This document shows, piece after piece, positions 1 through 64,000 of a DNA stretch of 64,000 nucleotides (positions are counted from its first letter, which is position 1; each line of letters begins with the position of its first letter). Both the position numbers and the translations under genes were made by a program. Origin of the DNA: Pelosinus fermentans DSM 17108 (GTDB lineage: Bacteria; Bacillota; Negativicutes; DSM-13327); NCBI RefSeq assembly GCF_000271485.2, contig NZ_AKVN02000001.1, forward strand, positions 1 through 64,000, written 5' to 3'. The notes under the pieces were generated by a model. That model did not search any database. It saw only the letters and a program-made list of their open reading frames with translations, and was not told the DNA's origin.

Positions 1-368
1 GGTTTACCTACGGCTTTCTTCACAGGTAAATTCAAAATCCGCGCTGCTGCCGGATTGTATTGTGCAATAAGGCCATCAGGATTAACAGATAAAATACCAT
101 CATGCACAGATGTTAATATTGCATCAAGCTGCTCAGCTCGTTCTTTGGAGGGCATGGCAGATATCTCGTTAATTCTTTGAATGCCAGTAATACAAGATAA
201 TTCTGCAATGCACTCCTTGCATTGCTGCTCAGATACGCTTTGGCATTCCAAATAAATTTTATTTTTCTCAACTTCCATCGATACGATATTAATTCTGCGT
301 TTTGCTAGGATAGCGGTAATATCATGAACAACTCCGATACGATCGATGTATAGTATTCGCAAATACAT
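1..368 (-). CDS. TyrR-like transcriptional regulator, N-terminal part (ACT + PAS), cut by window edge
   Basis: The gene starts at ATG 368 on the minus strand behind an AGAGGAG ribosome site and runs off the left edge, so only about 122 codons are seen. The first ~75 residues (start MYLRILYIDRIGVVHDITAI) have the pattern of an ACT domain, a small-ligand (often amino acid) binding fold. They are followed by the start of a PAS domain (LDAILTSVHDGILSVNPDG). ACT-PAS at the N terminus is the arrangement of TyrR-type sigma-54-class regulators, in which an AAA+ domain and a Fis-type helix-turn-helix would follow outside the window. The function of the full protein is inferred; only the N-terminal architecture is visible. 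Confidence 0.75.
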   Translation of the reverse strand, partial: MYLRILYIDRIGVVHDITAILAKRRINIVSMEVEKNKIYLECQSVSEQQCKECIAELSCITGIQRINEISAMPSKERAEQLDAILTSVHDGILSVNPDGLIAQYNPAAARILNLPVKKAVGK

Positions 369-416
369 CTTTTACACGCTCCTCTTATCCATATCAGGAT
401 TTCTTCATCCAAATAA

Positions 417-464
417 GGTCAACAAAATCAGCTGGCGTTAAAAAACCAACTGAATCTTGTTGAC
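417..464 (-). terminator. inverted repeat, probable terminator after the 53-aa ORF
   Basis: Imperfect inverted repeat: GGTCAACAA at the left pairs with TTGTTGACC at the right, and the arms extend inward through CAGCTGG against its near-complement. The loop contains an A/T run. It lies between a small gene and the TyrR-like gene, both on the minus strand. A leader or operator function for the regulator is an alternative. Confidence 0.5.
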
Positions 465-554
465 CTCATTGTACAACTTTGTATAGTATTTCTTCAAACT
501 AAATTTATTTTCCTGCTGCGACCAATGATTCTAGAGAAAAATCATCCTAAATTC

Positions 555-716
555 CTATCCTTTAAATCCCACTGGCTTTATTGGTGAATTTCCTAACATT
601 TTCGCTAACACGTCTTTAAATTCTTCCTGCTGTTTCTTTTTCATTCCGTCCCTGGATTGCGGGTTGTCATGCTTTTGGAAATCAATTGGATAAACCCTTG
701 ATACCTTAGTAATCAT
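555..716 (-). CDS. small basic hypothetical protein, 53 aa
   Basis: A short reading frame begins at ATG 716 after a strong AAGGAGGCGGTTTGA ribosome site and ends at TAG 555. The 53-residue product starts MITKVSRVYPIDFQKHDNPQ, is hydrophilic and basic with a central KKKQQEEF stretch, and has no signal peptide or membrane segment. The excellent RBS spacing and the hairpin downstream support real translation. I do not recognise the family; a cytoplasmic or spore-associated microprotein would fit, but nothing in the sequence proves it. Confidence 0.6.
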   Translation of the reverse strand: MITKVSRVYPIDFQKHDNPQSRDGMKKKQQEEFKDVLAKMLGNSPIKPVGFKG

Positions 717-842
717 TCAAACCGCCTCCTTATTTCTTCTATATTAAATATATCGAAATATAACAGGCTTTTCTTAATTGTTTTTGTTAATTATTTCCAT
801 TTTTTTATATTTAGCAGCCAGTTGCAATAAAAAAAGTAAAGA

Positions 843-2108
843 TTAATATAAATAGTATTTCTTAGACATCGCCTTAAACTGATCCGTGTCTTTTTCCCAT
901 AAGCTATATAACTCATGTAAAGAATATGTACCTTTTCTAATACTGTCGTCCCCTGTAACCAAATCAATGGAGCTTTCATTTTTTCCATTACGCGTAAAAG
1001 AAAATTTATCACCGCTCATTTCTTGTATCGTATATAGCAAGCTCATAGCTGTTTTTACAGGCAGGAATGTTTTTTTATCAATTACATGCAGCTGAACGCC
1101 TGCACATGGCTCATTTTGATATAATCCAAAGGTTGGAGTAAAGAAAGCTGGACGAAAAATCACTCCAGGCAGCTGTAATGCTGTCATTTTTTCTGCCAGA
1201 TCATATGCATCAAGCCACGGTGCGCCAACGAACTCAAAAGGTCTTGTTGTTCCCACACCTTCTGAAATATTAGTACCACCAAAAATACCCGTTCCAGGAT
1301 AGACAAGGGCTGTATCGGGAGTAGGGATATTAGGTGATGTCATCACCCAGGGCAAATGGGTTTCTTCAAAATTCATGGTTCTTTGCCAGCCTGTCATTTC
1401 AATAACCACCAAGTCACAGCCGATACCAAACTCCGCATTAAATAGTCTAGCCAGCTCTCCTACCGTCATGCCATGCCTTGTTGGGATCGGATACATTCCA
1501 ATAAAGGATTCAAATCCAGGCTTGATAAGATTCCCTTCAACCATAGTGCCGCCAATCGGATTGGGTCTATCCAGGATCACCATGGTTTTTCCCAATTCCT
1601 TGCAAGCCTGCATCGCATAAGCCATCGTATAAATATAGGTATAGGAACGAGCACCTACATCCTGTATATCAAAAGCCAATACATCAATATCAGCCAACAT
1701 TTCGGGGGTAGGTTTTTTCGTTGCACCATATAAACTGTAAACGGGCAATCCTGTCTTTTCATCAACACTGGTATTCACAGAGTCTCCAGCTTTGGCAGCA
1801 CCGCGGATGCCATGTTCTGGAGAAAATAAGGCGACTAAATTCGTTTTTTCATGCAGCACATCCACCGAACTCTGAAAAGAGCTATTCATCCCTGTAGAGT
1901 TGGTAATTAAACCAACTCGTTTTCCTGCAAAGATCTGTGAATAGGCATCAATCCTGTCAATACCTAATCGCACTGTCACAGATTGCTTGATTTGCGGATT
2001 CTTTTTTGGCGTTGCTTGCTTTTTTGTTTCACCAATGCTTATCAGATTTGCCATTCCTATAATAAGTACCATAAATAACAGCATTACCCTCGCGGTATTA
2101 CGATTCAT
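843..2108 (-). CDS. namZ: DUF1343/YbbC family exo-beta-N-acetylmuramidase (NamZ type), secreted
   Basis: 421 residues. The start at 2108 (MNRNTARVMLL) is preferred over an upstream in-frame ATG because GGAGGT lies 7 nt before it. An N-terminal hydrophobic stretch (~residues 7-24) reads as a signal peptide or anchor. Family blocks seen in order are GKRVGLITNSTG, FSPEHGIRG, DIQDVGARSYTY, LDRPNPIGG, PTRHGMTVGEL and SPNIPTPDT...GTNISEGVGTTRPFE. These identify the DUF1343 family, whose Bacillus member NamZ removes terminal MurNAc from peptidoglycan fragments outside the cytoplasm. A role in cell-wall turnover is therefore likely. No muramic-acid catabolic genes lie beside it, so the pathway context is missing here. 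Confidence 0.88.
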   Translation of the reverse strand: MNRNTARVMLLFMVLIIGMANLISIGETKKQATPKKNPQIKQSVTVRLGIDRIDAYSQIFAGKRVGLITNSTGMNSSFQSSVDVLHEKTNLVALFSPEHGIRGAAKAGDSVNTSVDEKTGLPVYSLYGATKKPTPEMLADIDVLAFDIQDVGARSYTYIYTMAYAMQACKELGKTMVILDRPNPIGGTMVEGNLIKPGFESFIGMYPIPTRHGMTVGELARLFNAEFGIGCDLVVIEMTGWQRTMNFEETHLPWVMTSPNIPTPDTALVYPGTGIFGGTNISEGVGTTRPFEFVGAPWLDAYDLAEKMTALQLPGVIFRPAFFTPTFGLYQNEPCAGVQLHVIDKKTFLPVKTAMSLLYTIQEMSGDKFSFTRNGKNESSIDLVTGDDSIRKGTYSLHELYSLWEKDTDQFKAMSKKYYLY

Positions 2109-2175
2109 CCCTTTTACCTCCATTTCAAAGAAAGAGCCCGCGAGCTGCAGCTGCTCGAAGGCTATCTCATTTTAC

Positions 2176-2865
2176 TTATGTGCTTGCGCCTGTAATTAAT
2201 TCTCTTTTTGTATGTTTTTCTGCTACTGCAGCTGTTTCTTCAATACCCGTAATAATATGCTGCATTGACATTTCAATATTTCCTAAGATATCATTAATTT
2301 TTTTGGTTGCCTCTACACTATCTTCCGATAACTTGCGGACTTCAGTGGCAACGACTGCAAAGCCTCTGCCATGTTCACCCGCCCGAGCTGCCTCAATCGC
2401 TGCATTTAAACCAAGTAAATTCGTCTGCTGGGATACCTTATTAATAAAATCAATCACTTCGTGAGTATTATTAATATGACTTTTAGCTTCACTTACGGAT
2501 TGTGATAATACAGCAACCTTCTCATTCAATTCTTCGCTCATTAAAACCTGAGATTTAATTAAATGATACAACATACTCGTAATAAAATCATCTACCACTT
2601 TGATATTCGGCGATTTATGTTCTTCAATTAATTGATTTACTTTCTGATTGCCGGTAATATTTAGCACTACATTAACTGTTGGCATTTTAAGACCGTCACG
2701 AACATCTGCAAAGGTACGAATTCCCAATCTTTGTGCCAGTTGTATTGCTACAGCATCTGATTTTACATCCACAACCCCGACAATTTCTATGTCCGGTACT
2801 TGACTCACCATTTCTATAATCCCAACGCCACCTCTACCGCCACCAACTAACAAAATATTAATCAC
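2176..2865 (-). CDS. soluble hybrid: Rossmann-like N-terminal domain plus chemoreceptor signalling tip
   Basis: 229 residues from GTG 2865, chosen because GGGAGGC precedes it; an ORF extension upstream has no RBS. Residues 1-~75 form a Rossmann-like fold: beta strand INILLVGGG followed by RGGVG, then VVDV at the end of the second strand, as in NAD(P)-binding domains. Residues ~105-225 are a coiled-coil MCP signalling hairpin with the conserved tip [20 protein letters not shown] (about 149-168). There is no membrane segment, HAMP domain or external ligand domain. By inference it is a cytoplasmic receptor coupling a nucleotide or redox-related signal to the CheA/CheW array. The MCP hairpin is short and ends soon after the descending helix. 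Confidence 0.8.
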
Positions 2866-3069
2866 ATATTCGCCTCCCAATATTGCTACAAAGCCAAACA
2901 TTCTCTTATGATATATTATACTATAAATCTCCATTATCCACATCAGCATATTTTCATTGTTTTTCTTCTTAAAATAGATAAACCAAAAAGGATTTTCCCC
3001 TTACTTCTTAGAATATTCATTAGTCTAAGAAGCATATGACTATAATTTAATATCGAAAGGAATGAAGTG

Positions 3070-3993
3070 ATGACCTATCTCCTACTCCTTATTTTTTTAC
3101 TCTCTTTACCCAATATTGTACAGGCTCAGCAACTGATTATGGAGGGGAAAACAACTGTCAAATACGAATCACGCCAATACAAACATCCCAATCTTGCCGA
3201 TGTGGACTTTGTCGAACGGACGATACGTCTGACTGGAACAGCTCCCCTCTCTGCACAAACCTCACTTTTTCTGCGTTTAGGTCATCAGTCTTATAGCGGT
3301 GATGCGGTGGATTCAGCTAAAACAGCGATTGATCAATATGGCCTGCGATGGAAAAATGCCCGTACAACGGTTACAATCGGCAGCCAAGAGACTTATATAG
3401 GTGCATCTGGAGCTATATTCGATAATAGCTTGAACGTTGGTGAAGGAATGTTACATGGCATTGATATTCGTGATAAAAGAGGCCGCAATGCTTACCATCT
3501 ATCTGGCGGCCGCCTCGATTCAGCTCTTTTTGACGATAATCAATCCCGCAGCTTTTTGGGAATGGAATGGGCTCGTTACTCCGGCAATATTCGATTATTA
3601 GTTAGCTACTTACGCATACCAGATCTACCTACACAAGCTGATGATTTTACAGGATTCAGCATCAGTTCACCCATAGGCAAAGCAGAATGGCTTACTGAGG
3701 TGATTCATTCTTCGGCTCCCACTGAAAATCAAGCTATTCTTCTGGGCATGAAATACTACCCGACTAAGCAGCAAACGATTAAATTAATTATTGGAAAATT
3801 ACCTGATAACTCTGTTCCAAAAGGAAAATCCAGCCTAGGAGGTTACGATAATGGGATCCGCGGCTTCCAGCTATCTGCTATGCATGCGCTAACTCCGTCC
3901 AATCGAATAGCTGTGAAATATAGTCACGTAAAAACCATTACAGGCAATATCCCCATTCGAAAAACGGAAATAGAATATACGCAATTATTTTAA
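3070..3993 (+). CDS. outer-membrane beta-barrel (porin-like) protein
   Basis: 307 residues. GTG 3067 and ATG 3070 are both possible; ATG is placed about 9 nt after AAAGG. An N-terminal hydrophobic segment ending VQAQQ is a clear signal peptide. The rest has alternating polar/hydrophobic strands rich in Gly, Ser, Thr and Tyr (e.g. RTIRLTGTAPLSAQTSLFLR, TVTIGSQETY), and the last residues IEYTQLF end in Phe, the usual C-terminal mark of outer-membrane barrels recognised by BamA. The substrate is unknown. Its presence in a genome with spore-coat genes points to a diderm Firmicute. It is transcribed convergently with the next gene and shares a terminator with it. Confidence 0.75.
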   Translation: MTYLLLLIFLLSLPNIVQAQQLIMEGKTTVKYESRQYKHPNLADVDFVERTIRLTGTAPLSAQTSLFLRLGHQSYSGDAVDSAKTAIDQYGLRWKNARTTVTIGSQETYIGASGAIFDNSLNVGEGMLHGIDIRDKRGRNAYHLSGGRLDSALFDDNQSRSFLGMEWARYSGNIRLLVSYLRIPDLPTQADDFTGFSISSPIGKAEWLTEVIHSSAPTENQAILLGMKYYPTKQQTIKLIIGKLPDNSVPKGKSSLGGYDNGIRGFQLSAMHALTPSNRIAVKYSHVKTITGNIPIRKTEIEYTQLF

Positions 3994-4037
3994 AAACCAT
4001 CTGCCTAATAAAAAGGGCTACATTATAATGATTATAC

Positions 4038-4068
4038 AAATTGCCGCCCCTTGAAGGAGCGGCAATTT
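4038..4068. terminator. bidirectional terminator between convergent genes
   Basis: Perfect 10-bp stem: AAATTGCCGC pairs with GCGGCAATTT around an 11-nt loop. It lies between the porin-like gene (plus strand) and the small secreted-protein gene (minus strand). Confidence 0.8.
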
Positions 4069-4084
4069 GATTTGCTATTTGATC

Positions 4085-4408
4085 TTATCTATTTTCCCGT
4101 ATTTTACGGAATTCTATTTCATGGCGTTCTCTTTCACCTTTCTGCCTTTGGTGCCATTGATTTTCTGTTTCATGAGGACGTCGCTTCATTTCTTGTTCAT
4201 GTCGTTTCTTCTCAGCACGTTCCCGGTCTTGTCGATCCTTTTCACCACGTTCTGGTTGATTTGGTTTTTGTTCTTGCCGGTCATATTGCTGCTGCATGGG
4301 AATTGAATCCCGATGTTGAGGTGAAGCTTCTATTACTGATGCACCTATCCCTAGCTGCATGACGCCTAACATTGAGTAAATAGCTATTTTTTTAAATATA
4401 CTTTTCAA
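4085..4408 (-). CDS. small secreted Arg/Glu-rich coiled protein (paralogue of 58515-58889)
   Basis: 107 residues from TTG 4408, with AAGGAGG 9 nt upstream. A typical signal peptide (MKSIFKKIAIYSMLGVMQLG, cleavage likely near VIEAS) precedes a highly charged mature part full of ERxRHExE-type stretches (EKKRHEQEMKRRPHETENQW). This should form a long charged helix. Signal peptide, spacing and charged motifs are closely repeated in the protein at 58515-58889, so the two are paralogues. The name-giving family is not recognised. By inference it is an exported periplasmic protein; the charged helix could be structural or metal/acid-stress related, with no direct evidence. Confidence 0.75.
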   Translation of the reverse strand: MKSIFKKIAIYSMLGVMQLGIGASVIEASPQHRDSIPMQQQYDRQEQKPNQPERGEKDRQDRERAEKKRHEQEMKRRPHETENQWHQRQKGERERHEIEFRKIRENR

Positions 4409-4528
4409 TTATATATGCCTCCTTCATTAGATTAACCTCATTATAATTTAGAGATATGACAAGGAAGTGACAATTAGTTTTTTCAATCACCTTTTATCGA
4501 TTTAATAATTTCAATATAATAATAAAAT

Positions 4529-4563
4529 CGCCCTAGCAAGAAGAGGTTCTCCTTACTAAGGCG
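4529..4563 (-). terminator. terminator of the cotJ operon
   Basis: Hairpin of CGCCTTAGTAAG with CTTGCTAGGGCG on the minus strand (two internal mismatches), followed by ATTTTATTATT. It lies 14 nt downstream of the cotJC stop codon. Confidence 0.75.
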
Positions 4564-4576
4564 GTTATTATGATCC

Positions 4577-5170
4577 CTATTTCCTCATCTCATACCCACA
4601 CCACGTGTTCATCTTGCTCATATGTTCCTGCACATCATTGAGACATTCACCAAATCTCTGAAAATGCACCACTTCTCTTTGCCATAAGAATCGCAGTGTA
4701 TCTTTTACACAAGGATCATCAGTTAAATCAATAAGATGCTCATAAGTGGTACGGGCTTTTTGCTCTGCTGCCATATTCTCAGCTAAATCGGTAATAGGAT
4801 CGCCAAGACAAGCAATGTATTTTGCTGACCAAGGAACGCCATTAGCATCCGTCCAAAATAGTCCATGATTGTGCTGAGCATATTGGCCACCCCATCCGGC
4901 TGCTTCCATATCTTTAGGATCGGCGCCCTCAATTAATTTATATACTAGAGCAGCAATCATTTCCATATGAGCCAATTCCTCTGTACCTACGTCTGTCAGT
5001 AAAGCTTTTGCTTTATCCGTCGGCATTGAGTAGCGTTGGTTCAAATACCGTAGTGAGGCTGACAACTCACCGTCCGGTCCACCATACTGAGTAATAACCA
5101 GCTTGGCAAATGCCGGGTCAGGTCTACTAATTTTTACAGGACGTTCTAAACTTTTTTCATATATCCACAT
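4577..5170 (-). CDS. cotJC: spore coat protein CotJC, manganese-catalase family
   Basis: 197 residues. ATG 5170 follows GGAGGAATCGCTTT and gives the family-typical start MWIYEKSLERPVKISRPDP; longer in-frame starts lack an RBS. The ferritin-like helices carry the di-manganese ligands expected for the Mn-catalase family, including E and ExxH motifs (TEELAHMEM near residue 70, QREVVHFQRF near 175). CotJC is a coat component of endospores assembled with CotJA and may protect against peroxide. It is the last gene of cotJA-cotJB-cotJC and is followed by a terminator. Length matches the family, and nothing is truncated. Confidence 0.95.
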   Translation of the reverse strand: MWIYEKSLERPVKISRPDPAFAKLVITQYGGPDGELSASLRYLNQRYSMPTDKAKALLTDVGTEELAHMEMIAALVYKLIEGADPKDMEAAGWGGQYAQHNHGLFWTDANGVPWSAKYIACLGDPITDLAENMAAEQKARTTYEHLIDLTDDPCVKDTLRFLWQREVVHFQRFGECLNDVQEHMSKMNTWCGYEMRK

Positions 5171-5186
5171 AAAGCGATTCCTCCAT

Positions 5187-5444
5187 CTACATTTCCCATG
5201 GCCATGGCCCCATAGCCCATTGCCATGGTTCTTTAGAATATCCGCCAAATCCAAAATTAAAAAGAGGTCCAAATTCATCTTGATACGCTTTTTTACGTTT
5301 TTCCAGCATTTGAACGGCACAGTTGAAATCATTAATCGCATCTACATCACAAGGATGAGTATCTAAATATAAATTCAGTTCAACAGCAACAAATTGCATT
5401 TCTTGAATTTTCCTTAGCATACTCATTTGCTTTTCACAATTCAC
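5187..5444 (-). CDS. cotJB: spore coat protein CotJB
   Basis: 85 residues. GTG 5444 (VNCEKQMSML) is preferred because GGAGG lies 8 nt upstream; the GTG at 5453 overlaps that RBS. The block MLRKIQEMQFVAVELNLYLDTHP and the tail (EFGPLF...WQWAMGPWPWEM) match CotJB. It lies 16 nt before cotJC and 18 nt after cotJA, so the three are one operon. The family function is structural in the spore coat; the biochemical activity is unknown. The C terminus is unusually rich in Trp, Gly and Pro. Confidence 0.93.
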   Translation of the reverse strand: MNCEKQMSMLRKIQEMQFVAVELNLYLDTHPCDVDAINDFNCAVQMLEKRKKAYQDEFGPLFNFGFGGYSKEPWQWAMGPWPWEM

Positions 5445-5462
5445 TGCTTTCACCTCCCAATG

Positions 5463-5750
5463 TTACCTTGGTATCGGATATACACCATATAAGCTCGGGA
5501 ATAAGGTTCCCTTCCTTAACGCCTCTTGAGGACTAAAAGCTTCATCATAGCACTGCCATGGAACGTATGCATGAGCTAACATCATCTTTGCGCTTGTCTT
5601 TTGACAACTACATGTATCATTCGTATTCCACATATTCATACTATCCCTTTCCAGCTCTTCTTGTTCATCATTTTCTTCGACCCGTTCATCCTTTTCTTCA
5701 AGTTGTTCGTCCTTTTCTTCAACCTGTGCATTATCCACATTCCTTTTCAC
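5463..5750 (-). CDS. cotJA: spore coat associated protein CotJA
   Basis: 95 residues from GTG 5750, with GGGGAGG 8 nt upstream. The C-terminal half (KMMLAHAYVPWQCYDEAFSP, then EALRKGTLFPSLYGVYP) is the CotJA domain. The N-terminal ~37 residues are an acidic extension built of about three 7-residue repeats (EEKDEQL, EEKDERV, EENDEQE), which is not part of the core family. It is the first gene of the cotJ operon, and a candidate sigma-E-like promoter lies about 50 nt upstream. It is inferred to be made in the mother cell and placed in the coat. Confidence 0.93.
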   Translation of the reverse strand: MKRNVDNAQVEEKDEQLEEKDERVEENDEQEELERDSMNMWNTNDTCSCQKTSAKMMLAHAYVPWQCYDEAFSPQEALRKGTLFPSLYGVYPIPR

Positions 5751-5799
5751 TGATCCATCCTCCCCTCATACTACTTATTACATTTTATGTAATTGTGTC

Positions 5800-5830
5800 A
5801 CTGTATGTGACTTAAAATAAGGAAATATAC
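5800..5830 (-). promoter_or_regulatory. candidate sigma-E-type promoter for cotJABC
   Basis: On the minus strand CATACAGT (5800-5807) fits the sporulation sigma-E -10 element, and GTATATT (5824-5830) resembles its -35 element. The 16-nt spacing is slightly long. The -10 lies inside a GTCAC/GTGAC inverted repeat. The known sigma-E control of cotJ in Bacillus makes this plausible, not proven. Confidence 0.4.
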
Positions 5831-5869
5831 TAGAACATAGTCGTTTTAAAGCATAAAACACAAAATCGC

Positions 5870-5936
5870 TTACTAAGACACAAAGAACACAGAGTGGGAA
5901 GAAGAACTACTTCTCCGCTCTGTGTCCTCTGGCGTT
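5870..5936. repeat. imperfect palindrome, CACAAAG/CACAGAG family (copy 1)
   Basis: A run of purine-rich units (ACACAAAGAACACAGAG) is answered 23 nt later by CTCTGTGTCCTCTGGCG. ACACAGAG (5887-5894) pairs with CTCTGTGT (5918-5925), and an inner GAAG/CTTC pair also forms. It is related to the longer copies at 17049, 17194 and 22194. Confidence 0.7.
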
Positions 5937-5944
5937 AAAACAGA

Positions 5945-6220
5945 TTAGTTAATGGATGGCATAATCAGAAAGGCAAGTATGTATAATACGATACCTGCCC
6001 CGCGGTATAAGGCCAACAACGCCCAAGCTAATCGAATGAGACTGACATCAATGCCAGTATAGTCACTAACCCCGGCACATACACCAAAAAGCATGCCGCG
6101 AGCTGGATCAAGAGCCAGCTGCTTGTGTAATGAATTGATTCCATCTGCGTCACCTTGGAAAAACTGCCATGCTGTTAATCCACTGACTAGATAAACTCCT
6201 ATACGAATAAGACCAAACAT
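5945..6220 (-). CDS. PspC-domain membrane protein
   Basis: 91 residues. Residues ~1-22 form a first hydrophobic helix (MFGLIRIGVYLVSGLTAWQF). A PspC domain follows from about residue 38, with the signature GMLFGVCAGVSDYTGIDVSLIRLAWALL and a second membrane helix. PspC domains occur in phage-shock and envelope-stress systems and in Firmicute sporulation/envelope proteins. Here it stands alone with no pspA or liaF neighbour, so only a general envelope role can be inferred. The extra N-terminal helix and linker make it longer than a minimal PspC (~60 aa). Confidence 0.85.
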   Translation of the reverse strand: MFGLIRIGVYLVSGLTAWQFFQGDADGINSLHKQLALDPARGMLFGVCAGVSDYTGIDVSLIRLAWALLALYRGAGIVLYILAFLIMPSIN

Positions 6221-6280
6221 AGCATTCTCACCTCCCTAGTATGTTATCCCACATCCTCCATGAATTTATACTTTGTCAGA

Positions 6281-6326
6281 CCATAGTGAATAGAGACGGC
6301 TGGGCAGCCGTCTCTATTCACTATGG
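6281..6326. repeat. perfect 22-bp inverted repeat, 2-nt centre
   Basis: The arms CCATAGTGAATAGAGACGGC-TG (6281-6302) and their exact complement (6305-6326) would make a near-continuous hairpin or cruciform. It lies in the 325-bp gap between the pspC-like gene and the ftsW-like gene. A T-run follows on the plus strand only, while both flanking genes are on the minus strand. The rest of the gap (6327-6545) is AT-rich with no gene seen. Confidence 0.75.
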
Positions 6327-6545
6327 ATATTGTATTTTTTAGAATAGGATTATCAGATTCTGTACTATCAGAAAAAAACGCTGACGCGTTATATATTTTC
6401 ACCCTTTAAACTTATAAATTTTGATATTACAAGTAAAACTTTATCAGATAAACAAACACATACAAAAGCATTTTCAGTAATATATTGCATAGTGATAGAC
6501 AATATTTAATAGTTCGTAAGCTTGTGCCTTTTTAACATTCTCACA

Positions 6546-7733
6546 TTACTTAACTCTGTTTAGATTTCTGGCTTGTCTTGCTAATTTTAAACGAGTGCTG
6601 CGGCTGGCATCTGGCTCTGGCGCAGTATCTTGAAGTACAGCATCATCAGCCTGACGCCCTACATTCAGAATCAGACCAATTGCCATTAGATTCACAATTA
6701 ATGATGTGCCTCCGAAACTAATAAAAGGCAGCGGCACACCTACTACTGGAAATATACTTGAAACCATAGAGATGTTAATAATCGCTTGTCCTACGATTAA
6801 AAAAATGCTGCCCATCGTCAATAATTTACCTAATCCATCCGGAGCCTTTAAGGCAATGCGCACACCGTAATAAGCTAATAAGCCCATAAGGCATAATACC
6901 CCTAGAGCGCCGACAAATCCCATTTCCTGACATAATACAGCAAAAGCAAAATCGGTATGAGCTTCCGGCAAATAGTTGAACTTACTTGATCCCATACCAA
7001 GGCCTGTTCCCCAAAATCCGCCAGAACCAATTGCCAGCAGCCCTTGTACCGTCTGATAACCGATACCCAATTGGTAATCCCAAGGATTGATCCATGCGGC
7101 AATACGCTCTGCCCGATAGCTGGCTGCAAAGGTTGCATATATAAATAAGGCAATACCGCCGCCCACTAAAGTTAACAACTGCTGTTTTGGCAATCCAGCA
7201 ATGATGTACAACATAAGGCTTATACCAACGATAATGACTGCTGTCCCCATATCTGGCTGCTTTAATACGATCATTCCTAATATTGCTGCAATATAAAAAG
7301 GTGTAGAAAGCAGCGAAATTCTGCGTTTACGGTCAATTAGCGGACCTAAGAATCCCGCAGTAATCATAAGGCCGGTCAGTTTTGCCAATTCGGAAGGCTG
7401 GAATTGAAAACCAATATTCAACCAACGCCGTGCACCATTTACTTCAATACCAATAAAATGTACCGCAATTAGTAAGCCGACCGTTAATAACACGAATGGG
7501 AAAAGAAAACGATTGAATCGATGATAATCGATTCTGCTGATAATCAGCATCGCCATAATTCCAATACTAAAGGAAATCAAATGCCTTTTTAAATAATAAT
7601 AACCATCTCCCATTTGTTGCCCAGCCTCTACAAAACTAGCACTGAAAATATTTACTGTACCGATCATAAATAACAGCATGGAAATGCATATAACAGCTTC
7701 AGCGTTGCTCCGCCATAATTGAGATAACTTCAT
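6546..7733 (-). CDS. ftsW: FtsW/RodA/SpoVE family (SEDS) peptidoglycan glycosyltransferase
   Basis: 395 residues with an AAGGAG site before ATG 7733. About ten membrane segments are visible. SEDS motifs present include NGARRWLNIG(FQ)FQPSELAKL, the long extracellular loop with YQTVQGLLAIGSGGFWGTGLG, and PLPFISFGGTSLIVNLMAIGL. These proteins polymerise lipid II at the membrane together with a class B PBP. The sequence fits FtsW/SpoVE (division or spore cortex) better than RodA, but without mur, ftsZ or PBP neighbours the exact role is not decided. The C-terminal tail is basic and cytoplasmic. Confidence 0.85.
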   Translation of the reverse strand: MKLSQLWRSNAEAVICISMLLFMIGTVNIFSASFVEAGQQMGDGYYYLKRHLISFSIGIMAMLIISRIDYHRFNRFLFPFVLLTVGLLIAVHFIGIEVNGARRWLNIGFQFQPSELAKLTGLMITAGFLGPLIDRKRRISLLSTPFYIAAILGMIVLKQPDMGTAVIIVGISLMLYIIAGLPKQQLLTLVGGGIALFIYATFAASYRAERIAAWINPWDYQLGIGYQTVQGLLAIGSGGFWGTGLGMGSSKFNYLPEAHTDFAFAVLCQEMGFVGALGVLCLMGLLAYYGVRIALKAPDGLGKLLTMGSIFLIVGQAIINISMVSSIFPVVGVPLPFISFGGTSLIVNLMAIGLILNVGRQADDAVLQDTAPEPDASRSTRLKLARQARNLNRVK

Positions 7734-7865
7734 TTTGTTTCTCCTTCACTACCCAATATCCCTATTATACAAAATTAATCCCCCAGACCCAATAACCAAA
7801 TTGAGATTTTAGAATATTATATAAGGAAATCGGCATTTATAAATTGGGATAACCGAGGTGATTAC

Positions 7866-8876
7866 ATGGAAATCCAACCCTATCAACTCGTTGTAATTGA
7901 TGATACGACTCATGCTTTACTGCTCGTTGATGGTCAACAAGGAGAAATCATCGCTGAAATGTCCTATCCGCCAGAATACACCCCAACCGAGCTGCTGCTA
8001 TCATCTGACCAGAGTAAAGTCTATATGCCCGTAGTAAAAACAAATGGCAAAGGCGCACTCTTCGTAGGAAATTTAGAACAAAAATCTGTCTACCGCTTAC
8101 CGATAGAGCTGCCTCCTCCTACACAATTTACACTCGCGCCAAAAGGCAATTGTGCCTATATAGCAGATCCAAATGGCGGATTATATTCTCTGACCATACC
8201 GAGTATGTCTCTAACAGCCTGGGGAAATCCAGCAGAAGCTGCCTGTGTTGGTCTCGCTGCTGATCATGATGCGATCTACAGCGTCTGGGAGCATGACAAT
8301 CAAGGTACGCTGGCAGTTTTTAGCCCTGCCGGACAATTACTCCAGGAATACTCCTTACCGGGAATTCCCACGAATGTAATTCTTCATGGAGATGAACATA
8401 TTCTAGTACCTTTTACTAGTACAACATTTACCCTGGAAGGCATTATGATTTTCACAATCATAAAGGCAACGGAAACAACTCCTGCATCCATGACATCGCA
8501 AAGCTGCTTATACCCCAAGAATAAAACCTCATGTCCTTCCTATCCTTCCCACATTGCAGCTTGTCCTAATGAGCAAACTGCCTATGTTGTCAATGAAGAA
8601 AGTGCCTCTATTACAGTGATTGACCTTACCACAGCATCTATTTCCCGCCTCATTGAGCTGAATCGTTCTATATCCTGCCTACATATTGTACCTGGCAGTC
8701 AGTTAGCGATCGCTACCAGCCATATTTTTGCTGACCTTAGCATGATTGATTTAGCGAATGGCCGCCTGTTATCTGTTACAGATACAAAGCGTGAATTGTT
8801 GGGCTATATCGCGATTGTACCACATCTTCCTGCGGATCCCGCTACTATCCAGTTAACGAATAAAGACTTGGCATAA
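7866..8876 (+). CDS. YncE-like beta-propeller protein
   Basis: 336 residues, ATG preceded by GAGG. The sequence is made of repeated ~40-residue beta modules such as LVVIDDTTHALLLVDGQQGE, CAYIADPNGGLYSLTIPSM and TAYVVNEESASITVIDLTTA, the latter typical of YncE/YVTN-type beta-propellers. No signal peptide is visible, so it is probably cytoplasmic, unlike many secreted YncE proteins. The ligand is unknown; propellers of this type often act as scaffolds or bind small molecules or DNA. It is divergent from the ftsW-like gene and convergent with the DUF2935 gene. Its last codons form one arm of the shared terminator. Confidence 0.7.
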   Translation: MEIQPYQLVVIDDTTHALLLVDGQQGEIIAEMSYPPEYTPTELLLSSDQSKVYMPVVKTNGKGALFVGNLEQKSVYRLPIELPPPTQFTLAPKGNCAYIADPNGGLYSLTIPSMSLTAWGNPAEAACVGLAADHDAIYSVWEHDNQGTLAVFSPAGQLLQEYSLPGIPTNVILHGDEHILVPFTSTTFTLEGIMIFTIIKATETTPASMTSQSCLYPKNKTSCPSYPSHIAACPNEQTAYVVNEESASITVIDLTTASISRLIELNRSISCLHIVPGSQLAIATSHIFADLSMIDLANGRLLSVTDTKRELLGYIAIVPHLPADPATIQLTNKDLA

Positions 8877-8898
8877 CGCCAAGTCTTTATTTGTTAAC
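8852..8898. terminator. bidirectional terminator overlapping a stop codon
   Basis: The 21-nt arms (8852-8872 and 8878-8898, core AATAAAGACTTGGC/GCCAAGTCTTTATT) differ by one base. The left arm lies within the end of the beta-propeller CDS. The repeat serves convergent genes ending at 8876 and 8908. Confidence 0.85.
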
Positions 8899-8907
8899 TA
8901 TAAGTAT

Positions 8908-10098
8908 TTAATCCTTTTTCTTCCCTAATTGACGGGGCCACTTGCCACTCCACTTATATTTAGAATCACTATTCTTAGTATCAATCACCTGTGCTGTCGA
9001 AGAGGTATCTTCCCCTTCTTCAATCAGGATATCTTCTAGAACCAGTTTCTCTTCCACAGCTTTTCCTTTGCTCTCGAAATGACTATGCTTTTTTTCCCTA
9101 TTTCCTTTTCCTTTACTACTAATTTTCTCTTGTGGTACTTCCTCTACTTTCGGCTCTCTTTCTTTTGGCTCTGGTAAAACTTCTTCTTCCCGCTCCGACT
9201 TCATCATACCTAGTATGGAACCTGTATCCAGATCTGCGATTGTGGATAATGTAGAAGGTTCATCGCAGTATTCCAAAGATGCTGCCGTTGTGTTCTTCAT
9301 AATTCCTTTTTCCATCATTGTCAGAATCAAAAGGAAATGATCCGCTTCCCGTCTTACATGATCGGCTAATAAAGCTGGGATCAGACCGACTAACCGACAA
9401 TCTCTGATCATCTCTTCAGCAGCACGTTTAAAATCCCTAATGCGCAAAACAGCAGCGCGAACATCTTGCAGGAAACGTTTGAAGGAAGCTACTTCCGGAT
9501 AGCCCTGCAGCATACTAGAGAAATCCCGGCCTTGCAGATAAAGATCATCAAATTCTTGAGAAAAGCTATTGGCTGTTTGAATCAAATTGCGCTCTGATGG
9601 ATCTAACAAATGACTAATAAATTTAGCATGGTCTGCCAAAATCCGCAGCCAAAATACATTTTCCTGGGCCTTTGCTCCCCCAGATAAAGCTACTTTCCCA
9701 TTCTTAATTTTGTCTAACAGGCGCATAAAGTACTCGGCTTCGCGAGCCATATGATCAAGAAATAACGGAAAGTTATAGCCACCCAGCTTGCACTCTAACA
9801 TGCGATGTAATAAATCACGCTTAAACGTATAAAACTCTTTCAATAATGCCTGGGTGTCAGTCACGAGCTCCATGAATTTCTTGTCATTTTGTAATCGCTC
9901 TGCCCGTACGCGCAAAGACTCAAACTCCTGGTAAAAAGCTTGGGCATCATCAATTAAATCTTCACACTCACAAGGCAGCCCCGACTTAATAAATAATGCA
10001 TGCTCTTCCATAATCCGTATCCAAAATTTTACCTCTTCTAAGTTAAGTGGTTCCAAGGGCTCAGGAACCATATATGACATGAGTTGACGCGACGACAT
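8908..10098 (-). CDS. DUF2935 protein with two helical domains and a charged C-terminal tail
   Basis: 396 residues from ATG 10098, with AGGGAGA upstream; an upstream in-frame GTG lacks a proper RBS. Two related all-helical modules follow one another: residues ~18-135 begin with FWIRIMEEHALFIKSGLPCE, and ~145-265 begin with VFWLRILADHAKFISHLLDP. Each has conserved His and Glu in EHALFI/DHAKFI and HMAREAEYF/HVRREADHF. This is the DUF2935 pattern, a hemerythrin/ferritin-like bundle that may bind metal. The last ~110 residues are a low-complexity Lys/Glu-rich tail. Family function is unknown; spore-former genomes often carry it. It shares a terminator with the preceding gene. Confidence 0.8.
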   Translation of the reverse strand: MSSRQLMSYMVPEPLEPLNLEEVKFWIRIMEEHALFIKSGLPCECEDLIDDAQAFYQEFESLRVRAERLQNDKKFMELVTDTQALLKEFYTFKRDLLHRMLECKLGGYNFPLFLDHMAREAEYFMRLLDKIKNGKVALSGGAKAQENVFWLRILADHAKFISHLLDPSERNLIQTANSFSQEFDDLYLQGRDFSSMLQGYPEVASFKRFLQDVRAAVLRIRDFKRAAEEMIRDCRLVGLIPALLADHVRREADHFLLILTMMEKGIMKNTTAASLEYCDEPSTLSTIADLDTGSILGMMKSEREEEVLPEPKEREPKVEEVPQEKISSKGKGNREKKHSHFESKGKAVEEKLVLEDILIEEGEDTSSTAQVIDTKNSDSKYKWSGKWPRQLGKKKD

Positions 10099-10213
10099 AG
10101 CAACACTCTCCCTTTTTGATCCCACTACACATTTATTACATTCTATGCCGAAACTTTAAATTCTGTCATAAAAAAATGGAACCTAGCACTTTTATTTTTA
10201 TGGATGACTAAAC

Positions 10214-10255
10214 CCTCTAAAGCTCCCATCATATTTCAGAGGGAGCTAAGAGAGG
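10214..10255 (-). terminator. hairpin downstream of secreted FG-GAP-like gene
   Basis: AGCTCCC (10221-10227) pairs with GGGAGCT (10241-10247), and an outer CCTCT/AGAGG pair extends the stem. It lies 35 nt after the stop codon of the minus-strand gene. No strong T-run follows, so termination is likely but unproven. Confidence 0.5.
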
Positions 10256-10289
10256 CTCAGTCGCACTTAGCTTTGAATTGCATCCAGGT

Positions 10290-11180
10290 TCAAGTATGCG
10301 ATTGCAGCATTTTAGTATGGAGATTAATGCGAAGATTGACCGACTGTGCCTGCCAGAAACTTCCGGTGTAGGACAGCACTGTTTCTACATTGGCAAGGCC
10401 ATCAGCATTGTAAGCGCCGGAGATGCGCTGTATACCTTTTAATTCATAAATGCCGTCATGGTTCGCATCAACTGCTTCCAGCCTGCCGAAAGGTGTCACC
10501 ATGAGTTTTGTTTGTTTTTGAAGCTTTCCTTCTTCATTATAAAGACCCAAACGAAGATAATCGGCTGTACGATCATGAACATCTATCGTCACCCCTGAGC
10601 CAGCACCGCCATTGATCTCCACTTTAAATCCATCAAGGAATTGACCGGATATAGAACCTCCATTATTCTCTTGCTCGCCGAAAAGAATGGATGGTTTCTC
10701 GCCCAATGCAACAACCTGATTATAATACCAGCCGCCGCTGCCGCCGGACGCAGCAGTGACTAAGGCATCAACAGTCTTATCACCAGTAAAATCTCTTAAT
10801 AATAATTCAGCCTGATAGCCACCCATTTTATCCAAAACTACGTCGGTCCGCTTTTGATCAGCCCCATTCTCGACAATCAGCTTCATGGAATCCACATAGG
10901 ACGAAGAGTCCTCCTGCTTATGTCCAATCAGATATACCGTATCAGAGACTCCATCACCATTGACATCTCCTTCCTGCATATCCAAGACCTGATAGCCTTC
11001 TGGCAGCCATTGCCTCGCAATTACAGGGTCTACGCCGCGAGTGGAACCGATAATTTCTCCATTATAATTATAGACAGATTTTGCTGCATAATCGATTTGA
11101 TTTGCTTCTGCCAGACCAGCCAAGGGAGCCACCATCAAGCCTAAAGCCAAAACCGCCGTAAGCTGATAGTTCTTATACAT
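10290..11180 (-). CDS. secreted FG-GAP/VCBS-like repeat protein
   Basis: 296 residues. ATG 11180 (MYKNYQLTAVLALGLMV) is chosen because GAGGAGGACTTTGGTT precedes it, and it gives a clean signal peptide ending LAEA. The mature protein contains acidic calcium-loop-like motifs of FG-GAP/VCBS repeats (GDVNGDGVSDTVYLIG near residue 70, DANHDGIYELKG near 245) and Gly-rich stretches (ASGGSGGWYY, INGGAGSGVTI). It is inferred to be extracytoplasmic and possibly calcium-binding. No partner or enzyme domain is visible. It appears monocistronic, with a hairpin downstream. Confidence 0.7.
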   Translation of the reverse strand: MYKNYQLTAVLALGLMVAPLAGLAEANQIDYAAKSVYNYNGEIIGSTRGVDPVIARQWLPEGYQVLDMQEGDVNGDGVSDTVYLIGHKQEDSSSYVDSMKLIVENGADQKRTDVVLDKMGGYQAELLLRDFTGDKTVDALVTAASGGSGGWYYNQVVALGEKPSILFGEQENNGGSISGQFLDGFKVEINGGAGSGVTIDVHDRTADYLRLGLYNEEGKLQKQTKLMVTPFGRLEAVDANHDGIYELKGIQRISGAYNADGLANVETVLSYTGSFWQAQSVNLRINLHTKMLQSHT

Positions 11181-11342
11181 AACCAAAGTCCTCCTCTTAA
11201 ATTCTACTTCTAACCTTATTAACGTCACAGCAGCAAAAAAGTAACTATATGTCTATTCGAAGTACATTCTAAGTTTATCCAGCCATAAACGTAACCGCCT
11301 AAAAACATATGGATGTCATATTCCTTTTTCTAAAGACACAGC

Positions 11343-11391
11343 AAGAAACCTTCTGAGATAGCATATCTTCGACTATTCCAGAAGGTTTCTT
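11343..11391 (-). terminator. terminator downstream of trmB
   Basis: The perfect 13-bp arms AAGAAACCTTCTG (11343-11355) and CAGAAGGTTTCTT (11379-11391) lie 20 nt after the trmB stop. Confidence 0.75.
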
Positions 11392-11411
11392 CATCTGCCA
11401 TTCCTATACTG

Positions 11412-12107
11412 TTATGGGAATTTTACTTCACACCGATTAATCGGTGTGCCCATACCGCTAAATTTCTTTTCATATTCAGTCATAACATTACCTTGATAAT
11501 CACTGTTATGCAAATCAAATGTTACATTCGTGACCTGCAGATTGCAAGCCTCGAATTGTTCCAAAGAAAATTCAAATAAAGGCCTGTTGTCTGTTTTAAA
11601 AAATATTTCACCACCGGCAGGCAAAAGAATCCGATACTTGTTTAAAAAATTTGCATGGGTTAACCGTCGCTTCGCATGTCTAACCTTAGGCCATGGATCG
11701 CAAAAATTAATATACAGCCGATCAACTTCCCCTGGAGCAAAAATATCCAATATGTGATTAATATCAAAAACCAGCAGACGAACATTGGTCAGCCCCTTTT
11801 CTCTCACTTTTTGGGCTGCATAATATAAGACATCCTGCTGCGCTTCAATGCCAATAAAATTAATCCTTGGATTTTGCTCAGCCAATTCACTAATAAACTG
11901 TCCCTTGCCTGTACCCAATTCAACGTAAAGAGGTGCTTTGCGACCAAAGACTTCATGCCACTGCCCCTTCCGATGCTCATGTGCATTTCGTTTTTCCAGG
12001 CTAGAACCTGGCTGCTCAGGCACACCAAAAGGTATCTCTTTTATAACTACAATATCACTATATTCTTCCAATGCCGCATCCACCCACGGCTTTCTTCTCA
12101 GTCGCAT
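11412..12107 (-). CDS. trmB: tRNA (guanine-N7-)-methyltransferase TrmB
   Basis: 231 residues, ATG 12107 after AGGTGGG. The SAM-binding motif VELGTGKGQFISELA (residues ~62-76) and the family signatures NFIGIEAQQDVL, YINFCDPWPKVRHAKRRL (~131-148) and FFKTDN identify TrmB, which makes m7G46 in tRNA. The gene starts 22 nt after the stop of the AcoR-like regulator on the same strand, so it is probably cotranscribed with it, an unusual pairing. A terminator follows. Confidence 0.95.
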   Translation of the reverse strand: MRLRRKPWVDAALEEYSDIVVIKEIPFGVPEQPGSSLEKRNAHEHRKGQWHEVFGRKAPLYVELGTGKGQFISELAEQNPRINFIGIEAQQDVLYYAAQKVREKGLTNVRLLVFDINHILDIFAPGEVDRLYINFCDPWPKVRHAKRRLTHANFLNKYRILLPAGGEIFFKTDNRPLFEFSLEQFEACNLQVTNVTFDLHNSDYQGNVMTEYEKKFSGMGTPINRCEVKFP

Positions 12108-12129
12108 TCCATTCCCACCTGTACCTTTA

Positions 12130-14034
12130 TTATTCTTTGTCTAAACCAAACTTTTTCAAATATCGATATAGCGTAACACGGCTGACATCCAGCATATTTG
12201 CTAAGCGGCTAATATTACCGCCCGCCACTTTCCAAGCCTCAACAAAAATATCCTTATCTTCTTTCCATGCCGTGCTGATACCCGTCTCACCTAATAAACT
12301 TATGTCTTTTAGAGCAATTGTATTGCCCTCTGTATTAAAGAAGGCTTGTTCCGCGACCCCCTGGAGCTGTTTAATATTCCCAGGCCATTCATAAGACATT
12401 AAGAGCTCTTTTGCTTCACTCTGCAACTCTTTCACTGGCATATTATGTTGTTCCGCTAATTCACAAATAATATGTTCAGCGAGCAGAGGAATATCTTCCC
12501 GCCTCGCCCGCAATGGAGGAATGCGAATCATGCTTTTTGAGATGATCTCGTGCAGGGGAGAGAAAAATGCGCCCTTCTCCGTGAGCCGCTTTAAATCACT
12601 ATCACAAGCAGCAATAATCCGAATATCAAAACCACGCTCCACCTTTTCACCTAAACGGCATACCTTACACTTTTTTAGAGCATCCGCCAAACGAGCTGCC
12701 ACATGCATGGGTATCTTTTCGATCTCATCTAAAAATAAAGTCCCGCCATTTGCCAATTCCAATTTTCCGGGACGGCTTTCATCCCGATATTCACCACTGC
12801 CAAATAATTCTTCTTCCAGCACCTCCGGCAATATATCACCGCACTTTAAAGAAATAAGAGGTCCAGCAGCCCTGCCGCTTGCCTGATGAATCGCATGAGC
12901 CATACGCTGTTTACCGGTACCCGATTCCCCCTGCAGCAACAGATGATTATTATTCCGGGCCACCCTGCCTGCTTTTTCCTGCATGGTAATAAAGACAGGA
13001 GTTTCTCCCACCATACTGGTCAGACTATACCTGGCCTTATATCCAACAGCATGAGCAACAAGAGTCCTTAAATCTTCAATTGGCAATGATACGGCCACTA
13101 CGCTTGTTACCGCTTTATCCTGTTCTAAAGGCACTACTGTTGTTATATCTTCATATGTTTTTCGCTGGGTAATCCATGTGACTTCCTTGTTATAGGATGG
13201 TATCCCTTTGAACCCTTTATACAAGGGTGTATGTCGATAATTTAAAACCACATCATTTAAATTCGCCACATCATCCTTCGTCCCTACGGCATCAATACCC
13301 GCTAAGCGGCTTTTCCCCAATTTATTGCTATATACAACATCGCCGCCTGGTATAATATGATACACCGCAAAAGGCACAGAATCTAAAATAACATGACGAG
13401 CCTCCAGCTGTGCCAGCATTGTCAAATGCTGTTCCATAGCATATCGAATACTAAGCAGCAATGACACAACTGCGCTATGAGGCAGCTCTTCCTGCTCTAC
13501 AGAAACAATGGTCACAATATATACAAGTTGTCCATCTATCATAATAGGAACAGAGCAGGCATCACCGTCTTGGCACTCTTTAATCCACATTTCCGGACCA
13601 AATAATAAAAAGGGAGATTTGTGCTCATGTACAATACTGATACTTGACGTTCCGATATCTTCCTCAGCAAGCCTGGCTCCCTCTAATTGACCAGGGCTCT
13701 TTTGGAAAAAAGGCAGGGCATAATTTTTCATTACATAACAATCTTGATCGAGTAACAGCAAGCTTAAGTTGTATACATTAAAATGTTCTCGTGTCTCGTT
13801 ATATAATCCATTCAAATAGTCCATAGCAGGCTGATGCAAATGCTGCCGCCGAGCCAGCTCGTCCTTGGAGAGCTTCACTAATTTCGGCATGACTTGGGAA
13901 GTAATCCCCAGTTCTTTACTTTGTTCCCAGGACTCGGCCACCCATGGATGCACGTTAGGATCCACGACGCCTTCATCAATAAATTTTTTATAATAGTTCA
14001 TTAGTTTCTCTTTACTGCGCCGCTCCCGTATCAT
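12130..14034 (-). CDS. AcoR-like AAA+ regulator with degenerate sigma-54 interaction elements
   Basis: 634 residues from ATG 14034 (GGAGG 6 nt upstream); a 36-codon upstream extension lacks an RBS. Order: N-terminal GAF-type sensor (~80-230), PAS-like region (~245-310), AAA+ domain with Walker A GESGTGKQRMAHA (~370) and Walker B GGTLFLDEIEK (~430), and a Fis-type helix-turn-helix at the end (GNISRLANMLDVSRVTLYRYL). The GAFTGA loop that contacts sigma-54 is absent: ELFGSGEYRDESRPGKLEL replaces it. The usual arginine-finger segment (FRxDLYYRL) reads FSPLHEIISKSMI. By inference it may not activate sigma-54 promoters and may act by another mode, as TyrR does. Overall layout resembles regulators of acetoin/alcohol catabolism, but no such genes are adjacent. 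Confidence 0.85.
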   Translation of the reverse strand: MIRERRSKEKLMNYYKKFIDEGVVDPNVHPWVAESWEQSKELGITSQVMPKLVKLSKDELARRQHLHQPAMDYLNGLYNETREHFNVYNLSLLLLDQDCYVMKNYALPFFQKSPGQLEGARLAEEDIGTSSISIVHEHKSPFLLFGPEMWIKECQDGDACSVPIMIDGQLVYIVTIVSVEQEELPHSAVVSLLLSIRYAMEQHLTMLAQLEARHVILDSVPFAVYHIIPGGDVVYSNKLGKSRLAGIDAVGTKDDVANLNDVVLNYRHTPLYKGFKGIPSYNKEVTWITQRKTYEDITTVVPLEQDKAVTSVVAVSLPIEDLRTLVAHAVGYKARYSLTSMVGETPVFITMQEKAGRVARNNNHLLLQGESGTGKQRMAHAIHQASGRAAGPLISLKCGDILPEVLEEELFGSGEYRDESRPGKLELANGGTLFLDEIEKIPMHVAARLADALKKCKVCRLGEKVERGFDIRIIAACDSDLKRLTEKGAFFSPLHEIISKSMIRIPPLRARREDIPLLAEHIICELAEQHNMPVKELQSEAKELLMSYEWPGNIKQLQGVAEQAFFNTEGNTIALKDISLLGETGISTAWKEDKDIFVEAWKVAGGNISRLANMLDVSRVTLYRYLKKFGLDKE

Positions 14035-14275
14035 ACAAATCCTCCATATATTCATATTCTCTACTACCAGTATACAAATGATCCACCCTTGGAAGATCTT
14101 TCTATTAAAATTGTAAGAAAAGACAAGGCAATTTCTGTTCATTATTATCCATTCTTATCGATTTAGTGTTTACCTAGAAAAATAATATCACATATTGAAT
14201 AAAATCCATAGTTCTCTTGTTTATTATTCTTTCCAATTTATGCATTTTGTCAATCATTTGCTTTTCGCAAAAAAA

Positions 14276-14312
14276 TTGAGCAGGTAGGCGTATTCCTGCC
14301 TAACCCACTCAA
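14276..14312 (-). terminator. terminator of the H-NOX chemoreceptor gene
   Basis: On the minus strand TTGAG-GG-GTTAGGC pairs with GCCTA-CC-CTCAA, followed by TTTTTTT. It is 19 nt downstream of the stop codon. Confidence 0.8.
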
Positions 14313-14330
14313 TAAAGACAACTGGCTCTA

Positions 14331-16127
14331 TCAAGTACGATACTGATTGATATCTTGCCCAAAATGCTGGATTACAACCTTAAATTCACCAATTTTCTCC
14401 ATCATATCTACAAGCTTGTCATTATAAATCTGAACTGACGCACTGACTTCCTGACTCGCTGCCGAATTCTCCTGGGAAATTGCTGCCAAGGACTCAATTT
14501 TACCATACACCTGTCCAAGTCCAGTCATCTCATACTCCAATTTCCCAATCATCTCTACAATATTCGTAGCGACATTCTGTACATTACCTACATGGCGGCT
14601 ATTACTAGCTACTACCTCATTGAGCTGATGACTTTCCACTGCCAGTACATCATATTCTTCCTCAATCATCGATACCACACCACTAATAATCTCCATTAAA
14701 ATCTTAAGATCACTGGTAATACTATCCGAATGATGATGAGACTGCTCTGCTAATTTGCGTACTTCTTCTGCTACAACGGCAAAACCTCTGCCCTGCTCAC
14801 CGGCCCGCGCTGCTTCAATCGCAGCATTGAGGGCCAATAGGTTGGTCTGTCCTGCAATGGCTGCCACCATTCCTGTAATTTCCGTAATTTTAGCAGCTTG
14901 GGACTGCAGGTTATTAGCCGACTCTTTCACCTCAGCGAATTTCTCCAGACTATGCTGCAATTTAGATCCCGATGTCTCTACCTCTCGAAAACCTTGATTA
15001 ATTTCCGATACGGCGGCTTCCAGTTGTATTTTGTTGTGATTCTGCTCTACGACAAAGGTTTTTAACGTCTCTAAATTACCACTTAAAATACCAACTGCCT
15101 CAGTAGTCTCAATCGCCTGATTGCCAGCAGCAGTTGCTACATCATACACCACACCGGAAATACCCCGTGAAGTATCCTTCATTTCATCAGCTAACACATT
15201 AAAGGTATCCGCATATTTATTCATTTCATCGCCAGTACCTTTGAATCCTACAAACTCACGCTTTAATCGTTTTTTATACAAAGACAGGCCTTGCATAATA
15301 CCTTCGAACTCATCACCAGTATAAAGATTGGTTTCATGAAAATACTCGCGCTCCTGCATATTTTGGAGTTCTTCATGGATCGCAGCAAAAGGTGTTAACA
15401 AAAGGGAAGATACAATCCCTGCAATCCCCCCGCTAACCACTGCTGACCATAAGGGAACGGAAAAGCCAAGCAAAGCTAATATCCCATCTGCTGCTGCAGT
15501 CATGAGAGCAACCGCTACGCCGATCTTAACGGGCAATTTTTTGATAAAACCAAAAGATAGCAGCTGATTCATACGATATTTTTTATTATATGTAATAGGT
15601 TTGGAGAACCGAATTTTTAGTTTTACATGCTCAGAGGACTTTTCCAAGACTTCTGCCTTAATCTCTTCCTTAAAATGCTCTGCACCACCGAGAAGAAGAC
15701 CATTGAGATAACCGAACATCCCTCGTTTGGACTTATAACTAAAAATTGCCTCATATTCTGAAATGGGTTCAATTAAAATCTCTGGCGGATTAGCACCAGG
15801 AATTCGTTGTACAACTACTACATGCACATCATACATGGATCTAAGAAAAGAATACAAGGTTTCCTGTTGAAAAAAAGCTGGATAAACAGCTAAGAAAGCT
15901 CTAACGTTATCTTTCCCAATGGTTAGCCAAATGTCATCCTCTGATTTGCCTAAGGAAGTCGCCAAAGAGGTTATAAACTTTTTGACCCCATTGTCCTCAA
16001 CGTCTTCTGTTGGACCAACAATACGATCCTTCGCCCATCCTGCACTCTCCATTGCTTTGTTGACCAAGTCCTGCCCCCACGCATTACGGGCAGTACTGAC
16101 CCAAGTCGCAACAACTGTTCCCTTCAT
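14331..16127 (-). CDS. H-NOX (haem gas-sensor) methyl-accepting chemotaxis protein
   Basis: 598 residues from ATG 16127 (GGAG 8 nt upstream). Residues 1-~185 are an H-NOX domain: proximal haem ligand His102 (MYDVH), propionate motif Y131-S133-R135 (YKSKR), and Pro115. W9, N74 and Y140, the distal hydrogen-bond set of the O2-binding Thermoanaerobacter H-NOX, all fall at the same numbers. Two membrane segments follow (~203-250), then a HAMP-like linker and an MCP signalling domain with the tip [20 protein letters not shown] (~436). It should sense a diatomic gas in the cytoplasm, O2 more likely than NO only, and signal to CheA. It is monocistronic, with a terminator after it. Confidence 0.93.
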
Positions 16128-16292
16128 TCCTATCACTCCAATTTAAATGTGTAACAATATTTTTTCTACATTGTATCGTGATGTTGTATATAGCATTTCG
16201 CCATATTTTTACAAAATCCTGCCAGTTTAAAATGATTATCCATACCAGCTAGGATAGAGGATTGCTATCTTTTAATAAATAGATGGTTAAAC

Positions 16293-16334
16293 TGTGATAT
16301 TCGTCACAGACTGTGACAAACATCCACTTATAAT
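16293..16334 (+). promoter_or_regulatory. CRP/FNR-family operator and -10 element
   Basis: TGTGATATTCGTCACA (16293-16308) is a perfect TGTGA-N6-TCACA palindrome. TATAAT stands at 16329-16334, which puts the operator centre near -41, the class II activation position. A second overlapping repeat GTCACAGACTGTGAC follows it. The downstream gene encodes a sirohaem/Fe-S protein, fitting control by an FNR/CRP-type anaerobic or NO regulator (inference). Confidence 0.75.
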
Positions 16335-16372
16335 AAAAGTAAAACACCATTACCATCTAAGGAGGATCTTTC

Positions 16373-17038
16373 ATGACAATACCATTAGCAAGCATACCCT
16401 TTCTCAACAAAAAAATTAAATTCCCCGTAACACCCCACATACCTGGCGGATTAACTACCGCTGCTCAACTTAGGCAAATTGCCGATATCGCTGATAAATA
16501 TAATGGATCATTAAAGATCGTGGGAAATACGATTACAATTATAGGACTTAACCTTGCAGATGGAGAAAAAGCCATAGACGAACTTGGCTGCCAAGGTGAA
16601 TCCTTCATTGCAAAACAAGTACGTGCCGTTGCTTTCTGTCCTGGAAAACCTGACTGTCCTAGAGCGCTGCAAGATAGTACAGGCTTAGGTCTTACCTTAG
16701 ACAAAGAATTCTTCGGTCAAGAATTGCCCAGTAAACTGCGCATTGGTGTCAGCGGCTGCCCAAATTGCTGCATTGAACCATTTGTGAAAGATATTGGCAT
16801 GTATGGCACAGCCAAAGGATATACGTTAGTAGTTGGCGGCAACTCAGGCTTTTCTGCGCAAATTGCAACCCCTGTCGCCGAAAAGGTACCTGCTGATGAG
16901 ATTGCGTCTATCGTGAACAGCATATTGACTTACTTCCGCCAGCATGGAAAAAGCAAAGAACGCTTAGGACAGGCTATTGAAAGGCTCGGCTGGGATCACT
17001 TTTTACAAGAAACAATACCAGAGAATTATCGGAAATAA
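16373..17038 (+). CDS. small sirohaem [4Fe-4S] nitrite/sulfite reductase-like protein
   Basis: 221 residues, ATG after AAGGAGGATCTTTC. An N-terminal ferredoxin-like half-domain (~18-75) precedes a sirohaem/[4Fe-4S] domain with C89-X5-C95 (CPGKPDC) and C129-X3-C133 (SGCPNCC), the cluster pattern of nitrite and sulfite reductases. It is much shorter than assimilatory enzymes (500-600 aa, two repeats) and resembles the small single-repeat proteins of anaerobes. It may reduce sulfite or nitrite or act in sirohaem-linked electron transfer; the substrate cannot be read from sequence. It stands alone, behind a CRP/FNR operator, with repeat DNA directly downstream. Confidence 0.85.
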   Translation: MTIPLASIPFLNKKIKFPVTPHIPGGLTTAAQLRQIADIADKYNGSLKIVGNTITIIGLNLADGEKAIDELGCQGESFIAKQVRAVAFCPGKPDCPRALQDSTGLGLTLDKEFFGQELPSKLRIGVSGCPNCCIEPFVKDIGMYGTAKGYTLVVGGNSGFSAQIATPVAEKVPADEIASIVNSILTYFRQHGKSKERLGQAIERLGWDHFLQETIPENYRK

Positions 17039-17048
17039 TAAAAACATG

Positions 17049-17140
17049 AACCGCGAAGATGCGAAGAAATGCAAAGAACACGAAGAAGGGATATCCTCCA
17101 ATCTTCGTGTTCTTCATTACCTTCGCGATGCATTATTCAA
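17049..17140. repeat. imperfect palindrome, CACGAAG family (copy 2)
   Basis: CGCGAAG (17052-17058) and AAAGAACACGAAGA answer TCTTCGTGTTCTT (17102-17114) and CTTCGCG (17121-17127). The element starts about 10 nt after the reductase stop codon and may act as its terminator. Confidence 0.75.
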
Positions 17141-17193
17141 ATTATATAATAAGAAAAAACACTGATGCTTCTTTAAAAATATATAAAACAATC

Positions 17194-17291
17194 GAACCAC
17201 AAAGACGCAAAGGACACAAAGGGTTCTATTTCTAATTTATTTTGTGTACTCCTTTGTGTGCCGCATCAGCGGCATTGTGCCTTTGTGGTTC
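17194..17291. repeat. imperfect palindrome, CACAAAG family (copy 3)
   Basis: The ends GAACCACAAAG (17194-17204) and CTTTGTGGTTC (17281-17291) are exact complements. Inner CAAAGGACACAAAG pairs with CTTTGTGT and flanking sequence. A small hairpin GCCGC-ATCA-GCGGC is embedded in the right arm, matching a similar insert in copy 4. Confidence 0.8.
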
Positions 17292-17343
17292 ATAATTACT
17301 TATATTTTTTCACTTACAAAACTTTTAAATTCTTATATAACAA

Positions 17344-17466
17344 AAAAATCCCGCTTTCGCGAGAATACCTGTAGTACTATATAAAAATTCGGGGCAACGG
17401 AGTTCCCCCAAGATTATCTCAGCATCCACCCCAACACTAAGTAATCATTAACTCCGCTGCTTCATT
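17344..17466 (-). ncRNA. candidate structured ncRNA with intrinsic terminator
   Basis: On the minus strand GCAGCGGAGTT (17450-17460) pairs with AACTCCGTTGC (17394-17404) to form an 11-bp closing stem with one G-U. Inside, GATTACTTAG (17437-17446) pairs with CTGAGATAATC (17412-17422). After the closing stem a terminator hairpin TCTCGC-GAAA-GCGGGA (17349-17364) is followed by seven T. A -10-like TAGAAT lies just upstream (about 17470). No gene follows on this strand, so it is not a leader for a downstream gene. It could be a 3' UTR product of the HD-GYP mRNA. The RNA family is not recognised. Confidence 0.5.
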
Positions 17467-17537
17467 ATCTATTCTACCACAGTTTTCATAACTATAAAAG
17501 TGGGAATAGCCAATCTTTTAGAAAAACTTTATCTTTT

Positions 17538-18767
17538 TTAAGCATGAATCTTTATTTCCACCATATTATATACACATTCCAGATTATCAAATAAGTTTTT
17601 CACAATTCTTTTATCAATTTTATTGTGCTTCACCATAGTATACATAATCCTTTTCACTTCACTGGACGACAATAAACTGCGATACGAACGCTCTTCTGTT
17701 AACGCTGAAAAGATATCTGCTACCGCAACAATGCGTGACCCCATTTTAAGATGATCTTCTTGCACGCGAAAAGGGTAGCCCACACCGTCTAATGTCTCAT
17801 GATGATAAGCCGCCCATTCAGCGATGACTTCAAATTCATCGATTTGTTCTAATATCCGATAGGTGTAATATGCATGCTGCTTAATGATTTCAAATTCTCC
17901 AGGAACTAAATTCTCTGATTTCTCCAATATTTTCTTGGGTACAGCTAACTTTCCTAAATCATGAAGTAAACCTGCAATTTGCATGGCCTTGCATTCATCT
18001 TTGCTATAGCCTTCCAGGGCTGCTAAATAAGACGAAACCATCGCTACATTTCGTGAATGGGCACCTGTAAAGGAACTCGTCTGATCAATGATCTTAGCAA
18101 AAATTTCTGCAATATCAAGTATATCATCCACATTAAAACGTATCTGACCATATTGATTCATATGATCAAAAAAGCGCTGAGCATAGGCTGCATCTGCCAG
18201 ATCCAGCCAAAAACTTTCTTGCTGCGAGCAAGTCTGAAGAGCCGCTATTACCTCAGGATCAAAATAAATCCCGGTTAAACTTTCCAGTCTGGATAAAACA
18301 CTATCTTTTTGGCCCAAAATATATTTATCATCATCAATCAATACATCCAAACGATCCGCTACGTTTATAATCCGGCTGATCAAAGGTATCTGGCTCCCTG
18401 ATAATCCCGAGGGACTGGAGCCATCATAAAAATCATGATGATGGCGAATGGGTACCGCTAACATACCTAAGATTGGTGAATCTTTTAATAAACGATATCC
18501 AATTTCAGCATGATCATAAATGGTGTCCTCTACTTCAAAAGTACGCAGCTTCACTCGTTCATCCCAATTTGCTGCTGCCCCTAAATCATGAAGCAAGGCT
18601 GTATATACTAAAATCTGATGCTGCCAGTCCTTCATATTCATAGCCCTGCCAATCCGGCTGCTGATCATCGCCGTGCGCCAGTGATGATGGGATAATCCTC
18701 CGTTGGACAATTCTAAGGCTAAGGATAGGGCACGAAATAAATTAATGGGATGGATATTATATACCAT
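17538..18767 (-). CDS. tandem HD / HD-GYP phosphodiesterase
   Basis: 409 residues. ATG 18767 (MVYNIHPINLF) sits 7 nt after GGGAGG; the ATG two codons upstream is too close to that site. An N-terminal HD domain carries LHDLGA (~62) and RHHHDFYDG (~108). A C-terminal HD-GYP domain carries HSRNVAM (~235), LLHDLGKLAVP (~262) and YHHETLDGVGYP (~321). HD-GYP domains hydrolyse cyclic di-GMP or related dinucleotides through a metal centre. No sensor or receiver domain or membrane segment is seen, so it is a soluble enzyme. In the first domain the GYP part is replaced by a shorter motif. Confidence 0.9.
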   Translation of the reverse strand: MVYNIHPINLFRALSLALELSNGGLSHHHWRTAMISSRIGRAMNMKDWQHQILVYTALLHDLGAAANWDERVKLRTFEVEDTIYDHAEIGYRLLKDSPILGMLAVPIRHHHDFYDGSSPSGLSGSQIPLISRIINVADRLDVLIDDDKYILGQKDSVLSRLESLTGIYFDPEVIAALQTCSQQESFWLDLADAAYAQRFFDHMNQYGQIRFNVDDILDIAEIFAKIIDQTSSFTGAHSRNVAMVSSYLAALEGYSKDECKAMQIAGLLHDLGKLAVPKKILEKSENLVPGEFEIIKQHAYYTYRILEQIDEFEVIAEWAAYHHETLDGVGYPFRVQEDHLKMGSRIVAVADIFSALTEERSYRSLLSSSEVKRIMYTMVKHNKIDKRIVKNLFDNLECVYNMVEIKIHA

Positions 18768-18806
18768 CTCCATCCCTCCCTTTCTATGATGTTTTATCCT
18801 GGTGAT

Positions 18807-20171
18807 CTATAATGAATGTAAAAACCATGTCACAGCCAATAAATCTGCAACACCACCAGGACTGACATTTTCTTGAATAAATTTTTGATCTAAAGCCTCA
18901 CACCTATGCCGTCCATCACCAGCTTCCATACCGCCTGCCTCAATTATCATTTGCGCCTGTTCCCGAACCCATACTCTCATCTTATCAGGATGATGGCGGT
19001 GCATGACGGTCGTATCATCTACGCAAGTCATAAGCACCAACAACGTATGTACTAAAGCGTCATTGATTGACAGCCCTTTATCCAAGGCTTCCCGCAAAGC
19101 CGGCAAAGCCTTATATCGTACCGATGGCAAACCTTCTGCTAATTCTCCGCGAATACCAGTAATGCCATAGGTAACATATAAACGTTCTCCAGCAGTCAGC
19201 TCTTGCACACTCTTATGAATAGCCCCTGCCAATTCTTTTTCTACAATCCCCTTTACCATTTGTGAAGCATGTTCCAGTACAGTACTTTGCGTTACAGGTA
19301 ATGAACGTCCATGAAGCCATCCAGCAATCCCGGTCATAATTCCGAGTAAAAATATTAATCCCTTTTGCGTGTTAACACCCCCAGTGGACGCCAGCATCGC
19401 TTGTTCCGCTTCCAAACCGATAATTCTTAGTACTGGCAGCAAAGCATCTACAGCTCCGTCATGAAGAATCCCGGCCTGAGCACAGCGATTCATATAACTG
19501 CCGAGAGAAGCTGAGCTTGCCATGAAACTGTAAAAATCCATATCCCGATGAGCACCACTATTGATTCGGTCCACCAAACCCGGCGAGGGGGTACATGTGA
19601 CTTCATACAACATGGCCTCAACTGCCAATGCTCCGATTCTTTCAGCAGCGGGACTAATACACCTGGTTTCATAGGCTCTAAATTGCTGCAGCAGTTTTTC
19701 CACTACATGCAATAAATCCTGCATACTATGCCGTCCTTCTCGCCGGCACACTACAAATTCTCCGCCGCAAACAAAGCAGCTCCGCCCTTTCCCCTCATCC
19801 CGACGGGATAAGAGTATACCGGCTTGATCAAATACATCAATATCCAATAGACGCGAAAAAGCAAAGGCCTCCTCAATCTTCTCGGCTGCTTTCTTGACTA
19901 ACCACCCCTCAGTGTCAATTGCAAGCAAGGCTTCCGGACCTGTTATTAGATTGATCTGTTCCTCACCTAGGATTTCAAATTGTTTTTTCACTTCCTGCGC
20001 GGCATAATCCCTGAGACGTCGTAAGACAGGAGTGTCTTTTACTGCCCCTGGCACATTTAAGGTTATACTGACGATTGTCTTCCGATACTTTTCTTTAAAC
20101 ACTTGCTGCCTATTATACCTAGCTTCTTTTGCTGCTAAGACATCTTCTAATGTAACGGGCTTAGTTTTCAT
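18807..20171 (-). CDS. citXG: CitX-CitG fusion (citrate lyase prosthetic group synthesis), orphan
   Basis: 454 residues. Residues ~1-170 correspond to CitX (apo-citrate lyase phosphoribosyl-dephospho-CoA transferase): VTLEDVLAAKEARYNRQQVF, then TGPEALLAIDTEG and RLLDIDVFD. Residues ~175-454 are CitG (triphosphoribosyl-dephospho-CoA synthase), with TPSPGLVDRINSGAHRDMDF. Together they build and attach the citrate lyase cofactor. No citC, citD, citE, citF or transporter is in the window, so the enzyme it serves must be elsewhere. The fusion is known in other bacteria. The neighbouring HD-GYP gene begins 39 nt downstream on the same strand, but no functional link is apparent. Confidence 0.92.
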   Translation of the reverse strand: MKTKPVTLEDVLAAKEARYNRQQVFKEKYRKTIVSITLNVPGAVKDTPVLRRLRDYAAQEVKKQFEILGEEQINLITGPEALLAIDTEGWLVKKAAEKIEEAFAFSRLLDIDVFDQAGILLSRRDEGKGRSCFVCGGEFVVCRREGRHSMQDLLHVVEKLLQQFRAYETRCISPAAERIGALAVEAMLYEVTCTPSPGLVDRINSGAHRDMDFYSFMASSASLGSYMNRCAQAGILHDGAVDALLPVLRIIGLEAEQAMLASTGGVNTQKGLIFLLGIMTGIAGWLHGRSLPVTQSTVLEHASQMVKGIVEKELAGAIHKSVQELTAGERLYVTYGITGIRGELAEGLPSVRYKALPALREALDKGLSINDALVHTLLVLMTCVDDTTVMHRHHPDKMRVWVREQAQMIIEAGGMEAGDGRHRCEALDQKFIQENVSPGGVADLLAVTWFLHSL

Positions 20172-20193
20172 TGTAACACTCCATTTTTTCCAG

Positions 20194-20919
20194 CTACTTC
20201 TTCTGCAAGGAAGAAAGGATTTCTACGACTTTATGAATTAAGGTTTTATTCAAATATTGACGATTTTTGCAGGTCAGAATATAATGACTCAATTGATTAT
20301 CATGAACCAAAACGGGTACACTACTATTATGAGCCTTTACATGGACTGCTTCATTCGTGAATAGAACAATCCCCTCAACCCATACATTAATCCCTTGTTC
20401 CTTTAAAAATTTAGACAGTTTATACACTTGCCCTTTTACCTGTTTTACAGGGTTGACCATTTTCTTAGAATATTTTCCGCCGCCCCGCCCAACTTTATGC
20501 TGCGTCCATTCCGTATCTTGTGCATCTCCCACAATGTATCCGTTGTGATTTTTAACCTCTACTACATATACCCCTTTCATGCCTACTATAATCAAATCCG
20601 TTTCTTGACTATAATTCTGATACGAAATACTCACATTGGTAAAGACATGATAATCTTCAGGAAGGTGCAGTGCTTCTACTAAGCCTATCGTTTCCCCTTT
20701 TGCGCCAAAACGAAATATAACGCCGCGTCTAATATAATAACTGGATAAAACAATGGCAATGATCAGCGGTGCTAGATAATACCACTGATTTACCTGCAAC
20801 TTATGCACAAAGATTAGATAAAAGGACATACACACAAGCACTAAAAGAATGATTCCTGCAAATAGACTTCGATTGGCCTTTCCGCTTAAATTATTTCTCC
20901 CCTTATGAAATTGAGCCAT
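20194..20919 (-). CDS. membrane-anchored NERD-domain protein
   Basis: 241 residues from ATG 20919 (GGGAG 8 nt upstream). A 29-codon upstream extension has no RBS. Two membrane helices (~20-40 and ~48-65) are followed by a NERD domain (~75-190) with the nuclease-like core TDLIIVGMKGVYVVEVKNHNG; the Asp and the E-x-K are the catalytic-type residues of this fold. NERD proteins are nuclease-related and of mostly unknown role in bacteria. No helicase or kinase domain is fused here. It is followed closely by citXG on the same strand (22 nt). Confidence 0.85.
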   Translation of the reverse strand: MAQFHKGRNNLSGKANRSLFAGIILLVLVCMSFYLIFVHKLQVNQWYYLAPLIIAIVLSSYYIRRGVIFRFGAKGETIGLVEALHLPEDYHVFTNVSISYQNYSQETDLIIVGMKGVYVVEVKNHNGYIVGDAQDTEWTQHKVGRGGGKYSKKMVNPVKQVKGQVYKLSKFLKEQGINVWVEGIVLFTNEAVHVKAHNSSVPVLVHDNQLSHYILTCKNRQYLNKTLIHKVVEILSSLQKK

Positions 20920-21073
20920 ACCTTTTACTCCCTTATGTTCTCTAGACTTTATTTCGTGACTCAAGTCACCAGATACGTTCACCTCTGACTCTAGATGCCT
21001 TAACACTTCACCTCAAGTCAACTTTTTCTCGTCCGTACAATCTATACGTTTACTTATTCTGTTTAAACCTAAA

Positions 21074-21099
21074 AAAACCTCCACGTCATCGGAGGTTTT
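21074..21099. terminator. terminator-like hairpin in a divergent intergenic region
   Basis: AAAACCTCC (21074-21082) and GGAGGTTTT (21091-21099) pair exactly and have A/T tails on both sides. It lies between the divergent NERD and hydrolase genes, so it may end a short transcript or act as an attenuator rather than serve a coding gene. Confidence 0.55.
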
Positions 21100-21179
21100 A
21101 TTCTTTGGTATTCTTTTTAACAAAAACATAACGTCTATTATCTTATCATTGGATAGTATACATCACTGGAGGCTGCAAC

Positions 21180-22151
21180 ATGTATGAAGATACTGCATTA
21201 AAAACATATAAACGCAAAATTCATTGGCAAGTGCTGTTAGTATTTATCATTGTTCTCATCGTTGTCATAAATGTAGCTGGTCTATTCGCTGGTGCGGTTT
21301 TTTATAAAGAATTCTGCGTATTAAATACCCGCACCAGCTTAGAGAGATTCAATCCACTCAAATCCCGCCTGCAAAGAGGTCTTCAAACAAAGCATTGGTA
21401 CTCCACCAATATTCAATCGCCTTTTGGCTACTACTTAAAAGGAACCTACTTACCTTATGCAGATCCTTCTAATAAGACGGTCATTATCGTACACGGTATT
21501 GCTTCCAACCGCTTAATGAGCTTATGGTATGTGAATATCTACCTGGATCAGGGCTACAATGTGTTAATCTATGACTCAAGAGCCCATGGCGAAAGCGGCG
21601 GAACCTCCACAACATGGGGATTCTATGAAAAATACGATCTTGAGGCATGGGTGAAATGGGTGGCCAGCGAGCATCCAAAGGGAGTCATTGGCGTACATGG
21701 AATCTCCATGGGAGCAGCGACAGCACTTATGCAAGCCGAGCTCAATGAATCCTCTAAACAAGTAGATTTTTATATTATCGACAGCGCTTATAGCAACTTA
21801 GAAGACTTGCTAACCAAACAAATTGGTGCTGCCGTAAATTCTCATAATCCCCTATGGATCAAAACCTTATTAAAATATTCCAGTGCAGTAGCCTATATCC
21901 AAAATCGTTTTTTTTATGAAGATGTATCTCCTATCCACGCGGTTGAAACCGTTACCACACCCATCTTGTATCTACATGGTGAGACAGATCCTCTTGTTCC
22001 TGTGAGTATGTCCCATCAGTTATATGCCGCTACCAAAGGTTATCGCCAAATCCATACCTTCCCTGACACAGGGCATGCCATGGCCATTTTTGACAGCAAA
22101 GCCGAATACCGGGATGTCATTACCCATTTTATTAAAACAGCGACAAAATAA
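21180..22151 (+). CDS. membrane-anchored alpha/beta hydrolase
   Basis: 323 residues, ATG after TGGAGGCTGCAAC. One N-terminal membrane helix (~19-42) anchors an alpha/beta-hydrolase domain. The nucleophile is Ser in GVHGISMGAA (~172), the oxyanion segment is VIIVHGIASNR (~103), the acid is Asp in HGETDPLVP (~275), and the base is His in DTGHAM (~303). It resembles the YqkD/BAAT-like hydrolase group, mostly uncharacterised peptidases or esterases. The catalytic domain probably faces outside the cytoplasmic membrane (inference from the N-in anchor). The substrate is unknown. Confidence 0.85.
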   Translation: MYEDTALKTYKRKIHWQVLLVFIIVLIVVINVAGLFAGAVFYKEFCVLNTRTSLERFNPLKSRLQRGLQTKHWYSTNIQSPFGYYLKGTYLPYADPSNKTVIIVHGIASNRLMSLWYVNIYLDQGYNVLIYDSRAHGESGGTSTTWGFYEKYDLEAWVKWVASEHPKGVIGVHGISMGAATALMQAELNESSKQVDFYIIDSAYSNLEDLLTKQIGAAVNSHNPLWIKTLLKYSSAVAYIQNRFFYEDVSPIHAVETVTTPILYLHGETDPLVPVSMSHQLYAATKGYRQIHTFPDTGHAMAIFDSKAEYRDVITHFIKTATK

Positions 22152-22193
22152 GAAAGACGCTGCGCGTCCTTTAAATAAAACATAGAGAAAAAG

Positions 22194-22308
22194 CACGTTG
22201 AAACACGAAGACGCGAAGAGTGCGAAGAATTATGAAGTTTTTTATAACGATTCTTCTTTGTGTCCTTCGTGTCCGCGCTAGCGGTTTCGTATCTTCGCGA
22301 TTACAATG
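22194..22308. repeat. imperfect palindrome, CACGAAG family (copy 4)
   Basis: Units AACACGAAGACGCGAAG at the left are answered by CTTCGTGTCC and GTATCTTCGCGATT at the right. An embedded CCGC-GCTA-GCGG hairpin sits where copy 3 has its own GCCGC/GCGGC hairpin. It lies about 40 nt after the hydrolase stop codon. Confidence 0.8.
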
Positions 22309-22345
22309 TTTTATCTAAAAACTTATACTTTCTGATATAGTAAAA

Positions 22346-22373
22346 AAGAAGCCTCTACTAGCTGAGGCTTCTT
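22346..22373. terminator. terminator of the 44-aa membrane microprotein gene
   Basis: AAGAAGCCTC (22346-22355) and GAGGCTTCTT (22364-22373) pair exactly, with T-runs on both strands. It serves the minus-strand small gene and could also stop readthrough from the hydrolase side. Confidence 0.8.
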
Positions 22374-22374
22374 T

Positions 22375-22509
22375 TTATTGTTTATCTAAGTGGTTTGCAA
22401 TGCGTCTTAATGACTTTGATATATGGTATAGCAGATAGAAAAAGCCTCCCGCTGCAACAACATGGGCTATGCCAAAAGCAATGCCAATTGCAGGATTTCC
22501 ATGCATCAT
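22375..22509 (-). CDS. 44-aa single-span membrane microprotein
   Basis: ATG 22509 follows GGAGGTGAAAAT at ideal spacing, and TAA 22375 abuts a terminator. The product (MMHGNPAIGIAFGIAHVVAA...) has one hydrophobic helix over about residues 6-27, then a basic, polar tail (SKSLRRIANHLDKQ). Positive charges after the helix suggest N-out, C-in topology. RBS, codon structure and terminator together make a real gene likely. The family is not recognised; small single-span proteins of this type often regulate larger membrane complexes, but no partner is identifiable. Confidence 0.75.
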   Translation of the reverse strand: MMHGNPAIGIAFGIAHVVAAGGFFYLLYHISKSLRRIANHLDKQ

Positions 22510-22733
22510 ATTTTCACCTCCAGTCTTACGATATTCTCATTATCACACAAACCTATGACAACAATATGACAATACTATCCCTTATAAGAAAATATTAACA
22601 TGTTCTTATAAAATTCTTCGAAGCTTCATTATCCATTTATTAACATTTATAGAATTTAAAGTATATTGTTTGACTAACTGACAACTTAATGTTATTATAA
22701 GGTTGTTAGTATATTACATGGGGGGCGAATAAG

Positions 22734-23552
22734 GTGAAAATCGCATTAGTAGGATTGGGTAGAACAGGGAAAGTTGTGGCAGAATATCTTCTTTCGCAGA
22801 ATGTGCTTAGCATGGTATTGTGTAGACCAAATAGTACTAATGCTAATAAGGATCTTGGGGAGATATTGGATCGTAATGATACAGGAATTATGATCGAAAC
22901 CAGCGACCATTTAGAAAGAAAGCTATTTCAATATAAACCAGATATTCTTATTGATTTTTCACGCGCAAACTTTTTAACCGATAACATTCACATCTTAGAA
23001 AAATGCGGCGTAAGCGTAGTTACAGCAGTAACTGACTATGATTCTGCAGAAATAGAAAAAATAAAAAATGTAGCACAAAAAGGTAATATTGGTGTTGTCT
23101 TGGCACCGAATATTACATATGGCGTTAATGTATTAATGTTGATGACTGAAATAGCAGCGGAGTTAATGAACTCCTATGATTTTGAAATTTACGAAGAGCA
23201 CCATAAGCAGAAAAAAGACAGTCCATCAGGAACTGCTAAGAAAATTGCTCTGAAAATACAAGAGGTTCTGGATCGTAATGATGAGATCCCCACTCATGCC
23301 GTTCGGGCAGGCGGTATTATTGGGAAGCATAAAGTTATCATCTGCGGAGAATATGACTCTATTGAAATCTCTCATCAATCCTACTCCAAAAAAGCCTTTG
23401 CCCAAGGCGCTTACAAAGTATCTCAATTTCTGATGGGAAAAACAGGCTTTTATGAAATGAGCGATGTTTTTGAACAAGAAAGAGAACAGAAAAGACAAAT
23501 CATAGCCCTGCGCAAAATGATGGAAGATATGAATATTTTGAATTTAGCATAG
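22734..23552 (+). CDS. dapB: dihydrodipicolinate reductase family protein (DapB-like)
   Basis: 272 residues from GTG 22734 behind GGGGGGCGAATAAG. A Rossmann domain (VGLGRTGKVVAEYL, ~6-19) binds NAD(P)H. The catalytic segment EEHHKQKKDSPSGTA (~154-168) contains the His pair and Lys of DapB, and VRAGGIIGKH follows. DapB makes tetrahydrodipicolinate for lysine, peptidoglycan and spore dipicolinate. The glycine motif GLGRTG lacks the second residue set of canonical DapB (GxxGxMG), and the C-terminal tail is longer and charged. No dapA is adjacent, so it could be a divergent second copy. Confidence 0.82.
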   Translation: MKIALVGLGRTGKVVAEYLLSQNVLSMVLCRPNSTNANKDLGEILDRNDTGIMIETSDHLERKLFQYKPDILIDFSRANFLTDNIHILEKCGVSVVTAVTDYDSAEIEKIKNVAQKGNIGVVLAPNITYGVNVLMLMTEIAAELMNSYDFEIYEEHHKQKKDSPSGTAKKIALKIQEVLDRNDEIPTHAVRAGGIIGKHKVIICGEYDSIEISHQSYSKKAFAQGAYKVSQFLMGKTGFYEMSDVFEQEREQKRQIIALRKMMEDMNILNLA

Positions 23553-23600
23553 AAAATCTGCTATACTATCGTAGTAGATTGATTCTATGGAGGTGATTGT

Positions 23601-23708
23601 ATGGGAAAGGTATCCCCTAAAAGCAGCTATAAGAACATTAAAACCGCAGAGAAAAGTACAAAGTTTTTTATTGACAAACAGGCACCTAGAAAGCCAGTAA
23701 AAAAATAA
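23601..23708 (+). CDS. 35-aa basic microprotein
   Basis: ATG 23601 is preceded by GGAGGTGATTGT, and the frame ends TAA 23708. The product starts MGKVSPKSSYKNIKTAEKST, has eleven Lys/Arg residues, and no hydrophobic segment. It follows dapB by 48 nt on the same strand and is followed by a strong terminator, so it may be the last gene of that transcript. Function is unknown; a small basic protein like this could bind nucleic acid. Confidence 0.65.
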   Translation: MGKVSPKSSYKNIKTAEKSTKFFIDKQAPRKPVKK

Positions 23709-23746
23709 TACGATCACAGAACCTACCTTTAGGTCAGGTATTGCTC

Positions 23747-23794
23747 AAAAAACTCCTATAAAAATTCGTACACGAATTTTTATAGGAGTTTTTT
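23747..23794. terminator. strong terminator, perfect 23-bp stem
   Basis: The arms 23747-23769 and 23772-23794 (core AACTCCTATAAAAATTCG and complement) pair exactly and have A-rich and T-rich outer ends. It lies after the 35-aa gene. Confidence 0.85.
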
Positions 23795-23930
23795 GCAATC
23801 TTACCGGTATGCTAGTTCTTATCCATGATACAATTGATTACTTCTATATTATATATCGTAGAAATCTTACATATCATAAATAATGAGGATCAAACTAGTA
23901 ATGACATATTCCATATCGGAAAAGAAGGGA

Positions 23931-23979
23931 TTGACAGTAAAATACAACTATTTTATAATTCAGTTAACGAACGTTAACT
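23931..23979 (+). promoter_or_regulatory. consensus sigma-A promoter with palindromic TetR operator
   Basis: TTGACA (23931-23936), a 17-nt spacer and TATAAT (23954-23959) give a consensus promoter. The palindrome AGTTAACGAACGTTAACT (23962-23979) starts 3 nt after the -10 and covers the expected transcription start. This is the usual place for an autorepressing TetR operator. The gene downstream is the TetR regulator of the aas-lplT operon. Confidence 0.85.
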
Positions 23980-23995
23980 TTGTGGAGTGATTGAG

Positions 23996-24574
23996 ATGAA
24001 TACACTGTTTTCCCACGACGGCAAAAAAAAAGATCTTATAAAATCAGCATTGGATTTATTTGCAGCTAAAGGATATGATGGTGTTTCCGTAAGAGATATT
24101 GCCAAAACAGCAGGAGTCTCTGAAGCTGCCTTGTATAAGCACTTTAAAGGCAAAGAAGATTTAGCTTTATATATTTTTAACGCCATTATCAAAAATTACT
24201 CTGAGCGTCTGCTTGTCTTAAAAGCTCAGCCTCTTAGTTCCATTGATAAGCTTTGTAAAATAGTGGAGTATACCTATGATCTATACGAGATGTATCCTGC
24301 TGAAATTCGTTTTGCTTTGTTATCCCAATATTATTTCTGGGATTCTTTAAGTAACGAAATTAAGCCTCATTTCATCATGAAATGTATCGTAGAAGAAGGA
24401 ATCTCCGCTGGAGAGATTCACAGACAAGAAGTTTACTTGTGGATCGCAGTCTATTCAGGAGTCATGTTACAGCCCTTAGCTCAATATCCCTATTTTCATG
24501 AAAATCTGCCGGATATACAGACACTGAAAAAGAACGTCATTGAAATCGTGCGTAATTTGTTTTCAAGAGAGTAA
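23996..24574 (+). CDS. TetR family regulator of the aas-lplT operon
   Basis: 192 residues. ATG 23996 is placed 8 nt after GGAG. The N-terminal helix-turn-helix reads KDLIKSALDLFAAKGYDGVS then VRDIAKTAGVSEAALYKHFK (residues ~12-50), typical TetR. The C-terminal ligand domain is not assignable, but context suggests a lipid, fatty-acid or acyl signal. It is the first gene of a transcript running into the acyltransferase/acyl-ACP synthetase gene (55-nt gap) and lplT. An 18-bp palindrome at its own promoter suggests autoregulation. Confidence 0.92.
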   Translation: MNTLFSHDGKKKDLIKSALDLFAAKGYDGVSVRDIAKTAGVSEAALYKHFKGKEDLALYIFNAIIKNYSERLLVLKAQPLSSIDKLCKIVEYTYDLYEMYPAEIRFALLSQYYFWDSLSNEIKPHFIMKCIVEEGISAGEIHRQEVYLWIAVYSGVMLQPLAQYPYFHENLPDIQTLKKNVIEIVRNLFSRE

Positions 24575-24629
24575 AAAATGAGCCATGGCTATTCATAATA
24601 TAAAGAATAAATGACAGGGAGCAAAAACA

Positions 24630-26753
24630 ATGCTGAGATATTTATTGAGAATTCTACTTCGCTTACTCTTTAAAGCAAAAGTAATCGGCTTTAAGGAGAT
24701 GCGCTTTGACGGTCCTACGATTGTACTACCCAATCATGTATCTTTTTTAGATGCAGTATTCTTATATGCTTATTTGCCCAGTACTATTTGCTACGTAATT
24801 AATACAGATATTGCAGAAAAGCTGCGCTTTTATCTCCAATTTATTAATCATATTAAAATTGATCCTTTAAACCCTTACTCTTTAAAGAAAATCCTGGCCG
24901 TATTAAAAGCAGGAAAGCCTTTAGTCATCTTTCCTGAAGGACGTATTACCCGTACAGGAAGTTTAATGAAGATCTATAGCGGCATCGGATTTATCGCCTT
25001 TCGGACCAATGCAGCAATTTATCCGGTGATCTTCTCAGGGTTAGAGTATTCCAAATTCTCACGAATTCAGGATAAAGTACGCTCAAAATGGTTCCCAGAA
25101 GTATTGATGTATGCTGACAAAGTCATTCATCTGGAATCCGGCGGGAGTAAAAGCATCCGACTGCAGAAACGGGAAATTGGTGACAAAATTCGTACAATTT
25201 TGGAAAATACCATGTTCAAAGCTAAAGAATATACGCAGATTGAAATCAATTTATTTAATGAATTATTGCTGGCAGGCAAGACTCACGGCATGAATAAGAT
25301 GATGGCAGAGGATAGCAGCGGAAAGATTACCTATCGTAAAACGATTATCAGCAGCTATGTATTGGCAAGTGCATTTCGTACAGCTCTTGCATCAGACGAA
25401 AGAGTTGGAGTTTTATTACCCAATTCGATCGGTCATGTCGTTACACTGTTTGCCTTATGTTACGCAAATAAAACGCCTGCAATTCTAAACTTTAGCGCAG
25501 GTATACAAAACAATTTAGACTGTGGAGAAACAGCGGGAATCAAAACCATACTTACCTCTCGTACCTTTGTGGAAAAAGCTAATTTTCAATCCTATGTCAG
25601 TCAATTGGCTGCTAAATTTACTATCCTTTATCTCGAGGATTTGAAAAGTACCCTATCAGGTACTGATAAACTATCAGGCTTGTTCAGCTACTTTGTAAGA
25701 AAAAAAGCATCTCCCATTGGCAATAGAGAGATCATACTCTTTACCAGCGGCAGTGAAAGCAAGCCCAAAGGGGTTGTATTGGCCCATTCCAGTATCCGGG
25801 CTAACATTCATCAGATTTCTTGCGTAATTGATTATACCCACCGAGATAAAATGCTGAATGCGCTGCCCATGTTTCACTCTTTTGGCCTGACGGCAGGAAC
25901 GCTGCTGCCCATTATGGAAGGAATGGAAGTATTCTTGTATCCCAGTCCCCTCCACTATAAAATTATTCCTGAAATTGCCTATGACCGAAATGTTACTATC
26001 TTATTAGGAACGCCGACTTTTCTGATGGGATATGGAAGATATGCTCATAACTATGACTTTTATAATGTACGATTTGTTTTGGCCGGCGGCGAAAAATTAA
26101 AAGATGATGTGCGCAATCTGTGGAATGAAAAGTTTGGCATACGTATTTTTGAAGGCTACGGAACCACAGAAATGTCCCCAGTGCTTAGTTTCAATACGCC
26201 TATGTTTAATCGCCGCGGAACTGTCGGTAAAATTCTTCCAGGCATTGAATGGCGATTGGAAGCCGTAGAAGGCATCGAAGAAGGTGGAAACCTCTTCGTA
26301 AAAGGACCGAATGCCATGAAAGGCTACCTATTGCATGGCAAAGGCTTTGTACCTTCAGAAGAATGGTATAATTGCGGCGATGTCGTTGCCATTGATAAGG
26401 AAGGTTTTATAACCATAAAATCACGCTTAAAACGCTTCGCGAAAATTTCCGGCGAAATGATTAGCTTGGATGCTGTTGAAAAAGTTGCCGAAAGCTGCTT
26501 TGCTACTGATAAAAATGCAGCAATCAATATTTCAGATACAAAAAAAGGTGAAAAGATCATTTTGTACACACTCCATAAAGATGCAACTAAACAGCTGCTG
26601 CGGGAATACATCAGTCAGAGCGGACAAAGCATGCTCGTTATGCCAACCGCATTGCGAGTCGTCGATACCTTACCCTTGCTGGGAAGCGGCAAGATTGACT
26701 ATGTAGCCCTAAAAGAAATAGCCGCAAAGGAGCTGGAAAACGGTGCGTCTTAA
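24630..26753 (+). CDS. aas: bifunctional acyltransferase / acyl-ACP synthetase (Aas type)
   Basis: 707 residues, ATG after GGGAGC. Residues ~1-190 are a PlsC-type acyltransferase with the NHVSFLDA (HX4D) and FPEGRITRTG motifs. Residues ~205-700 are an AMP-forming acyl-adenylating domain with the P-loop FTSGSESKPKGVVLAHSS (~370), GYGTTEMSP (~510) and CGDVVAIDKEGFITIKSR (~583). The order and length match E. coli Aas, which reacylates lysophosphatidylethanolamine at the inner membrane using acyl-ACP it makes itself. It overlaps lplT by 11 nt, indicating translational coupling. The pair supports a phospholipid-repair role in a two-membrane cell. Confidence 0.9.
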   Translation: MLRYLLRILLRLLFKAKVIGFKEMRFDGPTIVLPNHVSFLDAVFLYAYLPSTICYVINTDIAEKLRFYLQFINHIKIDPLNPYSLKKILAVLKAGKPLVIFPEGRITRTGSLMKIYSGIGFIAFRTNAAIYPVIFSGLEYSKFSRIQDKVRSKWFPEVLMYADKVIHLESGGSKSIRLQKREIGDKIRTILENTMFKAKEYTQIEINLFNELLLAGKTHGMNKMMAEDSSGKITYRKTIISSYVLASAFRTALASDERVGVLLPNSIGHVVTLFALCYANKTPAILNFSAGIQNNLDCGETAGIKTILTSRTFVEKANFQSYVSQLAAKFTILYLEDLKSTLSGTDKLSGLFSYFVRKKASPIGNREIILFTSGSESKPKGVVLAHSSIRANIHQISCVIDYTHRDKMLNALPMFHSFGLTAGTLLPIMEGMEVFLYPSPLHYKIIPEIAYDRNVTILLGTPTFLMGYGRYAHNYDFYNVRFVLAGGEKLKDDVRNLWNEKFGIRIFEGYGTTEMSPVLSFNTPMFNRRGTVGKILPGIEWRLEAVEGIEEGGNLFVKGPNAMKGYLLHGKGFVPSEEWYNCGDVVAIDKEGFITIKSRLKRFAKISGEMISLDAVEKVAESCFATDKNAAINISDTKKGEKIILYTLHKDATKQLLREYISQSGQSMLVMPTALRVVDTLPLLGSGKIDYVALKEIAAKELENGAS

Positions 26754-27918
26754 GCTTTCGCCCCTCAACGCCTTATTCTTAGCTCAATTTATATCTGCCT
26801 TTGTTGATAACATGATCTTATTCATTGCCTTGGGAATTATCCATAGAGACGGCTATCCTGGCTATTATCTGCCTCTCGTACAAAGCACTTTTTTATTATC
26901 TTATATTGTTTTATCTCCCTGGGTTGGCAGGTTTGCGGATAAGAAAGCAAAATCTCAAGTATTAATGGTGGGCAATGTCATAAAGACATTGGGAATACTC
27001 CTTCTCCTTGCAAAATGCGATCCCGCATTGAGCTACGGCGTGGTAGGTATCGGTGCTGTCATTTATAGTCCCGCGAAATATGGTATCCTGCCCTTTCTGG
27101 CAAGAGGAGAGGATGCCCTCCTGCGGGCAAACTCCAGCTTAGAAAGCTATACTATAGTAGCCATTCTTACAGGCTCTGTTGCAGGGGGGTATTTATCCGA
27201 TATCTCCATTGTGCTGTCATTGATAACCTGTATCGCGCTTTATCTACTATCCATTGGCGTAAATACACTCATACCAAAAGATCCCGGCAACAGAAGCATT
27301 CAATATCGTAACGCGATTACCGAATTTGCTGGCGATGCAATAGCCTTGTTTCGTGATAAACAAAGCCATTTTTCCCTGATTGGTACCGGCTCATTCTGGA
27401 TGGCATCAGCGGTCTTACGGATGATTATCTTTGCATGGGTGCCCCTTATCCTTGGCATTCGCAGCGGGATAAATATTAGTATGATTATTGCCGTTACCGG
27501 CATTGGCATAGCCATAGGAGCAGTAATTACCCCTTATCTCGTTACCGTGAAAGAGTATCAGCGCACTGCATGGTATGGTTTGGGTATGGGACTTTGCATT
27601 CTAGCATTCTTATGGGTTACGACCTTACCCATCGCCATTATCTTTTTACTCTTAATCGGCTGTATGGGAGGCATCTTTATCGTTCCTATGAATGCGTGTC
27701 TGCAGCATGTCGGTCATCAAACCATAGGAGCAGGCAAGACTATCGCCATCCAAAATTTCGTGGAAAATAGTTTTATGTTTCTCGGGGTAGGGGCCTATAC
27801 TCTTGCTTTAAAATTAGGCGTATCCATTCATACTTCACTGGCTGCTGCCGGCATCGTCTTACTGGCTTTTGTTGCCTACTTGATTGTACTAACCTATAAA
27901 AAAGCTGATGCTGACTAA
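26743..27918 (+). CDS. lplT: lysophospholipid transporter LplT (MFS)
   Basis: 391 residues from GTG 26743, which lies inside the end of aas (AAGGAG upstream within aas). About twelve membrane segments are visible. The N terminus FLAQFISAFVDNMILFIAL, the loop SPWVGRFADKKAKSQVLMVGN and the motif IYSPAKYGILPFLA match LplT. LplT flips lysophospholipids inward so that Aas can reacylate them. The stop codon is the first base triplet of a large palindromic element, which probably terminates the operon. Confidence 0.88.
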   Translation: MRLKLSPLNALFLAQFISAFVDNMILFIALGIIHRDGYPGYYLPLVQSTFLLSYIVLSPWVGRFADKKAKSQVLMVGNVIKTLGILLLLAKCDPALSYGVVGIGAVIYSPAKYGILPFLARGEDALLRANSSLESYTIVAILTGSVAGGYLSDISIVLSLITCIALYLLSIGVNTLIPKDPGNRSIQYRNAITEFAGDAIALFRDKQSHFSLIGTGSFWMASAVLRMIIFAWVPLILGIRSGINISMIIAVTGIGIAIGAVITPYLVTVKEYQRTAWYGLGMGLCILAFLWVTTLPIAIIFLLLIGCMGGIFIVPMNACLQHVGHQTIGAGKTIAIQNFVENSFMFLGVGAYTLALKLGVSIHTSLAAAGIVLLAFVAYLIVLTYKKADAD

Positions 27919-28118
27919 AAAGATTCCCTCCGTATACTAGTACCTTATCAGCCCTAAATCAGTGAATACTGACGGTCTATTTTCCGCACCCCTTCGTTGT
28001 CGTCGGTCGGCATACTCCCGGTATGCTTCCCTCCTCCGCCTTGTGCTGCGAAAAATAGCCTCGCCATAATCCTACCGTTTTAAAGCTGACAAGGTACTAG
28101 ATACGGAGGGAATCTTTT
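27918..28118. repeat. 200-bp nested palindrome with 35-bp terminal inverted repeats
   Basis: The left end 27918-27952 (AAAAGATTCCCTCCGTAT...) and the right end 28085-28118 match as inverted repeats except for one indel and one substitution. Inside, CTATTTTCCGCA answers TGCGAAAAATAG with one mismatch, ACGGT answers ACCGT, and the centre carries GCATAC-TCCCG-GTATGC. The element fills the 320-bp gap after lplT and encodes no protein. It may be a MITE-like or structured RNA element; as a hairpin with T-run it could also terminate lplT. Confidence 0.85.
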
Positions 28119-28238
28119 AATACTACATGAGAAAAACGACTATCACGCAATTAAAGAATTATTCTTGGGCATACTAAAATGTGCCAGCAGTCTAAAGCCC
28201 CCCTCTACTTCATTAAATTTGAAAAGCAGGAGATCTCT

Positions 28239-28811
28239 ATGATAAAAGATAAATCAACCTTACTGAAAGTAAGCATACTGTTCTTAGCCATTCAACTTGT
28301 ACTCATTTTTCAATTGAATAATCTAGGCCAATCCAGCTATGCGCGAAGCATTATGACAACTACATCGTTTTGGATGTTATATACCTTTCTAGAAGCTAGA
28401 TACGGTTTTTATATGAATACCTATGTGAGAGGTATCGCCATTCTCTCCCTACTGTGCGATAGTTTTTTCGGCAGTTATTTAGATTTTTATCAAACGTCCT
28501 TCACTTTCGATAAACTCCTGCATATATTTGGCTCCTATTCCGTCTCCCTATTTGCCTATATCTTAGCAGTTCAATTACTTCGGCATCCCCTAAGCCGCCC
28601 ATTTAAATTCATCTTTATTCTGTCCCTGGGACTTAGTCTTGGAGCTTTCTATGAGATTCTAGAATTTCTTACCGATACCATCTCACATCCAACTCCCGTT
28701 AGCCAGCCCAGTCTGCTGGACACGAACCTGGATTTGATCGGCGATTTAATCGGAGCAATGATCGCTGCCATCCATGGAACGTATCGGACTTTTATGAATC
28801 ATAACTTTTAA
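28239..28811 (+). CDS. DUF2238 (YjdF-like) membrane protein
   Basis: 190 residues. ATG 28239 is 6 nt after AGGAG; an ORF extension of 20 codons upstream lacks an RBS. Five or six membrane helices are visible. Conserved polar motifs inside the membrane are FTFDKLLHIFGSYSVS (~90), GAFYEILEFLTD (~138) and QPSLLDTNLDLIGDLIGA (~158), with charged Asp, His and Glu residues typical of DUF2238. The family function is unknown, but buried His/Asp/Glu suggest metal or proton handling. It ends two bases before the convergent DUF362 gene, so the two transcripts must overlap. Confidence 0.8.
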   Translation: MIKDKSTLLKVSILFLAIQLVLIFQLNNLGQSSYARSIMTTTSFWMLYTFLEARYGFYMNTYVRGIAILSLLCDSFFGSYLDFYQTSFTFDKLLHIFGSYSVSLFAYILAVQLLRHPLSRPFKFIFILSLGLSLGAFYEILEFLTDTISHPTPVSQPSLLDTNLDLIGDLIGAMIAAIHGTYRTFMNHNF

Positions 28812-28813
28812 AA

Positions 28814-29959
28814 TTATCTAAATACTAGTCTATGCAGCCAATGTTTTTTTATAGTAACGGCTCTCTTGGGGCATAATTCGTGGCAGCAAAAACAACTTAT
28901 ACATTGATTGAGATCTAATATTGGCTTACCAGAACTCATATCAATGATCTTGGCAGGACATCCCCTAGCACACTCACCACAGGAAATGCAACGATTATAG
29001 TTAAATACGGGTTGTGCCCGCAATGCATTGATTAAGAACTCTTCAACAAATCGGGGAACCTTTCCGCTTACCAAGCTTTTACCTAAAGAGCCAGGCAATT
29101 TAAAAGGAGGTATGTGTATATCTTCTAACTGCAGCCCTCTAACTGACAGTTCTTTAAGCTCTCCGCTGAAAAGGCCTCTTTCCTTTGCAACTTTTACAGT
29201 CGGAACTTGCAAGGGCCGCATTCCCATGATATGAGCTCCTACTGTATCCAATGCATAAGGATTCTCAGACGCCAGAAGCAATCCAACCTGTCTTTTTTCC
29301 CCTGCAGAAGGCCCATCCCCTTCCATGCCTTCGATTGCGTCAATGATTGTAAAAACAGGTTTAATATACTCACATATATCAATGAGATGATGAGCAAAAT
29401 TTTCCGCATTATTCATTTTAAAATGATATTCAGCTTTTGTTAGCCCGGGGATAACGCCAAATAAATTTTTTACCCCTCCAGTATAAAGCATCATTCCATG
29501 TGTCTTAAATTTGGCTGCCGATACAATGAAATCAACCTCTTCCGCAATTTTTATGATTTGCATTTGCTTCAATTTCTGTGCCTTTTCATTCAGAATAGCA
29601 ACAGCTGACGTATCATAATTTAATTCACAGCCGGTATTTTCTGAGACTTTCGTCATCCCAGTAGCTTTATAAATGCTGATCAATCGTTTTACATTATAGG
29701 GGCCGCCCGGGCTATCCCCTATAATGACGCTGCACCCTAATCCTTGAAGATACCTGACGATCGCCTCGACAACTGCCGGATGAGTGGTCACCGCATCTAC
29801 TGGAGCATTTTTCTTTAATAAGTTGACCTTAACCAAAACCCTGGCTCCGTTTTTTAGCCTGCCTTTAATTCCAGGAATTCCATCCAGGCAATCATAAACC
29901 GCCTTTTCTACTTCTTCCTGCTTGTAGCTTTTCGATTGGGCAATACTGACTATTTCCAT
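28814..29959 (-). CDS. DUF362 protein with C-terminal 2x[4Fe-4S] ferredoxin domain
   Basis: 381 residues from ATG 29959 (GGAG 6 nt upstream). Residues ~1-290 are a DUF362 domain (VLVKVNLLKKNAPVDAVTTHP, VIIGDSPGGPYN, FIVSAAKFKTHGMMLYTGGVKN). Residues ~325-375 hold two ferredoxin motifs, CISCGECARGC and CISCFCCHELCP, each with CxxCxxC and a distal Cys. DUF362-ferredoxin proteins are common in anaerobes and are proposed iron-sulfur or electron-transfer factors; no reaction is established here. It is monocistronic. Confidence 0.9.
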   Translation of the reverse strand: MEIVSIAQSKSYKQEEVEKAVYDCLDGIPGIKGRLKNGARVLVKVNLLKKNAPVDAVTTHPAVVEAIVRYLQGLGCSVIIGDSPGGPYNVKRLISIYKATGMTKVSENTGCELNYDTSAVAILNEKAQKLKQMQIIKIAEEVDFIVSAAKFKTHGMMLYTGGVKNLFGVIPGLTKAEYHFKMNNAENFAHHLIDICEYIKPVFTIIDAIEGMEGDGPSAGEKRQVGLLLASENPYALDTVGAHIMGMRPLQVPTVKVAKERGLFSGELKELSVRGLQLEDIHIPPFKLPGSLGKSLVSGKVPRFVEEFLINALRAQPVFNYNRCISCGECARGCPAKIIDMSSGKPILDLNQCISCFCCHELCPKRAVTIKKHWLHRLVFR

Positions 29960-30275
29960 TTTCCTCTCCAATCATAATGTATAAACATTTCTCACTAAAT
30001 AATTTCAAATTCCTCTCAGTACTCTATCATCAATCCAACTTTTACATAATTTAGTTCACCTATTTTAAATTTAACTAGATTATACAGTTTTTTACAAATT
30101 AGATCAAATATTTATTCATGATTTATGTCCCATCCCCGTTGTCTATTTTGGTAAAAAGATTACCAATATCAATACTTCTATATCATACCATTTATTATAT
30201 AGTGAAAATAATTCGTTTATATGATAAAATATCTATTATGTAAACTAGAAGATATTATAGAAAGGATTTGGGATT
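29960..30275. other. AT-rich intergenic region
   Basis: The 316-bp gap between the DUF362 gene (minus) and the 62-aa ORF (plus) is AT-rich. I see no conserved RNA, palindrome or operator in it. It must hold the divergent promoters, none of which matches consensus convincingly. Confidence 0.6.
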
Positions 30276-30464
30276 ATGCGTCCAGTATGCAAAATTCTGA
30301 TGCTCCTGGCGGTTCCTGTAAGGCTAATGAAAGCTATTTATTCCAGGAATATTAGTGTTTGTCAGCAACGAAACAGCATCGAGGTTAAATCGGATGAAGC
30401 CGTGAATACATTTCAAGTATCACAGGTTTATAACGATTCCATCGAACGATATGAAAGCTGTTAA
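30276..30464 (+). CDS. possible 62-aa hypothetical protein
   Basis: ATG 30276 follows AAAGGATTTGGGATT, a usable though long-spaced RBS. The 62-residue product has a hydrophobic N-terminal stretch (MRPVCKILMLLAVPVRLMKA) that could be a signal anchor, then a polar tail with a C-terminal Cys. A large terminator-like inverted repeat begins 26 nt after the stop. No family is recognised. Composition is not strongly protein-like, so this may be a chance frame in a short transcript. Confidence 0.4.
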   Translation: MRPVCKILMLLAVPVRLMKAIYSRNISVCQQRNSIEVKSDEAVNTFQVSQVYNDSIERYESC

Positions 30465-30489
30465 AGAATGTCTTCTTATCCTTACTATT

Positions 30490-30554
30490 AAAATGACGCA
30501 AAATCTGCGACCAGTAGCTATAGATCATAGCCGTCGCATATTTTGCGTCATTTT
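30490..30554. terminator. long inverted repeat, bidirectional terminator
   Basis: 22-nt arms at 30490-30511 and 30533-30554 (core ATGACGCAAAAT/ATTTTGCGTCAT) with one mismatch. They are A-rich on the outer left and T-rich on the outer right. It lies between the 62-aa ORF (plus) and the isomerase gene (minus). Confidence 0.75.
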
Positions 30555-30618
30555 AGTTCTCTTAGTCTAGAACCTTTTGAATACGTTAAAAAACAATTCC
30601 TATTACTGGAATCCTATA

Positions 30619-31530
30619 TTATACCTTTTCCCAAGCTAGATTTAGAACTCTCTTAGCATTAGCGACCACAAGATCAGGATCTTCATCACCGAAAGGTTTT
30701 ACTTCAAAGCTAACGATTGGTCGTTTTTCTTTGCTGATAAAACCAATATCCATCAGCACTCTTAGATATTCTACCAGCTCATCAACATCATTCTCACCGC
30801 CTGGAAAACCGAAACGAGGATGAGCATCGCCGTAAGCAGGCAATGATGAATCTTTTACCACACAATTACCCATATGAGCGTGGAAGATATACTCTTTAAT
30901 TGGAATCAGGGATTCTTGAGCAGATTCATGAAGCAACGGTAAATGACTTAAATCTACCATCAAGCCAAAATTATCATATTCGGCTCTCATATCTTCAGCA
31001 TATCTTTTAGCCAAAGCTACAGGTCCAATCAGTGATTTTTTATCAACATCATAGTCAAATACTTCTAGTACCACTGACATACTGCCCTTTTCTTTGGCAT
31101 AACGGCATAATTCTTTTGTGGATGCAAGAAGAGCTTGGTAAGCTTCCTCTTTTTTCTCTTCTGTATAATTACCACTCAAGAAAGCAAAACCTTTTGCCCC
31201 CATTTCATAAGCTTCATCAATGCCTTCCTTAAGAGAAGCCAAGGCTGCTAAACGTCCAGCTTCATCAATATTATTAATATTAAGACCAGTGGTAAGAAGG
31301 CGCGGCTGACCACCATATGTGACAATCATATGAGAAGTTTCAATCATTTTTTTGACATTTTTCCTAACTTCTTTATCTTTCATCCAAGTAATTTCCGCAA
31401 CCTCAAAGTAATCATCAATGGCAATTTTTTTAAAGGTTTCCTCAATAGGACCTTCCCCTTTTATTACAGCAGGATAAGCCATAAAGTGGATTAGACCGAT
31501 TCTCATATATTGACGTATTGATTCATTCAT
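30619..31530 (-). CDS. sugar phosphate isomerase/epimerase-like TIM barrel
   Basis: 303 residues, ATG after AAGGAGGTATTTATCC. Xylose-isomerase-like/AP endonuclease 2 fold: metal-binding type residues lie in SVVLEVFDYDVDKKS (~152), GLMVDLSHLPLLHE (~200), FHAHMGNC (~225) and VSFEVKPFGDEDP (~278), i.e. the Glu-Asp-His-Glu set of this superfamily. The likely reaction is isomerisation or epimerisation of a ketose or sugar acid. It is the last gene of the operon pdxA-like / alcohol dehydrogenase / split transketolase, starting 23 nt after the transketolase gene stop. Confidence 0.82.
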   Translation of the reverse strand: MNESIRQYMRIGLIHFMAYPAVIKGEGPIEETFKKIAIDDYFEVAEITWMKDKEVRKNVKKMIETSHMIVTYGGQPRLLTTGLNINNIDEAGRLAALASLKEGIDEAYEMGAKGFAFLSGNYTEEKKEEAYQALLASTKELCRYAKEKGSMSVVLEVFDYDVDKKSLIGPVALAKRYAEDMRAEYDNFGLMVDLSHLPLLHESAQESLIPIKEYIFHAHMGNCVVKDSSLPAYGDAHPRFGFPGGENDVDELVEYLRVLMDIGFISKEKRPIVSFEVKPFGDEDPDLVVANAKRVLNLAWEKV

Positions 31531-31553
31531 GGATAAATACCTCCTTAATCCTA

Positions 31554-32486
31554 TTATTTCTTAGCAATTACACGACGTACAGCTTCCACTATGGATGGAG
31601 TATCCAGTCCGTGTTTCGCCAGCAATTCATTATAATCACCTGACTCACCAAATACATCCTTAACGCCTACCAATTCCATAGGTACAGGTTTATTTTCTAC
31701 TAGTACCTCTGCTACTGCTGAGCCAAGACCACCAATGACAGTAGCTTCTTCCACACTAACTACTGCGCCAGTTTTTGCCGCCGATTGAATCACTAGTTCG
31801 CTATCAATGGGCTTAATAGTGTGCATATCAATTACTTCAGCGACAATTCCCTCTGATAGCAGTATTTTTCTAGCTTCCATTGCCCGATGAACCATATAGC
31901 CGTTAGCAATAATGGTCACATTTTTCCCCTCTGCCAAGACATTGCCTTTACCAATAGAAAAAGGACAATGAGCTGCGTTATACACTGGGGGGACTTCTGC
32001 TCTGCTTAATCGTAAATATACGGGGCCAATATATTCCGCAACCGCCGTAACTGAGGCTCTAGCTGCATACTCATCCGCTGGCACAATTACCTTAAGATTA
32101 GGAAGAGAGCGCATGATGGCTACGTCTTCTATTGCCTGGTGGCTGCCACCATCGTAGGAATCTGAAAAACCGCCATACGCACCAACCACTTTAACGTTGA
32201 GCTTATTATAAGCAATAAGACTGCGAATAGGGTCTGTGGCTCTCACTGCCATTAAAAAGGCAAAGGTGTTGATAAAGGGTATTTTATCTGCCAAAGCAAA
32301 GCCTGCAGCCATTGCTGCCATATTGCCTTCGGCAATTCCCACGTTGAAAAACCGATCAGGAAAGGCTTGACCAAACAAGGCTGAACGGGTAGAACCAGAT
32401 ACATCCGCATCTAAAGTTACCACTTGAGGATTGATTTTTCCCAATTCTGCTAAAGCTTCGCCGTATGCTTCTCTCATTGCTTTCAT
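31554..32486 (-). CDS. transketolase, C-terminal subunit
   Basis: 310 residues; the ATG overlaps the stop of the preceding subunit (TAATG). It holds the pyrimidine-binding domain (NVGIAEGNMAAMAAGFAL ~48, ADKIPFINTFAFLM, GGFSDSYDGGSHQAIEDVAI ~102) and the C-terminal domain (VVSVEEATVIGGLGSAVAEVL ~237). Split transketolases transfer two-carbon units between sugars with thiamine diphosphate. In this setting it probably acts on a catabolic ketose, as the apulose-4-phosphate transketolase AptAB does, rather than in the pentose phosphate pathway. The exact substrate is not readable. Confidence 0.93.
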   Translation of the reverse strand: MKAMREAYGEALAELGKINPQVVTLDADVSGSTRSALFGQAFPDRFFNVGIAEGNMAAMAAGFALADKIPFINTFAFLMAVRATDPIRSLIAYNKLNVKVVGAYGGFSDSYDGGSHQAIEDVAIMRSLPNLKVIVPADEYAARASVTAVAEYIGPVYLRLSRAEVPPVYNAAHCPFSIGKGNVLAEGKNVTIIANGYMVHRAMEARKILLSEGIVAEVIDMHTIKPIDSELVIQSAAKTGAVVSVEEATVIGGLGSAVAEVLVENKPVPMELVGVKDVFGESGDYNELLAKHGLDTPSIVEAVRRVIAKK

Positions 32487-33319
32487 TATATGCTACCTCC
32501 CAATTCTGCAATGGCTGTTTCATATTCTTGCTTGCCAATGGCTTTGCCATGCCATGTATTTTTGCCTTCCATGAAGGAAACCCCTTTACCTTTGATGGTT
32601 TTCGCAATAATCACTGATGGCATGCCGGCCTCTTGTTTTGCAGCAGTAAAAGCTTTATCTAAAGCTACTAAGTCATGACCATCACACTCAATAACATGCC
32701 AGTCAAAAGCTTCAAATTTCTTGCGTAGATTTCCTAACGGCATGACATCATCCACTGTACCATCGAGCTGAACACCATTATAATCAACAATGGCAATCAA
32801 GTTATTTAATTTATATTTAGCACCTGCCATGAACGCTTCCCAGTTTTGCCCTTCCTGCAGTTCACCATCGCCTAAGAGTACATAGGTATTATAGTCCTTT
32901 TTGTCCAATTTAGCCGCTGAGGCCAAACCAACACCAACAGAAAGACCTAATCCCAAGGAACCAGTTGATAAGTCAACTCCCGGTATCCGTTTCATATCAG
33001 GATGTCCCTGCAGCATACAACCTAGCTGGCGCAGACTGCCAAGTTCTTCTTCTGGAAAATACCCTTTACAAGCAAGCGTCGTATAAACAACCGGTGCACA
33101 ATGTCCTTTGGAGGCAATGAACCGATCTCTGTCAGGACAACCTGGTGTAGTGCAATCCACCCGCATATGATTAAAATAAAGTGTTGTCATGATTTCAACA
33201 GCTGACAATGATCCACCAGGGTGACCTGTTTGCACCTTATACAATGTCTCAATAATATCAATACGCATTTTCTTAGTAATTTCTTCTAATTGACTGACTT
33301 TTTCCGCAGTTAATGCCAT
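32486..33319 (-). CDS. transketolase, N-terminal subunit
   Basis: 277 residues, ATG after GGGGGGTATTAAAG. The ThDP pyrophosphate-binding motif is GDGELQEGQNWEAFMAGAKY...NLIAIVDYN (~153-185), and the N-terminal signature is TGHPGGSLSAVEIMTTLYFN (~31). It forms an alpha2beta2 enzyme with the next gene, with which it is translationally coupled. It stands 29 nt downstream of the alcohol dehydrogenase gene in the same operon. Confidence 0.94.
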   Translation of the reverse strand: MALTAEKVSQLEEITKKMRIDIIETLYKVQTGHPGGSLSAVEIMTTLYFNHMRVDCTTPGCPDRDRFIASKGHCAPVVYTTLACKGYFPEEELGSLRQLGCMLQGHPDMKRIPGVDLSTGSLGLGLSVGVGLASAAKLDKKDYNTYVLLGDGELQEGQNWEAFMAGAKYKLNNLIAIVDYNGVQLDGTVDDVMPLGNLRKKFEAFDWHVIECDGHDLVALDKAFTAAKQEAGMPSVIIAKTIKGKGVSFMEGKNTWHGKAIGKQEYETAIAELGGSI

Positions 33320-33348
33320 CTTTAATACCCCCCTATATGTATGTGAAT

Positions 33349-34410
33349 TTATTCTTGGTTAGAAGTCAATAGCGTTCTATCAATCACCACCTTTATTAGC
33401 ACCTTCATTACTTTGGCCATATTTTCATCAATGTACTGATATGCCTCATTGTAGTCCTTAATATCAAAATAAGTGGAGATCAGCGGATCTACTTTCATAT
33501 CTCCCCTAGCAATAAAGCGAATGGTATCCTCATAATCTTCCGCCAGATAATTCATGACACCCACTAAATTAATTTCCCGCCGCTGTACCAGCCCCAATTC
33601 TACTGGCACTTTGTCATAATAATTTCCTGTTAATACAATGTTGGTTCCACGACGAGCTGCGTGCACCATTTGCTCTACCAGCACAGGAGCACCAGCGCAA
33701 TCTAGAATCACATCCGCACCGTCGGAACCAAAATGTTCTGCAATAATGTCGGCTAAACTTCGGTCCCTGGAATTAACACAGATGTCAACTCCGCACTTTT
33801 TAGCAAGTTCCAGACGTTCTTGGCTAATATCAACAATGATTACTTTTTCTGCCCCTAAAGCTTTTGCTGCCTGAGCAACAAGATTCCCCACAGGACCCGC
33901 CCCTACGACTAGCGTTTTATTACCGACAGGTGCCGCACCTAGTTTAACGGAATGAACAGCAACCGCCGCCGGTTCTACCATGGCCCCCTGATCCAGAGTT
34001 ATTCCCTGAGGAAGTTTATGAACTAAGGATGCTTTAATTAGGAAATACTCAGAGGCCATCCCGGTAGTACTGCCAAGTACACCAATCACTTTATAATCTA
34101 AGCAAAGATTATATCGGCCCTTCCGGCACATAATACACTCTTTGCAAAAAAGCTGCGGACGAATCGTAACTTTTTCACCAATCATCAATCCTGAAACCTC
34201 AGAACCTGCCTTGGCAATAACTCCGGAACCTTCATGTCCTTGCACAACCGGCAATGTAGCATATTTATGCTTACCGTGATATACATGAATATCGGAACCG
34301 CAAATCCCAATTCGGCTTACTTTTAGCAGCACCTCATCCTTGCCAGGTTCGGGAATGGGTATTTCATGGAATACTATGGTCTTTGGCTTTTCTAAGACCG
34401 CCTGTAACAT
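33349..34410 (-). CDS. zinc-dependent alcohol/polyol dehydrogenase (MDR family)
   Basis: 353 residues. The catalytic zinc region ICGSDIHVYHGKHKYATLPV...GHEG (Cys ~38, His ~61, Glu ~62) and the structural zinc loop with four Cys (CKECIMCRKGRYNLC, ~92-106) are intact. The Rossmann motif is VVGAGPVGNLVAQAAKALGA (~168). It belongs to the sorbitol/threonine dehydrogenase-like medium-chain group and should oxidise a secondary hydroxyl of a polyol or sugar acid with NAD. It lies 110 nt after the pdxA-like gene and 29 nt before the transketolase, within one catabolic operon. Confidence 0.9.
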   Translation of the reverse strand: MLQAVLEKPKTIVFHEIPIPEPGKDEVLLKVSRIGICGSDIHVYHGKHKYATLPVVQGHEGSGVIAKAGSEVSGLMIGEKVTIRPQLFCKECIMCRKGRYNLCLDYKVIGVLGSTTGMASEYFLIKASLVHKLPQGITLDQGAMVEPAAVAVHSVKLGAAPVGNKTLVVGAGPVGNLVAQAAKALGAEKVIIVDISQERLELAKKCGVDICVNSRDRSLADIIAEHFGSDGADVILDCAGAPVLVEQMVHAARRGTNIVLTGNYYDKVPVELGLVQRREINLVGVMNYLAEDYEDTIRFIARGDMKVDPLISTYFDIKDYNEAYQYIDENMAKVMKVLIKVVIDRTLLTSNQE

Positions 34411-34520
34411 GTTTTACTCTCCTTTACGAAACAATTAGTCAAGGATTATTGTTTCAATATAAACTTTTCCTTTTGTCATCTCTCCAAAATAAGGCTCCTT
34501 GAGTACTTCCCTAATCTTTT

Positions 34521-35513
34521 TCAGCCCCGCCAGCCGGCCATTTTTGCAGCAATGATAATTGCCTGCTCTGTTGCATCTGTTTTCGCTATCCCTTTGCCGG
34601 CAATATCAAACGCTGTCCCATGTTCCGGTGTAGTAATAGGGTAAGGCAGTCCGGCAGCAACAGTGACCCCGATATCAAAACCGATCAATTTCGTAGCAAT
34701 TTGTCCTTGATCATGGTACATCGTAAGAACAGCATCATAATCTCCCTTAAATGCAGCGATAAAGATGGTATCTGCTGAAAAAGGTCCCAATGCCTCAATG
34801 CCCTCAGCACGCGCCGCTGCGATGGCCGGCTGAATAATAGTCACCTCTTCGCTGCCGCATAATCCACCTTCACCAGCATGAGGATTTAATGCCGCCACAC
34901 CAATTCGTGGAAGTTCATATCCGGCAAGCCGCAACGTAGCATCCGCTAACTGAATTGCGCTCAATATATTTTCTTTATTCAAACTACATGCTACTTCACT
35001 GATCGGTATATGGCAGGTAACTCGAAATGTCCATAGCTTGTCCAGCACATTCATAATCCCGGCAGGCTTCTCCCATTTGAAAAATTCACGAAACAAGGCA
35101 TGCTCATCTTCGTAATCATACCCTCCCAAAATGAACGCCTGCTTATTCAGCGGCGCGAACACCATGCCTTGAATCTCTCTCTTATCCAGCAAATGAAGAG
35201 CCGTCACCAACGTATCGCCAGTCACTTTTCCAGAAGGCACATTAATCTTTCCCATTTCCAAATAAGTCGGATCAAAGTTCTTTTGATCCAGAATGGAAAT
35301 AGGTCCGTCCCAGTCAATTGCTGATACATTCTCAACAATAGCCACTGGAAACTTCACATTTGCAATTTTTTTCCCCAACTCCAAGACTCGCGCATCCCCG
35401 ATAAGTACAGGGCGGCAATAAGGCCTCAATCGATCATTAGCAGCCAGCTTTGCAATAAGTTCAGGGCCAATTCCTGCAGCCTCTCCGAGTGTTATCCCTA
35501 ATATGGGCTTCAT
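34521..35513 (-). CDS. PdxA-family 4-phosphate hydroxyacid dehydrogenase (PdxA2 type)
   Basis: 330 residues. ATG 35513 sits 7 nt after GGGGG (ATG 35516 is equally in frame). Signatures are GITLGEAAGIGPELIAK (~6), the metal-binding His in NPHAGEGGLCGSEE (~204) and MYHDQGQIATKLIGF (~261) with VAAGLPYPITTPEHGTAFDIAGKG (~277). PdxA proper makes part of PLP; PdxA2 homologues in catabolic clusters oxidatively decarboxylate threonate/erythronate 4-phosphates to DHAP. The operon context favours the second role. The DUF1537 kinase normally paired with PdxA2 is absent here. Confidence 0.88.
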   Translation of the reverse strand: MKPILGITLGEAAGIGPELIAKLAANDRLRPYCRPVLIGDARVLELGKKIANVKFPVAIVENVSAIDWDGPISILDQKNFDPTYLEMGKINVPSGKVTGDTLVTALHLLDKREIQGMVFAPLNKQAFILGGYDYEDEHALFREFFKWEKPAGIMNVLDKLWTFRVTCHIPISEVACSLNKENILSAIQLADATLRLAGYELPRIGVAALNPHAGEGGLCGSEEVTIIQPAIAAARAEGIEALGPFSADTIFIAAFKGDYDAVLTMYHDQGQIATKLIGFDIGVTVAAGLPYPITTPEHGTAFDIAGKGIAKTDATEQAIIIAAKMAGWRG

Positions 35514-35553
35514 CATGTATCCCCCTTGTTCTTTAACCTCTGACAAATATACA

Positions 35554-35571
35554 TTGCAATAAACATGCCAA
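35554..35571 (-). promoter_or_regulatory. sigma-54 promoter of the pdxA-like operon
   Basis: On the minus strand TTGGCATGTTTATTGCAA has GG at -24 and GC at -12, exactly 10 nt apart, matching the consensus TGGCAYR-N4-TTGCW. It lies about 40 bp upstream of the pdxA-like start codon. The neighbouring gene encodes a sigma-54 activator with intact GAFTGA. Confidence 0.88.
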
Positions 35572-35656
35572 GGTTTTTTCTTGTTTTCAACAGCTTATTT
35601 GCCCCTGCATCCTGCCCTAAATTCCGCACATTATGCCTATTTTATATGAATGATAA

Positions 35657-35722
35657 TTTCAACGATAGGAATATAAATTTCACTTTATTTCATATTTTTG
35701 CGAAGTATTTCATTTTCTTTCA
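35657..35722. promoter_or_regulatory. phased TTTCA repeats, candidate upstream activator sites
   Basis: TTTCA occurs at 35657, 35678, 35688, 35708 and 35718, i.e. at steps of 21, 10, 20 and 10 bp, all on one face of the helix. The cluster is about 90-165 bp upstream of the sigma-54 promoter, the usual enhancer distance. The region is AT-rich, so chance contributes. The remaining intergenic DNA to 35854 shows no gene. Confidence 0.45.
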
Positions 35723-35854
35723 ATTATTAGAACTTCATCCATTTTCTTCAATCGTACATTTGCAACCCTATTCATCTTTTGAAATAAAAACATCCTAGGG
35801 GGAAAAAGCGTATATCTTCACTTTCCCCTAGGAATCTGATACTTATAAAAAATT

Positions 35855-37771
35855 TCATATTTTGGCGAAAGTTTCTTTTTGCCTCCGCCATAATGTCGTT
35901 CGACTAATCCCCAGTAACTGCGCCGCTTTATCAAGATCAAAATTTGTTTCTTGAAGAACTTTCTCAATCTTTTCGGCCTGTGCAGCTCGTTTTCGCTGAC
36001 TAAATGTACCACTATTCCTGATGGATTGATTCGGGCATTTAATCGTATCTTCACTTGGCAATGACAATATGTCTCTCATATTTCTTTCATCTATACATTC
36101 ACTATCTTGTATACGCAATACAATGAGCCGCTCTGCAATATTCTTCAATTCCCGCACATTTCCCGGCCACTCATATTGTTTTAGCAATTCACAAGCTGCT
36201 TGGGTTAACTTTTTCGTTGGTCTTTGAAAACGTTGAGCATAATCAGCCATAAAACAATTTAATAGTTTCAATATATCTTCTGGTCGATGACGTAACGGAG
36301 GGATTTCCAACTTTAAAACATTCAAACGATAGAATAAATCCGGCCGGAAGCCACCATCCTGCATTGCTTTCTTTAAATTTCGATTGGTTGCCGCCACTAC
36401 CCTAACATCTACAGGTATTACCCGGTCGTCTCCAATTCTCATAACTTCACGTTCTTGAAGCACACGCAGTAGCCGAGCCTGAATATTAGGAGATATTTCA
36501 CCAACCTCATCCAAAAAAATAGTACCTTGATGGGCCTGCTCAAATAAGCCCATCTTTCCTGTTCGAGACGCTCCCGTAAATGCACCATCCACATAGCCGA
36601 AAAGCTCGCTTTCCAACAAATTTTCTGGAAGGGCTGCACAATTCACAGCAACAAATGGTCCATATTGCCTCTTACTCGCATTATGTATGCTCTGGGCAAA
36701 CACTTCTTTCCCCACGCCTGTATCTCCCAGAATGAGTACATTTGAATCAACTCCGCTAAACTCTTGAGCAAGATGGATCGTTTCTGTCATCAGAGAATTA
36801 TCCGTAATAATATCTGAAAAACTCAACTTGGCAACCAAACCTTTTCGGTGCAGTTTTGTGCGGAATCTGCCCTCAAGTTCTTGTATGGCACTTAAAGGCC
36901 GGAATGTTGCCACAGCACCAACCATTTCTTCCTTTATAACAATGGGAACACAATTAATAGCAACTTGCTTACCTCCCACCTTTTTAAAGATCCCAAGTTC
37001 AGCCTTTCCACTCTTTAATACTCTTTCCATCTGAAATTGAGGCACTAATTTTTCAGCCATCTGACCTATATTAGAAATTTCAACACCTGTCATTTCAGCA
37101 GCTGACTGATTGATCACGCTGATCTTACCTGCCGCATCAACAGCAATAATTCCTTCTATAGAATACTCTAAAATCATTCGGAACTGTTCTGCCCGCTCTT
37201 GCTCCTGATGCCGGACAAGGGCAACTCGTATTGCCTCCCGCAGCGCTTGGTATATGCCTTCTTCACCAGAATTTATCATCATCGTATGAAGTCCAAATGA
37301 TTCAGCGATAGAAGTGGCTGTGCCTCCGCCGATAACTGTCGTAACGCCACGCAGCCTAGCTTCAGAGATTTTGCGTTCCCCGTCCGCCTCATCTTCAATC
37401 AGAAGAATCTCTATTTCCATACCACTAATCTCTTTGATTGTATTCACATTACAGACCATATCAGGTGAACCGACAATGGCAATTTTCTGTACTCCAAACG
37501 CTTTGCGACAGTCTATTACAGCTCTTAAAATATCATACGCGGTAATCGGCAGCTCAATAACTGGTGTATCATGCAATAACCGCTTGGCAGCATAGCCAGT
37601 AAGACCTCTGGCAATAACGACATCAGCCTGAATCTTTCTCTGGGAAATTTGACGAACGCCTTTGGCAAAACAAACTTCTAACGTCCACTTACTATTGTTT
37701 TCTTTATTAAAAATTTCTTCTACCAATGCTGCATCCTGAAGCCTAGGAATAAAAAAGATGATTTTCCCCAT
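35855..37771 (-). CDS. PrpR-type sigma-54-dependent transcriptional activator
   Basis: 638 residues, ATG after GGGGTGG. An N-terminal PrpR-N domain (~1-185; VARGLTGYAAKRLL, VIGGGTATSIAESFG) probably binds a metabolite. A PAS domain follows (~200-300), then the AAA+ domain with GDTGVGKEVFAQSIH (~352), GYVDGAFTGA (~409) and GTIFLDEVGEI (~432), and a Fis-type HTH (LDKAAQLLGISRTTLWRRQ). All sigma-54 contact motifs are intact. It lies between the MFS gene and the pdxA-like operon on the same strand, and both have -24/-12 promoters, so it is the likely activator of the whole island. Confidence 0.93.
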   Translation of the reverse strand: MGKIIFFIPRLQDAALVEEIFNKENNSKWTLEVCFAKGVRQISQRKIQADVVIARGLTGYAAKRLLHDTPVIELPITAYDILRAVIDCRKAFGVQKIAIVGSPDMVCNVNTIKEISGMEIEILLIEDEADGERKISEARLRGVTTVIGGGTATSIAESFGLHTMMINSGEEGIYQALREAIRVALVRHQEQERAEQFRMILEYSIEGIIAVDAAGKISVINQSAAEMTGVEISNIGQMAEKLVPQFQMERVLKSGKAELGIFKKVGGKQVAINCVPIVIKEEMVGAVATFRPLSAIQELEGRFRTKLHRKGLVAKLSFSDIITDNSLMTETIHLAQEFSGVDSNVLILGDTGVGKEVFAQSIHNASKRQYGPFVAVNCAALPENLLESELFGYVDGAFTGASRTGKMGLFEQAHQGTIFLDEVGEISPNIQARLLRVLQEREVMRIGDDRVIPVDVRVVAATNRNLKKAMQDGGFRPDLFYRLNVLKLEIPPLRHRPEDILKLLNCFMADYAQRFQRPTKKLTQAACELLKQYEWPGNVRELKNIAERLIVLRIQDSECIDERNMRDILSLPSEDTIKCPNQSIRNSGTFSQRKRAAQAEKIEKVLQETNFDLDKAAQLLGISRTTLWRRQKETFAKI

Positions 37772-37865
37772 ACTGCACCACCCCTTATATTTATCATTGA
37801 AAGAAACTCCTACACCCCTATAAAATTCTCACAGCAGAGTAATTATCCTATATTTTCATATTATT

Positions 37866-37890
37866 GTTGAAATATTCGGCAAATTTCAAC
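37866..37890. promoter_or_regulatory. inverted repeat upstream of the PrpR-type gene
   Basis: GTTGAAAT and ATTTCAAC are perfect complements separated by 9 bp, about 95 bp upstream of the activator's start codon. Its TTTCA half-sites recall those upstream of the pdxA-like operon, so it may be an operator for autoregulation. Confidence 0.45.
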
Positions 37891-37959
37891 ATTACACCTG
37901 CACATTTAATCTCGGTATGAGCAATCTCAAATGTCAGTCCCGAAAATAATGAAATTCTC

Positions 37960-38016
37960 AAGAGCAAATACTTAAAAGTGAATGCTAATGACATTCACTT
38001 TTAAGTATTTGCTCTT
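37960..38016 (-). terminator. perfect 25-bp hairpin after the MFS carrier gene
   Basis: The arms 37960-37984 and 37992-38016 (core GCAAATACTTAAAAGTGAAT) are exact complements around a 7-nt loop. It lies 24 nt downstream of the MFS stop codon. A weak T-run follows, so it may also protect the mRNA end. Confidence 0.7.
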
Positions 38017-38040
38017 GTAATGAATAGGGCGTAAAGTCGC

Positions 38041-39357
38041 CTACTGGGCTTTAGCCTGTTTTTCTTCTTCAAGCTTATCCAAGCCTAGTTCTTCAACTAT
38101 AGAAAGTTCCGGGTTAACCTTCAGCCAAAGCAGGGCACCAATGACCAAAATTGTACTAGCAACAAGAAACGGATATACCCACAAACCAGTAAATTGAAGA
38201 ATCGCACCAAACACTAGGGGCGATAAAGCAGATCCAACATTGCCTATGGTATTCATCATCCCCGATACCGTCCCTGCGTACTCATGTCCTACATCCAGGC
38301 ATACAGCCCAGTAAACACCTACTGCCATTTCTAAACCAAATAGTGAACAGGCCAGATAAAATACCGCCATATTCGCATTATCAGCCATTGCACCAGGTAT
38401 CATAAAGGCCGCTGCTATTAACATACCCGACATAGCCACTACCCGACGAGCAAATTTACCATTTCCAGTTTTCTTCCAGATTTTATCGGACAGCCAACCT
38501 CCCAGAGTATCGCCAACCGTTCCCGCTAGCAACGGCAAACTAGCGAAAATACCCATTTTAATAATACTAAACCCCTTTGCTTCCACGAGAAAAGCAGGCA
38601 GCCAAGTCATAAAGATCCAGACAGTATAACAATAGGTAGGATAACTTAAGCTAAGAAACCACATATTCTTACTTTTCAAAAGAGTTCTAAATGGCAGTTT
38701 CGGAGGAGCCTTCTTAGCAGATTTTCCTCCATCAATAAGATCCATCTCAGCTTGATTAATAGAGCCCCATCTTTCTTTATATTCGCTAGGTTTGTCACGA
38801 TACCAAAAATACCAAAATCCAGCCCATGCTAAACCAATAGCCGCAAAGATATAAAATACGGACTGCCAACCCCAAGCATTCATAATTATAGCAACAATTA
38901 GAGGGGTAATCGCACCGCCAAATCTTGCTGCACCATGAGTAAATCCTTGGGCAAAACCACGTTCGGTAGAAGGCATCCAATGAGCAAATGCTCTAGTTGC
39001 GGTAGGGAATGCCCCTGCTTCCCCTACACCAAACAATAGTCTTACTACTACCAGCGACGTGAAATTCCATACCATGGCTGTAGCCACCGTCATTAGCGAC
39101 CAAAAACATACGATTGCCGCAAGAACCTTTCGAGCGCCCAGTTTGTCGCCAAGGAGTCCAATCGGAATCTGAAAGGATGCATACGTCCATGAAAATACGG
39201 ATAATACAAGACCCCACTCAAGTTTATTGATGCCAAAATCTTTCATCATTAATGGTGCCGCAACCGAAATTGCCACACGATCAAGATATGTAATTAAATA
39301 TACTAAACATACTACAAAAAGGACAATATATCTTACTTTCGTTGGTTTTTCTGACAT
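38041..39357 (-). CDS. MFS sugar-acid transporter (anion:cation symporter type)
   Basis: 438 residues from ATG 39357 (GGAG 8 nt upstream; the longer frame has only the RBS in it). Twelve membrane segments. The N-terminal motif YLDRVAISVAAPLMMKDFG and RLLFGVGEAGAFPTATRAFAHWMP...RGFAQGF are typical of the ACS family that includes hexuronate, glucarate, galactonate and tartrate carriers. It probably imports the carbohydrate degraded by the adjacent operon. It has its own sigma-54 promoter far upstream (near 39600) and a hairpin after its stop. Confidence 0.88.
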   Translation of the reverse strand: MSEKPTKVRYIVLFVVCLVYLITYLDRVAISVAAPLMMKDFGINKLEWGLVLSVFSWTYASFQIPIGLLGDKLGARKVLAAIVCFWSLMTVATAMVWNFTSLVVVRLLFGVGEAGAFPTATRAFAHWMPSTERGFAQGFTHGAARFGGAITPLIVAIIMNAWGWQSVFYIFAAIGLAWAGFWYFWYRDKPSEYKERWGSINQAEMDLIDGGKSAKKAPPKLPFRTLLKSKNMWFLSLSYPTYCYTVWIFMTWLPAFLVEAKGFSIIKMGIFASLPLLAGTVGDTLGGWLSDKIWKKTGNGKFARRVVAMSGMLIAAAFMIPGAMADNANMAVFYLACSLFGLEMAVGVYWAVCLDVGHEYAGTVSGMMNTIGNVGSALSPLVFGAILQFTGLWVYPFLVASTILVIGALLWLKVNPELSIVEELGLDKLEEEKQAKAQ

Positions 39358-39588
39358 TTTAAAATCTCCTCCTCCTACCATAGTAGCTCCATTCGGTCTT
39401 CTTGCAAACCGCCATCACAAACATTGCTGTAAGCTCTTTTAGGAACTAGTTGCTTATGCTATCAACAATGAATCCCTCCTTATCAACCTCAGTTGATTTC
39501 TGTCCCGCCCATAAATTTTGCAGCATTTTACACTGTAGGATTTCACTCCTTGTAATTTTTTTTCTTTACCGTCTCAAAAAAGATTAAT

Positions 39589-39604
39589 TGCAATTCTTAT
39601 GCCA
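39589..39604 (-). promoter_or_regulatory. sigma-54 promoter of the MFS carrier gene
   Basis: On the minus strand TGGCATAAGAATTGCA carries GG and GC exactly 10 nt apart. It is embedded in a 20-bp perfect inverted repeat (39578-39597 and 39604-39623), which alone would look like a terminator. The leader to the start codon would be about 220 nt. Confidence 0.65.
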
Positions 39605-39660
39605 GAATTGCAATTAATCTTTTATTTCCTCAGGGGGCTGACTCATAAACATAAGCACTG

Positions 39661-39701
39661 TGCAGTAAAAATATTTTTATATTTGGGGAAAATTTACTGC
39701 A
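39661..39701. promoter_or_regulatory. inverted repeat, candidate enhancer for the MFS promoter
   Basis: TGCAGTAAA (39661-39669) and TTTACTGCA (39693-39701) are exact complements. They lie 60-100 bp upstream of the sigma-54 promoter. The stretch from here to 39846 contains several TTTCA/TTTCG units and no gene. Confidence 0.4.
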
Positions 39702-39846
39702 AAGTTTCATTCATTCGTTTTTTTTAACCGCTCACTTTTCTGTTTGTCTCATTTCATTTCATTTTATTGCATTTCGTTCCATACCATTTTCGTCCATACG
39801 AATTAAGACTCGTACAGCTATTTGCAGCAACTACGTTTTGCTCATA

Positions 39847-39890
39847 GAAAAGGACAAGGAGTACCATCATCAGTACTCCTTGTCCTTTTC
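39847..39890 (-). terminator. terminator of the GDSL hydrolase gene
   Basis: The perfect 18-bp arms GAAAAGGACAAGGAGTAC (39847-39864) and complement (39873-39890) surround an 8-nt loop. It begins 13 nt after the stop codon. Confidence 0.85.
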
Positions 39891-39903
39891 ATTCCTGCAC
39901 AAT

Positions 39904-40479
39904 CTATCTGTCAATCAAAAGTATTTTCATTTCCGTAAAGAAGTCAACAGCCACACCAGCCATTACCTTATATCCAGCTGCATTTGGATGTATACCGTCA
40001 GAATGCAGCCCTTCTTTTATCCTGCCGCTGCCCTCATCTACCATTGCTCCATAAAAATCAATGATCCCAATAGTATTCGCCCCAGCATATTGACGTATTT
40101 GCTCTCGATACTGCCCAAGCAGGCTTTCTGCATCCACATCATTACAAGGAATGGGCAGACCAAAGATTGGAGTTATCGTATTATCTACCGCCAGTTCTGC
40201 CATAGTTTGAAGATTGTTTATCACTTCGTCAACAGCTATCCCAGCGTAAGCATCATTCGTACCGCCCATAATGATAACATGGGACAGCTTTTGACGTAAA
40301 ACATCCTTATAAAAGCGCTCCAGCATGCCATCGGTGGTATCACCATTGATTCCTTTATTCATATGCTCTATGTTTAGCTGCTTTGCTGCCAGGTTAAACC
40401 AGGAACCTTCCGATGTATAGGGGAAACCATAGGTTATGGAGTCACCAATGGCAACTATTTTACTCTCTATATGTTCCAT
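39904..40479 (-). CDS. SGNH/GDSL-family hydrolase
   Basis: 191 residues. Block I has the nucleophile Ser in AIGDSITYG (~10-17), block III has the Asn in IMGGTNDAY (~70), and block V has Asp and His in DGIHPNAAGY (~164). The protein resembles TesA-like lysophospholipase/esterases in length but has no signal peptide, so it is probably cytoplasmic. The substrate is unknown. It is monocistronic, with a terminator. The ribosome site is weak (GGATG). Confidence 0.9.
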   Translation of the reverse strand: MEHIESKIVAIGDSITYGFPYTSEGSWFNLAAKQLNIEHMNKGINGDTTDGMLERFYKDVLRQKLSHVIIMGGTNDAYAGIAVDEVINNLQTMAELAVDNTITPIFGLPIPCNDVDAESLLGQYREQIRQYAGANTIGIIDFYGAMVDEGSGRIKEGLHSDGIHPNAAGYKVMAGVAVDFFTEMKILLIDR

Positions 40480-40606
40480 GTGATTTCATCCCATCCTATC
40501 TATGTTCGTTCATACTACTATATTTAACGAAACAAGATAATGTTCCTCTTTATCCGGCTAAGTAATTCACTATTTCTCACCACTCTGCCCAGTCTCTTAA
40601 AGATCT

Positions 40607-41425
40607 TTACAACAGTGTTGGCACAATACGATAAATAATATCATGGATTACATCATCATCATTACTTACAGCAACACAATCTGCAATCTTTTTTACATCT
40701 TCTTGGGCGTTAGCGGGCGCAACTCCACAATCAGCACGCCGCAGCATTTCAACATCATTTTCAAAATCGCCCACAGCAATTACTTTTTTAAAACGATATG
40801 CTTCCATATTCAGCAATTCACCAAGCATATTTCCTTTCGAAACATGCTTACCAACAATCTCTAAATAAGTAACAGCAGAAAAAAACTGATTCGTTTTATT
40901 TTCCAAATGAAATTCGGCTAATAAATTCCGACAAGCGAGTAAATGTTCATGGCTGTCACAAAGGATAATCTTAATCCATGATTGTTCCAAAATATCATCA
41001 ATTTGGGCATAAACAAACTCCTGTTTCTCTCGTTTCATATGCTCATCAATATTGACAGGATCAGTAACCACATAGAGTTGCTCTTCAGTAAAAACTTCAA
41101 TGCACATTTGTGGAAATGACAGTATACAACATCTTAGGAAATCGCTTACATCATTGCTTTTCATCTGCATTGTTTTTATAAAGCGCTGCTCCTGCCAGGA
41201 AAAAAGTGCCCCGCCATTATAAAGAATACATGGTGCATTGATAATAAGATCTGTCATGTAAGGTACTAAATTTTTTTGCGTGCGTCCTGTTGCTATAGAA
41301 AAGTGTCCGCCTTGCTCTACAAAATAGGCAATGGCTTTCTTGTTTTTTTCTGAAACCTTGTGTTCACTGTTGGCAAGGGTTCCATCCAAATCTGAAATAA
41401 GAATAAAATCCCGATATAGTTTCAA
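40607..41425 (-). CDS. Cof-type HAD phosphatase
   Basis: 272 residues. TTG 41425 is chosen because AAGGAG lies 8 nt upstream; an in-frame GTG at 41443 would overlap the RBS. Motif I is ISDLDGTLANSEHKV (nucleophile Asp), motif II is SIATGRT, and motif IV is AVGDFENDVEMLRRA. A large C2-type cap (~85-190) marks the HAD-IIB (Cof) group, which dephosphorylates sugar phosphates and other organophosphates. It is the last gene of a unit with an ABC importer and a two-component system, suggesting that it processes an imported phosphorylated compound. Confidence 0.88.
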   Translation of the reverse strand: MKLYRDFILISDLDGTLANSEHKVSEKNKKAIAYFVEQGGHFSIATGRTQKNLVPYMTDLIINAPCILYNGGALFSWQEQRFIKTMQMKSNDVSDFLRCCILSFPQMCIEVFTEEQLYVVTDPVNIDEHMKREKQEFVYAQIDDILEQSWIKIILCDSHEHLLACRNLLAEFHLENKTNQFFSAVTYLEIVGKHVSKGNMLGELLNMEAYRFKKVIAVGDFENDVEMLRRADCGVAPANAQEDVKKIADCVAVSNDDDVIHDIIYRIVPTLL

Positions 41426-41442
41426 AATTTCAGCTCCTTCCA

Positions 41443-42249
41443 CTATTTATGAATAATACAGCCACTATGCTTAACAAATTCTGTAGGAGTGGTTTTTGTA
41501 TATTTCTTAAATACTGCGCAAAAATGCTTATAATCACTAAAGCCTGTCAAATTAGAAACTTCATATACCCGATGAGTCCCTTTTTTTAATAGACCGATCG
41601 CCTTTTGAATACGATAACGTGTCAATAATTCTAAAAAAGTCTGTGATGTTGCTTCTTTAAACTTACGACTTAAATAACTGGCACTTACATCTAATTCATC
41701 GGCAATCGAATCAATACTGATCTTCTCATGATAATGATCACGAATTTTATAAAGAGCCTGTGCAACATAACTGTTTTTAAGGGTATCTCCATTTAGATAT
41801 ACATCCCAATCTACAAGTTTACTAATATCCCGTTTCTTGGTAAGCGCAATAATATTAGAATAAGCTTTGGCTTCTTCCATACTGTCCTTGATTCTCTTGA
41901 TTGTATTTTTCAGTTCATCTTCATCTACAGGTTTAAGCAAATAATCTGATACCTGCAGATGTACTGACTTACGCGCATAATCAAAATTGGCATAGCTTGT
42001 CAAAATGATACTTTTAAATGGCTTAATCTCCATACTTTTGGCCTTTTCCAACATTTCGATGCCATTCATGTGGGGCATAATGATGTCTGCAATGACCAGA
42101 TCGATTTCATATTGCTCTAACATAGCAAGTCCTTCTTTACCATTCTCTGCTGCGCCCACCACCATACAATCCATGCTCAGCCAGTCAATTGTGTAAACAA
42201 GTCCTCGGCGTATAATTTCTTCATCCTCGACAATCAATACCTTGAGCAT
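41443..42249 (-). CDS. YesN-type response regulator (receiver + AraC HTH)
   Basis: 268 residues. The receiver domain has the acidic pair VEDEE (~7-11), the phospho-acceptor Asp in DLVIADIIMPHMNG (~55) and the Lys in LLKPVDEDE (~106). The C-terminal AraC-type double HTH runs from about residue 170 (ISIDSIADELDVSASYLSRKF...YEVSNLTGFSDYKHFCAVFKKYTKTTPTEF). The interdomain region is shorter than in typical YesN. It is paired with the histidine kinase upstream (48-nt gap) and should activate the adjacent transport genes. Confidence 0.93.
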   Translation of the reverse strand: MLKVLIVEDEEIIRRGLVYTIDWLSMDCMVVGAAENGKEGLAMLEQYEIDLVIADIIMPHMNGIEMLEKAKSMEIKPFKSIILTSYANFDYARKSVHLQVSDYLLKPVDEDELKNTIKRIKDSMEEAKAYSNIIALTKKRDISKLVDWDVYLNGDTLKNSYVAQALYKIRDHYHEKISIDSIADELDVSASYLSRKFKEATSQTFLELLTRYRIQKAIGLLKKGTHRVYEVSNLTGFSDYKHFCAVFKKYTKTTPTEFVKHSGCIIHK

Positions 42250-42297
42250 ATGAGTTTACCTCCTTTTATTTCAGCCAAAAAAAGCGGTAACCGTCAT

Positions 42298-43998
42298 TTA
42301 TTGTTTTTTATGAATGGGCAAAACAATTTTTACGATCGTTCCTTCACAATAACTGCTGACAATTTCCAACCCATAAGAATCACCATACATCAACTGAATC
42401 CGCCGATTGACATTATATAGTCCTGAATGCTGCGAAACATTTGCAGGTGATATCAGCATCGCTCGAATCTCATTAAGAGACTGTTCATCAATTGCAGTAC
42501 CATTATTAGTAATCGTAAGCACAAGTGTGTTCTCAATCATCTTTATTTCAATTTCCACCAGCATATGCTGGCAATCGTGAAAACCATATTTTATTGCATT
42601 TTCGATAATAGGTTGAATCAGCAATTTAGGAACGCTGCAATGATTTAGCTCTTCTGGTATATGGAGAATATAATTCAGCCGATTGCCAAATCGATATTTC
42701 TGAATATCAAGATAACTTTGAGTATATTCCATATCTTCCTGAATGGTTACCTCGCTGCTGCTGGTACTAATGCTGTAGCGCAATATATTCGACAAGGCAA
42801 TAATCATTTTATTCGCGGCAGCAGGGTCTAACTTAATCATAAATTTGATATTTTCTAATGTATTAAATAAAAAATGAGGATTAAATTGTGACTCAAGCTG
42901 TTTAATTTCAGAAATAACCGTTGCTCGTGCCTTTTCATGATTGGTTTGCATAAGCTCTTTGAGACTGAAAAGCATTCGATTATAAGCCTCACCGATAATT
43001 TCAAATTCATTATTCGTATTGATAGAAAGCCGCATATCCAGATTCCCCTGTTTCACTGCCGAAAATGCTTCCACAAGCTGATCTATCATTTTTGTCTTTT
43101 CTTCCACTTGCTTTTTTACACTGATAACAATGGACAGGGATAATATAATTAATACCCCAATGAGAATCATCACTGCATTCACCAGCTGACTGACGATACC
43201 GCCGATAGAAGTAAACGCATACACCGTTAATTCTCCGTCTAGAATTGCTTTTTTGCTGCTATAATACTTTGTATCTGCAAAAGAAAAATATCCATTGGCG
43301 TGCTGAAATTCAGGTTTCATTTTGTTCATAGCAGCACCAAAAAAATCATCTGTACAAATTGGCATATAGTCATAACGATCCTTTACAACAATATGCACGT
43401 CAGGATTCGTCATCGCACTTAGAATTTGTGCGGCCGGCACAACAAAGAGAACATAGCCAGTGATCTTGCCTTCTTCCAGTATGGCTTTACCAATGATAAG
43501 ATCCATCTGGGAGTCAAAACGGTGAATTGAATTCGCAAAAGTAAAGATTGGTTCCATTGGCTTTCTCTTGATCTGCCCTATAACGCCCCAATCTGCAGTC
43601 CTTGCCAACTCGGCAAATTCCGGATCTTGTATTTGATTTGAAACTAATCGATTCATCTGTGTATCAAAAATATAAAAATCCGTGTGTACACCTATCATAC
43701 TGGTATATTGATATAATTTTTCATACATTTCTGCCTTTGCAGTTTTGTTATCACGCAGCACATTCATATCACAAAGACCGGCAATGTCATTGGCGTTATC
43801 TAAATAATTAGAAATCATTGTACTCATCATATCACAAATAGCATTCAATCGATTGTGATTGCGTTCCAGCACATTGGTATTCCAATACGCAAAAGCAAGT
43901 ATAAATACGATAATCGAAATAATAAAAATCGGGATTAGTGCATAAATGGTAAAAGTTCGCCGTAATTCATCCTTCAAGTGGTTCACTTTTCTACTCAT
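42298..43998 (-). CDS. YesM-type sensor histidine kinase
   Basis: 566 residues. Membrane helices lie at ~15-37 and ~270-295, with an extracytoplasmic sensor domain of about 230 residues between them. HAMP follows (~300-350), then a His-kinase domain with the phospho-acceptor in QFNPHFLFNTLENIKFMI (~370) and an ATPase domain (PKLLIQPIIENAIKYG ~455, NNGTAI ~505). This is the LytS/YesM family typical of sugar-responsive systems. It is followed by its regulator and lies 55 nt after the ABC permease, so the signal probably relates to the transported substrate. Confidence 0.93.
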   Translation of the reverse strand: MSRKVNHLKDELRRTFTIYALIPIFIISIIVFILAFAYWNTNVLERNHNRLNAICDMMSTMISNYLDNANDIAGLCDMNVLRDNKTAKAEMYEKLYQYTSMIGVHTDFYIFDTQMNRLVSNQIQDPEFAELARTADWGVIGQIKRKPMEPIFTFANSIHRFDSQMDLIIGKAILEEGKITGYVLFVVPAAQILSAMTNPDVHIVVKDRYDYMPICTDDFFGAAMNKMKPEFQHANGYFSFADTKYYSSKKAILDGELTVYAFTSIGGIVSQLVNAVMILIGVLIILSLSIVISVKKQVEEKTKMIDQLVEAFSAVKQGNLDMRLSINTNNEFEIIGEAYNRMLFSLKELMQTNHEKARATVISEIKQLESQFNPHFLFNTLENIKFMIKLDPAAANKMIIALSNILRYSISTSSSEVTIQEDMEYTQSYLDIQKYRFGNRLNYILHIPEELNHCSVPKLLIQPIIENAIKYGFHDCQHMLVEIEIKMIENTLVLTITNNGTAIDEQSLNEIRAMLISPANVSQHSGLYNVNRRIQLMYGDSYGLEIVSSYCEGTIVKIVLPIHKKQ

Positions 43999-44053
43999 GT
44001 TTCACCCCGATCCTCTATATCAACTACGACCATACAAGTGTTTACATTTTCTA

Positions 44054-45709
44054 TTATAAACTAATATCTCTGCTGCCGGAAACTTTAAAGAATAAAAGCA
44101 GCCCAATGACTGTAGTCAGCGTTAGAATGGTAGACAGTGCTGCTGCCGTACCATAACTTGCACGAATCACTTCTGTATAAATAGCCACGGACATTGTCTT
44201 CGTTCCGCCGGTATACAAGATGACTGATGAACTTAATTCATTAATACAGGTAATCCAACTTAAAATCGCCCCGGATAACACTCCTGGTATCATCATTACC
44301 GCAGTAATTTTGAAGAAAGTCTTTAATGGTGATGCACCAAGACTAATGGATGCTTCCTCCACACTTGGACTGATTTGATACAAAATGGCTGAGCTTGAAC
44401 GCAAGGTATAAGGCAGGCGCCTAATGACCAAAGAAACAATGATAATCGTTGCCGTTCCTGATAAGATGAGGGGGGCCTCATTAAATGCCAGGAGCAAAGT
44501 GATGCCCAGTACCGATCCAGGAATAATATAAGGAAACATGGTAAGAGTATCGATAATATCAGTAAGCCAGCTCTTCCGTCGTGTCGTGATGTAAGCAACA
44601 AGCATACCGAAGAAAACAATCAGCGAAATGGCAACAAAGGAATACACATAGGTATTGGTAATTGCTAAAGCCAGATTGTCAAAAACGATACGATAACTAT
44701 CCAGAGAAAAGCCCGATACAAATATTTGACCCTTTGTTTTTAGAAAAGAAGTGTATATCACTGTAACTTGCGGGATGATGGATACCAATACCAGACCATA
44801 AATAGCGATATGCATAACTATATTCTTTAATCCTGACAATCCTTTCGCCTGCATAGGCCTAAGGGAACTCATGGTAAAGGATTTCCTATTTACCACGTAT
44901 TTTTGCAATAAGAAAATCGTTGTCGTAAGAATAACCATTAAGGTTGCCATGGCTGCGGCAAAATTGGCTTGCCCACCCACTTCATTAATAAACTCAGAAT
45001 AAATCATAACTGGCATAACGTTAAAACCTTCCCCAATGAGCATGGGTGTGCCAAAATCAGCTAATGCATTCATAAAAACCATCAAAGCACCCGCAAGCAT
45101 TGTAGGCATCACCAACGGCATAATCACCGTTGCTACCTTTTTTATGCCGCTGCAGCCGAGGCTTTCTGCCGCCTCAATCAGGGATGCATCAATCTTTTTC
45201 AGCGCCCCGGATACATACAAATAAATAAAGGGATACAGCTTTAATGTAAGCACTAAGAGTATGCCGCTAAAACCATAAATAGACGGCCATTCCATCTGGA
45301 ATAAGTCAGAAAGAAACTGCGTTATTATACCGCTTCGCCCGCCTAACAATACCCAAGAGTAAGCACCGATAAAGGGGGGCGATAGCATGGAGATAATCAC
45401 AAGTACCTCGACTGCCCCCTTGCCTTTTACCTTAAATGCCGTCATGAAATAGGCTAATGCCGTACCAATCATGATGGATAGAATGGTTACACAAGTAGTA
45501 ACCCACATGCTATTGATCAACGATTGATAGTAGTATTTTCTACTAAAAAACTTTCTGAAATTTTCCAATGTAAAAACCCCTGTAGCCGGATCCAGGAAAC
45601 TGCTGATAAACAATGAAAATAAGGGATACATCAAAAACAGTCCAAATACAGCAACAGATGCGATCGTAACGAATGTCCAGAAATCCCAGGTAAGCAGCTT
45701 CTTATTCAT
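44054..45709 (-). CDS. ABC transporter permease, FbpB/AfuB-like double-domain type
   Basis: 551 residues with about twelve membrane segments in two homologous halves. Each half has an EAA loop: AAESLGCSGIKKVATVIMPLV (~178) and EEASISLGASPLKTFFKITAV (~453). Fused permeases of this type serve ferric iron, 2-aminoethylphosphonate, phosphoglycerate or hexose-phosphate importers. The start overlaps the ATPase gene by 8 nt. Together with the HAD phosphatase downstream, an organophosphate substrate is the better guess. Confidence 0.9.
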   Translation of the reverse strand: MNKKLLTWDFWTFVTIASVAVFGLFLMYPLFSLFISSFLDPATGVFTLENFRKFFSRKYYYQSLINSMWVTTCVTILSIMIGTALAYFMTAFKVKGKGAVEVLVIISMLSPPFIGAYSWVLLGGRSGIITQFLSDLFQMEWPSIYGFSGILLVLTLKLYPFIYLYVSGALKKIDASLIEAAESLGCSGIKKVATVIMPLVMPTMLAGALMVFMNALADFGTPMLIGEGFNVMPVMIYSEFINEVGGQANFAAAMATLMVILTTTIFLLQKYVVNRKSFTMSSLRPMQAKGLSGLKNIVMHIAIYGLVLVSIIPQVTVIYTSFLKTKGQIFVSGFSLDSYRIVFDNLALAITNTYVYSFVAISLIVFFGMLVAYITTRRKSWLTDIIDTLTMFPYIIPGSVLGITLLLAFNEAPLILSGTATIIIVSLVIRRLPYTLRSSSAILYQISPSVEEASISLGASPLKTFFKITAVMMIPGVLSGAILSWITCINELSSSVILYTGGTKTMSVAIYTEVIRASYGTAAALSTILTLTTVIGLLLFFKVSGSRDISL

Positions 45710-46817
45710 ACTGCTTCACATCCCTGATTAAATTCATCCTTTGGTCCGCAGTAAAAATATTGATTTTTGCTTTGTTAGGCCGAAGAATCATTGTCTCACC
45801 AATTTCGAACACTTTTTCTGCATGGCCTAAGTCTTGCGAAAATTCAGTTGCAGATTGATTTTCCATCACCATACCAGGAGCAAAAGCAAGTGTATAATTT
45901 ACATATTTACCAAGAAATACTCGGTTATGAATTGTGCATTGTATGCCATCTTCTTGTACTGAAAATTCTTCCGGTCTAACAGAAATAATAACCTCTTGCC
46001 CATCTGCTACTGTACTAAGATTATCCATTTCCAGCTGATAACCGTCCTGAAACAAAACAAAGGTCTTATGATCTTCGACTTTTACTTTGCCGGCAAATAG
46101 ATTAGAATGGCCGATGAAAGTTGAAACAAATACATTATAAGGCCTTGTATAAATGGACTGGGGTTTTCCAATCTGCTCAATTACGCCAGTTTGCATAACT
46201 GCAATTCTATCGGAAATAGCCAAGGCTTCCTCCTGGTCATGAGTTACATAAACAGTGGTAATTCCTACTTGATTTTGTACTTCACGAATAGCACTGCGCA
46301 TTTCTACGCGAAGTTTTGCGTCTAAATTGGAAAGGGGTTCATCCATAAGCAGTACATTGGGATGGATCACAATGGCTCTTGCTAAAGCAACCCGCTGCTG
46401 CTGCCCCCCAGACAGTCGTTCCGGCAAGCGATCTTGATATTCTTCGATCTTTACTGCTTTTAAAATAGCATCCACTTTGGTTTTAATCTCTGCCTTGTTG
46501 AATCGGCGCAGTTTTAGACCATATTCTATATTTTCCCGTACTGTTAAATGAGGAAATATGGCATAACTTTGAAATACCATACCAATATTACGTTTATGAG
46601 TCGGAATCTCATTGATCACCAAATCATCAAATTTGATTTCTCCTCCCTCAATACTATTAAATCCTGCAATCATTCTCAGTAACGTCGTTTTACCACAGCC
46701 TGAAGGTCCCAATAACGTAAAAAACTCACCATTTTTGATATGGGCTGATAAATTGGGGATAATCGTTACTTGATCGTATCTTTTGATTACATGGTCAATA
46801 TGAATTGCAACACTCAT
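45702..46817 (-). CDS. ABC transporter ATP-binding protein, PotA/FbpC/AfuC type
   Basis: 371 residues. Walker A GPSGCGKTTLLRMIAG (~37), Q-loop, signature LSGGQQQRVALARA (~133) and Walker B VLLMDEPLSNLDAKL (~154) are all present, followed by a C-terminal TOBE domain (~280-355). It powers the importer formed with the downstream permease and the upstream lipoprotein. An interposed hairpin and repeat separate it from the binding-protein gene, which may lower its expression relative to the receptor. Confidence 0.95.
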   Translation of the reverse strand: MSVAIHIDHVIKRYDQVTIIPNLSAHIKNGEFFTLLGPSGCGKTTLLRMIAGFNSIEGGEIKFDDLVINEIPTHKRNIGMVFQSYAIFPHLTVRENIEYGLKLRRFNKAEIKTKVDAILKAVKIEEYQDRLPERLSGGQQQRVALARAIVIHPNVLLMDEPLSNLDAKLRVEMRSAIREVQNQVGITTVYVTHDQEEALAISDRIAVMQTGVIEQIGKPQSIYTRPYNVFVSTFIGHSNLFAGKVKVEDHKTFVLFQDGYQLEMDNLSTVADGQEVIISVRPEEFSVQEDGIQCTIHNRVFLGKYVNYTLAFAPGMVMENQSATEFSQDLGHAEKVFEIGETMILRPNKAKINIFTADQRMNLIRDVKQYE

Positions 46818-46860
46818 AGATAAAACCTCCGTTTAAAACTTCGGACATTTTGATAGAATG

Positions 46861-46892
46861 ACAGCCCACAACAAATAACTTGTGTGGGCTGT
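46861..46892 (-). terminator. hairpin between binding-protein and ATPase genes
   Basis: ACAGCCCACA (46861-46870) pairs with TGTGGGCTGT (46883-46892). In a receptor-ATPase gap such hairpins often act as partial terminators or mRNA stabilisers, giving more receptor than transporter. Confidence 0.6.
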
Positions 46893-46938
46893 ATAACAAC
46901 CATGATCGGATCAATTAACGGCTCAACACCAAAATATC

Positions 46939-47041
46939 CACTTGACAATATTGTCAAGTGCGAGGAGGCGACAGCCGACGTGGCAATCTCTACTGCCGCC
47001 CAGCTTGCTCTTGGAGATTGCCGCGCTCCGCTCGCAATGAC
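46939..47041. repeat. GCAATCTC-type palindromic repeat preceded by a 22-bp perfect palindrome
   Basis: A gapless palindrome with half-site CACTTGACAAT (46939-46960) is followed by GCGAGGAGGCG...GGCAATCTC, which pairs with GAGATTGCCGCGC...CTCGC at the right. The whole element fills the gap between the receptor and ATPase genes. GC content is higher than in the flanks, consistent with an inserted repeat. Confidence 0.8.
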
Positions 47042-47072
47042 AGAACGTCAAGCGTACTTTCTGGTGAAGACC

Positions 47073-48113
47073 CTAATTAACGCTGGTAAATATGTCTTTA
47101 AATTTATCTAGCCATTGCCTTTGATTGGCTACAACCACTTTTTCATCATCATTGATAATGTTGATTTTTGACTTTTCAATCAAACCTTTTGGCGGTTCGA
47201 CGTCATCACGGACAGAACGTCTGTGTAATTGTTGTACAATAATAGTCTGGGCATCTTTACTGGTGATAAAATCAATAAATTTCTTTGCATTTATCATATT
47301 TTTCGCATTTTTTATGACGTAAACACCATCTGGCTTAGAAATAACCCCTTCTTTCATATAAACCAATTTTACGGGAGCGCCGTCAGCAACGTATTTTGCA
47401 CCGCCTTCTTCGAAAGTGCAGCCTACAGCGTATTCACCATCAGCCACTCCTTTGTAAACAGCTGAAGAACCACTAAGCAGCTTACCATCTAGATTCGCAC
47501 AGAGTGCTTTTACATAATCCCAGCCTTTTTCCGGATCACCTTTTCCCATGGCGTAGAGCATGTTAATTAAATGTTCATAAGAAGAAGACGATTTTGATGG
47601 ATCCGAAAAGGCAATTTTGCCTTTTAATTTTGGATTTAATAAGTCTTCATACCCTTCCATTTTGATATCGCCAATTAAATTTGTATTGACCATAATTACA
47701 CTTGGAATATCGGTAAATCGAGTCAAAGAACCTTCTGTATTCTTAAATGCCTGCTGAATCTTATCTTCATTAGCTGAAGTGTAATTTTCAAATAAATTGG
47801 CCTTCGGCTTCATCGTACCAAGTGATCCGCCCCAGAAAATATCCCCCAGCGGATTTGCTTTTTCGGATTCCACCCGCTTTAGCAATTCACCACTGCCAGC
47901 CGCGACAACCTCTACTTTTATACCACTTTGTTTTTCAAATTCACTTACTAATGGATTGATAAACGTCAACGGATGGGGACAATAAATAACCAGTTTGTCT
48001 GTTTTTTCTGTCCCAGATTTTTCTGTCGTCGCTTTCGTATTTCCACCACCACAACCGACAAGGAGTAAAGAGGGAAAAAGTAAAATGAGCATCAAAGACA
48101 TAAGCTTTTTCAT
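47073..48113 (-). CDS. ABC transporter substrate-binding lipoprotein, AfuA/FbpA-like
   Basis: 346 residues from ATG 48113 (GGAGG 7 nt upstream). The signal peptide ends in a lipobox (LLLVGC), followed by a Gly-rich linker and a type II periplasmic-binding fold (KLVIYCPHPLTFINPLVSEF ~38, VESEKANPLGDIFWGGSLGT ~82, SSSSYEHLINMLYAMG ~170). The family covers ferric iron, phosphonate and sugar-phosphate receptors. Iron-binding Tyr pairs are not obvious. It is the first gene of the transport/two-component/phosphatase unit. Confidence 0.92.
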   Translation of the reverse strand: MKKLMSLMLILLFPSLLLVGCGGGNTKATTEKSGTEKTDKLVIYCPHPLTFINPLVSEFEKQSGIKVEVVAAGSGELLKRVESEKANPLGDIFWGGSLGTMKPKANLFENYTSANEDKIQQAFKNTEGSLTRFTDIPSVIMVNTNLIGDIKMEGYEDLLNPKLKGKIAFSDPSKSSSSYEHLINMLYAMGKGDPEKGWDYVKALCANLDGKLLSGSSAVYKGVADGEYAVGCTFEEGGAKYVADGAPVKLVYMKEGVISKPDGVYVIKNAKNMINAKKFIDFITSKDAQTIIVQQLHRRSVRDDVEPPKGLIEKSKINIINDDEKVVVANQRQWLDKFKDIFTSVN

Positions 48114-48317
48114 TAATTTTCCTCCATTCAAGTGTTCTCTACCCAAATTATATATAAACCATTTCTGCTGAACAATCCCAGAAATATCTATAACTATCTG
48201 AATTAATGAACTTTTATCATTTTTTATTTCAATATTTCAATTATTCAAAATATTAATCTTAGAAGCGAAAAGACCTCCGATGTATGATTGACTCCTGAGC
48301 CCATTCGCAGTAATTTT

Positions 48318-49739
48318 CTATTTTATTTTCGATACACCATCTTGCAGGCACCAAACCTGATGTAATAGCTTAACACCCTGATCAATTTCATTGCTGCTCA
48401 TACTACCAAATCCAAGCATGACTTGAAAGTTGGCAGCACTATGATGCAGATACGTACTGGAGAGAGGGAACAGTCTCACCTCTCTTTCCTGAGCGCGATG
48501 AATCAGTTCCTCTTCACTGAGGGAATTGCCGATCAGCTCTAAAATAATATGAAGTCCCGCCCCCTGTCCAATGATATGAGCTTGAGAGGCAAAATGCTGC
48601 TGGATCGATTGAATGATTGCATCATGCTTCTTTTTATATACATTTCGCATTTTGCGCAAGTGTCGTTCCCAATACCCTTGTTCCATAAACCTATGGAGTG
48701 TTCTCTGATCTAATAAAGAAACATTCGCAGCATAATCTCTAAACAATTCACGATAAACATCAAGTAATCGATAAGGCAATACCATATAACTGACCCGAAG
48801 AGCAGGCGATAATACCTTAGAAAACGTACCTACATAAACGATATTTCCTTGGGGATGCAATCCCTGCAGGGCAGGAATGGGTTTGCCCAGGTATCGCAGT
48901 TCACTGTCATAGTCGTCTTCAATAATGACCCCTCCGACAGTTTCTGCCCAATCAATTAATCGCAGTCTGTTTGCCACAGGCATAACATGCCCTAAAGGAA
49001 ACTGATGGGAAGGTGTGACATACACAATGGTACTGTCGGTCTTTTGCAGATACCCTATATCAAGGCCTTCGGAATTGACTGGTATCGGGGTAAGAGAAAA
49101 GGAATGATTCCGAAAAACAGCTCTTGGAATAAAGTGTCCGGGGTCTTCCATGGCAAAAATAGAATGATTTTTTCTCAATATGGGTGCCAGAATCGAAAAA
49201 CTGTCTTGAAGCCCCGAGCAAATGATGATTTGCTCGGGATCACAAGAAATCCCCCGTGAACGAGACAGATATCGCTGTATCTCATAGCGCAATGCAAAAT
49301 CCCCCTGCTGATTGCTATAAAAAGCAAGCTGCCTCGACTCTTCCTTTAAACACTCCATATACAATTTGCGCCATAGATTGACAGGGAAACTTTCTGGCGA
49401 AAGACACGCAGGGTGAAAATCAAAGGAATATGTTTTTTTATCTTTAGAGACTTTTCTCACTGATGCGCCGATATTGCCCTGAGAGGCTGGAAAAACGTCT
49501 GGTTCTATAAAGGAAACATAGTATCCACTTCTCGGTTTGCTGTGTATATACCCTTCAGCACATAACTGCTGATAGGCATACTCTACCGTATTGCGGCTTA
49601 CAGATAATTCAATAGACAAATTCTTAACTGATAGAAGCTTTGCAGCCGGGAGCAATTCCCCTGATAAGATTTGCTTTTTTATGTAGCTGTAGATTTTTTT
49701 GTGCAACGGCTGACGATCCTGACTGTCCAATATAAACAC
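48318..49739 (-). CDS. MocR/PdxR-type GntR regulator with aminotransferase domain
   Basis: 473 residues from GTG 49739. The N-terminal GntR winged helix (LHKKIYSYIKKQILSGELLP...LSIELSVSRNTVEYAYQQL, ~12-70) is followed by a fold-type I aminotransferase domain (~115-465) with the PLP lysine in VGTFSKVLSPALRVSY (~310) and IIEDDYDSEL (~265). MocR proteins sense PLP or amino-compound aldimines. It is transcribed divergently from a pyridoxamine-phosphate-oxidase-fold gene, a common arrangement that suggests control of that gene. Confidence 0.93.
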   Translation of the reverse strand: MFILDSQDRQPLHKKIYSYIKKQILSGELLPAAKLLSVKNLSIELSVSRNTVEYAYQQLCAEGYIHSKPRSGYYVSFIEPDVFPASQGNIGASVRKVSKDKKTYSFDFHPACLSPESFPVNLWRKLYMECLKEESRQLAFYSNQQGDFALRYEIQRYLSRSRGISCDPEQIIICSGLQDSFSILAPILRKNHSIFAMEDPGHFIPRAVFRNHSFSLTPIPVNSEGLDIGYLQKTDSTIVYVTPSHQFPLGHVMPVANRLRLIDWAETVGGVIIEDDYDSELRYLGKPIPALQGLHPQGNIVYVGTFSKVLSPALRVSYMVLPYRLLDVYRELFRDYAANVSLLDQRTLHRFMEQGYWERHLRKMRNVYKKKHDAIIQSIQQHFASQAHIIGQGAGLHIILELIGNSLSEEELIHRAQEREVRLFPLSSTYLHHSAANFQVMLGFGSMSSNEIDQGVKLLHQVWCLQDGVSKIK

Positions 49740-49841
49740 GGCTTCTCACCCTAATCCTTTATTTTCAAGGCTCTTAACTATCGCCATTATATCCAGGGTG
49801 ATCTAGAGTGTCAAGGCGCTGGAGATCCTTCCTCAGAAAAA

Positions 49842-49873
49842 ACTGACCCCATATTTTATTTGAGAATTGCCCC
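49842..49873. promoter_or_regulatory. candidate MocR direct-repeat operator
   Basis: ACTGACCCC (49842-49850) and ATTGCCCC (49866-49873) form an imperfect direct repeat with a step of about 24 bp in the divergent MocR/PNPOx intergenic region. MocR regulators typically bind direct repeats. The match is short, so confidence is low. Confidence 0.3.
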
Positions 49874-49986
49874 TATAATTGGGGGTAGTTTTATCTTATA
49901 CTATGAATATTGAATCCAGGGCACAATAATGCGGATAACCTTATCCGCTGACAAACTTCTTACTTTAAACAGAAAGGATGTATTTT

Positions 49987-50364
49987 ATGCTTAACGAAAA
50001 ATTATTGGACGTACTTTCCCACCCCGCAGATGGAGCAATCTCAATTGTTACCAATGGCAACGATGGTCCTCATGTAGTGAATACCTGGAATAGCTATATA
50101 ACGGTTACACCGGCTGACAAACTATTGGTTCCCGCTTCCGGCTTTGTTAAAACAGAGAGAAACCTTAGCACCCATAACGATGTGACTCTTTCTATCGCCA
50201 GCAGGGAAATCGAAGGTTACAGAGGAAAAGGAACTGGTTTCATTGTGAAAGGAACCACCCGTTTTATAAAATCCGGTGAGGATTTCGAGTTCATGAAAGA
50301 AAAATTTTCATGGATTCGTGCAGTATTAGAAATCACAGTAACTTCTGCAAAACAAATGCTTTAA
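49987..50364 (+). CDS. pyridoxamine 5'-phosphate oxidase-fold (FMN-binding) protein
   Basis: 125 residues; ATG 49987 is 8 nt after AAAGGA, while the ATG three codons upstream touches that site. The fold is a small split beta-barrel: GAISIVTNGNDGPHVVNTWNSYI (~17-39), LLVPASGFVKTERNLSTHNDVTLSIAS (~47-73), GYRGKGTGFIVKGTTRFI (~78-95). Members bind FMN or related cofactors; true PdxH is about 200 residues, so vitamin B6 oxidation is not assured. It is divergent from a MocR regulator, with a terminator after it. Confidence 0.8.
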   Translation: MLNEKLLDVLSHPADGAISIVTNGNDGPHVVNTWNSYITVTPADKLLVPASGFVKTERNLSTHNDVTLSIASREIEGYRGKGTGFIVKGTTRFIKSGEDFEFMKEKFSWIRAVLEITVTSAKQML

Positions 50365-50446
50365 AATCTCAAGCCACCGACATCATAAAAAGGTGCTTGC
50401 CATCATCAAGTAATACTGCGTTCACTAAAAAATCATCCTGCTATAG

Positions 50447-50481
50447 ATTAGGCCTTAGTCAGCAATTGACTAAGGCCTAAT
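50447..50481. terminator. bidirectional terminator between PNPOx-like gene and eutC
   Basis: The perfect 15-bp arms ATTAGGCCTTAGTCA (50447-50461) and complement (50467-50481) enclose a 5-nt loop. It ends the eut operon on the minus strand and the PNPOx-like gene on the plus strand. Confidence 0.85.
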
Positions 50482-50515
50482 ACTATACGCTAGCTGTTGA
50501 ATACTGCCTTTCTAC

Positions 50516-51283
50516 TCACATTTTTAACTCCACACCGCTTTTTTTCTCGCGAATTAATAATTCTACTAGATTTACAAGCTGTGCACCAGCTTCTACCGGC
50601 GGGACACCTTTGCGGTGAATGTTGGAAATCACGGTTCTTTGTGATTCCGGCTTTAAGGTGCTGGATTCATAAGCCATATAGGAACTCATGCTTTCATCCG
50701 TTGCCAAACCTGGTCTTTCACCTACCAGCAAAATCGTCACTTTCGCCTGTATTGCTTCACTAATTTGATCCATGGTCGCAACCCTGCCGTATTTTACAAA
50801 GATAGGCGTACCGATTGTATACCCTTTGGCGGTTAGCCCATCCATTAGAATCGGATAAATATCTGCTAAATTGGCATTAATAGCACAGGCACTTAATCCA
50901 TCAGTTGCTATGATTTGCACATCAGGACTCTCAATACAATTATCCTTAATTCCATCGAGAGTTTCCTGTGAGAATATTCTTCCTAAATCGGGTCTTTTGA
51001 TATACTGCTCTTTATCTTCTACCAGAGTCTGTACTTTGAAAAATCCCAGCTGATCAACAATCGTTTCATCGACTTCCGACCAAACTGCATCCATTGCTAC
51101 CCCATGATCCGCTCTAAATTTCAGTAAGGTCTCGGTTTTACACCGATCCCCTGCTCTGCCTAAACAAATTCTTGCATTGGTTGTCTTTTTTAGCCTGATA
51201 CAACTTTCCGTATCCCGAGGATTATCGATGGTCACCCGTTCATAGTAATCGACCAGGGATATATCTTTTATCATTTCACTCAT
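50516..51283 (-). CDS. eutC: ethanolamine ammonia-lyase, small subunit
   Basis: 255 residues, ATG 51283 with GGAG upstream. Conserved blocks are ARICLGRAGDRCKTETLLKFRADHG (~28-52), IIATDGLSACAINANL (~120), FVKYGRVATMDQI (~150) and VGERPGLATDESMSSYMAYE (~172). With EutB it forms the adenosylcobalamin-dependent enzyme that converts ethanolamine to acetaldehyde and ammonia. It lies 14 nt after eutB and is the last gene of the operon, followed by a terminator. No microcompartment shell or aldehyde dehydrogenase gene follows. Confidence 0.96.
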   Translation of the reverse strand: MSEMIKDISLVDYYERVTIDNPRDTESCIRLKKTTNARICLGRAGDRCKTETLLKFRADHGVAMDAVWSEVDETIVDQLGFFKVQTLVEDKEQYIKRPDLGRIFSQETLDGIKDNCIESPDVQIIATDGLSACAINANLADIYPILMDGLTAKGYTIGTPIFVKYGRVATMDQISEAIQAKVTILLVGERPGLATDESMSSYMAYESSTLKPESQRTVISNIHRKGVPPVEAGAQLVNLVELLIREKKSGVELKM

Positions 51284-51297
51284 AATGCGCTCCACTC

Positions 51298-52656
51298 CTA
51301 AGCTGTAAAGATGGAAGGATCTCCAGCCTTTCTAGTTAATTTCCCATTTTCTAATATGCCAAGCTCTTCCATCCTTTGATTAAATTCCTTAATCGGTTTT
51401 TTACCCGTAATGTCTCGCAGGCTGGCAATATCGTGATAGCTGGTCGTTTGGTACATTAACATCACATCATCGCCTCCAGGAATACCCATGAAATAGGTGC
51501 AATCACATGCTGCAAGCAGCAAAGCTAAATTTTCTACATCGTTCTGGTCGGCTTTCATGTGGTTGGTATAGCACACATCCACTCCCATAGGCAAACCCGT
51601 TAATTTCCCCATAAAATGATCTTCCAAGCCTGCCCGAATCATTTGCCGGCCGTCATACAAATATTCCGGACCGATAAAACCAACTACTGTATTCACTAAA
51701 AAAGGATGATACCGTTTCGCCAGACCATAACATCTTGCTTCCATCGTCAACTGATCGGCGCCATGATGTCCTTCTGAAGACAGCTCTGAGCCTTGCCCGG
51801 TTTCAAAATACATAAAATTTGGACCTCGGGAACTCTTCTTTTCCCTCATGACTTCATAGGCTTCATCCATGAGTTTTACCGTTATACCAAAGGCTTCATT
51901 GGATTTTTGGGAGCCCGCCAGGCTTTGAAACATCAGATCCATCGGAACACCTTTCTGCAAAGCAGCCATTTGGCTCGTAACATGGGCTAATACACAATTT
52001 TGGGTAGGAATATCCCATTTCACCATAAAATCTTTAAAACTATGTAAAACAGCCGATATGCTGCTTATCGTATCCACTACAGGATTTAAACCAATAACCG
52101 CATCACCAATACCGTAACTAATCCCTTCCATAGTAGAAGCCATAATGCCGGCTAAACCGTCCGTAGGATGATTGGGCTGCAACCGTGAAGACAACGTACC
52201 CCCTTCACCAATTGTCGTATTGCAAGTAGCAAGGTTATGTATTTTCTTAGCAGTATATACTAAGTCCATATTACTCATTAACTTCGTAACGCCAGCAATC
52301 ATCTCCGAAGTTAAGCCATCATGGATATTTTTGATCTCATCCTCACTTGATTTTAATAAAAATTCTCTAAAGGCTCCCACCGTCATTGATTTGATCATGC
52401 TGAAAGCGTTTGGATCAACGCCATCTTGAATGGCTCTTGTAACTTCGTCATCTTCATAAGGAACTACGGGATTATTTCGCAGATCCTCAAGGGTCATTTC
52501 CGATAAAACAACCTTTGCTGCTACTCTCTCTGCTGTATCCCGGGCTGCAATGCCTGCCAGAATATCACCTGATTTTTCCTCATTGGCTTTAGCAAGTACT
52601 TCCTTTATATCTTTAAACTCATAACTTTTCCCAAATAGCCTTGTCTTTAGTATCAT
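51298..52656 (-). CDS. eutB: ethanolamine ammonia-lyase, large subunit
   Basis: 452 residues, ATG 52656 after AGGTGA. TIM-barrel catalytic subunit with family blocks KANEEKSGDILAGIAA (~22), TLSSRLQPNHPTDGLAGI (~150), GIGDAVIGLNPV (~182), FETGQGSELSSEGHHGADQLT (~279) and CYTNHMKADQNDVENLALLL (~358). It binds adenosylcobalamin between itself and EutC and carries out the radical deamination. Length matches the family (~453). It is downstream of eutA, its reactivating factor. Confidence 0.97.
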   Translation of the reverse strand: MILKTRLFGKSYEFKDIKEVLAKANEEKSGDILAGIAARDTAERVAAKVVLSEMTLEDLRNNPVVPYEDDEVTRAIQDGVDPNAFSMIKSMTVGAFREFLLKSSEDEIKNIHDGLTSEMIAGVTKLMSNMDLVYTAKKIHNLATCNTTIGEGGTLSSRLQPNHPTDGLAGIMASTMEGISYGIGDAVIGLNPVVDTISSISAVLHSFKDFMVKWDIPTQNCVLAHVTSQMAALQKGVPMDLMFQSLAGSQKSNEAFGITVKLMDEAYEVMREKKSSRGPNFMYFETGQGSELSSEGHHGADQLTMEARCYGLAKRYHPFLVNTVVGFIGPEYLYDGRQMIRAGLEDHFMGKLTGLPMGVDVCYTNHMKADQNDVENLALLLAACDCTYFMGIPGGDDVMLMYQTTSYHDIASLRDITGKKPIKEFNQRMEELGILENGKLTRKAGDPSIFTA

Positions 52657-52683
52657 TTTCTTCACCTGTTCTTTTTCATTTCT

Positions 52684-54084
52684 TCACTGCTTAAAAATTA
52701 ACGTTTTTACAACCGTGGGCACTACATTGGCAATGGATTTGCCGATATCAATATAATCACCATTATCAACCTTAATTTGATCAATACAAATTACCCTCGT
52801 ACCTGTATTCAGCATATTCATTACCGTTTGCCCCAATGCTTTGGCAAAATCATTTTCAACAATTACAATCACAGGATGGGAACCCACCGCATTGGCGGCA
52901 ATGGCTTTTGCCATCTCTTTTATTTGCCCATAGGATGGTGACTTCGGGCCTTTGAACGCAAGGGCTACGGGAATATCGCCATATCGTTTGATTTTCTCAC
53001 CAATTCCGTTGAACATATGATTGATATCCTCATTCTCTGCAAGCTTAATAATAGGAATATTTTTAAGAGGAAGCAGGTCCTCATCAAACAAAATCGTACT
53101 GCCGCTGATTTTTATAGAATGACTGCCTGCCCCTATGACAGTAGCCCGTATCTTCTCTCTAGCTTCTACAAGATGATATTGATCGTTTTCAAAGGCTTTT
53201 CGAATGGAGCATCCTAATAATGGACCAATATCTCCAAATAGCGTAACGTCTTTCATACTGCCGATTTCATAATCGCTGTAGATAAATTCAGCAACGCCAC
53301 CGGAAAACATGATTTTTTCTGCTTTCATCCCCTTATGTCTGTGACCAATAAACAGCTTCGCAGCCTCTTCTTCTAAGCTTTCGCTGCTGCTTATTTGTAC
53401 AAATATCTTGGCAAAAGCATCTGTAAGAGCTTTTATGTCTTTCAGCTTAGCCTTTGCCCCAACAACCAATTCCAGCTGCAAATAGTTAATAAGCTGGGTT
53501 ATCTTTTCGGAAATATAGCAAATCACACCTTGCTGATCAATCTGTATCAGCCTTCCACCGATATCCAGGGCAAAAGAGTCAATCACTTCCCCTTCCCAAA
53601 AGATTGCACCGTTGGTGGTACCTCCGCCAATATCAAAATTAACGACTCTTGCGGTAAAATGATTTGATGCTTCCGCAGCTCCGGCCCCATAACCCGCCAA
53701 AATGGACTCTAAATCCGGTCCTGCCGTTGCAACAACAAAATCGCCAGCAAAGTCAGATAAAACACGGAGTACTTCTTCGGCATTGTTTTTGCGAGCAGTT
53801 TCACCCGTAATAATAATGGCTCCTGTCACGATTTCATCTTTTTGAATACCGGCCTTATCATATTCAGATTCAATGATTGCTTTTAATTCCGGTAGATGAA
53901 TCTTGTCTCTTGCCAATAATGGGGTGAAATGAATCTCACTTTTATAAAGGATCTTCTTATCGGTAATTTTCATTTCAGGAATCAGAAAAGAAGTCGCTGT
54001 ATTTTCTACCTTAATTCGGCTGAAGATAACCTGTGTCGTTGTTGTGCCAATATCAATGCCTACACTTAAAAATTCTCTTTCCAT
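52684..54084 (-). CDS. eutA: ethanolamine ammonia-lyase reactivating factor EutA
   Basis: 466 residues. ATG 54084 gives the family-typical start MEREFLSVGIDIGTTTTQVI; the longer frame has a weak basis and no clear RBS, while the RBS at 54084 is also weak. The N-terminal ASKHA ATPase motif is GIDIGTTTTQ (~9), with VNFDIGGGTTNGAIF (~165) as the second phosphate motif. EutA exchanges damaged cobalamin from the lyase at the cost of ATP. It lies between the permease and eutB, with short gaps (85 nt and 27 nt). Confidence 0.95.
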   Translation of the reverse strand: MEREFLSVGIDIGTTTTQVIFSRIKVENTATSFLIPEMKITDKKILYKSEIHFTPLLARDKIHLPELKAIIESEYDKAGIQKDEIVTGAIIITGETARKNNAEEVLRVLSDFAGDFVVATAGPDLESILAGYGAGAAEASNHFTARVVNFDIGGGTTNGAIFWEGEVIDSFALDIGGRLIQIDQQGVICYISEKITQLINYLQLELVVGAKAKLKDIKALTDAFAKIFVQISSSESLEEEAAKLFIGHRHKGMKAEKIMFSGGVAEFIYSDYEIGSMKDVTLFGDIGPLLGCSIRKAFENDQYHLVEAREKIRATVIGAGSHSIKISGSTILFDEDLLPLKNIPIIKLAENEDINHMFNGIGEKIKRYGDIPVALAFKGPKSPSYGQIKEMAKAIAANAVGSHPVIVIVENDFAKALGQTVMNMLNTGTRVICIDQIKVDNGDYIDIGKSIANVVPTVVKTLIFKQ

Positions 54085-54169
54085 TCCAAATCTACCCACA
54101 CCTTCTATTAGGGATACGTCTCTAATTGAAATTCTGGGACATGTCATGAAACCCATGCCCCAGCCTCAC

Positions 54170-55558
54170 CTATTTATCTAACTCATCAAGAACACCAAAC
54201 TCTTCCTCAAAGGGACGAATATTCTTATTTCCCCAAATATAATAATATACAATGGCTACCCCATAAACAGCTAACACCCATGGTACTACTTCACTAGAAG
54301 CATAGAACAAACTAACGAGACAAAAAATCGCAATCAGAAAACTAATCAGGGGCACTACTGGATAGGAAACCTTAAAAGGTCTTTTAAGATCTGGCTCTTT
54401 CACCCTTAAAACAAATAAACTTACTAAACTGATTAAATACATCGCAACGGAACCAAACACAGCAATGGTAATAACCACATTTGTAAGCCCTGTCAATGCG
54501 GCTCCCAAGCCTATAATGCCAGGAACGATAAGCGCCCATACCGGTGTATGATGTTTAGGATCAACATATGCTAAAAATTTTGGCAGGTACCCAGTGCGAG
54601 CCATGGCATAGGTCTGACGGGAATAGCCCACAATGATGCCATGCAGAGAAGCAATCAGACCAAATAATCCAATGAAGTTCATCAGCATGGCACTGAAGGA
54701 TCCCTCTCCATAAACAGAACTTAACGCTAAAGGCAACGGAAAATCAACAGAATCAATTAACTTTACATCCGTAATCCCCGCCGTAAGGAATAACGTGAGA
54801 AATGCCATGATCATCAAAGTTGCCATACCACTTAGAAAGCCAATGGAAATGTCTTTTTGCGGATTGACCATTTCTTCTGCACTCATAGCACCGCCTTCAA
54901 TGGCTAAGTAGAACCAAATAGCAAAAGGTACAGCCGCCATGACACCGCTAAAACCATTGGGCAAAAGAGGTTCCGCCATAACCCGGGACAATTCAAAATG
55001 AGGCAATGCCAAACCCCAATAGATCACCAGACCAATCAAAGCGACAATCGTTACAATCAGTTCAAAAGTAGCAGATACCTTCATTCCCCAATAATTGATA
55101 AAAATGAATAATAAGAAGGCGACTACAGTTGCCGTCATAATCTCAATGCCTGGAAACATGTTGTGAATATAGCCGCCTACTGCCAAAGCAATGGCAGGTG
55201 GAGCAAACACAAATTCAATCAAGCAGCTCACGCCATTCATATATCCCCAAAACTTTCCTAAAGCACGCCGGGCATAAGCAGAAGGTCCGCCAGCATGAGG
55301 AATCGCTGTCGCCAGCTCCGAATAGGATAAGATAAATGTCACATAAAAAATTGTCACCGGTATTAACGCCAAAGCAAGACCCATGACCCCGCCTACAGCA
55401 AAACCATAACTCCAACCAAAATAATTACCTGATATAACAAGCCCAACTGCCAATGCCCATAAATGAATTGGCTTTAACACGCGAGAAAGATTTGCGCGAT
55501 CACCATCTTTCTTATGCTGAATAACCGGATTGACCGTTTCTACCCTACTGCTTTCCAT
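54170..55558 (-). CDS. eat: ethanolamine permease (APC family)
   Basis: 462 residues, ATG 55558 after GGAGGAGG. About twelve membrane segments with APC motifs: SGNYFGWSYGFAVGGVMGL (~43), ATAIPHAGGPSAYARRALG (~82), YLAIEGGAMSAEEMVNPQKD (~217) and GYSRQTYAMARTGYLPKFLA (~308). High similarity of these blocks to the Eat-type permease and the position before eutABC make ethanolamine the expected substrate. Its leader carries a terminator overlapped by a hexaloop hairpin, predicting EutV-dependent antitermination. Confidence 0.9.
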   Translation of the reverse strand: MESSRVETVNPVIQHKKDGDRANLSRVLKPIHLWALAVGLVISGNYFGWSYGFAVGGVMGLALALIPVTIFYVTFILSYSELATAIPHAGGPSAYARRALGKFWGYMNGVSCLIEFVFAPPAIALAVGGYIHNMFPGIEIMTATVVAFLLFIFINYWGMKVSATFELIVTIVALIGLVIYWGLALPHFELSRVMAEPLLPNGFSGVMAAVPFAIWFYLAIEGGAMSAEEMVNPQKDISIGFLSGMATLMIMAFLTLFLTAGITDVKLIDSVDFPLPLALSSVYGEGSFSAMLMNFIGLFGLIASLHGIIVGYSRQTYAMARTGYLPKFLAYVDPKHHTPVWALIVPGIIGLGAALTGLTNVVITIAVFGSVAMYLISLVSLFVLRVKEPDLKRPFKVSYPVVPLISFLIAIFCLVSLFYASSEVVPWVLAVYGVAIVYYYIWGNKNIRPFEEEFGVLDELDK

Positions 55559-55598
55559 ACCTATTTCCTCCTCCGTAATGTGTCAGGTCAAAATAAAA

Positions 55599-55650
55599 GC
55601 CTAATACAACCTTCTTTTTTCTAAGAAGAATCATATTAGGCGGCATTGCC
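55599..55650 (-). promoter_or_regulatory. ANTAR-type antitermination leader of the ethanolamine permease
   Basis: On the minus strand GGC-AATGCC-GCC (55639-55650) forms a hairpin with a six-base loop with A at position 1 and G at 4, as EutV-type ANTAR proteins recognise. Its last GCC is the start of a terminator stem (GCCTAATA...TATTAGGC, 55599-55641) followed by TTTTATTTT. Binding of EutV would hide the terminator arm. Confidence 0.75.
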
Positions 55651-55734
55651 TGATATTAAGTTAATAAGACTACTACGATTAGTGAGAACCGTTAATCCAC
55701 GAAGGCTATCCCCTCCTCACTGTAACAAAAAATA

Positions 55735-55788
55735 AGCGCTTAATAAAAATGTTAAATGAGTTTAACATTTTTATTAAGCGCTATTGCT
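55735..55788 (-). terminator. terminator after eutV with overlapping hexaloop-like hairpin
   Basis: 22-bp perfect stem (arms 55735-55756 and 55761-55782, AGCGCTTAATAAAAATG core) followed by a T-run. Its 5' arm overlaps a small hairpin AGC-AATAGC-GCT (55777-55788). The loop has A at position 1 but A, not G, at position 4, so it may or may not be an EutV target. It separates eutWV from the permease. Confidence 0.75.
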
Positions 55789-55876
55789 ACAATATTCCTT
55801 TTTGAAAAAATTCTTTGATCTTTGGTTTTATACTATTCGCCCTAATCAGAAATAGTCCTGCAAAAACAAAAAGTTT

Positions 55877-56449
55877 TTATTTTTTTATTTTTTCAATAAT
55901 CCGTTGGGCGATTTGAGCAGGAGTTGTCTGGCGCTGCATGGATTCTTGCAATAAGCGTTTATGAGCCTCTCCAGCAGATATACCCAGACGATCTTGAATG
56001 ATGGACCGCGCTTGGCTGATTAATTTTTGATTTTTTAAGTGTTCTTTTGTTTTATCCAATTCTTGATGCGTACTATACATGTCTTTCCAACGAGCATATG
56101 CGATCTGCACCGCAGCAATAAGATTCTTCTCTGAGACCGGTTTAACCACATAACCATATACATGTACGCTTTCTGCCCGTTGCAGCATCTGGGGCTGACT
56201 ATGAGCCGTTACCATGACGACTGGTATATTGAGACTATGCATGCATTGTGCGACTTCCAAACCGCTTATTCCTGGCATCATAATATCCATAATTACTAAA
56301 TCCGGTACATTCTCTTTGACTAACCGTACTGCCTGCTCCCCATTACCGCACTCGGCACACACTATGTGACCTGCCTTCTCCAGCATTTCTCTCATATCAG
56401 CCCGTATTAATACTTCATCCTCTACCAATAGAATTGATAAGGGTTTCAT
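55877..56449 (-). CDS. eutV: ANTAR-domain response regulator EutV
   Basis: 190 residues. The receiver domain has LLVEDEVLIRADMREM (~6) and the phospho-acceptor Asp in DLVIMDIMMPGISG (~54). The C-terminal ANTAR domain runs from about residue 130 (KNQKLISQARSIIQDRLGISAGEAHKRLLQESMQ). ANTAR proteins bind paired hexaloop hairpins in nascent RNA and prevent terminator formation. It overlaps the kinase gene by 4 nt. Hexaloop-terminator elements lie before eutW and before the permease, its expected targets. Confidence 0.96.
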   Translation of the reverse strand: MKPLSILLVEDEVLIRADMREMLEKAGHIVCAECGNGEQAVRLVKENVPDLVIMDIMMPGISGLEVAQCMHSLNIPVVMVTAHSQPQMLQRAESVHVYGYVVKPVSEKNLIAAVQIAYARWKDMYSTHQELDKTKEHLKNQKLISQARSIIQDRLGISAGEAHKRLLQESMQRQTTPAQIAQRIIEKIKK

Positions 56450-57888
56450 CCTGTTTCCTCCTTTTTATGCACTGGGAATGAAATGTTAGCAACTACGGAT
56501 TGACCACAATTCTCGAATTGAAAGGTGCCTCCCAATTGTTCACAAATAAGCAGCTTCACGATGTATAAACCAAGCGTACCACCCTTGCTTATTGCAGCAT
56601 AATCCCATAGCCCGCAGCCGCTGTCTCTCACCTCAACACTGATATTGGCTCCAGACTCTTTTACGATTATACTGATTTCACCATGAGAATCCGCTTTAAT
56701 ACCATGCACCAGACTATTTGCAACTAGTTCATTCAGCACTAATGCTACTGGCACCGCCTGGCTGGCATGAATCAGCACAGCCTGCCCCTGCACCATTGTT
56801 TTTACCTTTTGCTCTGGTAAAATATAACTTTGAACAACCTGCTCTAGGATATACTCTGCCAAGTCATGCAAATTGACAAGATCACGATATTGATAGGTAA
56901 AAATCTCATATACTTTGGCAATGGATAATATCCGATTAATAGTCGCGGTAAACTCCCGCCGCACAGCTTTCCATTTTGAGCGGCGCATTTGCAGGCGCAA
57001 TAAGGAAATTACATTTTGCAGTGTGTTTTTAACCCGATGATTAATCTCCTGGATAATAATATTTTGCATACCCAGCTGACGTTCTTTTTGGCGTAACTCT
57101 GTCACATCCTGAAAAGATAGTACACAGCCGTTAAGCTCTCCCCCTGTTAACAGCGGATGGGCTTGAAAAAGATAGCTTGCATTATCAAACTCGTAATTCC
57201 TGGGATTCTTTAACCCCTCCACCATTGCTGGAAGAGACGCAAAGGACAACAATAGCATTAGATTGCCATCCATTGTATCCCCTTCATATAAGCTCTTCGA
57301 AATGCACATCGCCTGCTTATTGGCATATACGATCTTTCCCTTATCATTCAAGATGAAAACACCATTACCAAGCCACTCTTCCCAGCCATATCCCGTAACT
57401 CTCAAAGACATTAACGTATGGCTTAAGTGCTCTGCCGTTTGGCTCAATAATTGAACCTGCTGTTCCTGGCGAATTTCCTTGGAAATATCCTTTTCCATGA
57501 TTAAAACACCAATCACTTGACCATTATCATTCGTTAGAGGAACTACAGTTTGAGCAATCGGTACCCCCTCTTGGCTCACACCACGGATGTTATAAAAACT
57601 TTGCCCCGTTGAAAAAGCCTGATATACAGCTGGCTCACACGCAGCATAGGCCAATTCACCTACTACGCTGTTACGATACAAAGATGGCGAATTCGGCGAG
57701 CTTGCCCATGCCAAAACAATTGCATCTTCTTGATTCACTGTCAAAGCATCAATAAAAATATCTGTACCCGTTAACGTAGCAATCACAGGCAGCTGATTTA
57801 CCATATTCTCTAGAATTATAATATCGGGTATCATTAGATCCGTATGTGCTAAGCACAAATCCCGGATGGAATGCTCTGTTTCTGCCAT
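56446..57888 (-). CDS. eutW: ethanolamine-sensing histidine kinase EutW
   Basis: 480 residues from ATG 57888 (GGAGGT upstream). An N-terminal sensor domain of the soluble H_kinase_N type (~1-140) is followed by a PAS-like domain (~165-275) and a HisKA_2-type kinase domain with EINHRVKNTLQNVISLLRLQ (~290) and an ATPase region (PVALVLNELVANSLVHGI ~385, VRDSGCGLWD ~435). No membrane segment, so it senses an internal ligand, ethanolamine in the known systems. Its own leader carries an ANTAR-type element, predicting positive feedback. Confidence 0.94.
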   Translation of the reverse strand: MAETEHSIRDLCLAHTDLMIPDIIILENMVNQLPVIATLTGTDIFIDALTVNQEDAIVLAWASSPNSPSLYRNSVVGELAYAACEPAVYQAFSTGQSFYNIRGVSQEGVPIAQTVVPLTNDNGQVIGVLIMEKDISKEIRQEQQVQLLSQTAEHLSHTLMSLRVTGYGWEEWLGNGVFILNDKGKIVYANKQAMCISKSLYEGDTMDGNLMLLLSFASLPAMVEGLKNPRNYEFDNASYLFQAHPLLTGGELNGCVLSFQDVTELRQKERQLGMQNIIIQEINHRVKNTLQNVISLLRLQMRRSKWKAVRREFTATINRILSIAKVYEIFTYQYRDLVNLHDLAEYILEQVVQSYILPEQKVKTMVQGQAVLIHASQAVPVALVLNELVANSLVHGIKADSHGEISIIVKESGANISVEVRDSGCGLWDYAAISKGGTLGLYIVKLLICEQLGGTFQFENCGQSVVANISFPVHKKEETG

Positions 57889-57934
57889 AAAAAGACCTCC
57901 GGCTGAAATTGCAATAGCCAAATAATATAAAAAA

Positions 57935-57985
57935 GCCTATTATAATCATCAGTTCTTACCAATGATTATAATAGGCTCCATTGCC
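57935..57985 (-). promoter_or_regulatory. ANTAR-type antitermination leader of eutWV
   Basis: On the minus strand GGC-AATGGA-GCC (57974-57985) is a hairpin with a six-base loop with A at 1 and G at 4. Its final GCC is the first part of a perfect 15-bp terminator stem GCCTATTATAATCAT (57935-57949 with 57962-57976), followed by TTTTTT. The usual first hairpin (P1) of the pair was not found with confidence. Confidence 0.78.
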
Positions 57986-58136
57986 TTATTGCGTTGCTCA
58001 CTTTGATTTTCTTTTTTTACTATCCTCTCACTTATTTACCATCCGATTATAAAATTCCTGCAAAGTCACAGACTTTGTTTATTTTTTATACGATCTAAAT
58101 TACGTAAGGCTCTATAATGACCTTAATGGCTGCATT

Positions 58137-58160
58137 CTGAGAATATTCCAGCATTCTCAG
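58137..58160. promoter_or_regulatory. inverted repeat, candidate enhancer of a sigma-54 promoter
   Basis: CTGAGAAT (58137-58144) and ATTCTCAG (58153-58160) are exact complements separated by 8 bp, about 200 bp upstream of the sigma-54 promoter at 58361. A second pair, GCGTTC/GAACGC (58160-58189), follows directly. A third palindrome GTACAA-CA-TTGTAC lies at 58272-58285. Confidence 0.45.
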
Positions 58161-58360
58161 CGTTCATTCTCTTCAAATGAAAAGAACGCCCTGAGGCACT
58201 GGGACCTCTCTCTTATATCATTAACTCCTCTAATATGCTGATGGTATAATGTCTCCTGGTTGTGTGATTGCGTACAACATTGTACTCTTTTGTTAATCAA
58301 ATACGTTCATTGCAGTAAAGATAAAAGAAGCCAACTGCAGATACCATTCGGCTTATGGGG

Positions 58361-58378
58361 TTGGCACGCTTATTGCAT
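58361..58378 (+). promoter_or_regulatory. sigma-54 promoter of the small secreted protein gene
   Basis: TTGGCACGCTTATTGCAT matches the consensus TTGGCACG-N4-TTGCA exactly, with GG and GC 10 nt apart. It points to the gene at 58515 with a leader of about 120 nt. The rest of the gap 57986-58514 encodes nothing visible. Confidence 0.88.
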
Positions 58379-58514
58379 TATATAGTATACATGTAGGTTC
58401 TAGCCCATTGGCCAACAAAAAAGGGAGGATTGGAAAAGGTTGGATCACTGGATCATTATCCAATTATGATTTTCCTGTTATAAATGAGAATAAAAAATGA
58501 AGGAGTGTTTCTTA

Positions 58515-58889
58515 ATGAAAAACATAGTAAAAAATATAGCCGTATTGTCAATGGTAGGTATGCTGCAAGTAGGTTTTGGGGTATCAGTAATAGAGGCTTC
58601 ATCCCTGCAGAATAATTCAGCATCTGTTTCACAACAATCCAATGACTCAAATCGGGGTCAAAACCGTCCTTGCCTGGATAGAAATGGTGATAGAGAGCAA
58701 CAACGGTATGATCTGGAACAAGCTCGACAAGGTCGGGAACGTATAGAGAATGAAAGACATGAAATTGAAATGAAGCGACATCCAGATGAAGGCAGACGAG
58801 ACTGGAAAGAACGTCAGAAAAAAGAAAATGAACGCCATGAAGAAAACATGAGGCGGATTGCCAACAATATTCCCTTCTTAGTTAGATAA
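58515..58889 (+). CDS. small secreted Arg/Glu-rich coiled protein (paralogue of 4085-4408)
   Basis: 124 residues. ATG 58515 follows AAGGAG by 9 nt; the ATG at 58497 lies before that site and is rejected. Signal peptide MKNIVKNIAVLSMVGMLQVG with likely cleavage near VIEAS, then a mature part with REQQRYDLEQARQGRERI and ERHEIEMKRHPDEGRRDW. Both signal peptide and the RHEIEMKRHP-type core recur in the protein at 4085-4408. Expression from a perfect sigma-54 promoter suggests tight regulation by an unknown activator. By inference it is a periplasmic, helical, highly charged protein of unknown function. Confidence 0.78.
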   Translation: MKNIVKNIAVLSMVGMLQVGFGVSVIEASSLQNNSASVSQQSNDSNRGQNRPCLDRNGDREQQRYDLEQARQGRERIENERHEIEMKRHPDEGRRDWKERQKKENERHEENMRRIANNIPFLVR

Positions 58890-58910
58890 TAATATAGTAA
58901 TCTACATAAG

Positions 58911-58946
58911 ACCAGCCGTCGATCTTTAATAAGATCGACGGCTGGT
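58911..58946 (+). terminator. terminator after the small secreted protein gene
   Basis: The perfect 16-bp arms ACCAGCCGTCGATCTT (58911-58926) and complement (58931-58946) enclose a 4-nt loop TAAT. It lies 22 nt after the stop codon. The T-run is short. Confidence 0.75.
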
Positions 58947-59081
58947 TTGATTGGATCAAGATCTATGAAACGTTTTGCATTAGACTTGTTAGCGATCGTA
59001 AGATACATCAGCTCCATATTGACGTATATTTATCGCGAAACAGAGCAAGACTTAGAAATAAACGATCTTAGGGGGACTCCG

Positions 59082-59615
59082 ATGAGTAATCAGACATTAC
59101 TGTGGGCAAGTTTCGTAATTTCTTGGCTATCTGTCATTTTCCTAAAGAAAGAAGACCTTAAACGCTATATGCCTGTTGCATTATTAGGCGCACTACTATC
59201 AACCATTGTAATAGAGGCAGGAATTACTTTACATTGGTGGTCAACTAAGGAAACTGTCTTTCCATTTGTAAATATGCCGATATTTATTTATGGCTCATTC
59301 CTTGTTGGTATCCTTTGGATCTTTAAATTTAGTTATAAACGCTTTTGGCTGTTTCTTGCCACTAACGCATGCATTGATCTCATTCTCATCATCCCATTAG
59401 ATAACTGGTTTGTCAGGCGGGGTATTTTAGAATTGTATAATATAACTACCCTCCAAATGTTTCTTATGTCTATTGGACATGCCACCCTTTTGTATTGCTA
59501 TCAGATTTGGCAGGAAGGCGAAGCGAGCCCGTTCAAAAGGTTGAATATAAATCTATCATCTAATGTGCAGTCTGCTGCCAGCAAGCCTCTTAGAGATGAT
59601 AAAGACGAAGATTAA
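59082..59615 (+). CDS. small multi-span membrane protein (CBO0543-like)
   Basis: 177 residues. ATG 59082 is 6 nt after AGGGGG; the long upstream extension overlaps the preceding terminator and is rejected. Four or five membrane helices (e.g. TLLWASFVISWLSVIFL, VALLGALLSTIVIEAGITL, FWLFLATNACIDLILIIPL) and a polar C-terminal tail of about 35 residues are visible. It resembles the CBO0543 family of spore-former membrane proteins, of unknown function. It seems to be transcribed separately from the gene before it. Confidence 0.7.
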   Translation: MSNQTLLWASFVISWLSVIFLKKEDLKRYMPVALLGALLSTIVIEAGITLHWWSTKETVFPFVNMPIFIYGSFLVGILWIFKFSYKRFWLFLATNACIDLILIIPLDNWFVRRGILELYNITTLQMFLMSIGHATLLYCYQIWQEGEASPFKRLNINLSSNVQSAASKPLRDDKDED

Positions 59616-59657
59616 ATTCCACCAAACATATAAGGCACAACTATGGTGTCACGTTTA

Positions 59658-60884
59658 TCATGCAAGCTTTTCACTATTTTCATTTTTTTTCAAATTCCCC
59701 TGTTTATTTCTAATGAGATGATATCCATATATTACCGCAAACGCTACTAAGAATATAATAGAGATTCGATACATAACAGCATAATTCGTATGGGTGGCAA
59801 TCAGACCTAATACTACGGCGCCAACTGAATATCCCAAATCCAAAGAAGATAAAAATGTGCCGTTGGCAGCCCCTTTACGTTCCCCAGGTGACCGCGCAAT
59901 CGCCCAGGCTTGCAGCGAAGGATGAGCCGCCCCATATCCTAACCCATAGAATAGCGAGGATGCAATCAACATATAAGTCGTAGTTGAATAAGACAACATC
60001 AAGAGGCCAGCAATCATAAGCGCTATTCCTGGCACAATTACGAAGGCATGTCCCTTTCGGTCAAATAATTTCCCGGCAAATGGGCGGCTGATTAAAATCA
60101 TTAAAACATGTCCAACAAAATAGATTCCGACATTCTCAATACCGGTTTCCTGACCAAACAGCATAATGAAGCTCATAATTCCACCAAAGGTTATTGAATG
60201 CAAGAAACATAAAGAAGCAGGCAGCAATGCACTTTTCTCAAATAAATCACTCCACAGGATTCCTTTTTTAACACGTTTAGGTTTAAGATGTTTTTTTGCA
60301 GACTCCATTGATATACCTAGCGTTAATAACATTCCACCACCAACTAAAATGGTAGAGATCAGTAAAATAACTTCAAAATTATAACGCTTCATCGCCTCTA
60401 TTCCAAGCACCGTTGCAAAAGATGTCCCTAAAATAATCGATAAAGCAAAATATCCTGTGCCTTCTCCCCGCTGCTTAGGAGATACAATATCCGACATAAT
60501 CGTTGCCAGCACTGTTGATGTCATCCCCCAACCGATTCCTTGACAAAATCGTAACACCAGTATGATGCCAATTCCTGAAGCTACAAAATAAGAGCAGTTA
60601 AAGGCAATAAGGATGCACATGCCAATGATCAGCAGTGGTTTTCGTCCAAATGTATCTGCTGCTGTACCGCTAATAGAACGAACAATTAGAGCAGATATCG
60701 ATATCACGGCAAAAGGCAGACTAGCTTCCAAATCATTTCCGCCGATTTGTTTAATATATAACGGAAAGGTTGGAATTAGCATTAAAATGCCTTGATAAAT
60801 AAAGAAGTTTCCAAATAGGAGCAGCAGAAAGCTTCTAGACCATAGTGTTGTAGTACTATGACTTTCGACTTTTTTTATTTCCAT
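59658..60884 (-). CDS. MFS drug-efflux-type transporter
   Basis: 408 residues from ATG 60884 (GGAGG 6 nt upstream). Twelve membrane segments. The motif RSISGTAADTFGRKPLLIIG (loop 2-3) and RFCQGIGWGMTSTVLATIMSDIVSPKQRGEG are typical of the DHA-type MFS exporters, and RPFAGKLFDRKGHAFVIVPG repeats the loop motif in the second half. It is the second gene of a marR-MFS pair (61-nt gap), so it probably exports a compound that relieves MarR repression. Confidence 0.88.
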   Translation of the reverse strand: MEIKKVESHSTTTLWSRSFLLLLFGNFFIYQGILMLIPTFPLYIKQIGGNDLEASLPFAVISISALIVRSISGTAADTFGRKPLLIIGMCILIAFNCSYFVASGIGIILVLRFCQGIGWGMTSTVLATIMSDIVSPKQRGEGTGYFALSIILGTSFATVLGIEAMKRYNFEVILLISTILVGGGMLLTLGISMESAKKHLKPKRVKKGILWSDLFEKSALLPASLCFLHSITFGGIMSFIMLFGQETGIENVGIYFVGHVLMILISRPFAGKLFDRKGHAFVIVPGIALMIAGLLMLSYSTTTYMLIASSLFYGLGYGAAHPSLQAWAIARSPGERKGAANGTFLSSLDLGYSVGAVVLGLIATHTNYAVMYRISIIFLVAFAVIYGYHLIRNKQGNLKKNENSEKLA

Positions 60885-60945
60885 AGTACGCCTCCATAAC
60901 AATTGTGTTTTTCCTTGGTGAAACCTTTGGATTCACAGTGTATTT

Positions 60946-61374
60946 TTATTTTTCATATTGTTGTGCATTTTGAAAAATAGTCTTTAGCAGCATTGTTAAT
61001 TCTTTCTGCTTTTCCTCTGATAGATTATTTAAAATGGCATTTCTATGATGCCCTACGATTTCTTTCCAAATAAAGCATTGATCCACTGCTTCCTGACTTA
61101 ACGTAACCTTCTTTTCCCTTTTATCAGCGCCTGGTATCCTCATGATTAGTCCTTTTTGCTCTAATCGGACTAAACTTTTAGATACTGCAGGCGGTTCAAT
61201 ATTTAAGTAGCTTGCTAACGCTCCCTGGGTCATTGATCCCTTTTCCTTTAGCGTTGTAATAATCGACCATTCAGAGCCATAGATCCCGTGAGGCTCTAAT
61301 TTTTTATTTAGACCCTTGGTAATAATACGAACCGTTTGAAAGAGTTGATGTAATAGTATTTCAGAGTTTTCCAT
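60946..61374 (-). CDS. MarR family transcriptional regulator
   Basis: 142 residues from ATG 61374 (AGGAGG upstream). Winged helix: GSEWSIITTLKEKGSMTQGALASYLNIEPPAVSKSLVRLEQKGLIMRIPGADKREKKVTLS (split in text; residues ~34-95), with the D-x-R wing motif. It heads a two-gene unit with the MFS exporter. A perfect palindrome directly upstream is its probable operator. Confidence 0.93.
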   Translation of the reverse strand: MENSEILLHQLFQTVRIITKGLNKKLEPHGIYGSEWSIITTLKEKGSMTQGALASYLNIEPPAVSKSLVRLEQKGLIMRIPGADKREKKVTLSQEAVDQCFIWKEIVGHHRNAILNNLSEEKQKELTMLLKTIFQNAQQYEK

Positions 61375-61396
61375 CTGTTTCACCCTCCTTAACACA

Positions 61397-61420
61397 AAAT
61401 AGTTAACTAGTTAACTATTT
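61397..61420. promoter_or_regulatory. 24-bp perfect palindrome, MarR operator
   Basis: The half-site AAATAGTTAACT (61397-61408) is followed by its exact complement to 61420. It starts 22 bp before the marR start codon and covers the expected transcription start region. Size and symmetry fit MarR dimers. Confidence 0.85.
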
Positions 61421-61603
61421 TTCAATTATATAGTTCTCCAATTCATTTGTCAATGAATCCAGGATGAAAGACTAGCGTTTTATTTATCCTTGCCACTGGT
61501 TTTAGTGACCAAAGTCATTTTACAAATCGGTTCTAACAATATCTAGGAGTTACATCTGGAAAGTACGCTAAAGGGCTGCAGAAATAATTGAAATATTATA
61601 AGA

Positions 61604-61651
61604 AAAGAAGCAGGAAAGGAGGGATACTTAGTCCTCACTTCCTGCTTCTTT
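61604..61651 (-). terminator. terminator of the panE-like gene
   Basis: AAAGAAGCAGGAA (61604-61616) pairs exactly with TTCCTGCTTCTTT (61639-61651). The right arm includes the stop codon region of the gene. The loop has a further AGGA/TCCT pair. Confidence 0.8.
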
Positions 61652-62573
61652 ATCCCTGTATTTTGCTTTTGAGTGCTTCATATGCTTTGCAGCTCACAGG
61701 AACCTTTACGCCGCATACCGCTGCAAGGCGACATATTTCTCCACCAAACATTTCAATTTCACTGGCAACGCCTGCTTGAATATCTCGCTTAAGAGAGCTA
61801 GTGCCTTCATCTTTCATTGCCCACATAATTTTCATACTGCGTTCAACGATGTCTTCCGGTTGAGAGATTCCAAGCGCTTTAGCAACCTTGGCTGTTTCCT
61901 CGGCTAAAGCTCGTACCATTTGAACTTTCTCAGAGTCAGCACGCAACTCCCCAGCATTGATTCCATAAAGTGCCGTCACGACAGAAAAAGCGCAATTAAA
62001 ATTATACTTTGCCCAAATAGCAGCCTCAGCATTACGACTCACTGCACATTCTATACCACTTTGCTGCAAAATTTTTACCAATTGGTGAAGATTTGTTTCA
62101 GCTCTTGGGTCTAAGTTTCCACTTCCAACAATGATCTTATTATATTTGTCCTTTTGCTCAATGATTCCCGGAGCAACCGCTTCTGACGTCACGTAAATAC
62201 AACCATCTAAAACAATACCCTTGCCGAGTAAAGCCTTAAGTTTACTACTGCTGCCCACACCATTAAGTAACGGTATAACCAACGTATTATCTCCAACCAC
62301 AGGCATAACGGACTGATAAGCCGTTTCAATGGAATAGCCTTTTACACAAACAAATACTGCGTCAACAATGCCAATCTCAGATCCATCTTGCGTTACCATT
62401 CGAGGCTGTACAACAAAAGAACCATGTATATCACTATGCACCTGCAATCCTTTCGTACGTATCCTTTCCAGTGTTGCACCCCGTGCAATATAAGATACAT
62501 CTTCTCCTGCTTTTGCCAACAGCCCGCCGATATATCCGCCGATTCCTCCTATGCCAATCACTGCTAATTTCAC
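61650..62573 (-). CDS. ketopantoate reductase family protein (PanE/ApbA)
   Basis: 307 residues. GTG 62573 (VKLAVIGIGGIGGYIGG) is 9 nt after GGAG; ATG 62582 would be too close. The NADPH motif GIGGIGGYIGGLLAKAG is at residues ~7-23, the active-site Lys lies in WAKYNFNCAFSVVTALYG (~180) and the conserved EI lies near 255. PanE reduces ketopantoate in CoA synthesis, but many paralogues act on other 2-oxo acids. It follows the EamA exporter by 27 nt in the same transcript, with no pan genes nearby. Confidence 0.85.
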   Translation of the reverse strand: MKLAVIGIGGIGGYIGGLLAKAGEDVSYIARGATLERIRTKGLQVHSDIHGSFVVQPRMVTQDGSEIGIVDAVFVCVKGYSIETAYQSVMPVVGDNTLVIPLLNGVGSSSKLKALLGKGIVLDGCIYVTSEAVAPGIIEQKDKYNKIIVGSGNLDPRAETNLHQLVKILQQSGIECAVSRNAEAAIWAKYNFNCAFSVVTALYGINAGELRADSEKVQMVRALAEETAKVAKALGISQPEDIVERSMKIMWAMKDEGTSSLKRDIQAGVASEIEMFGGEICRLAAVCGVKVPVSCKAYEALKSKIQG

Positions 62574-62600
62574 TTCCAACATCTCCTTTTAAAAATCATA

Positions 62601-63551
62601 CTAGGAATTCCCACAAGCAACATTTTTAATCGGTGAAGCCGTGCAATTGATTATGATAATACTAATCAAAATCATGACCCCACCTATAATCTGGGCAGGA
62701 AAAATAGTTTCTGCTAAGAAAAAATGACCGCTAAGTACACCAATAATAGATATCAGGCTTAAATAAAGTGTTGTGATCGTAACATCAAGTTTACTTAATG
62801 CATAGATATATAAAAAATAGCCGAGAGCAGAGCAGCAAATCCCAAGGTATAAAATATTTCCCAGGGCATTCCATGAAAATAAATGCCATTGATGATATTC
62901 AAGCAAGGAAAGAGGAATTAAAAACAGGGTCCCAAATAAAGTTTGATAGGTAGTCAAAAATAAACCAGAGTACTTACCATTTAGTGATTTATTAAGCAGT
63001 GTATACAAGGACCAGGAAATCATAGCCCCAACAATACAGAGATTTCCAATAAAAGTCTGAGAAGAAAAGTCTAGTTGACCATTGGCTGTAATTGCCAAAT
63101 ACGCTCCAGCCATCGCACCGATAATTCCCATGGATTGGATCAGCGGCAATTTAGTCTTAAATACAAGCACATCCAATGCAATCGTAAGAATTGGAAGGAT
63201 CGCCGTAATCAGGGCAGCGCTTGACGCTGTGGTGAGACTAATTCCCGTATTCTCAAGATAGAAATATAGAGTTATGCCGAAGAACCCTGCAATAGTCATT
63301 TTCCCCCAATCACAGCGTTGTAGCTTGGCAGCTGGTTCTTTCTTCTTTGTGATTGAGAATAAAATTGTGCTGGCAATCAAGAAACGTAACAAGGCCAATG
63401 TAATCGGAGGTACTTCGCTGACTGCGGTTTTGATACTGATAAATGACATCCCCCACAGGGTGACTGTGACAAGCATCGCCAGATTGGCAAGAACTTTATC
63501 AGCCATAAGAAATTTCATATTGTTTTTAATTTTTTCTAAGAATAATTGCAT
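62601..63551 (-). CDS. EamA-family (DMT) transporter
   Basis: 316 residues from ATG 63551 (GGAGG 12 nt upstream, slightly long spacing); a 45-codon extension upstream reads as non-coding. Ten membrane helices in two EamA repeats: TLWGMSFISIKTAVSEVPP (~32) and SWSLYTLLNKSLNGKYSGL (~185). DMT exporters remove amino acids and other metabolites; the substrate is unknown. It is the first gene of a transcript with the PanE-like reductase. Confidence 0.85.
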   Translation of the reverse strand: MQLFLEKIKNNMKFLMADKVLANLAMLVTVTLWGMSFISIKTAVSEVPPITLALLRFLIASTILFSITKKKEPAAKLQRCDWGKMTIAGFFGITLYFYLENTGISLTTASSAALITAILPILTIALDVLVFKTKLPLIQSMGIIGAMAGAYLAITANGQLDFSSQTFIGNLCIVGAMISWSLYTLLNKSLNGKYSGLFLTTYQTLFGTLFLIPLSLLEYHQWHLFSWNALGNILYLGICCSALGYFLYIYALSKLDVTITTLYLSLISIIGVLSGHFFLAETIFPAQIIGGVMILISIIIINCTASPIKNVACGNS

Positions 63552-63791
63552 TGATTTGTTATTCCTCCAAAGCGTGAAATTACTTCTCCAAAAGAAGCTA
63601 TATAGATGAGATAAATGATCATAATCACTCTTAAAGTCACTGATAGACTTATGTACTAGCATATTAAAACGAATTGCCCTTGTCAATAAAAGAGGTTGCT
63701 ATTATCAACTATTTTCATACTGCATTTCCGATACGATAAAAAACTCCCACACTATTAAAACATAACACCATCGCGATTATAAAAATAAAAA

Positions 63792-63818
63792 AACCACCTA
63801 CCCGGAAGATAGACGGTT
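63792..63818 (-). terminator. terminator of the zinc-ribbon microprotein gene
   Basis: On the minus strand AACCGTCTA pairs with TAGGTGGTT (with G-U pairs) around a 9-nt loop, and TTTTTTTATTTTT follows directly. Confidence 0.75.
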
Positions 63819-63821
63819 CTT

Positions 63822-63929
63822 TTACTTATTGGATATTTGCACTTTGACTTTTTTGCCGCAATTAGGGCATTTCCCCCTGCCTTGAGGACTAAGAATAACG
63901 CTGCATCCGCATTGGGTATGAACCAACAA
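63822..63929 (-). CDS. 35-aa zinc-ribbon microprotein
   Basis: TTG 63929 follows GGAGG by 8 nt, and the frame ends TAA 63822 next to a terminator. The product starts MLVHTQCGCSVILSPQGRGK and continues CPNCGKKVKV; the CxC...CPNC pattern is a zinc-ribbon knuckle as in rubredoxin-like or transcription-factor ribbons. Such tiny zinc proteins are common in Firmicutes and usually missed by gene callers. The function is unknown. RBS and terminator support expression. The window continues for 70 bp beyond it with nothing further recognised. Confidence 0.7.
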   Translation of the reverse strand: MLVHTQCGCSVILSPQGRGKCPNCGKKVKVQISNK

Positions 63930-64000
63930 GTTCAACACCTCCTTATTTGGAGATTACTAAATAGCATCTGCTATTGGATTTATTATACTACACAATCATC

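Follow-up and report, generated by a model that had tools for sequence, protein, structure and literature searches.

The first 64,000 nucleotides of contig NZ_AKVN02000001.1 of Pelosinus fermentans DSM 17108 (the window) contain an intergenic region that the initial annotation had read, from the sequence, as a candidate novel non-coding RNA on the minus strand. Does this locus hold an RNA gene in its own right, how far is it conserved, and what might its product do? The locus is bounded on one side by the 3' end of a gene for an HD-domain (HD-GYP-like) protein at 17538-18773, whose stop codon is about 75 nt before the small RNA, and on the other by a convergent gene with a nitrite/sulfite reductase domain (NIR_SIR; 16373-17038).

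The locus and its predicted fold

The minus strand folds at -40 kcal/mol (z -3.84), a value that none of 200 shuffled sequences equalled, and the plus strand folds less well (z -2.33). An 11-bp stem (P1) encloses a nested 13-bp stem with a bulged A (P2), and these are followed by a linker, a 6-bp terminator hairpin and a run of seven T (Table 1). The coordinates in the initial annotation were correct to within a few bases: the two arms of its closing stem pair over all 11 bp, and the nested inner stem is present, although with 13 pairs and one bulged A rather than the 9-10 bp proposed. The terminator hairpin and its seven T also stand, but the description of the loop as GNRA-like carries no weight, because the GAAA is not conserved and relatives have GGAA, GTAG, ATAA or ATTA in its place. 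As had been claimed, a TAGAAT box precedes the RNA; it has a TG before it and is kept in relatives. No gene follows closely on the same strand; the next one (14331-16136) starts about 1.2 kb away, with the convergent NIR_SIR gene in between. A promoter scan of the window locus alone gave a chance-level result (1 found, 1.0 expected), and a terminator scan found 1 against 0.2 expected in shuffles. Directly downstream of the RNA there are two palindromic intergenic repeats, at 17074-17114 (AACCACAAAG...) and 17194-17291 (AAGAACACGAAG...), and the stretch containing both differs in relatives.

Table 1. Positions in the window of the predicted RNA and of its parts
Feature	Position	Strand	Basis or remark
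Predicted small RNA, about 120 nt	17342..17464	-	5' end from -10 box (+/-2 nt); 3' end is the T run
-10 box TAGAAT, TG before (extended -10)	17471..17476	-	conserved in relatives
Weak -35-like TTTATA, spacer 16	17493..17498	-	promoter scan; T-rich stretch conserved
P1 5' arm GCAGCGGAGUU	17450..17460	-	fold, alignment, covariation
P2 5' arm	17434..17446	-	fold, covariation
P2 loop, G-rich (UGGGGUGG)	17426..17433	-	alignment
P2 3' arm, one bulged A	17412..17425	-	fold, covariation
J2/1 UUGGGGG, G-rich side of internal loop; GG invariant among homologues	17405..17411	-	
P1 3' arm AACUCCGUUGC	17394..17404	-	fold, alignment, covariation
Tail CCCGAAU; NCG conserved among homologues	17387..17393	-	alignment
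Terminator hairpin UCUCGCGAAAGCGGGA	17349..17364	-	terminator scan
Run of seven T	17342..17348	-	sequence, terminator scan

The initial annotation could not match the RNA to 6S, SRP, T-box or a riboswitch class, and this agrees with our searches: at the gathering threshold Rfam 15 had no family in the window, and below it the locus and six relatives gave nothing plausible, the matches being at chance level and far under the threshold. The RNA resembles 6S RNA (RF00013) in having a closing stem, an internal loop, a terminal hairpin and a free-standing gene, but it is much shorter and does not match the 6S model. It was rejected as a 6S RNA, RF00013 copies being located elsewhere in all 26 genomes searched and none at the RNA locus. 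The window's own genome has three RF00013 matches over the cut-off (contig 1, near 2708398, 2774908 and 2777002), and several relatives carry 2-4. A small protein-coding gene was also rejected, as frames of at least 15 codons differ between the homologues and are absent in most. We found no report of the RNA in the open-licence literature on Pelosinus, Sporomusa or Negativicutes small RNAs and riboswitches. Two papers describe other RNA motifs of this class (PMC6429828, PMC8632094), among them the class-limited gltD and ldh2 leader motifs (PMC8632094). Like the new RNA these are structured RNAs restricted to Negativicutes, but as described there they lie upstream of fixed genes, whereas the new RNA has no fixed neighbour.

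Distribution and conservation of the RNA

A search with the DNA sequence found one copy in each of the ten genomes searched from the window's order (one family, two genera). In this family the mean pairwise identity is 91% for the core, but it falls to 67% in the sequence before the -10 box and to 54% past the terminator. A covariance model of these ten sequences (R1) matched 21 of 250 class genomes. Two of the matches (L037 and L039) were judged on inspection to be chance, since they lack the P1 sequence; they were not recovered at E 0.001 by a second model (R2) built on 22 sequences. With R2, the RNA was found in 27 of 380 Negativicutes genomes, always as a single copy, in seven families and 8 of 102 genera, and there were no matches in the remaining 298 genomes of the phylum sample. 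When 28 non-carriers were searched with a relaxed cut-off, ten had weak matches (E 0.02-0.5), none with the P1 motif, and these were not counted. A pattern scan of the GTDB genome set returned 15 stretches, eight of which are real as judged by promoter and fold; the carriers among them include Sporomusa ovata DSM 2662, S. acidovorans, Sporomusa sp. KB1 and Propionispora sp. 2/2-37. The other seven, in unrelated taxa and by inspection devoid of promoter and hairpin, were set aside as chance. As 353 of the 380 class genomes have no detectable copy, the RNA is not essential to the class.

Alignment, fold and promoter were compared in 21 homologues, the other six of the 27 loci having cores identical to one of these; two of the 21 (L020 and L022) share a core, which leaves 20 distinct cores. 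P1 is the most conserved part of the RNA, and its arms (GCARCGGAG...CUCCGUUGY) occur in all 27 homologues; the GG of J2/1 and the NCG after P1 rank with both arms as the best conserved elements. Because its sequence is near-invariant, P1 yields almost no covariation. No two-sided changes occur in its outer nine pairs, and only its inner end alternates, between U-A, U-G and C-G. P2 is different: its sequence varies between families, but the hairpin is formed in nearly all homologues. Thus, of the two stems that the initial annotation had proposed to test for covariation, P2 covaries and P1, apart from its inner end, hardly does so. In 18 of 21 sequences the interior between the P1 arms reaches a fold z of at most -2.0; the exceptions are L036 (-1.99) and two sequences from families in which P2 is energetically weak, L031 (-1.54) and L038 (-0.02).

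A class-wide alignment analysed with RNAalifold recovered only P1, because P2 cannot be aligned by sequence between families, and the support for P2 is therefore given family by family. In family f23, using a structure-blind alignment of seven sequences, 6 of 12 P2 pairs have two-sided changes (9 cells versus 4.3 in shuffles, none of 500 being as high), and in the window genome's family, where the alignment was fitted to the model, they occur in two pairs of P2 and in one of P1 (5 cells versus 1.0, again with none of 500 shuffles as high); kinship of the sequences inflates tests of this kind. The single-stranded loops drift between families yet remain G-rich, and J2/1 is unpaired and rich in G in all 27 homologues, with 5-7 G in the ten nucleotides directly preceding the 3' arm of P1. 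A pseudoknot between the GGGG of the P2 loop and the CCCC after P1 would be possible in the window genome's family, but we do not claim it, as inspection indicated that in other families the tail does not follow the loop.

Promoter, terminator and gene neighbourhood

A TATAAT-like hexamer with at most one mismatch precedes P1 in all 21 homologues examined, at a distance of 8-10 nt in 19 of them and of 5 nt in two from family f10, often with a TG one base ahead. From the position of this box, the 5' end of the RNA would therefore be placed 1-3 nt before P1. At the other end, a simple scan recognised a terminator at 22 of 27 loci, and none at L034 and L057 (f9) or at L036, L061 and L062 (f10); where one was found, the RNA from P1 to the T run measures 106-123 nt.

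The flanking genes differ from family to family in the 15 loci inspected. Even within the window genome's family the gene directly upstream encodes an HD-GYP protein in five of ten genomes and CitXG in the other five, and the RNA is kept throughout. Pfam was run on one example of each of these two gene types and of the PQ-loop/SemiSWEET-like gene described below. Since its neighbours vary between families, the RNA is neither the leader nor the 3'UTR of a fixed gene. It has promoter and terminator features of its own and is conserved independently of what surrounds it, as expected of a free-standing RNA acting in trans, and it does not hold the constant position before one gene type that would mark a cis-acting riboswitch or leader. 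A NIR_SIR gene is found near the RNA in all ten genomes of the window genome's family, at two f9 loci and at one f23 locus (Pfam was run on three, the one in the window and those at L065 7219-8172 and L071 3607-4227), and this proximity in three families is perhaps old synteny.

Taken together, the conservation, the covariation of P2 and the retained promoter and terminator features support the initial reading as a novel non-coding RNA. Very probably the locus holds a genuine small RNA gene, one that stands on its own, is conserved, has no counterpart in Rfam and is confined to part of the Negativicutes.

Possible roles of the RNA

The explanation that we favour, with somewhat better than even confidence, is a vertically inherited, free-standing RNA gene whose product acts in trans, with P1 and the G-rich internal loop being recognised, likely by a protein. 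The gene would have been inherited vertically within part of the Negativicutes, and its transcription would begin 1-3 nt ahead of P1 and run to the terminator, so that a stable RNA would result with its 5' end locked in P1. The part recognised would most likely be the near-invariant P1 helix with the adjoining G-rich internal loop, and P2 would be a structural arm holding this part in shape. P1 is the most conserved element, and the absence of two-sided changes from its outer nine pairs points to reading of the sequence as such. We prefer recognition by a protein to antisense pairing because it is the helix that is conserved while the loops drift, and a seed would be expected in the single-stranded parts. 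The protein partner is nevertheless a guess, as alternative pairing, or a constraint at the level of the DNA, might equally have kept the helix invariant.

The main rival to recognition of the helix is a base-pairing trans sRNA that binds Hfq at its U tail and uses J2/1 and the G-rich loop of P2 to pair with C-rich mRNA sites, and this we regard as possible but rather doubtful. The RNA is like Hfq-associated trans sRNAs in its size, its own promoter, its U-tailed terminator and its intergenic position; a U run terminates most copies, and J2/1 is unpaired and G-rich in every homologue. However, it has an invariant closing helix in place of a conserved single-stranded seed, its exposed segments vary more than P1 between families, and no targets were found. 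Hfq is present in 22/22 carriers tested, but it does not discriminate them, because 16/17 non-carriers tested have it too. Genome G126 has five Hfq-domain matches, one with an internal stop. A scan of six genomes for exact complements of J2/1 gave 63 sites, a count that includes self matches, versus 29 for a reversed control pattern. In the 30 stretches inspected, from three genomes, these lie mostly in coding regions and on either strand, and only one intergenic site recurs (L130, L140); no conserved 5'UTR target set was seen in this single scan, which therefore speaks neither for nor against base pairing.

A small sponge that titrates CsrA through exposed GGA motifs appears improbable. The association with csrA, present in 22/22 carriers tested (of 27) and in 11/17 non-carriers (Fisher p 0.004, uncorrected for relatedness), agrees with such a role, as do the two or three unpaired GGA in several families, and in both respects the RNA is like sponges of the CsrB, RsmZ or McaS type. 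CsrA sponges, however, usually bear many GGA sites. The new RNA has few, and 5 of the 21 homologues examined (f9, f10) have none that is largely unpaired (at least two bases), so that several accessible sites are not found in every member; furthermore, the 11 non-carriers with csrA do without the RNA. It is still less probable that the RNA is an attenuator or riboswitch controlling whatever gene follows the terminator, orphaned in most genomes. A PQ-loop/SemiSWEET-like gene does begin right after the terminator in three of the ten genomes of the window genome's family, but it is missing there in the seven others, which keep the RNA, and the downstream genes of other families differ. In the three genomes with this gene (L007, L008 and L010, in G006, G008 and G002 respectively) there is little room for a promoter after the terminator. 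Hardly credible is a 3'UTR element, or an RNA derived from the 3'UTR, of the HD-GYP gene: the stop codon is close in the window, but in half of the ten relatives HD-GYP is not adjacent, other families have other neighbours, and the RNA has its own conserved -10 box. A link to sporulation was rejected as well. Four of 22 carriers tested, all in family f10, lack Spo0A_C, whereas it is present in 9 of 17 non-carriers; the RNA therefore does not go together with sporulation. The sponge, sporulation and riboswitch readings were thus weakened or not borne out.

Returning to the trans-acting RNA with a recognised P1 and G-rich loop, we tentatively suggest, at rather less than even confidence, an undescribed ribonucleoprotein of the Negativicutes, in which a dedicated or co-opted protein would read GCARCGGAG/CUCCGUUGY and the G-rich loop. 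Its function might be regulatory or housekeeping, and several families would have retained it throughout their history. With a helix that does not vary, the identity of the partner is directly testable by pull-down. Negativicutes are a class of double-membraned Firmicutes, and a conserved single-copy RNA gene in seven of their families would offer a way into the RNA regulation of these acetogens and fermenters.

What the first reader, a model, noticed from the sequence alone, without database searches (positions are those of the whole stretch)
27918..28118. 200-bp nested palindrome with 35-bp terminal inverted repeats
The ends match in inverted orientation at 33 of 35 positions, and three further inner stems are nested around a central GCATAC/GTATGC hairpin. 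It starts exactly at the lplT stop codon. It could be a MITE mobilised in trans, or a structured RNA made with the lplT transcript. It contains no reading frame of note.
Basis: seen in the sequence. Interest (0 to 1): 0.6.

Follow-up and report, generated by a model that had tools for sequence, protein, structure and literature searches.

The report
Mobile hairpin element in terminator loop
A small non-coding mobile DNA element has jumped into the loop of the transcription-stop hairpin behind the lplT gene; it belongs to a family of about 160-bp folded elements, not found described in the literature that could be searched, whose core is shared by bacteria of two phyla and whose purine-rich strand appears to act as a folded single strand.

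Summary
The palindrome is real and mobile, but it is two things nested. The outer 18-bp arms (27918-27935/28101-28118) are the lplT intrinsic terminator; three sister species keep that terminator empty, with CTAG in its loop. The inner 164 bp (27937-28100, CTAG...CTAG) is an inserted element. The genome holds about 15 relatives (full-length, 49-104-bp short forms, halves). Relatives with the same length (~155-165 bp) and the same core, CTTCGTTGTCGTC...CTCCTCCGCCTTG, occur in at least 120 places in Negativicutes, Clostridia and Actinobacteria, up to ~50 copies per genome. Outer arms differ between lineages yet stay complementary. Insertions duplicate a short TA-containing target (3-bp TNA, or TA within YTAR/CTAG). 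170 of 173 lie between genes, without orientation bias. Covariation is overwhelming, and wobble pairs accumulate on the purine-rich strand only, so that strand probably works as a folded single strand. No autonomous partner sharing its ends was found; Y1 transposases were not found in two heavy carriers. Best reading: a MITE-like non-autonomous element, a new variant because of its phylum-crossing, strand-specific structured core. The mobilising enzyme is unknown.

The parts
26743..27918 (+). lplT (lysophospholipid transporter); the host gene whose terminator was hit
   Evidence: NF008397 above cut-off
27918..27935 (+). Left stem arm of the lplT intrinsic terminator (not part of the element)
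   Evidence: orthologous empty terminators in G001, G003, G007; not shared by other copies
28101..28118 (+). Right stem arm and short T-run of the lplT intrinsic terminator
27937..28100 (.). Inserted element including the CTAG at each end (empty site has one CTAG)
27940..28097 (.). Element body GTACC...GGTAC (158 bp) if the duplicated target is TA
27938..27939 (.). Left copy of the duplicated TA (within CTAG)
28098..28099 (.). Right copy of the duplicated TA (within CTAG)
27992..28004 (-). Core internal loop, one side (CTTCGTTGTCGTC on +; purine-rich on -)
28031..28043 (-). Core internal loop, other side (CTCCTCCGCCTTG on +; purine-rich on -)
28010..28026 (-). Apical hairpin GCATAC/GTATGC, covarying in relatives

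Best explanation
A non-autonomous, MITE-like mobile element has inserted at the CTAG in the loop of the lplT intrinsic terminator. Shown: it is multicopy; sister genomes have empty sites at this and other insertion points; insertion duplicates a short TA-containing target; it sits between genes; it has a conserved folded core inside lineage-specific complementary arms; and the fold is maintained for one strand, the purine-rich one (minus strand here). Inferred: it is moved in trans by a transposase that makes short staggered cuts at TA-centred sites, and the purine strand, as transient single-stranded DNA or as RNA, is a form recognised during propagation. Because the element is itself a hairpin, insertion into a terminator loop lengthens the hairpin, so lplT termination is probably kept. 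The enzyme is unknown.
For: Copies in the own genome and in relatives. Empty lplT terminators with CTAG in the loop; other empty sites. Target duplications, TTA/TTA, TAA/TAA and TGA/TGA varying together, or CTAG (25, 45). Covariation: 241 both-side changes against 77 in shuffles (81; also 39). Purine strand more stable in 51 of 51; A.C against G.U on the pyrimidine strand 188:67, slid controls 1.0-1.7, p 7e-9, with no bias among recent mutations. Intergenic in 170 of 173, no orientation bias.
Against: No autonomous partner with the same ends was found. Core-less 77-bp forms exist at several loci, which would argue against a need for the core in movement unless they arose in place; in-place deletion is indicated at one locus, where two sister species have the full element. 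Three of 9 copies in G031 have unequal 3-bp flanks. The left core 13-mer was required by the search, so its invariance is partly by construction.
Confidence: 0.85

Rival explanations
1. Ordinary MITE: a plain internal-deletion derivative of an IS5-like (TNA/YTAR target) or IS630-like (TA target) element, recognised only through its double-stranded terminal repeats; the core is a passenger.
For: Inverted ends and short TA-containing target duplications. Core-less short forms with one and the same junction at several loci.
Against: A passenger core should not be near-invariant across two phyla, covary and show strand-specific wobble (74) while the ends change. The 30 DDE_Tnp_1 loci inspected have other ends; DDE_Tnp_4 is absent from all 11 genomes searched. 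IS630 (PF13358) and DUF4096 (PF13340) were not searched.
Confidence: 0.35
2. The purine strand is a functional small RNA or structured RNA that benefits host or element (for example protein binding); mobility spreads it.
For: Strand-specific fold conservation with wobble tolerance (40, 74) and a purine-rich symmetric internal loop (39).
Against: No orientation bias to genes; no Rfam match; no promoter evident inside the element.
Confidence: 0.3
3. Single-strand transposition by a Y1 (IS200/IS605 or RAYT-type) transposase acting on the folded strand.
For: Strand-specific folding; small palindromic non-coding unit.
Against: Target duplications that vary together on both sides; Y1 not found in two heavy carriers, G031 and G033, and present in non-carriers.
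Confidence: 0.05
4. A private hairpin of the lplT terminator.
For: The outer 18 bp are indeed unique to this locus (4).
Against: Relatives at up to 98% identity elsewhere; empty orthologous terminators.
Confidence: 0.01

Closest known systems
RUP (repeat unit of pneumococcus), with BOX and SPRITE
   Same: Small, intergenic, multicopy, no coding, TA target, inverted ends; such repeats cluster and insert into one another (PMC2229807, PMC10969869)
   Different: RUP shares its ends with IS630-Spn1 and is pneumococcal; here no partner was found, and the core spans two phyla while the ends do not
YPAL / RU-2 (Yersinia palindromic sequence)
   Same: About 168 bp, palindromic, intergenic, target duplications, insertion at or next to dyad symmetries (PMC2229807)
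   Different: YPAL duplications vary from 3 to 26 bp and its inverted repeats are internal; here 2-4 bp, repeats at the ends, different sequence and host range
ERIC and Correia/NEMIS elements
   Same: MITE-like, foldable as RNA
   Different: They fold within host transcripts and have reported effects on mRNA; no orientation bias and no such link was found here
REP/RAYT system
   Same: Short intergenic imperfect palindromes
   Different: Longer here, with target duplications, and no Y1 gene found in two heavy carriers

Membership tests
MITE (non-autonomous DNA transposon) | Short (<600 bp), multicopy, without coding capacity | tested here: met
MITE (non-autonomous DNA transposon) | Terminal inverted repeats | tested here: met
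MITE (non-autonomous DNA transposon) | Target-site duplication and empty sites | tested here: met
MITE (non-autonomous DNA transposon) | Ends shared with an autonomous element | tested here: inconclusive
   Not found in the own genome (<=2 mismatches), in listed matches of six relatives (list cut) or in Sporomusa (<=3); partner may be diverged, lost or unassembled
IS5/IS4-type MITE | Ends matching a DDE_Tnp_1 or DDE_Tnp_4 element | tested here: inconclusive
   30 of ~115 DDE_Tnp_1 matches inspected, none matching; DDE_Tnp_4 absent
IS630-type MITE (as RUP) | Ends matching an IS630 element | not tested
   PF13358 was not searched (cap reached)
REP/RAYT or IS200/IS605 | Y1 transposase in the genome | tested here: not met
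   none found in carriers G031 and G033
REP/RAYT or IS200/IS605 | No target duplication | tested here: not met
   duplications that vary together on both sides
Rfam structured RNA family | Match to a known covariance model | tested here: not met
Intrinsic terminator (outer arms only) | Stem followed by a T-run at the gene end, with an orthologous counterpart | tested here: met
   (G001, G003, G004, G007)

The most novel reading that the evidence does not exclude
A superfamily of mobile elements shared by Bacillota and Actinomycetota whose mark is a folded purine-rich single strand (RNA or single-stranded DNA) with a near-invariant purine-purine internal loop, read by a still unknown mobilising factor, while the ends are free to change: a transposition route in which recognition is by an internal fold of one strand and not by the terminal repeats.
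Probability: 0.3. Interest if true: 0.85.

Novelty: new variant of a known kind. Interest (0 to 1): 0.6.

Why it matters
The bacterial MITE-like repeats in the reviews read here are tied to a species or a group of related species and are defined by their ends. Here length and an internal folded core are kept across two phyla while the ends change, and wobble statistics indicate that one strand is what is selected. That points to an unrecognised factor acting on that strand, and it gives direct tests. It also shows how a terminator loop can take an insertion with little harm: the nested hairpin just gets longer.

Tried and rejected
Private hairpin: rejected (relatives, empty sites). Outer arms as element ends: rejected (not shared by any copy; terminator in sister species). 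Autonomous partner by shared ends: none seen. Solo half copies as ends of a larger IS: rejected, single ends with no second end at a gene-sized distance. Recurrent neighbouring gene as partner: only common families. Y1 transposase: disfavoured by distribution. DDE_Tnp_4: absent. Host mRNA role by orientation: a first set gave 31:17 (p 0.06), which vanished in the larger set (47:47). Plasmid or phage carriage of the Pelosinus-type element: none; phage matches are weak and lie in annotated genes; the core does occur on Streptomyces plasmids. Rfam: nothing. Literature search by core sequence: the six papers found have unrelated titles.

Full report
What is there. Window 27918-28118 is a real nested palindrome (fold z -8.8; arms). 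It starts at the last base of the lplT stop codon (LplT by NCBIfam). A search of the own genome (5.03 Mb) with the whole stretch finds relatives of the inner part only: positions 18-183 of 201 at 93% identity and 18-186 at 88%, plus many partial ones. The outermost ~17 bases on each side are unique to this locus.

Outer arms = terminator. In four sister species the lplT end carries a simple terminator hairpin and no element. The genus is probably Pelosinus, since the closest hits with names are P. fermentans and P. propionicus. Three of the four have CTAG in the loop: G001 GCAGCCCTTCCGAATACTAGATTCGGAGGGGCTG, G007 GCAGCCCTTCGGCGTACTAGATACGCCAAAGGGCTGC, G003 GATCGAGCCCTCCGTATCTAGTATTCGGAGGGCTCGATC. 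Taking out the insert leaves GATTCCCTCCGTAT-ACTAG-ATACGGAGGGAATC in the window, the same object. So the '35-bp inverted repeat' is 18 bp of terminator stem plus ~17 bp of element end. Because the element folds on itself, the terminator stem can still form.

Inner 164 bp = mobile element. The own genome has about 15 loci: six copies of 163-166 bp, shorter forms of 104, 77, 77, 76, 52 and 49 bp, and halves. Of 31 related genomes 10 have matches, up to ~30 each; three genus mates have none. Empty sites: the copy pair at 730 kb is absent from a nearly identical locus (..GATTATCTAGAATATT..), and the 4.41-Mb copy is absent from ..AACCTAACTATG... Junctions in this type fit a duplicated TA inside YTAR. 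In other lineages the duplication is three bases and varies together on both sides (TTA/TTA, TAA/TAA, TGA/TGA), and two lineages nearly always use CTAG. Three of 9 copies in G031 differ in the middle base of the duplication, unexplained.

A family across phyla. Among the titles listed, all whose group is recognisable are Bacillota (Negativicutes, Clostridia) or Actinomycetota (Nocardioides, Planotetraspora, Phytoactinopolyspora and others). Only one contig of the viral collection matched. The core also occurs between genes on Streptomyces plasmids. Copies are numerous and near identical in some genomes (G033 46, G032 54 and G034 59 matches), so the family is or was recently active. Length is about 154-166 bp in nearly all lineages examined. 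The left 13-mer is invariant partly because the search required it; the right side was searched degenerately and is still nearly invariant.

Structure and strand. RNAalifold on 40 diverse members gives 22 pairs, 17 with compensatory changes. Both-side changes number 241 against 77 in shuffles and 43-63 when the partner is slid; 89.6% of cells are paired against 35-48% when slid. The core is a symmetric internal loop with isolated G-C pairs. The reverse (purine-rich) strand folds better in all 51 non-redundant members, mean -75.5 against -56.3 kcal/mol. Outside the core, on the pyrimidine strand, A.C mismatches outnumber G.U 188 to 67, against ratios of 1.0-1.7 in slid controls (p 7e-9), in both high- and low-GC members. 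This is expected if the purine strand is the folded one, where the same positions are G.U. Differences within families show no such bias (110:90), so selection on active elements, not a mutational skew, is the likely cause. The minus strand of the window copy is one unbranched rod of -78.8 kcal/mol, z -12. The data do not tell RNA from single-stranded DNA.

Context. Of 173 insertions, 3 fall in ORFs; orientation to co-directional genes is 47:47; insertions lie nearer the end of the upstream gene (median 45-57 bp) than the next start (116-122 bp). At least three of 92 copies (L001, L043, L115) sit in hairpin loops, a small excess over mismatched flanks. Another copy, in P. fermentans JBW45, lies at the foot of a terminator-like hairpin whose counterpart without the element is in this very window at about 8850.

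Mechanism. Target duplication and inverted ends argue for a transposase making short staggered cuts. Which one is open. No gene-sized insert between matching ends was seen. The DDE_Tnp_1 loci inspected have other ends. DDE_Tnp_4 is absent. Y1 was not found in two heavy carriers. Core-less short forms could argue against a role of the core in movement. At one locus, however, the 77-bp form lies where two sister species have the full element, so deletion in place, between TCC repeats that flank the inner hairpin, is indicated at least once. I hold the single-strand step as inferred.

Comparison. It works like RUP, YPAL or ERIC-type bacterial MITEs (PMC2229807, PMC10969869). It differs in having a core shared between phyla with lineage-specific ends, and in strand-specific conservation. 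Only the open-access library could be searched, and no paper on this core sequence was found; a description elsewhere cannot be excluded.

Noticed in passing
window 8840-8900; L066 1-240: Hairpin AGTTAACGAATAAAGACTTGGC...: P. fermentans JBW45 carries a copy of the element directly at the foot of the same hairpin (CTAG there, CCAG in the window), so the window holds an empty counterpart site.
   Followed up: partly
L002 right flank (own genome about 680491-680650; another at 4618725-4618884): A second ~160-bp palindromic repeat family, GGGCGTGTCTGG...CAGACACGCCC, with a related-looking core (ATACTTCGTT...CCTCGTC), sits directly next to a copy of this element; further copies in G004.
   Followed up: partly
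L271, L272, L276, L280-L282, L287, L129, L085 (genome G033): In this Clostridiales genome about half of the copies looked at abut, through a shared CTAG, another palindromic element starting AGCGTGTTTGAAAA, with a variant core (CTGCGTCGC...GCTCCTTG); recurrent pairing unexplained.
   Followed up: partly
L003 1504-1711 (own genome about 730147-730354): Two elements head to tail, one full-length and one of 49 bp, sharing a single CTAG.
   Followed up: yes
L292, L293, L294 (genome G031): Three-base duplications that differ between the two sides in the middle base only (TTA/TCA, TCA/TTA, TAA/TGA) around otherwise young copies.
   Followed up: no
window 37959-38017, 23746-23795, 6281-6326, 55735-55782: Perfect 22-26-bp inverted repeats with 2-7-bp loops, probably intrinsic terminators.
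   Followed up: no
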